A stretch of 20,728 bases of DNA from a virus: positions 1-20,728 of IMG/VR virus record IMGVR_UViG_3300030060_007509; one strand, written 5' to 3'. Shown in pieces: positions 1 through 20,728 of the stretch. The translations under genes and the position numbers were made by a program. The notes beneath the pieces are model-generated. The model saw only the letters and a program-made list of their open reading frames with translations. It had not been told where the DNA came from and did not search any database. The stretch's first letter is position 1; every line of letters begins with the position of its first letter.

Positions 1-660
1 ACAGCTATCGCTTCTACAATAGTTTGTGTTCAACCACTTGGATTCAATATGTTGGGTGGTAAACTAATCGCAGCTCTTACCACTTGTTCAGATGTTAGAA
101 ACCAATGGAAGAAAGATTATGATGATACATTGGTTGGTGTTACTACAACATCATTATATGGAGCTCACTCTCAATACAATGGAATCCCACATTGGAAAAC
201 ACTTGGTGAATCAGCTGGTAAGATTATGATTAAACCTGATGATTCAGTTTATTTAGTTTGGAATAAATGGTTAAAAGAAAATCATCCAGAAGAACATCAT
301 AAGGCTGTTACAACAACAGGCCCTAAACAGAATGTTATCAATAGAGTGTTTAGACATTTAGGTATTAAAGGTAAAGATTATGAACATGGATTCAAACGAG
401 GTGTGTTCTTTGCTAATATGTATGAGAATGGTTTAGAGTATTTAAGAAATGAAATTACAGATAAAGATTTAGTAATGAAACAAAAATATGTTTTGGATTA
501 TGATAGAATTAATTCTTGGTGGAAACCTAAAGCTATCAGAAGATACACAACATTATTTAATGACAGCAGAATTAAACCTGAGACATTATTTTATGGTGAT
601 GTAGTTGGAATGACTTGGGAAGAATGTAAAGAAAAATATATAAGTGAAGTTGGTAGATAA
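1..660 (+). CDS. DUF4338 / DruA-like protein, 5' end outside the window
   Basis: The reading frame is open from base 1, so the gene begins upstream; 219 codons and a TAA stop are visible. The first ATG inside the window (49) is unlikely to be the start because the conserved block begins before it. The visible N-terminal part has the pattern LGGKL, then W..DY, then VGVTTTSLYGAHSQYNG, then HWKTLGESAGK. This resembles the C-terminal core of DUF4338 proteins (the family of DruA from the Druantia anti-phage system), where a W...YG / T / Y.AANW..lG.T.G pattern occurs. The last 130 residues are basic and aromatic-rich (H, W, Y, R) and I do not recognise them. The biochemical activity of the family is not something I can state. 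In a phage it could take part in DNA processing, modification or inter-phage competition, which is inference. The gene ends in an A-rich run directly before the next promoter. Confidence 0.6.
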   Translation, partial: TAIASTIVCVQPLGFNMLGGKLIAALTTCSDVRNQWKKDYDDTLVGVTTTSLYGAHSQYNGIPHWKTLGESAGKIMIKPDDSVYLVWNKWLKENHPEEHHKAVTTTGPKQNVINRVFRHLGIKGKDYEHGFKRGVFFANMYENGLEYLRNEITDKDLVMKQKYVLDYDRINSWWKPKAIRRYTTLFNDSRIKPETLFYGDVVGMTWEECKEKYISEVGR

Positions 661-720
661 AAAAAAAATAAAAAAAAGCTTGACTCGTATTGCTTTTTAT
701 TCGTATATTGTAAATATAAT
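659..720 (+). promoter_or_regulatory. Sigma70-type promoter with A-tract UP-like element
   Basis: A -35 box TTGACT (680-685, 5 of 6 to consensus) is followed 18 bases later by a -10 box TATATT (704-709, 5 of 6). Directly upstream, 659-677 is an A-rich run in the position of an UP element. Transcription would start near 716, about 88 bases before the ATG at 804. This is the only strong sigma70-like promoter I see in the window. It suggests expression by unmodified host RNA polymerase early in infection. A further TATAAT occurs at 715-720 but lies too far from the -35 box. Confidence 0.6.
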
Positions 721-722
721 TC

Positions 723-787
723 GTTGGGCGTTGAAGTCAATGGACTTAACTAACCCAACATTTAATAAACCGCTCTTTATGAAGAGC
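723..787 (+). promoter_or_regulatory. Structured leader: two tandem hairpins
   Basis: Hairpin 1 is built from GTTGGG (723-728) with CCCAAC (754-759), GTT (730-732) with AAC (748-750), and AAGTC (734-738) with GACTT (743-747), closing a four-base loop AATG. Hairpin 2 is GCTCTT (772-777) with AAGAGC (782-787), closing a four-base loop TATG. A strong ribosome site (AAGGAAGG, 791-798) follows before the ATG at 804. If transcription starts near 716, hairpin 1 sits almost at the 5' end of the message, where it could stabilise the mRNA. There is no U-tract, so neither hairpin is an intrinsic terminator. I do not recognise a known riboswitch class. Confidence 0.5.
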
Positions 788-802
788 AGAAAGGAAGGCT
801 AA
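740..802 (+). CDS. Possible 20-codon leader ORF coupled to the DUF262-HNH gene
   Basis: An ATG in the loop of leader hairpin 1 opens a 20-codon frame reading MDLTNPTFNK then PLFMKSRKEG and stopping at TAA 800-802, one base before the ATG of the next gene. A second in-frame ATG lies in the loop of hairpin 2 (779). The last codons (AAG GAA GGC) contain the ribosome site of the downstream gene, so a ribosome finishing this peptide would stop at the next start codon. No good ribosome site precedes the ATG at 740, and an open frame this short can arise by chance. It could be a regulatory leader peptide, or simply a frame running through the hairpins. Confidence 0.3.
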   Translation: MDLTNPTFNKPLFMKSRKEG

Positions 803-803
803 A

Positions 804-2333
804 ATGTCTTCGACAAATACAACGGGTGTTTTAACAACCCACGATGAAGTCCTTGATTGGATTTCAGAAAACCTAAAATCAGATAATATTCCAAAATCTC
901 AAAACAGTGTTAAAGTTAGTATTGACTTTTTAAATAACTCTAATATTGATTTAAGTCCAAAAGAGTATCAACGAGAAAAAGTTGCAACAGGTGCATGGAA
1001 AGTAAATTTAGTGAAAACTTTATTGATAAATAAACATTTTCAAATTCCATCTATTCATGTTCGTATTTTTAGAAATGAAAATGGTATTCCAGTTAATTTT
1101 GAAATTCCTGATGGTCAACAGAGACTAAGTTCAATTCTTGATTTTGTTAACAACGAATTAGAGTTACCTGAAGATTTTCCAAAAGTTGATGGTAAGTATG
1201 AAATTGGTGGAATGTGCTTTAAAGATATAGTTTCAAAATACCCAGCTCTAAGAACAGAGATTCTAAACTATGGTATATCAGTAACTTTCTACGATTATTT
1301 TACCGATGAAATGGTTTCTGATTTATTTGTTAATGTACTTAATAATACAAACAATTTAAATCCACAAGAGATTCGAAACGCTATCCGAAGTGCTTTATCA
1401 TCTTATGTTCGTAACACTTCAAGAATGCCTGAGTCGTTACATAAATTATTCAATCGTTGGACAGATAAACCAAACACATTAGACGAAAGGGAATATTGGA
1501 CATACTTCTCAAAGAAATTTCCTCTTGGTAGAATGGAGGGTGATGAGTGGTTAGCTGAATTAATTTATCTTTATATGAAAGGTATGCATAAAGGAGTTAC
1601 TCCGAAGAATCTAACACAGTTTTATGATTCAACAGCTACAGAGATTAGTAATCAAGATGGTTGGAATTTTAAATCTAAACTATCATCAACTGATTTTCCA
1701 AATCTTGAAAAAGACATAAACAGACTTTTAAACATTGGTGTTAAAATTATGGAAGCTGGTAAAAATAAACAAGAGAGATTCAATAGAGTGTTTTCTTTAT
1801 TTGCAATTCTTTTCGCTGATGAAATGATGACAAGATACAATTCTTCAAATTTTGATGAAACAAAATATGTAACTCAGTTGTTTAAAACTTATGATAAATG
1901 GATGAATGAAAAAGTTTATCTTGGTGAAAAACAGGCTGATGGTAAAACTGATATGACTCCATTCAACAAATTGTTTGGTGGTAAAAACTCAAATGTTTTC
2001 AAGACAGCATATATGATTGTTGAGGGTGAAATGAAAAATCCACATGATTGGGGATTTGTAGAGTTAGACCCAAAAAGAACATTCAGTAAAAATGACATTC
2101 AAAAAAGATTGGCTGAAAATGGTGGAGTGTGTGATTATACGGGAGAACCATTATCTTTTGAAGATGCTGTTGGTGACCACTATATTCCTCACTCTTGGGG
2201 AGTATCATTAGGTGGTGTGACTGAATATTCAAACTTAGCAGTTACAACAAAGTTTCATAATTTGAAGAAACTTAACATATCTGGTGATGAATACAAATCC
2301 AAACTACAAATGGAAGAGGAGTTAGTTGCTTAA
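804..2333 (+). CDS. DUF262 + HNH endonuclease (GmrSD-type)
   Basis: This 509-residue protein joins a DUF262 domain (ParB/Srx-like fold, as in GmrS/GmrD-type restriction enzymes) to a C-terminal HNH nuclease. DUF262 hallmarks are YQR at 55-57 and the invariant DGQQR at 103-107; the middle 200 residues are helical. The HNH signature is near the end: C443-D-Y-T-G-E-P, then D458-H459, P462-H463, N477-L and H485-N. All catalytic positions look intact. Family knowledge: DUF262/HNH enzymes cut DNA, often choosing it by base modification in an NTP-stimulated way. In a phage it may degrade host or competing-phage DNA, which is inference. The start is supported by AAGGAAGG five bases upstream. Its TAA stop overlaps the ATG of the glycosyltransferase gene by one base, implying translational coupling. 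Confidence 0.85.
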   Translation: MSSTNTTGVLTTHDEVLDWISENLKSDNIPKSQNSVKVSIDFLNNSNIDLSPKEYQREKVATGAWKVNLVKTLLINKHFQIPSIHVRIFRNENGIPVNFEIPDGQQRLSSILDFVNNELELPEDFPKVDGKYEIGGMCFKDIVSKYPALRTEILNYGISVTFYDYFTDEMVSDLFVNVLNNTNNLNPQEIRNAIRSALSSYVRNTSRMPESLHKLFNRWTDKPNTLDEREYWTYFSKKFPLGRMEGDEWLAELIYLYMKGMHKGVTPKNLTQFYDSTATEISNQDGWNFKSKLSSTDFPNLEKDINRLLNIGVKIMEAGKNKQERFNRVFSLFAILFADEMMTRYNSSNFDETKYVTQLFKTYDKWMNEKVYLGEKQADGKTDMTPFNKLFGGKNSNVFKTAYMIVEGEMKNPHDWGFVELDPKRTFSKNDIQKRLAENGGVCDYTGEPLSFEDAVGDHYIPHSWGVSLGGVTEYSNLAVTTKFHNLKKLNISGDEYKSKLQMEEELVA

Positions 2334-3685
2334 TGAATTTGAATAAATTCATAGATGTCAAGGACAACGACAAGGAATATAAGTATAAGATTTTGGTATA
2401 CCCAAATATCACATATCAAAAAGATTTAGAAAAAGATTCCTATGTTGTTGTCCTCGGCAACATTATTCGTGAGTTAAATAAAGTAAGAGATGATTTACAT
2501 TGGACAATTTTTTCACCTGGTGGTGAAATTAAAAGTTTAGTGTTTCCGAATACATCACAATTACCAATTGAGTTACCACCATATCCAAACGCTATGAGAT
2601 TACATTTTAATCAAAAGCAAATTATTAAACAAATAGATTTTAGAAAAAATGATTATGATATTGTATATTCACATTTACCTGAACATACACTACAATTAAA
2701 AAATTTATTTTATAATGAAACAAATATAGAACCGAAGTTCATAGGTTATACACATTGGACAGAGTTTCCAGAGATAACAAATTATGCTATGACAGTTATG
2801 GATATAAACTTTTTAGGTTTGTTGGAAATGGAAAAGTGTGGAATTAATACAGATGCTCAGAAAAATTTAATATTACATAACGCTAAAAAGAATTTTAACA
2901 CTGATGCGATAATTAAATTATCAGAAATATTAGAACCACAATATTTAGGGTGGGAAATACCAAAGTGTAGAAAGTGTTTAGAGTATAAACCACAAGATAA
3001 AAAAATTATTGTATACAATCATAGACCTCACACTTATAAAGATTACCCGTGGTTTTTAAAACAAATGGATGAACTTTGGAAACAAAGACAAGACTTTGTG
3101 GTGTGGGTGCCTTTATCCGATTCAATTACAAAACCATATATGATAAATGACAAATATGATAGAGAGGGTTATTTTGAAAAATTATCATCATGTTATGTTG
3201 GTGTATGTTGTAAACAAAGATATGGTGGTTGGGCAGTATCTGCAACTGATGGTATGAGTGTTGGTGTACCTTATATGTTTTCAAATGATTCTTATTATAA
3301 AGAATTAGCTGGAGACACTGGTATATATTATAATGATTCACAGACATTCATAGCAACTTTAAATCATCTTCTTGATAATAAAAATGATAGAGATAATTGG
3401 TCTAAAAAATCACTACTAAGATTTGAAAGAGGTAAATGGGAAAATGCAATAAAACCATTTAATAATATGATAAATGAAACAATTAATAATTTACCAACTT
3501 TAAAAAGTGATACAGATACATACAAAAAAGTTGTGGACTTTATACACAAAAGAGGCTCTGCATCCAAAGCTGATATTTTAAATTTTTTAAATTGGGGTGT
3601 AAGAATTTCATTTAGTGGGTATAGAAATAGATTAAGAAAAGAACCAACAATTAAATTTACAAAAGATAGGTACGAGGTAAGATGA
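2333..3685 (+). CDS. GT-B fold glycosyltransferase with C-terminal winged-helix-like segment
   Basis: The 450-residue protein looks like a GT-B (GT4-like) glycosyltransferase. The N-terminal Rossmann-like half starts with YKILVYPNITYQKD (17-30). The C-terminal nucleotide-sugar half includes IIVYNHRPHTYKDY (225-238), FVVWVPL (255-261) and GGWAVSATDGMSVGVP (298-313), which matches the usual G.....EAMA.G.P loop although Asp replaces Glu. Residues 395-450 look like a separate winged helix: a helix YKKVVDFIHKRG, a helix SKADILNFLNW, a basic helix SGYRNRLRK, and a hairpin IKFTKDRYEVR. That suggests a DNA substrate (glycosylated phage DNA), but a protein or glycan acceptor is possible. It sits between the DUF262-HNH and HD genes, with a 1-base overlap upstream and a 4-base ATGA overlap downstream. 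No signal peptide is visible. Confidence 0.75.
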   Translation: MNLNKFIDVKDNDKEYKYKILVYPNITYQKDLEKDSYVVVLGNIIRELNKVRDDLHWTIFSPGGEIKSLVFPNTSQLPIELPPYPNAMRLHFNQKQIIKQIDFRKNDYDIVYSHLPEHTLQLKNLFYNETNIEPKFIGYTHWTEFPEITNYAMTVMDINFLGLLEMEKCGINTDAQKNLILHNAKKNFNTDAIIKLSEILEPQYLGWEIPKCRKCLEYKPQDKKIIVYNHRPHTYKDYPWFLKQMDELWKQRQDFVVWVPLSDSITKPYMINDKYDREGYFEKLSSCYVGVCCKQRYGGWAVSATDGMSVGVPYMFSNDSYYKELAGDTGIYYNDSQTFIATLNHLLDNKNDRDNWSKKSLLRFERGKWENAIKPFNNMINETINNLPTLKSDTDTYKKVVDFIHKRGSASKADILNFLNWGVRISFSGYRNRLRKEPTIKFTKDRYEVR

Positions 3686-4425
3686 AAAAACTAACAGCAG
3701 AACAAATACAAACAAATTGGAATACATTAATAGAGATTATTGATTCATATATTGGTAATGATAGACGAGATAATCTTTTAAAGTTTTACGATGACTTTAG
3801 AGACAGAATGATGTTTGCACCAGCTAGTGGTAAGGCAGCATTTCACAATGCGATGCCTGGTGGATATGTTGAACACATTCTTCACATTGTGGAGAACTCT
3901 TTACAACTTAAAGAGTTATGGGAGAAGAACGGAGCAGAGATTAACTTCACGGATGAGGAGTTAGTCTTTGCTGCTTTACATCACGACTTAGGTAAAGTTG
4001 GTGATTTAGAACACGACTATTACATCCCACAAGATTCAGATTGGCATAGAAAGAATCAAGGTTCTATCTATAAACACAATCCAGCTTTACAATATATGAA
4101 AGTACCTGATAGAGGATTGTGGTTACTTCAACACTATGGTGTTAAGGTTACGGATAAAGAATATTTAGGAATTAAATTAACAGATGGTTTGTATGATGAT
4201 GCTAATACATCTTATTTAAAATCATACAATCCTGATTTTAATCTTCGTTCCAATATGGCTTACATATTACATCAAGCTGATATGATGGCTACACATATTG
4301 AATTTGACCAATGGAAACGAGGTGACAATGTGGAAGAACCAATAAATACAAAAGTTCCAAAAACAAAAGATGAACAAAAACAAGTAGACAATCTCAAACA
4401 AAAGTTTGATGAGTTGTTTGCTTAG
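3682..4425 (+). CDS. HD-domain metal-dependent phosphohydrolase
   Basis: The 247-residue protein carries a complete HD metal site: H65 in GGYVEH, H101-D102 in LHHDLGKVGD, and D200 in HQADMMA. H100, H151 and H197 may contribute further ligands. The approach to the first histidine (AP.S....FHNAMPGGYVEHIL, 47-67) resembles HD domains of YhaM-type 3'-5' exonucleases and relaxase-associated HD proteins more than RelA/SpoT enzymes. A lysine-rich helix forms the C-terminus. Likely substrates are nucleotides or nucleic-acid 3' ends, for example in host nucleic-acid recycling; the sequence does not decide this. It starts inside the end of the glycosyltransferase gene (ATGA overlap) and ends with a TAG that overlaps the AGGAG ribosome site of the next gene. 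Confidence 0.8.
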   Translation: MKKLTAEQIQTNWNTLIEIIDSYIGNDRRDNLLKFYDDFRDRMMFAPASGKAAFHNAMPGGYVEHILHIVENSLQLKELWEKNGAEINFTDEELVFAALHHDLGKVGDLEHDYYIPQDSDWHRKNQGSIYKHNPALQYMKVPDRGLWLLQHYGVKVTDKEYLGIKLTDGLYDDANTSYLKSYNPDFNLRSNMAYILHQADMMATHIEFDQWKRGDNVEEPINTKVPKTKDEQKQVDNLKQKFDELFA

Positions 4426-4434
4426 GAGATTATT

Positions 4435-4713
4435 ATGTGGATATTTTTAACAATATTATTTTTTATAATAAGTGTCTTTACATCTGTATTGACATATTAT
4501 TCATTAAGAAGAATAACACAATATGAAGAATTGATTTTAGAAATTCAACAAGTGATTAAATTTTCAACAGACAAAATGAAACTTGTAGATGCTAAAGGAC
4601 ATTATGAATCAGATGATGAGACTGGTTTTTTCTTTGAACAATTAAAACAAATTCAATTATCCTTAGATGGAATATTTGAAGAGGAGACACAAGATGCCAA
4701 AAAAGAAAATTGA
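4435..4713 (+). CDS. Small single-pass membrane protein
   Basis: The 92-residue protein begins with one strongly hydrophobic helix (WIFLTILFFIISVFTSVLTYY, residues 2-22). RR follows (25-26), so the C-terminus is probably cytoplasmic. Residues 30-80 are helical and acidic with possible coiled-coil character. AGGAG at 4424-4428, six bases before the ATG, supports the start. The 3' end overlaps the sigma-factor gene by 20 bases, and the GAGGAG ribosome site of that gene lies inside this one. I recognise no family. Its place in the sigma-factor operon suggests a non-structural role at the host membrane, for example in host takeover or superinfection exclusion, but nothing in the sequence proves that. 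Confidence 0.7.
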   Translation: MWIFLTILFFIISVFTSVLTYYSLRRITQYEELILEIQQVIKFSTDKMKLVDAKGHYESDDETGFFFEQLKQIQLSLDGIFEEETQDAKKEN

Positions 4714-5437
4714 TAGTGTAAAAAAAGAAATTAAAAAAATAGTTAAAAAGAAAAAACGAAAAGTATATTTCGGACAAGAAGTTCAAGATGCAGTTGTTGA
4801 TTATAATTCATCGGTGAGTGATACTGAGAGAAACAAAATATATCAAACAAGAATACATGCGGCTTTTGATAAGTTGGCTGAGAATATAATTAATACTTTT
4901 AAATTTACTTATTTTGATATGCCATTTGAAGATATTAAACATGAGGTGGTTGCTTTTATGGTAATGAACATTCACAAGTATGACCATACAAAAGGTTCAA
5001 AAGCATTTAGTTATTTTTCAGTAGTGGCTAAAAACTATTTGATTCTTCACAATAATAACAATTATAAAAAATTAAAAAGTCATAGTGGAATTGAAGTTCT
5101 CGACAAAGAAAAAAATATGGGAATTGATGGTAATTCGGATTATAGACAATTGACAATAGAGATAGTTAATTATTTTGAAAAAAACCTACCTACAATTTTT
5201 AAAAAACAACGAGATTTAAATATAGCTTATTCTATTTTAGATTTAATAAAACAGATAGATGAGATAGAAAATTTCAACAAAAAAGCCCTTTATATTTTAA
5301 TAAGAGAAATGACTGATGTCAATACATCACAAATAACATCGGTTGTTAATGTTTTAAAAAGACATTACAAAAAACTGGCTAATGAATACCACACAAATGG
5401 AACTATAATACCACTTAAAAGTGGTTCATTCTTTTAA
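4694..5437 (+). CDS. 55: Late-transcription sigma factor, T4 gp55-like
   Basis: The 247-residue protein matches the sigma region-2 core of T4 gp55. Residues 54-120 follow the gp55 pattern: LAENIINTFKF, then FEDIKHEVVAFMVMNIHKYD, then GSKAFSYFSVVAKNYLI. It would bind host RNA polymerase core and open phage late promoters. It is longer than T4 gp55 (185 residues). The N-terminus (1-24) is lysine-rich. Residues 150-235 add a helical domain whose last part (FNKKALYILIREMTDVNTSQITSVVNVLKRHY) looks like a helix-turn-helix, comparable to sigma region 4. The start at 4694 is preferred over an in-frame ATG at 4667 because GAGGAG (4681-4686) lies seven bases upstream of it. It is the last gene before the terminator and directly precedes the structural genes. 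Confidence 0.8.
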   Translation: MPKKKIDSVKKEIKKIVKKKKRKVYFGQEVQDAVVDYNSSVSDTERNKIYQTRIHAAFDKLAENIINTFKFTYFDMPFEDIKHEVVAFMVMNIHKYDHTKGSKAFSYFSVVAKNYLILHNNNNYKKLKSHSGIEVLDKEKNMGIDGNSDYRQLTIEIVNYFEKNLPTIFKKQRDLNIAYSILDLIKQIDEIENFNKKALYILIREMTDVNTSQITSVVNVLKRHYKKLANEYHTNGTIIPLKSGSFF

Positions 5438-5453
5438 AATATCAAACCCACTT
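5411..5453 (+). promoter_or_regulatory. Possible attenuator: competing stems before the terminator
   Basis: CCACTT occurs at 5411-5416 and again at 5448-5453. AAGTGG at 5419-5424, between them, can pair with either copy. Pairing with the first copy leaves the terminator stem free; pairing with the second would block its left arm. The first hairpin lies in the last codons of the sigma-factor gene, so ribosomes finishing that gene could influence the choice. The stems are only five or six base pairs, so this is a weak, structural inference. Confidence 0.3.
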
Positions 5454-5468
5454 CATTGTGGGTTTTTT
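5444..5468 (+). terminator. Intrinsic terminator after the sigma-factor gene
   Basis: An eight-base-pair stem AAACCCAC (5444-5451) / GTGGGTTT (5458-5465) with loop TTCATT is followed by a T-rich tail (TTTATTTC). It begins seven bases after the gp55-like stop codon and separates the left operon from the structural genes. Confidence 0.85.
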
Positions 5469-5472
5469 ATTT

Positions 5473-5533
5473 CATACAATTTCTTACAAATTTAATATTT
5501 ATATATGAATAAGTACATCTAATAGGAGATGAT
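5473..5533 (+). promoter_or_regulatory. AT-rich leader of the structural operon; putative late promoter
   Basis: This 61-base gap follows the terminator, so the structural operon needs its own promoter here. The only candidate is the AT-rich stretch at about 5491-5512 (TTAATATTTATATATGAATA). It has no clear -35 box, as expected for a gp55-type late promoter, but it is not an exact + strand match to the T4 late element TATAAATA. AGGAG at 5524-5528 is the ribosome site for the ATG at 5534. Confidence 0.35.
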
Positions 5534-5932
5534 ATGTCAGACAATAAAGAAATATTTGATGGGAAAACCTTTCAAGATTTAACAAAAGATATTTACGAAA
5601 ATACTACAAAGCGTAAAGTTCAAATAGATTTGTTAATATCAGAGATACATGGATTCATTACAACCATAGATGATGTGGTAATGGTTGCTCCAATTATAAA
5701 AGAATATATGGATACGGCAGTTCGTAATGATGAACACTTGGTAAAACTCGCTGGTGTACTACAAAGAATTATAAGTAAATCAAGTGGTGAATCTGATGAA
5801 TCAATGTTATTATCAGATGCTGAAAAAGAAGAATTAATGGGAACACTTCAAGATACAGTCGATGATTTACAGAAAGAAAGTGAAAGACTCGAATCTACAA
5901 AAAACAAAACAATTGATTTGGGGGCTAACTAA
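5534..5932 (+). CDS. Unknown helical protein, first gene of the structural operon
   Basis: I do not recognise this 132-residue protein. It is predicted to be almost entirely helical and acidic. Residues 13-80 form amphipathic helices (KDIYENTTKRKVQIDLLISEI, then VAPIIKEYMDTAVRNDEHLVKLAGVLQRII). A linker SKSSGESDES (81-90) leads to a coiled-coil-like tail (100-125) rich in Glu and Lys. There is no membrane segment. AGGAG five bases upstream fixes the start, and its stop overlaps the ATG of the spike gene by one base (TAATG). Its place next to the spike gene suggests a baseplate component, a chaperone or an assembly factor. Confidence 0.8.
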   Translation: MSDNKEIFDGKTFQDLTKDIYENTTKRKVQIDLLISEIHGFITTIDDVVMVAPIIKEYMDTAVRNDEHLVKLAGVLQRIISKSSGESDESMLLSDAEKEELMGTLQDTVDDLQKESERLESTKNKTIDLGAN

Positions 5933-7173
5933 TGAGTTCAATATTTACAGCATTTCCAAATCAAAAAGTAAAAGGATTTGCAGGTAAAGAATATTCTGTG
6001 CCTGTGTATTTACAATTTGTACCAGGTATGGCTGTTGAGGTTGTTCACTCTGAAGAGAGTTTAAAGTATGGTGGGCCAAACACGATAAATACAATTATTG
6101 CTAAACCACATGTCACAGATAAATTGTATAAAAGAAAAAGTGGTCTTGGTGAAAGGGATAGATATTACCCTCTGTTAAGAAATCATGGAGATATTCCATC
6201 AAAAGGAGATCCAGTTTTACTATGTACTATTGGTAAAATTAATTATTATTTAGGTCCAATAAATACAATTAGTAATAATCCAACTTGGAATAATGACCCA
6301 TCTTATGTTGAAGAATTAAAAATTGAAGACTCGAATAATACAATTGAACTTAGTGAAAGTGCTAAGAGAGGTGAATCACAAAATTTTAATAAAGAACTTT
6401 TATATTCACGATTAACTAAAAAAAGAAAAGATGACTTAGACTATGGTAATGTTGTTTTTGAAACGACAGGTGACAGTGTATTTGAGGGGAGACATGGTAA
6501 TAGCCTAAGGCTAGGGAGTCGTAGTAATAATCCTTATATATTTATTTCTAACAAGAGAAATCCTAATAGTGTTGCTGAATCTATTTTAGATGGTAGTATT
6601 TTCAGTATGACATCAAATGGAACAATTACTCGTCATTTAGGTAATACTGAAAATACAATATTTAAGTTATCATCGGATACTGTTGAAGACAACACTTATC
6701 GAATCGGTGATATTTATCAAGACTTAAATGGTGTTGAAGATTCAGAAGCTATCTATGATTATAATGGAAATCAAATGTTATTACATTCTGATAAAATAAC
6801 TTTAAATTCCAAACTTGATGATATTTTTGTATCATCAATAAAAGATATACATATTGGTGCTGGGAGACATATATCAATTGGTTCATTTGATACTTTGAAT
6901 CTTTTATCAAATAATGTTAACATTGGTAATCCAAATAAGGCTACAATGGAAAATATGGTATTGGGAAATCAATTACAAGATGTTTTAGTTGAAATTGTAA
7001 ACTTACTTGGTAGATTACAAACCACTACAAGTTTAGGTATTCAAACACCACTTACTGTTGGTGCGATTCCGGGTTCTGTGGTACCGGGTGACCCAATAGC
7101 CACAGTGATTACTAATTTAGAAACTAAGATACAAAATATAATAAGTACAAAACACAAAATAGAACAAGGGTAA
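5932..7173 (+). CDS. Baseplate spike / hub protein (gp5-like OB fold plus beta-helix)
   Basis: The 413-residue protein has the layout of a contractile-tail spike. Residues 80-115 (HGDIPSKGDPVLLCTIGKINYYLGPI) look like an OB-fold strand set. FEGRHGNSLRLGSR (184-197) is a motif seen in phage baseplate spike/hub proteins. Residues 280-335 have alternating short hydrophobic strands (MLLHSDKITLNSK, IFVSSIKDIHIGAGR, ISIGSFDTLNLLS, NVNIG), typical of the triple-stranded beta-helix of gp5/gpV-type spikes. A helical C-terminus follows (340-413). Unlike T4 gp5 (575 residues) no lysozyme domain is visible between the OB and helix parts. It would form the membrane-piercing tip under the tail tube. A GGGGG ribosome site lies just before the start, overlapping the previous gene. 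Confidence 0.65.
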   Translation: MSSIFTAFPNQKVKGFAGKEYSVPVYLQFVPGMAVEVVHSEESLKYGGPNTINTIIAKPHVTDKLYKRKSGLGERDRYYPLLRNHGDIPSKGDPVLLCTIGKINYYLGPINTISNNPTWNNDPSYVEELKIEDSNNTIELSESAKRGESQNFNKELLYSRLTKKRKDDLDYGNVVFETTGDSVFEGRHGNSLRLGSRSNNPYIFISNKRNPNSVAESILDGSIFSMTSNGTITRHLGNTENTIFKLSSDTVEDNTYRIGDIYQDLNGVEDSEAIYDYNGNQMLLHSDKITLNSKLDDIFVSSIKDIHIGAGRHISIGSFDTLNLLSNNVNIGNPNKATMENMVLGNQLQDVLVEIVNLLGRLQTTTSLGIQTPLTVGAIPGSVVPGDPIATVITNLETKIQNIISTKHKIEQG

Positions 7174-7175
7174 TT

Positions 7176-7574
7176 ATGAAAAAGAAAAAACCAAATATAA
7201 AAACTATAATCAGACAAATAGTTAGAGAAGAAGTTGCGATGGCTATCAAGGAAGTAATAACTGAATTGAAACAACCAATTGAATCTCAACCAAAACCGCA
7301 AAAGAAAATTGTTGAGAAAAAATCATATACAAACAATTCAGTATTGAATGATGTATTGAATGAAACTGCTCAAGATGATGGTTGGAAAACAATGGGTGAC
7401 GGACAATATACTTCAGATAGAATGAATGAAGTCATTGGAAAAAACTATGGTGATATGATGAATGGAACACAACCAGTTCCATCTAGTGACCCTATGAGTC
7501 AATTTTTAAATAAAGATTATAGTGAAGTATTAGAAAAGTCAATAGAAAAATCTAAAATAAAACACGGAAGATAA
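7176..7574 (+). CDS. Unknown small basic protein in the baseplate cluster
   Basis: I do not recognise this 132-residue protein. The N-terminus is strongly basic (KKKKP) followed by an amphipathic helix (IKTIIRQIVREEVAMAIKEVITELK, residues 8-32) and a Pro/Gln/Lys-rich linker (33-50). The rest is polar with short conserved-looking stretches (SVLNDVLNETAQ, DPMSQFLNKDYSEVLEKS). It starts two bases after the spike gene stop and lies two bases before the next gene, so it is almost certainly co-translated with them. It may be a minor baseplate component or a spike-associated factor; this rests on position only. Confidence 0.75.
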   Translation: MKKKKPNIKTIIRQIVREEVAMAIKEVITELKQPIESQPKPQKKIVEKKSYTNNSVLNDVLNETAQDDGWKTMGDGQYTSDRMNEVIGKNYGDMMNGTQPVPSSDPMSQFLNKDYSEVLEKSIEKSKIKHGR

Positions 7575-7576
7575 CA

Positions 7577-8125
7577 ATGGGATTAAGACAAAAATTAATT
7601 GATGCTAAGGTAGATGCTTTACAAGAATCAGCACAAGAATCTATTGAAGTAGATACAGGCCCTAATTCTTATATTTATTTAGAGGCTGATAAAATTGCTA
7701 AAGCTATTCTTGAAACATTAAGTGAAGCTGACTTAACAATAACAAAATTAAAAGCACCTGTAATAGTTGAAAGACTTAAAATACCAGAACAAAATGTAAA
7801 TATTGAGTTAAGTACATTATTAGCTGACAAAGTTCCTATATTAAAAGTACTAAGGACAATAGGATCTCCGATTCCAGGAATTGATTCTTTAATAGACAAA
7901 TTAGAAACTCAAATAGAAAAAGCAATAACACCTATCTTAGAGGGTGGTGCTAAAATGGCAGGCTTTGACTTGAATAGAGATGAGGGTGGACTGGAGTCAA
8001 TTGGTTATGTTTATATTGGAGAAGATCCTGATTCAATTGAAGAATTTGATGTGGAAGATGAAGAAGGACAATCTGAACATACGACTGTACATTTATCAAC
8101 TGATGATATTGAGGATTTATTATAA
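7577..8125 (+). CDS. Unknown protein with acidic tail in the baseplate cluster
   Basis: I do not recognise this 182-residue protein. Residues 1-60 are helical; residues 61-125 alternate Ile/Leu/Val-rich strands and helices (ITKLKAPVIVERLKIP, then VPILKVLRTIGSPIPGIDSLIDKLETQI). The last 40 residues are strongly acidic (EDPDSIEEFDVEDEEG, ending DDIEDLL). GGAAG seven bases upstream supports the start, and the stop overlaps the gp25 start by one base. The acidic tail, ending in a hydrophobic Leu-Leu, could be a docking peptide for a partner in the baseplate. Position between spike and gp25 suggests a structural or assembly role. Confidence 0.75.
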   Translation: MGLRQKLIDAKVDALQESAQESIEVDTGPNSYIYLEADKIAKAILETLSEADLTITKLKAPVIVERLKIPEQNVNIELSTLLADKVPILKVLRTIGSPIPGIDSLIDKLETQIEKAITPILEGGAKMAGFDLNRDEGGLESIGYVYIGEDPDSIEEFDVEDEEGQSEHTTVHLSTDDIEDLL

Positions 8126-8613
8126 TGGCTATTAGAGATACATCAAGAAAACCATACATTGAAGATAATGATACTAATGTGAAAATTGGTATTGATTTAC
8201 CAATTAGGCGAGATGATGGTTTGGATGGATTTTTTGCAACCACTTCAACAACCATTGAAGCTGTAAAAAATAACATAAGAAATTTATTACAAACTAATAC
8301 GGGAGAAAGATTCTTCCAACCAAACTTAGGTTTAAATTTAAAATCATTATTATTTGAACACATAACAGAAGATAACATAATATCAATTCAAGACGCTATA
8401 TTGGATAAATTTGAATTTTGGTTACCTTTTGTTGAGGTAAGAGATATACAAGTTTTAAGTAGAAATAACACTACTGATATTGGAGCAAATGAAATTAGAG
8501 TAAAAATATTATTTAACATTAAACAGGACCCAAACACTTTGGATTCTATCACTTTAGATTTTAGTAGTGATATAACAGAAACTGAATCAACTACAACTGG
8601 TGGTGGATATTAA
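8125..8613 (+). CDS. 25: Baseplate wedge protein gp25-like
   Basis: The 162-residue protein is a GPW/gp25 family wedge protein. The signature is at residues 59-78: TGERFFQPNLGLNLKSLLFE, the conserved helix-loop with Gly-Glu-Arg and Pro-x-x-Gly that packs in the wedge core bundle. A helix (46-56, VKNNIRNLLQT) precedes it, and a helix plus strands (86-133, ending IRVKILFNI) follow, as in the family. In T4, gp25 joins gp6 and gp53 in the wedge and links to the sheath. The N-terminal 35 residues and the Thr/Gly-rich C-terminus are extensions. It is followed 13 bases later by gp6, the expected structural partner. Confidence 0.88.
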   Translation: MAIRDTSRKPYIEDNDTNVKIGIDLPIRRDDGLDGFFATTSTTIEAVKNNIRNLLQTNTGERFFQPNLGLNLKSLLFEHITEDNIISIQDAILDKFEFWLPFVEVRDIQVLSRNNTTDIGANEIRVKILFNIKQDPNTLDSITLDFSSDITETESTTTGGGY

Positions 8614-8626
8614 TTGGAGATAGATA

Positions 8627-10912
8627 ATGCCAACATATGGTAAAAACAATTTTAAAGAATCAAATGTAAACTATTTAAATAAAGATTTTGCATCATTGAA
8701 AACATCTTTGATGAATTATGCTAAATCTTATTTTCCAGATACCTATCGTGATTTCAATGAAACATCACCTGGAATGATGTTATTGGAAATGAATGCATAT
8801 GTTGGTGATGTTTTATCTTTTTATATCGACCAACAATATCAAGAATTATTATTACCATTAGCTGAAGAAAGAAGAAACATAATCACGATGGCTAAGATGT
8901 TTGGTTATAAAGTAAAACCAATAGTACCAGCTTATGTTGATTTAACATTTACTTCAAATGTAAATGCTTCAAGTGCTGATGTATCTAAAGTAGATTATTC
9001 TAATGCGAGTGTATTTGATGCGGGTATTCAAGTACAATCATCTGTAGATTCTAACATTATTTTCACAACATTAGAACCAATTGATTTTAAAATTGAACAA
9101 GATGGTGATACTGATACGATTGGTACAACAGCTGCTAGTGGCTTAGCTTCAACTTATACATTATCAAGAACTGTGAGAGCAGTAAGTGCTACTGAAAAAA
9201 CAATTTCATTTCAAGTTGGTATACCTCAAAAATTTAAAACACTAACCATACCAGATACAAATGTAATTGATATTATTTCTTGTGTGGATTCAAATAACAA
9301 CAATTGGTATGAAGTGGACTTTCTTGCACAAGACAAAGTTCCTATTGAAACTCATTATACGGATGATTTAAGGCCTGATGCATATACTGATGAGCAAGCA
9401 TTACGCTCAGACACGGCTGTTCCATTTTCTTTAACTTATATAACATCACCAAAAAGATTTACTCGTGAAACCAATCAAGATAATACAACATCATTAGTAT
9501 TTGGTAATGGTGTGTTGAAAAATGGAACTGATGGTACTATTGACCAGGGATATATTGATATGGAACAAGTTGGTATTGTTATTCCAGGACAAACAAATGA
9601 TTTAAATGAATCTATTAATCCATTATTAGGTGATGAGTACTCAACACTTGGTGAAACACCAAACAATACAACTTTAACAATTACTTATCGTATTGGTGGT
9701 GGAATCGGTTCGAATGTTCCGAGTGGTGATTTATCAAATGGTATTACTGCCTTATCATCAATCCTACCTGCAGCAGATGGTGGTGCTAGACTTAATACTG
9801 TCACAAATAACGCTGCGGCTCGTGGTGGTAAAGATGAAGAGGATACAATTGAAATAAAGGAAAGAGCCAAAGCATTTTTCTCAACACAAAACAGATGTGT
9901 GACAAAAGAAGATTATGAAGCTAGGGTATTAAACATACCAGCAAAGTTTGGAAACATAGCAAAAGCATATGTGACACGAGAAGCTCCTGAAATTGCTGGT
10001 GATTCTAATTTAACTGCCGTAGAAACCTATATTGGTAATGTTAGAACCATAAATACCAACATAGAAAGTGCTATTAATAGTATACAAGGTTACCTTATCA
10101 GTGACAACTTTCAGAATCATGTTTTACAAGATAATGGGACACAGATTAACGACATAGTAAATAATTTTCTTCAGAATATTTCTAATACGATTAACGCTAT
10201 ACAGTTAAGTGAACCAGACATAAGCAATTTAGCTAGAGAATTAGAATTAGGTACAATAAACATTTATTTATTGGGATACAACAATAGAAAACAATTAGTT
10301 GGTAATCCACATATATTGACAACAGGAACTACCGATAATTTACCATCAACTTTAACATCAAACATAAAAATGTATTTAAACAACTTTAAATTATTAACAG
10401 ATACTGTAACAATTAATGATGGATACATTGTAAACTTTGGTGTGATATTTGATGTTATAGCTGAAAAATATGCAAACAAACAGCAAGTAAAATTAGATTG
10501 TATTCAACGAGTAAAAGATTATTTCAGAGTGGAAAAAATGCAATTCAATCAACCAATATATAAATCTAATTTAGAATTTGAATTAATGGGAGTTGAGGGT
10601 GTTCGTTCTATTGGGCATGTAACTATTACACAAGAGATTGATTATAATAGTGATTCAGCCGATGCTAATTTACCAAATCCAACTTATTCTTATTCTCATA
10701 CTGAAGATACTGGTATTGATTTAGATGATGATGATGTAACTGATTCAGGCTTTATAGTTGCGAATAGTGGAACTATTGGATATGGGTATAAGTATCATTT
10801 CCAAAACGCTCTATCAACTGATGGGACAATTATATTACCACCACTGACTTCAACACCAACGGTTTTTGAATTAAAGAATCCAAATCAAAACATACAAGGG
10901 AGAGTTAGATAA
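8627..10912 (+). CDS. 6: Baseplate wedge protein gp6-like (baseplate J family)
   Basis: The 761-residue protein matches T4 gp6 / phage baseplate J-like proteins. The N-terminus (residues 12-98: SNVNYLNKDFASLKTSL, DFNETSPGMMLLEM, YIDQQYQELLLPLAEER) is the typical gp6 head. Residues 398-450 hold the J-domain hallmark: RGGKDEEDTIEIKERAK, then FFSTQNRCVTKEDYEA, then KFGNIAKAYV. Residues 461-535 form a long helical, Asn/Ile-rich stretch that looks like an insertion, followed by the C-terminal dimerisation part. T4 gp6 has 660 residues, so this is about 100 longer. gp6 dimers form the ring that holds the six wedges together. GGAGA 12 bases upstream supports the start; the stop overlaps the next ATG by one base. 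Confidence 0.9.
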   Translation: MPTYGKNNFKESNVNYLNKDFASLKTSLMNYAKSYFPDTYRDFNETSPGMMLLEMNAYVGDVLSFYIDQQYQELLLPLAEERRNIITMAKMFGYKVKPIVPAYVDLTFTSNVNASSADVSKVDYSNASVFDAGIQVQSSVDSNIIFTTLEPIDFKIEQDGDTDTIGTTAASGLASTYTLSRTVRAVSATEKTISFQVGIPQKFKTLTIPDTNVIDIISCVDSNNNNWYEVDFLAQDKVPIETHYTDDLRPDAYTDEQALRSDTAVPFSLTYITSPKRFTRETNQDNTTSLVFGNGVLKNGTDGTIDQGYIDMEQVGIVIPGQTNDLNESINPLLGDEYSTLGETPNNTTLTITYRIGGGIGSNVPSGDLSNGITALSSILPAADGGARLNTVTNNAAARGGKDEEDTIEIKERAKAFFSTQNRCVTKEDYEARVLNIPAKFGNIAKAYVTREAPEIAGDSNLTAVETYIGNVRTINTNIESAINSIQGYLISDNFQNHVLQDNGTQINDIVNNFLQNISNTINAIQLSEPDISNLARELELGTINIYLLGYNNRKQLVGNPHILTTGTTDNLPSTLTSNIKMYLNNFKLLTDTVTINDGYIVNFGVIFDVIAEKYANKQQVKLDCIQRVKDYFRVEKMQFNQPIYKSNLEFELMGVEGVRSIGHVTITQEIDYNSDSADANLPNPTYSYSHTEDTGIDLDDDDVTDSGFIVANSGTIGYGYKYHFQNALSTDGTIILPPLTSTPTVFELKNPNQNIQGRVR

Positions 10913-12048
10913 TGCATCATTTTATTTTTCCAAATCAAGACACTTGGATTTCAAGTGGTTCATCAACTATAACAGGAGAATCTTTTAAAGACCAAAACTT
11001 TGGAAGAGACCAAATACTTGAAGTCAAAAAAGAATTTTTCAATAGTTCATTTAATTATCCAACAAGAGCATTAATACAATTTAGTGGAACTGAATTTGCA
11101 GAACTTTCTAAATCAATCATGGATGGAACAATACCCCAACCTTCAGCACCAGTAGCATCTGGAACAGGTTCAAAATATTTTTTAAGATTATATGAGGCTG
11201 AAGGTAATGCTGAGATGACTGAAGATTATACATTGGATGTAAAACCAATAGCTCAAACTTGGACGGAGGGTACGGGTAAGTTTGGTGATAATCCTAAAAA
11301 TACAAATGGATGTAGTTGGGAAAATCGTAGTAATCCAATTGGTGGGACTGCAGTTACCTGGACTACTCCTGGTGTTACATTTCTACATCAAAGTTCTTCA
11401 ATACAAACTTTTTCAAATCAGTCTCCTGATGTCGATGTTGATGTGACTAATATGTTTCGTATGTGGTTCACAGGACAAAAAGTTAACTCTGGTATGTTAG
11501 TTCGTTTTACTGGTAGTCAAGAAACAGATTCTACAACTTTTGGTCATCAAAAATTCTTTTCAAGAAATACACACACAATATATGCTCCGAAGCTTGAAGT
11601 TCGTTGGGATGATTCATCACATTCAACTGGAAATTTAACATCATTAAATATTACTGGTAGTGTAGATAACTTTTTATATATGAAAGGTTTAAGAGAAGAA
11701 TATAAAGTAGGTGAAAGAGTTAAGTTTAGAGTTGGTGCTAGGAAAAGATACATTCAAAAAACTTTTACCAACTCAGTGCAAACCGTGACTGGTTCCTTTA
11801 TACCAAATGGTAGTGGTTCATATGCAATTAAAGATGTGGCAACTGATGAGTTTATTGTTCCATTTGAAGATTCAACAGGAACAAGTTACACAAAACTTAG
11901 TTGTGATAGTAATTCAAATTATTTTATTCAATACTTAGATGGATTTTATCCTGATAGAGTTTATAAAATTTTGTTGAAATTAAAATATGATGATGGACAA
12001 GAACAAGTATTTGATGATGATTTTGAATTTGTAGTGAAAAGGAAATAG
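10912..12048 (+). CDS. DNRLRE-like beta-sandwich tail/baseplate protein
   Basis: The 378-residue protein opens with a pattern like DNRLRE-type beta-sandwich domains: QDTWISSGSS, NFGRDQILEVKKE, YPTRALIQF (49-57), then a strand pair around LRLYEAEGNAEM and VKPIAQTWTEGTG. The second half of that domain has the usual Gly/Ser/Thr/Trp-rich loops (GCSWENRS, AVTWTTPG) and ends near residue 235 with APKLEVRWDD. Residues 240-378 form one or two Ig-like beta domains ending FDDDFEFVVKRK. DNRLRE domains are found in extracellular adhesive or carbohydrate-related proteins. Here the protein follows gp6, so it is probably a peripheral baseplate or fibre-attachment protein. It occupies the site of T4 gp7/gp8, but I see no convincing match to either. 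Confidence 0.65.
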   Translation: MHHFIFPNQDTWISSGSSTITGESFKDQNFGRDQILEVKKEFFNSSFNYPTRALIQFSGTEFAELSKSIMDGTIPQPSAPVASGTGSKYFLRLYEAEGNAEMTEDYTLDVKPIAQTWTEGTGKFGDNPKNTNGCSWENRSNPIGGTAVTWTTPGVTFLHQSSSIQTFSNQSPDVDVDVTNMFRMWFTGQKVNSGMLVRFTGSQETDSTTFGHQKFFSRNTHTIYAPKLEVRWDDSSHSTGNLTSLNITGSVDNFLYMKGLREEYKVGERVKFRVGARKRYIQKTFTNSVQTVTGSFIPNGSGSYAIKDVATDEFIVPFEDSTGTSYTKLSCDSNSNYFIQYLDGFYPDRVYKILLKLKYDDGQEQVFDDDFEFVVKRK

Positions 12049-12050
12049 TT

Positions 12051-13766
12051 ATGGCTGAATATAATCAAGAAGGAGAGAATTTATTAATTGAATTAACTAG
12101 TGATGAACTTGCAAAATATGAATTATTATTAGATTTAATTGCTGATGCTTTAATACAAAGTGAATTTGTTGATACAACTACTGTTGAGAATAATCAAAAA
12201 TTTATTCGTAATGGACAATTACAGGTAGGACAAGGTTCAGGTGTTCTAGCACTTTTTCAAAAAGATATAAAAGCTAATCAAGAAGATTTAAACAACACTA
12301 CTTTAAATAATGAAAATGTTGAACAAAACTTAATTGAAATAGCTATCAATCTTGATTTTGGCTCATTAGACCAAGATGAACCAATAGTTATTGCTGAGGG
12401 TGGTGATTTTGGTGTAACAATAAGTATTAATGGTGGTGGTGAACCATACAATGGTTTACCGATTACTGATTTAGTTATAGCTGAAGGTAATCCATTGAAT
12501 GTAAGTCAATTCATTCCATTAGAACGACAACAAACAATAATTAATGTTGAACGCTCAGAAGAATTTTTAGATACAACTATTTTTGAATTACTTCCAAGTG
12601 GTGACTCACGACAAGCAAGAATCATTAGATTTTTTCAAGAATTAAATACATTACTTCCACCAACAACACCTGAATTTGATTTGGACAATGATGGTAGAGT
12701 TGATAGAGTTGTTGATGGTACTTGGGAAGGTTCACTTCAATATCAACAAGACAATAGTATTTCATATGCTCAAGATAACATAGATGGAAACATTGATGAA
12801 GAACAGGCATTTATACATAGAATAAAAGGTGGAGCTTACCCACCAAATGATACAAATCTAAATAGAACCATTGAAGATATTTATAATACAATACTTCCAT
12901 ACTTAACCGATATATTAGAAGACCCAATTGAATTAGAGGATATACCCGAGTATAAAAATCAATCAAGTGGTTATTTAAAATTTAGAAATCCAAATCAAGG
13001 TATCATTATTCGTAATACTAATCAAGAATTTCTTGAAGGATTAAATCCAAATAATCCAACTTTTTTAGAGACGGGTTTCACCATAACAATGTGGGTAAGA
13101 TTTTTAGACAAGGTATCGGAGGGAACATTATTTAACTTTGGAAATCCAACAAGAGCAGAAAATCCATTTGGATTTAAATTAGAAACTTTTGTATTGAATC
13201 AAGACGATAGAACATATTATGATGGTGACTCAAGTACTGAAGGTGATGAACCAGTTGAAGGTGATACACTTTATACTTGGGGAAGTTTTGCTGCAGCAAG
13301 TTCTGATTTAAGACTACCAAAACAAGATACCTTTGGTAATTCAAGCGTAGCAAGATTTGTAAGACTACAAGTTCGTGAAGAAGGTACAGCCGACTCTGGC
13401 ATTAGAGACTCACACACTGGTATTAGTGGTATGAGAAAATTGTCTTGGTCGTATCCTACATTTGATTATAGAGATGGTATAGAAGGTTCCAGAGACCTTA
13501 GATTAATAGGTAGTACATTCATACCTGAAGATTTTAATGAATGGTATTTCATATGTGCTTCATATAATCCAAACATTATTGAACCAAATACTACTACTAT
13601 TGAGCCTGTTGTTTATGATACATATAAAAGTAACAAAGACTTTTGGTTAAATCAAATTAATCCAGATAATGGACTTTTTGCAAGTAATTCGGGTTATGGT
13701 AATAAGTGTAAAATAGAGATAATTTCAAGAAGTGATTTACTTAGAGCTCGTGGTTTTAAAGTTTAG
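12051..13766 (+). CDS. LamG-like lectin-domain structural protein with calcium loop
   Basis: The 571-residue protein begins with a helical segment (10-45) and a polar middle. An EF-hand/dockerin-like calcium loop follows: D210-x-D212-x-D214-G-x-x-D218. Residues 305-560 resemble a laminin-G / concanavalin-like domain: GYLKFRNPNQGIII (307-320), FTITMWVRFLDK (343-354), GTLFNFGNP (358-366) and a late EWYFICASYNPN strand. It ends with CKIEIISRSDLLRARGFKV. Such domains bind glycans or pack in fibres, so a role in tail-periphery adhesion is likely (inference). GGAAA lies just upstream of the ATG. The amber stop TAG (13764) is followed 12 bases later by the start of the giant gene in the same reading frame. 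Confidence 0.7.
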   Translation: MAEYNQEGENLLIELTSDELAKYELLLDLIADALIQSEFVDTTTVENNQKFIRNGQLQVGQGSGVLALFQKDIKANQEDLNNTTLNNENVEQNLIEIAINLDFGSLDQDEPIVIAEGGDFGVTISINGGGEPYNGLPITDLVIAEGNPLNVSQFIPLERQQTIINVERSEEFLDTTIFELLPSGDSRQARIIRFFQELNTLLPPTTPEFDLDNDGRVDRVVDGTWEGSLQYQQDNSISYAQDNIDGNIDEEQAFIHRIKGGAYPPNDTNLNRTIEDIYNTILPYLTDILEDPIELEDIPEYKNQSSGYLKFRNPNQGIIIRNTNQEFLEGLNPNNPTFLETGFTITMWVRFLDKVSEGTLFNFGNPTRAENPFGFKLETFVLNQDDRTYYDGDSSTEGDEPVEGDTLYTWGSFAAASSDLRLPKQDTFGNSSVARFVRLQVREEGTADSGIRDSHTGISGMRKLSWSYPTFDYRDGIEGSRDLRLIGSTFIPEDFNEWYFICASYNPNIIEPNTTTIEPVVYDTYKSNKDFWLNQINPDNGLFASNSGYGNKCKIEIISRSDLLRARGFKV

Positions 13767-13778
13767 GGGGCATTCATA

Positions 13779-16700
13779 GTGGCGAGTGAAAAAATAAAAA
13801 AACTAAATGGGGCATCCATAACAGTTGGAAATCATGGAGAGAGATTTAGCACAAGCACTGAAGGTGGTCCAGGTTTAACTGATCCTGAGGATAATCCATT
13901 TGGTACTGAAGACCTAACACCAGTACCAATGCCACCAAGACCTGATGATGATGAACACAACTCAGATGGTCATCACCACCACGAACATCAACATGGTGAT
14001 GATGATACTCCGTTTAGTGATGAATTTGAAGCAGATGAGCCAATTGATTTAATTGAGATTCAAAACTATCAATCTGAAATATTTTTTGCAGACCAAATAA
14101 GTATTCTTGACAACAATTTAGGCGAGTTAAACACTAAAATATTACGATTCCATCATATAGGTGCTAGGGGTGAAGAGAGTGCTTTAGATACCATTGAAAC
14201 AATGGGAGCATTATTACAACAATTTCCAATTCAAAATAACCTTTCAATATTAAATCTTGCAGTAGAACCATTTTACATTGTAGAGAGTGAGAAAACCCTT
14301 TTAGGTACTGGTCCTCATGATGTTCCAAGAAGGTTAACTTTTACACCTAGTAATGTCTTTGGTGACACTAATGGTGATAGATTAGCTATTTTACCATTTC
14401 CAACATATATGGAAGAATTTGATTTATCTCAACCTCGTATGGAAATTACAGCTGAAGATGCAAATCAATGGGTAAATCCAAATTATGCTTTGAGGCCTGA
14501 TATACAAGCTTTTCTTGCAGCTTATTCTCATGCACATAGAGGTGATTTAGATTCTGCTCTAAGTGTATTAGACAATTATTATAATAATGGTGGATATAAA
14601 TTTAATGAAATTCATCCTGATATGCTTCAAAATCATATTATGGAGAGACAACCATTCCCATCCATACATGGTAACACTAATTTACCTAATTATTTTCCTC
14701 TTTCTCATTTTGCTAACATTGTATCAACTTCATATAGTTTTGATTTGATAATTGATGATGAAGAAGGACTTGATATTAATACCTTTTTTATTCCAAAATT
14801 AAGATTCAAATTACTTGGTCCACAGGTAGAGTATAGAGATATTGAAGAATTTCAAGAAGTAGAACCAGAACCAGATCCTGTGGTTTTTGGTTGTATGGAT
14901 CCCGAAGCTGAGAATTATAATCCTGATGCTAATGTGGATAATGGTTCATGTGAATACTTAGGTTGTACAGACCCTTTAGCTGATAATTATGATTCTAATG
15001 CTAATGTGGATGATGGTTCATGTTATTATTCAGATGAAATTGTTATTGATGAAGATGACCCAATTAACGATATACTTACGGACAACTACTCAGAAGATGA
15101 AGAAATATCAGAAAATTTTGGTTTAGGGGAAGGTTATGAAGGTATTATTGAACAAACAATTTATAAACCATTCGACCCATTTAGTGGGATGGATATTAAT
15201 CTAACTAATTTTAATGAAACTGGTAGTACACAACAAAGTTTTATTGATCATGACTCTGATGGTAGAATTTCATTAGGTATGTTTGTATTTAGTGATGATG
15301 ATAATATATTGGAAGATGATTTTCAAGACACACTTAACGAACCATTTAAACAATATAATAAACCAAATTTAGTTCCGAACCCTCAAGGTAGATTTGTAAA
15401 AAGTATTTGGCAAAATAATTATGGAAATGAGGGTGATGAGGGTGCAAGGGAACGATTTTTCATACCTGAAAATGGTTGGGGATATTGTACTTATGATGCT
15501 TTACGAATTGCAGATAAAAAAAGAAATGAGAATTTGTATCAAGGTGGGGATGATTATGCGGATGATGATTTTTGGGGTGATGCTCAAGAAAATATAACTA
15601 ATGGTTCTGAATTTATATCATCATTTGAACAACAGAGTAGTGATGGAACTCAAGACTCTCAAGGTGTGATTGGTTACGCTGGGTATCATGCTTATTTCTT
15701 TGATTATCAACTTGGATCTGGACATGCCGAACAATCACTTTTAAGATTACAACACAATCTCGAAACTGCTTCAATACAAACATCAGACCAATTTAATGAA
15801 TGTAATAAATTTTTTATGCAAAATCAAATTGATAGTTTAGGCTATCAAGAAGATGAATTAAATGATGGACAAATTCCAGCCGCTTCAAATCACGCTTCAT
15901 ACATTTCTCCTCGTAAATGCACGGCTGTAGGTAATCGACCAAGTGATTCAAATAATTCACTTCCTTATAAAGATACTTGGTTTCCAAATGTTGCAAAATG
16001 GATTATTGATAAAGACTTTTCATTTGATTGGGAACAAGAAGTTCAATGTTATTCATTTGGAAGATGTTTAGAATTTTTAGGAACTAATTTTAAAGAAGGT
16101 GATTTTGATTGGAATGATAGTGGTGGTGATGATGTACTTAATAAGGATTTTGAATGGGATAATCATACAAATATGAATGTTGGTGCTGGTGGTGGTATAA
16201 CCCAAAATCAATACAGAGGTTTAAATCAAGTTATTAAAATTTATAATCCATATGCGCAAGATGAAATTAGTGAAATAACCCCATTTACCATAATGGAAGT
16301 TAAATTCAAAATGAAATCTTTAGATTTATATTCTGATGAAAATCCTGGATTACAAGGTGTAATGTATGATGAGAATAATCCACCACAGGTTGAAATTGCA
16401 ATTGTAGATGGAGATAGTGCTACAATGAATCCATTAAGAACAAGGAATAGAGTTGAGGGGGCTAGAGATTTACCATATGCATATCAACATGGATATTGGC
16501 CACATGGTGATTTTAATTCCACAAGATATAATGATGATTTAAATTCACCAAATACACTTGATAGAAAATACTCTAACTTTGGCTCAATGGGTAGATTTCA
16601 AAACACTAAACCAAATAAATGGGAAACATTTTCTTATAAATTCACATTAGGTGAAGTTTTCCGTTATAATACTGGAACTTTTAGACCAATGTGGTTAATT

Positions 16701-19355
16701 GTTCAAGCAGCTGGTGAATTTTATGGAAGAGTTTTATTAGATGATTTTGAAGTTCGTGAATCATATGATTTCATACCTGATGTTGATGTTAGAAAAAAAA
16801 TATCCATTGGTGTATATGGTAAAGGTGATTTAACAAAATATTATGATAGGGATTTACAACCTGAAGAATATAAAGATACACAAGCACCATTGGAAGCTCA
16901 ATTTTATTTTTATCCACAACATTCAAGTGATGAAATTTTTAATGTAAAAAGAACTCCAATTTATCAAGATTTTAAAAAAGGTAAGTTTTATATCTATGAT
17001 GTAGATTGGGGAGATGGTTCACCAAAAGAATTTACATCTAAACCTGAACTAATAGATGAAAACACAGCGTTATATCATACATTTGAATCAAGTGGTGTAT
17101 TTGAAATTACAGGAACGATGTTAAGAATGAAAGTAAATACATCTGCAGAAGAAGTTGGTATTGCAAAAAATAAAAAATTTAGATTAAGAATAAATGTTAA
17201 TTCAGGTGCAGATGAAGATTTTCAATACTTTGGTGGAGATGGTTTTTCATTCATACCATATAAAAACACATTACCAATTGTAGGTGGTTACTCGGAACAA
17301 AGTATTTATTATAAAGCTATAGAAAGACAACTTGGATTTATAAGTGATGATATAAAAACAGATATTTTCTTTAAATATAGAGGTGATAAACTAAAAACAG
17401 AGATAGCATTAAACACACTTGATTCATCTTTTCAAGAAGATTTAAACTTATTAAATGAATATAAAATACCTAGAGGAACTGATGGTGTTGAACTTATAAC
17501 AAATGGTGATTTTTCTACTGGAGATTTAACTGATTGGGATACAGGTGGTGATGTGACATTCAATAATGGTGGGATACGAATAGTTTCAAATGATAATGGT
17601 GATCTTGCATATGCGAGACAACGAATGTTAACAATTGGTGAAGAATATATATTTACATATGATGTAATAGATAATTTTTCTACTCATACTGGAAATAATA
17701 ATTTACATCTTGAATTATCAAGTGGAGATGTAGATATGCCCAATACTTATCCAGGTCAGGCAGCTACAACAAGAAATTCAATAATTTTTACAGCTGATAA
17801 CGAAAACTTTATAATAAAAAGAGGAGGTAAGAACATAGATGTTACCCTTGATAATATTTCAGTTTCTTTATCATCCAATCCTGTAGGAATTATTTACAAT
17901 GGAATAAAATCATATCCAAGTGAATTGGGAAAATCAATTGGTGATACGGATCTTACGAATATAAAATTTTATAATAAAGCGATGGATATTGTTGAATTGT
18001 TAGGTTTTGAATGTAATGAATTTAGTGAAGTGAACACTATAAAATTAACTAATCCTCACAATGGTGCTAATTATCGTCATCATGGTTTGGCTGAGATAGA
18101 TGTTTTACCATCAGATGTGGGAATAACTCTTCCTGAAGGTACTGAAAATCCTGCAACTGTGACACTGATATATGATGATTTTAATAGTGAAACTGATAAC
18201 AATCATATGAGAGTTGGTTATAGATTTAGAGTTAACAATGAAGATGATATTCAATATGTTGATGCTGGTAATTCAAATCTTAGAGTTCCAACACCTTATT
18301 TAAAAGCTGGAAAAACATATACATTCTCTACTCATATATACATACCCGATGGTTTTGAATCACAAGGTGGTGGCAATCAAATACAACTTGGTGTTATTCA
18401 AACTCCCGCTGATAATGATTGGGCAGCTCACGAAAATTTTTTAGAAAGTAATTTTTGTTGCACTGAGGAAAAATTTGAAGAAGGTTTATGCATGTTTGAT
18501 GGGGAGGAAAGAGTAAATGACGACCAAATCTCATATGGTGCATCTCTTCAATGGGCGTATTATGCAGGTTGTTATTATAACAACTATGGAGATATGGCTA
18601 GTAAGGGGGAAACTCCAAAAGGGATGACTTATACCGTATTAGATACTGCTCCAGTAGATGAAAATAATCAATGGTATAGAATGTCAGGAACATTCACACC
18701 ATTAAATCCTGATGAATATGGTGACTATTTATCGTTTAGAATTATACCATATGAGGTGGGGAGGCCATATATTACAGATGATATATATTATGTTGTTGGA
18801 GCTCAACTTGAAGAAGGTGATACAATGAGCCCATACACAACTCAAGATATAGATTTTGGAGATTGTTTAAGATATGATTCAAACATACCTGATAATCCAA
18901 GATATTGGAAAAACATCATTCCTGAAGATTACTCTATTTATAATAGAGAAGGTATTAATACAAATCCAGGTTGGGAGGGTACGAAACCAATTGATATATT
19001 TGTGGAACAAGAGTGGTTGGATTTAGATGATGATGGTGAACCTGATTATTATTATCCTGTTTTACCAAACTATGGTTTAGATGGAAAATTTATTGAAGGT
19101 AATTTAACAAATAATAAAATACCATTTCCATTAGAGGGAAAAATAACTGAAGAAGATGAATCAAATGAAAACTTATTAATTAATGTTACAAGTCAAAAAA
19201 TTGAGGGTAATGTATTTAATGATAATAGTGGAAACCAAAACTTAGGGTTTAGTTTTTCTGATTATAAACCTAACTTTGACAATAAAAGTTTTAAGCCAAA
19301 GAAAAGAAAAAATACAGATTTAATGAAAACTTCAACTAACAATGGGGCATTTTAA
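13779..19355 (+). CDS. Giant modular tail/adhesin-like protein (1858 residues)
   Basis: The start is a GTG with GGGGG (13766-13770) eight bases upstream; no ATG is available in frame after the previous stop. Modules in order: a Pro/Asp-rich N-terminus with a His-rich acidic loop (60-73: eight residues of His in fourteen, between Asp runs); an unrecognised region (90-360); two 24-residue Cys...Cys repeats (371-417); a calcium-like loop D490-x-D492-x-D494-G; an acidic, Trp-rich unrecognised region (500-1050); a PKD-like domain (about 1055-1135, DVDWGDGSP and HTFESSGVFEITG); a carbohydrate-binding-like domain opening NGDFSTGDLTDW (about 1240-1370); and a C-terminal beta domain (about 1400-1690, GKTYTFSTHIYIP to VVGAQLEEGDTMSPYTT). 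No membrane segment or signal peptide. Most likely a large baseplate-periphery or receptor-binding protein; the exact role is unknown. Confidence 0.7.
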   Translation: MASEKIKKLNGASITVGNHGERFSTSTEGGPGLTDPEDNPFGTEDLTPVPMPPRPDDDEHNSDGHHHHEHQHGDDDTPFSDEFEADEPIDLIEIQNYQSEIFFADQISILDNNLGELNTKILRFHHIGARGEESALDTIETMGALLQQFPIQNNLSILNLAVEPFYIVESEKTLLGTGPHDVPRRLTFTPSNVFGDTNGDRLAILPFPTYMEEFDLSQPRMEITAEDANQWVNPNYALRPDIQAFLAAYSHAHRGDLDSALSVLDNYYNNGGYKFNEIHPDMLQNHIMERQPFPSIHGNTNLPNYFPLSHFANIVSTSYSFDLIIDDEEGLDINTFFIPKLRFKLLGPQVEYRDIEEFQEVEPEPDPVVFGCMDPEAENYNPDANVDNGSCEYLGCTDPLADNYDSNANVDDGSCYYSDEIVIDEDDPINDILTDNYSEDEEISENFGLGEGYEGIIEQTIYKPFDPFSGMDINLTNFNETGSTQQSFIDHDSDGRISLGMFVFSDDDNILEDDFQDTLNEPFKQYNKPNLVPNPQGRFVKSIWQNNYGNEGDEGARERFFIPENGWGYCTYDALRIADKKRNENLYQGGDDYADDDFWGDAQENITNGSEFISSFEQQSSDGTQDSQGVIGYAGYHAYFFDYQLGSGHAEQSLLRLQHNLETASIQTSDQFNECNKFFMQNQIDSLGYQEDELNDGQIPAASNHASYISPRKCTAVGNRPSDSNNSLPYKDTWFPNVAKWIIDKDFSFDWEQEVQCYSFGRCLEFLGTNFKEGDFDWNDSGGDDVLNKDFEWDNHTNMNVGAGGGITQNQYRGLNQVIKIYNPYAQDEISEITPFTIMEVKFKMKSLDLYSDENPGLQGVMYDENNPPQVEIAIVDGDSATMNPLRTRNRVEGARDLPYAYQHGYWPHGDFNSTRYNDDLNSPNTLDRKYSNFGSMGRFQNTKPNKWETFSYKFTLGEVFRYNTGTFRPMWLIVQAAGEFYGRVLLDDFEVRESYDFIPDVDVRKKISIGVYGKGDLTKYYDRDLQPEEYKDTQAPLEAQFYFYPQHSSDEIFNVKRTPIYQDFKKGKFYIYDVDWGDGSPKEFTSKPELIDENTALYHTFESSGVFEITGTMLRMKVNTSAEEVGIAKNKKFRLRINVNSGADEDFQYFGGDGFSFIPYKNTLPIVGGYSEQSIYYKAIERQLGFISDDIKTDIFFKYRGDKLKTEIALNTLDSSFQEDLNLLNEYKIPRGTDGVELITNGDFSTGDLTDWDTGGDVTFNNGGIRIVSNDNGDLAYARQRMLTIGEEYIFTYDVIDNFSTHTGNNNLHLELSSGDVDMPNTYPGQAATTRNSIIFTADNENFIIKRGGKNIDVTLDNISVSLSSNPVGIIYNGIKSYPSELGKSIGDTDLTNIKFYNKAMDIVELLGFECNEFSEVNTIKLTNPHNGANYRHHGLAEIDVLPSDVGITLPEGTENPATVTLIYDDFNSETDNNHMRVGYRFRVNNEDDIQYVDAGNSNLRVPTPYLKAGKTYTFSTHIYIPDGFESQGGGNQIQLGVIQTPADNDWAAHENFLESNFCCTEEKFEEGLCMFDGEERVNDDQISYGASLQWAYYAGCYYNNYGDMASKGETPKGMTYTVLDTAPVDENNQWYRMSGTFTPLNPDEYGDYLSFRIIPYEVGRPYITDDIYYVVGAQLEEGDTMSPYTTQDIDFGDCLRYDSNIPDNPRYWKNIIPEDYSIYNREGINTNPGWEGTKPIDIFVEQEWLDLDDDGEPDYYYPVLPNYGLDGKFIEGNLTNNKIPFPLEGKITEEDESNENLLINVTSQKIEGNVFNDNSGNQNLGFSFSDYKPNFDNKSFKPKKRKNTDLMKTSTNNGAF
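14889..15032 (+). repeat. Two in-frame 72-base repeats encoding Cys-Asp-Pro...Asp-Gly-Ser-Cys units
   Basis: Two adjacent 72-base units (14889-14960 and 14961-15032) each encode 24 residues with the pattern G-C-x-D-P-x-A-x-N-Y-x-x-x-A-N-V-D-x-G-S-C. Cysteines lie at 372/391 and 396/415, with exactly one unit length between copies. The DNA of the copies is most alike around GCTAATGTGGAT and ATGGTTCATGT. Units of this type are frequent in secreted, surface-bound proteins of marine Bacteroidetes and also appear in marine phages. They are rich in Asp/Asn and may bind calcium. Confidence 0.85.
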
Positions 19356-20728
19356 TGGCTATTAAAAAAATAATAGATAACCAACCTAAATATGGTGATT
19401 CAAGTCAGTATAATTTTAGTGATGATGAAACTAACTTTGCTTATCAAAATTCTATCAGTTTACCAAAAAACAATGATAAGTTTCAAAGCAAAGACTTGTA
19501 TACAAAAGCTGTGGGTAGTGATTTAAATGCAGCTATAATTGAAAGAAATCTAAAATCTGAAGAAGGCACAAGTTATATTCGTATTGAGAAATTGTACATT
19601 AGCGAAAATGCTTCTAAAAAGTCTGGTAACAATAGATGTGAAGCATGGTTGTTTTCACAAGAGGATTATCCTGATACCAGTTTTGATTCAGCTGGATATT
19701 CTACTATAAGGGATGCACTTAAAAGTTCTACAAGATTTTACAGAGATGATATTAATCAATTAGATGGTGGTAATGATTGGGGGCAAGCAGCAGGATTAGA
19801 TGGTCAAAATATAATTCAAGATTTAAATGCTAACTCTATAGAAATTGAAGATTTTGCAAATAATCACACAGACTATAATCCAAAAGGTAGTTTTCCATTA
19901 AGAGATACATCCATATACACAACGATAATTGACGAAAATATATATAATCCAATTTATTTTGTAATTAGGCTTAGAGGTGATGAAACTGAAGGTCATGGAA
20001 CAGATGTAAGAAAAAGGATATATCAAGTATATAAAATAAATAATTTAGATTTATTTGATTATGATAATAATGGTAATCCAATACCAAAAATTACTTACTT
20101 TGATGATACTAATTTAATTTCAAGAGTTAATGTCGTGGAAGGTGATGGTGGTGGTGCTGGAGATGAAAAACCAAAATGGAAAGTTTTTCAAGGTGACTTT
20201 CATGTATCAATAAATACATTAGGAAGTCAAAAAAATGATTGGGAAGGTGAACCTGATGATGCAGATGGTGATGATGAAAAATTATATGAACAATATTTTG
20301 CATCTGTAGAACCACCTATGTTTTTTGATAAAAATTTTAAAAATCCAATTAATATATTAAATATATCACCTAATAGACAATTAGGTGGCAACGCGATTAG
20401 TGAACCACCCGGTCCTAGTCAACAAACCTATAGCTATCCTGATTTTTTTCCAACAACCACTATTTCTGTGTTATCTCCTGATGGAAATTTACAACCTTAT
20501 GATTTACAAAGTTATTATGATGGAGATGAACAATTACTTATTAGACAACAAACTTCAGCTCCAACTACAATAGGTCTTACCTTTGATTTAGTAAATCCTA
20601 ATACTTCATTCACAATTGTAAGTAACTTTTTTTATTTTGTAATTGATTGGGATGATAAAGATGATAAAATAAAAACTTTAGAAGATTGGATGAGTGTCCG
20701 CCCAACTACTTTATCAGAGTTACTAGAA
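19355..20728 (+). CDS. Large structural protein, 3' end outside the window
   Basis: An ATG overlapping the TAA of the giant gene (TAATG) opens a frame of 458 codons that runs without stop to the last base, so the gene continues beyond the window. GGGG at 19344-19347 is a suitable ribosome site. The visible part has an N-terminus MAIKKI like that of its neighbour (MASEKIKK), mixed beta/polar sequence, a calcium-like loop D235-x-D237-x-N239-G, an acidic Gly-rich linker (VEGDGGGAGDE), and near the end FYFVIDWDDKDDKIKTLEDW. That last piece resembles the PKD strand FYIYDVDWGDGS of the previous protein. It is probably a further peripheral tail or baseplate protein related in part to the giant protein. 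The domain structure downstream cannot be seen. Confidence 0.75.
   Translation, partial: MAIKKIIDNQPKYGDSSQYNFSDDETNFAYQNSISLPKNNDKFQSKDLYTKAVGSDLNAAIIERNLKSEEGTSYIRIEKLYISENASKKSGNNRCEAWLFSQEDYPDTSFDSAGYSTIRDALKSSTRFYRDDINQLDGGNDWGQAAGLDGQNIIQDLNANSIEIEDFANNHTDYNPKGSFPLRDTSIYTTIIDENIYNPIYFVIRLRGDETEGHGTDVRKRIYQVYKINNLDLFDYDNNGNPIPKITYFDDTNLISRVNVVEGDGGGAGDEKPKWKVFQGDFHVSINTLGSQKNDWEGEPDDADGDDEKLYEQYFASVEPPMFFDKNFKNPINILNISPNRQLGGNAISEPPGPSQQTYSYPDFFPTTTISVLSPDGNLQPYDLQSYYDGDEQLLIRQQTSAPTTIGLTFDLVNPNTSFTIVSNFFYFVIDWDDKDDKIKTLEDWMSVRPTTLSELLE

What the first reader, a model, noticed from the sequence alone, without database searches (positions are those of the whole stretch)
1..3685. DruA-like protein, DUF262-HNH nuclease and glycosyltransferase side by side in a phage
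Three neighbouring genes carry domains known from anti-phage or DNA-modification biology: DUF4338 (DruA of Druantia), DUF262+HNH (GmrSD-type, modification-dependent cleavage) and a GT-B glycosyltransferase with a DNA-binding-like tail. In a lytic phage such a set could mark self DNA by glycosylation and destroy unmarked host or rival DNA. Domain calls come from motifs; the joint function is inference. The DruA-like gene lies before the promoter and may belong to another transcript.
Basis: partly seen in the sequence, partly recalled or inferred. Interest (0 to 1): 0.6.

Follow-up and report, generated by a model that had tools for sequence, protein, structure and literature searches.

The report
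Phage locus swapping DNA-cutting enzymes
Related marine viruses of bacteria keep two genes that probably decorate their DNA and, in one fixed spot between them, carry a different probable DNA-cutting enzyme from virus to virus, which looks like a 'mark yourself, cut the others' weapon, although no activity has been measured.

Summary
The three genes are real and in the order described. Gene 1 is the C-terminal part of a DruA-domain protein, cut by the contig end; gene 2 is DUF262 (DGQQR) plus HNH; gene 3 is a GT4-like GT-B glycosyltransferase with a winged-helix tail. In IMG/VR phages of this T4-like lineage DruA and the glycosyltransferase are a fixed pair, and the gap between them is a cargo slot: 36 of 44 distinct loci are occupied, 8 are empty with the two genes abutting. 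Cargo falls into about 20 unrelated families, mostly predicted nucleases, sometimes with clear DNA-modification genes (Mom, TAGT, Dam). Nuclease cargo occurs almost only where the glycosyltransferase is present. The DruA-like protein is not part of a Druantia system; its model is a GNAT fold whose best structural match is phage Mu Mom. Best reading: acyltransferase and glycosyltransferase mark phage DNA, and an interchangeable nuclease attacks DNA lacking the mark, in rival phages or host. Precedents exist (predicted Mom-nuclease fusions in jumbo phages), so this is a new variant of a known kind. Homing endonucleases sharing one insertion site remain the main rival. Nothing biochemical is shown.

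The parts
1..660 (+). DruA-like (PF14236/DUF4338) gene, C-terminal part, 5' end cut by the contig end; predicted Mom-like GNAT acyltransferase
   Evidence: Pfam DruA 4.5e-11; AF2 model of the full-length relative in L021 (97% identical over the shared part), pLDDT 90.5; best VIA-align match phage Mu Mom 8bv8, Z 9.8, 172 aligned, rmsd 4.1; directly upstream of the slot in every sampled glycosyltransferase locus with >=3 kb upstream
680..709 (+). sigma70-like promoter TTGACT-18-TATATT of the cargo gene
   Evidence: 10 of 12 matches, not above shuffles as a scan; same AAAAGCTTGACT...TATATT block after the DruA stop in L022, L023, L025, L026, L092 with unrelated cargo
723..811 (+). structured leader of the cargo gene: hairpins 723-759, 772-787 and 794-811, the last over the start codon
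   Evidence: RNA fold of 715-812: -29.8 kcal/mol, z -5.1, 0 of 200 shuffles
804..2333 (+). slot cargo: DUF262/ParB-superfamily NTPase-like domain (DGQQR 1110-1124) + HNH nuclease (2130-2261)
   Evidence: GmrSD_N 2e-7; PADLOC NsnA 1.9e-19, PD-T4-2_A 5e-8; HNH residues invariant in 8 relatives
2333..3685 (+). GT4-like GT-B glycosyltransferase; start codon overlaps the cargo stop (TAATG)
   Evidence: Glycos_transf_1 2e-5; Foldseek MshA 1.6e-13; VIA Z 27.8; junctions
3527..3682 (+). winged-helix-like tail of the glycosyltransferase (...YRNRLRKEPTIKFTKDRYEVR), among its best conserved parts
   Evidence: helix-helix-helix-strand-strand in the model; invariant YRNRLR in 14 relatives
3682..4425 (+). 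HD-domain protein, conserved right flank of the locus
   Evidence: PHROG metal-dependent phosphohydrolase 3.5e-12; follows the glycosyltransferase, or DruA directly, in relatives

Best explanation
The locus is a phage-borne, polymorphic modification-and-restriction cassette. The DruA-like GNAT acyltransferase and the glycosyltransferase modify phage DNA: most likely an acyl group is put on a base, as phage Mu Mom does, and that adduct or another base handle is then glycosylated; the winged-helix tail presents the DNA. The interchangeable gene between them makes a nuclease whose ParB/DUF262-type NTPase-like domain recognises or licenses DNA and whose HNH, PD-ExK or GIY-YIG-like domain cuts DNA lacking the right mark, i.e. 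DNA of co-infecting phages and possibly of the host. Cargo turnover by recombination between conserved flanking genes keeps changing the weapon, and the glycosyltransferase donor domain varies with it. Shown: gene order, slot polymorphism, empty and occupied sites, domain and fold matches, association of nuclease cargo with the glycosyltransferase. Inferred: that DNA is the substrate, the chemistry, self-protection, and the target.
For: Slot: DruA-to-GT distance runs from -3 to 2911 nt (sd 850), while the junctions GT-HD, HD-g5, g5-sigma and gp25-gp6 vary by sd 4-54 nt. Of 44 distinct GT-bearing loci 36 are occupied and 8 empty; about 20 unrelated cargo families. Empty and occupied sites share the same junctions, DruA stop to GT start. 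Nuclease domains: DUF262+HNH, ParB GxxR plus invariant D/E-x-K in proteins down to 19% identity, GIY-YIG-like Y, YxG, E plus ParB-like, library-wide counts. DNA-modification enzymes in the slot: Mom 3e-41, Dam 3e-26, TAGT 8e-11. Nuclease only where GT is: loci found through DruA alone 14/3 against 1/20, p 9e-7. GT without nuclease exists and nuclease without GT is nearly absent, the asymmetry expected of protection and restriction. GT similarity is higher between loci with the same cargo after correcting for the flanking HD gene, permutation p 2e-4. DruA fold: best structural match Mu Mom; DUF4338 described as GNAT (PMC10853773). The same GT family sits before four tandem Mom genes in L192 and behind a Mom gene in L162; Mom genes occur in 7 of 14 long related records above cut-off.
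Against: No modification or cleavage has been measured. Profile comparison of DruA-like and Mom proteins is not significant; only the fold supports the link, and Mom leads generic GNATs by just about 1 Z unit (9.8 against 8.7). No hydroxymethylating enzyme (PF00303) or TAGT was found in 14 incomplete records, so the glycosylation acceptor is unknown. GT4 enzymes mostly act on non-DNA acceptors. Several cargos (L010 GHKL, L013, L015, L018, L025) are not recognisable nucleases. Linkage of cargo and GT could come from physical adjacency alone. Loci share ancestry, so p-values overstate independence.
Confidence: 0.55

Rival explanations
1. The slot is a shared insertion site for selfish, free-standing homing endonucleases. 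HNH, GIY-YIG-like and other nucleases cleave cargo-free alleles in co-infecting phages and are copied in by recombination; DruA and GT are only the flanking genes, and GT divergence is co-conversion or marker exclusion.
For: Polymorphic presence with clean empty sites between the same two genes; HNH and GIY-YIG-like domains typical of homing enzymes; four cargo proteins match PHROG_314 'homing endonuclease'; homing nucleases can act in phage competition (PMC11620839).
Against: Many unrelated families would have to target one junction; most carry ParB/DUF262/DGQHR domains typical of conflict systems rather than homing; modification enzymes (Mom, TAGT, Dam) also occupy the slot; nuclease cargo is almost absent at the same DruA-HD junction when GT is missing.
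Confidence: 0.2
2. The glycosyltransferase alters the host envelope (superinfection exclusion), and the slot is a collection of unrelated exclusion or counter-defence genes.
For: GT4 fold neighbours include lipopolysaccharide enzymes; glycosyltransferases of pelagimyophages were proposed to alter the O-chain (PMC7029224).
Against: Winged-helix tail, constant pairing with a Mom-fold gene, and the GT-Mom-Mom-Mom-Mom array in L192.
Confidence: 0.1
3. The nucleases degrade host DNA for nucleotide salvage, with DruA/GT marking only to spare phage DNA.
For: T4-like phages do degrade host DNA (general knowledge, no tool result); the modification half would be the same as in the best explanation.
Against: A housekeeping function does not explain turnover among about 20 cargo families or empty slots.
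Confidence: 0.1

Closest known systems
Mom (methylcarbamoyladenine) modification of phage Mu, and the Mom-REase fusions predicted in jumbo phages (PMC7824862)
   Same: GNAT-fold enzyme in a phage; modification partnered with a nuclease proposed to attack host or superinfecting phage DNA; true Mom genes appear in this same slot in relatives
   Different: Here the conserved acyltransferase is DruA-like rather than Mom by sequence, a glycosyltransferase is added, and the nuclease is a separate, interchangeable gene of many families
GmrSD / type IV modification-dependent restriction, and other DUF262-HNH proteins (SspE, BrxU; from memory)
   Same: DUF262 with DGQQR plus an HNH-type nuclease, and a link to modified DNA
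   Different: C-terminal domain is not GmrSD_C (DUF1524); encoded by a phage beside modification genes; only one of many cargo families
Druantia (DruA)
   Same: DruA domain (PF14236)
   Different: No DruE-type helicase neighbour and no MZB domain in 14 long records; phage backbone gene, not a host defence island
TET-associated and T4-type DNA glycosyltransferases
   Same: Likely DNA glycosylation; a TAGT gene shares the slot in L022, L155 and L170
   Different: This GT is GT4-like GT-B with a winged-helix tail and no match to TAGT or T4 glucosyltransferase families
Phage homing endonucleases used in interference competition (PMC11620839)
   Same: Phage nucleases with polymorphic presence, possibly acting on co-infecting phages
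   Different: ParB/DUF262-type domains, association with modification genes, unrelated families at one site

Membership tests
Druantia defence system | DruA domain protein | tested here: met
   Pfam 4.5e-11, above cut-off
Druantia defence system | DruE helicase with MZB/DUF1998 region beside DruA | tested here: not met
   absent from the window and from related slots; MZB 0 of 14 long, incomplete records with working controls
Mom DNA-modifying acyltransferases | Mom sequence family PF25680 | tested here: not met
   gene 1 hits only DruA; hhalign DruA against Mom not significant
Mom DNA-modifying acyltransferases | GNAT fold closest to Mom | tested here: met
   Mu Mom 8bv8 top, Z 9.8, next GNATs 8.7
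Mom DNA-modifying acyltransferases | acyl modification of adenine in DNA | not testable with these tools
   needs nucleoside mass spectrometry
GmrSD / type IV restriction | GmrSD_N (DUF262) with DGQQR | tested here: met
   window 2e-7, just under cut-off, DGQQR present; relatives L005 and L057 above cut-off
GmrSD / type IV restriction | GmrSD_C (DUF1524) domain | tested here: not met
   no such hit; the C-terminus is a different HNH
GmrSD / type IV restriction | cleavage that depends on DNA modification | not testable with these tools
   needs a cleavage assay
Restriction-modification cassette | modification enzyme genetically linked to the nuclease | tested here: inconclusive
   predicted modification genes GT and DruA flank every occupied slot; proven-family Mom, TAGT or Dam genes are in several slots; activity of DruA and GT on DNA not shown
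Restriction-modification cassette | nuclease not found without its protecting enzyme | tested here: met
   14/3 with GT against 1/20 without, DruA-seeded loci; one exception, L087
Free-standing homing endonuclease | optional insertion between conserved genes | tested here: met
   empty and occupied junctions
Free-standing homing endonuclease | cleavage of the cargo-free allele | not testable with these tools
   needs a cleavage or cross assay
DNA glycosyltransferase | match to a known DNA glycosyltransferase family (TAGT, T4 type) | tested here: not met
   Pfam gives only Glycos_transf_1 and a weak Glyco_trans_1_4; PHROGs gives nothing

The most novel reading that the evidence does not exclude
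A viral 'polymorphic R-M' system: a two-step base hypermodification (DruA-type acylation, then glycosylation with a sugar set by an exchangeable donor domain) that acts as an identity badge, paired with a constantly exchanged nuclease that destroys genomes wearing another badge or none. This would be the phage counterpart of bacterial polymorphic toxin-immunity loci, used in phage-phage warfare.
Probability: 0.25. Interest if true: 0.82.

Novelty: new variant of a known kind. Interest (0 to 1): 0.62.

Why it matters
It suggests a function for DruA-domain proteins outside Druantia (Mom-like DNA acylation), a candidate new class of DNA glycosyltransferase, and a fixed genomic address where phages exchange nucleases. 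If right, it turns inter-phage competition through DNA marks into a directly testable system and gives a way to mine many unstudied ParB/DUF262/DGQHR nucleases from one locus.

Tried and rejected
Reading gene 1 as Druantia defence: rejected (no DruE neighbour; backbone gene in phages). Exact trio as the conserved unit: rejected. Close relatives of gene 2 in annotated phages, in viral contigs by single sequence and in bacterial genomes by alignment: none found, although the viral scan uses exact peptide patterns and missed relatives later found through the GT. Sequence-profile link DruA-Mom: not significant. A base hydroxylation source for glycosylation (PF00303, Tet_JBP) in long records: none found; the Tet_JBP search had no working control. 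PDB sequence searches for the DruA, DUF262-HNH and GIY-YIG-like profiles: no informative match. Literature: no held paper combines Druantia/DruA with Mom or was seen to describe this locus. Rfam and tRNA scans of the window: nothing.
Full report
What is in the window. The record is a 20.7 kb IMG/VR virus fragment of a T4-like phage: an AT-rich, one-strand run of genes with a late-sigma-like protein, gp25 and a gp6-like baseplate protein. The nearest cultured relatives by backbone genes are Flavobacterium phages of the genus Immutovirus, whose annotated region shows the HD-protein and baseplate order but no annotated DruA or GT gene; DruA-like homologues are known in Pelagibacter and Synechococcus phages. 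The three genes of the finding are confirmed, with two caveats: gene 1 is cut at its 5' end, and the DUF262 and GT Pfam scores of the window's own proteins fall just below the curated cut-offs although motifs, relatives and models support them.

The slot. Searching IMG/VR with the GT and then with DruA gave many related loci. Three backbone states appear: DruA directly followed by the HD gene (no GT, no cargo); DruA-GT-HD with an empty slot; and DruA-cargo-GT-HD. After removing duplicate contigs and near-identical loci, 44 GT-bearing loci have 36 occupied and 8 empty slots; of 21 loci without GT, 14 are empty, six carry a second DruA gene (in some with further genes such as a Mom pair), and one (L087) carries a nuclease-like gene. 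The slot length varies from -3 to 2911 nt, while most neighbouring junctions barely vary. In empty sites the DruA stop overlaps the GT start (TAATG); in occupied sites the cargo stop overlaps it in the same way. In the window and five distinct relatives with unrelated cargo a very similar promoter block (AAAAGCTTGACT...TATATT) follows the DruA stop, so it seems to belong to the slot rather than to one cargo.

The cargo. About 20 unrelated families of at least 140 aa occupy the 36 slots. The recurrent ones share a plan: a ParB/DUF262/DGQHR-type domain joined to a nuclease domain. These are DUF262+HNH (window, L005, L057, L137, L142, L148), DGQHR+HNH (L016, L164), ParB+PD-ExK with invariant GxxR and D/E-x-K across proteins of only 19-20% identity to the reference (L023, L026, L082, L123, L147), and GIY-YIG-like+ParB-like. 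The GIY-YIG and PD-ExK calls rest on motifs; library hits are few. Clear DNA-modification enzymes also sit in the slot: Mom (3e-41), D12 adenine methyltransferase (3e-26) and TAGT (8e-11; PHROG beta-glucosyl-HMC-alpha-glucosyltransferase 9e-28). A few cargos are not recognised.

Association. Using only loci found through DruA, so not selected for GT, nuclease-type cargo occurs in 14 of 17 GT-bearing loci and 1 of 21 GT-less loci (p 9e-7; loci are not independent, and the counts were made by hand). GT without nuclease is found repeatedly, nuclease without GT almost never. Every GT locus with at least 3 kb of upstream sequence has DruA directly upstream of the slot, while DruA without GT is common; this suggests, but does not prove, that GT works on or after the DruA product. 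GT identity is higher between loci with related cargo after regressing out HD identity (permutation p 2e-4). Window-type and L012-type GTs keep about 67% identity in the N-terminal domain and 72% in the tail, but 35% in the donor-binding domain, with the HD neighbour at about 90%. That looks like a donor-domain exchange and hence perhaps a different sugar.

DruA as a Mom-like enzyme. The model of a full-length relative (L021, 97% identical to the window over the shared part) is confident (pLDDT 90.5). Foldseek gives only weak GNAT hits; the second-look aligner puts phage Mu Mom first (Z 9.8, 172 residues, rmsd 4.1) ahead of generic GNATs at 8.7 and lower. A published analysis also calls DUF4338 a GNAT domain (PMC10853773). 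Sequence profiles do not detect the Mom link. Independent context supports DNA as substrate: the same GT family stands before four tandem Mom genes in L192 and behind a Mom gene in L162, and Mom genes occur above cut-off in 7 of 14 long related records.

Interpretation. The pattern fits a modification-restriction cassette with exchangeable nucleases better than a chance cluster, a Druantia system or an envelope-modifying GT. The main rival is a common insertion site for homing endonucleases. The precedent is the prediction that jumbo-phage Mom domains fused to nucleases protect phage DNA and attack host or superinfecting DNA (PMC7824862); the present locus differs in having a DruA-like acyltransferase, a glycosyltransferase and an interchangeable nuclease slot. 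All functional steps are inference from sequence, fold and genome context.

Noticed in passing
window 723-811: The 5' leader of the DUF262-HNH gene is strongly structured (z -5.1); the last hairpin covers the start codon, suggesting control of nuclease translation.
   Followed up: partly
L192 806-4721: The same GT family directly followed by four tandem Mom-like genes in an otherwise unrelated contig.
   Followed up: partly
records behind L050, L054, L084, L090 (G003, G012, G014, G013): Two to three strong Mom-like genes, adjacent copies, in each of these long phage records.
   Followed up: no
L025 8704, L026 3402, L092 336: Unrelated cargo proteins begin with the same leader peptide MIKTS..YK just behind the shared promoter, as if new cargo were fused to a resident start.
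   Followed up: no
L052 2137-3598; L039, L041, L049-L051: In loci without GT the site behind DruA holds a second DruA gene, and in L052 also two Mom genes.
   Followed up: partly
between the sigma-like gene and g7 in some relatives: Gap of up to 2870 nt, possibly a second variable insertion spot.
   Followed up: no
window 13779-19355: ORF of 1858 aa with a His-rich N-terminal part and two GC(M/T)DPxAxNYxxxANVDxGSC repeats, probably structural.
   Followed up: no
L164 494-1303 and L191 3164-3853: A possible second glycosyltransferase (called by eye, no library hit obtained) shares the DruA-GT neighbourhood in two loci.
   Followed up: no
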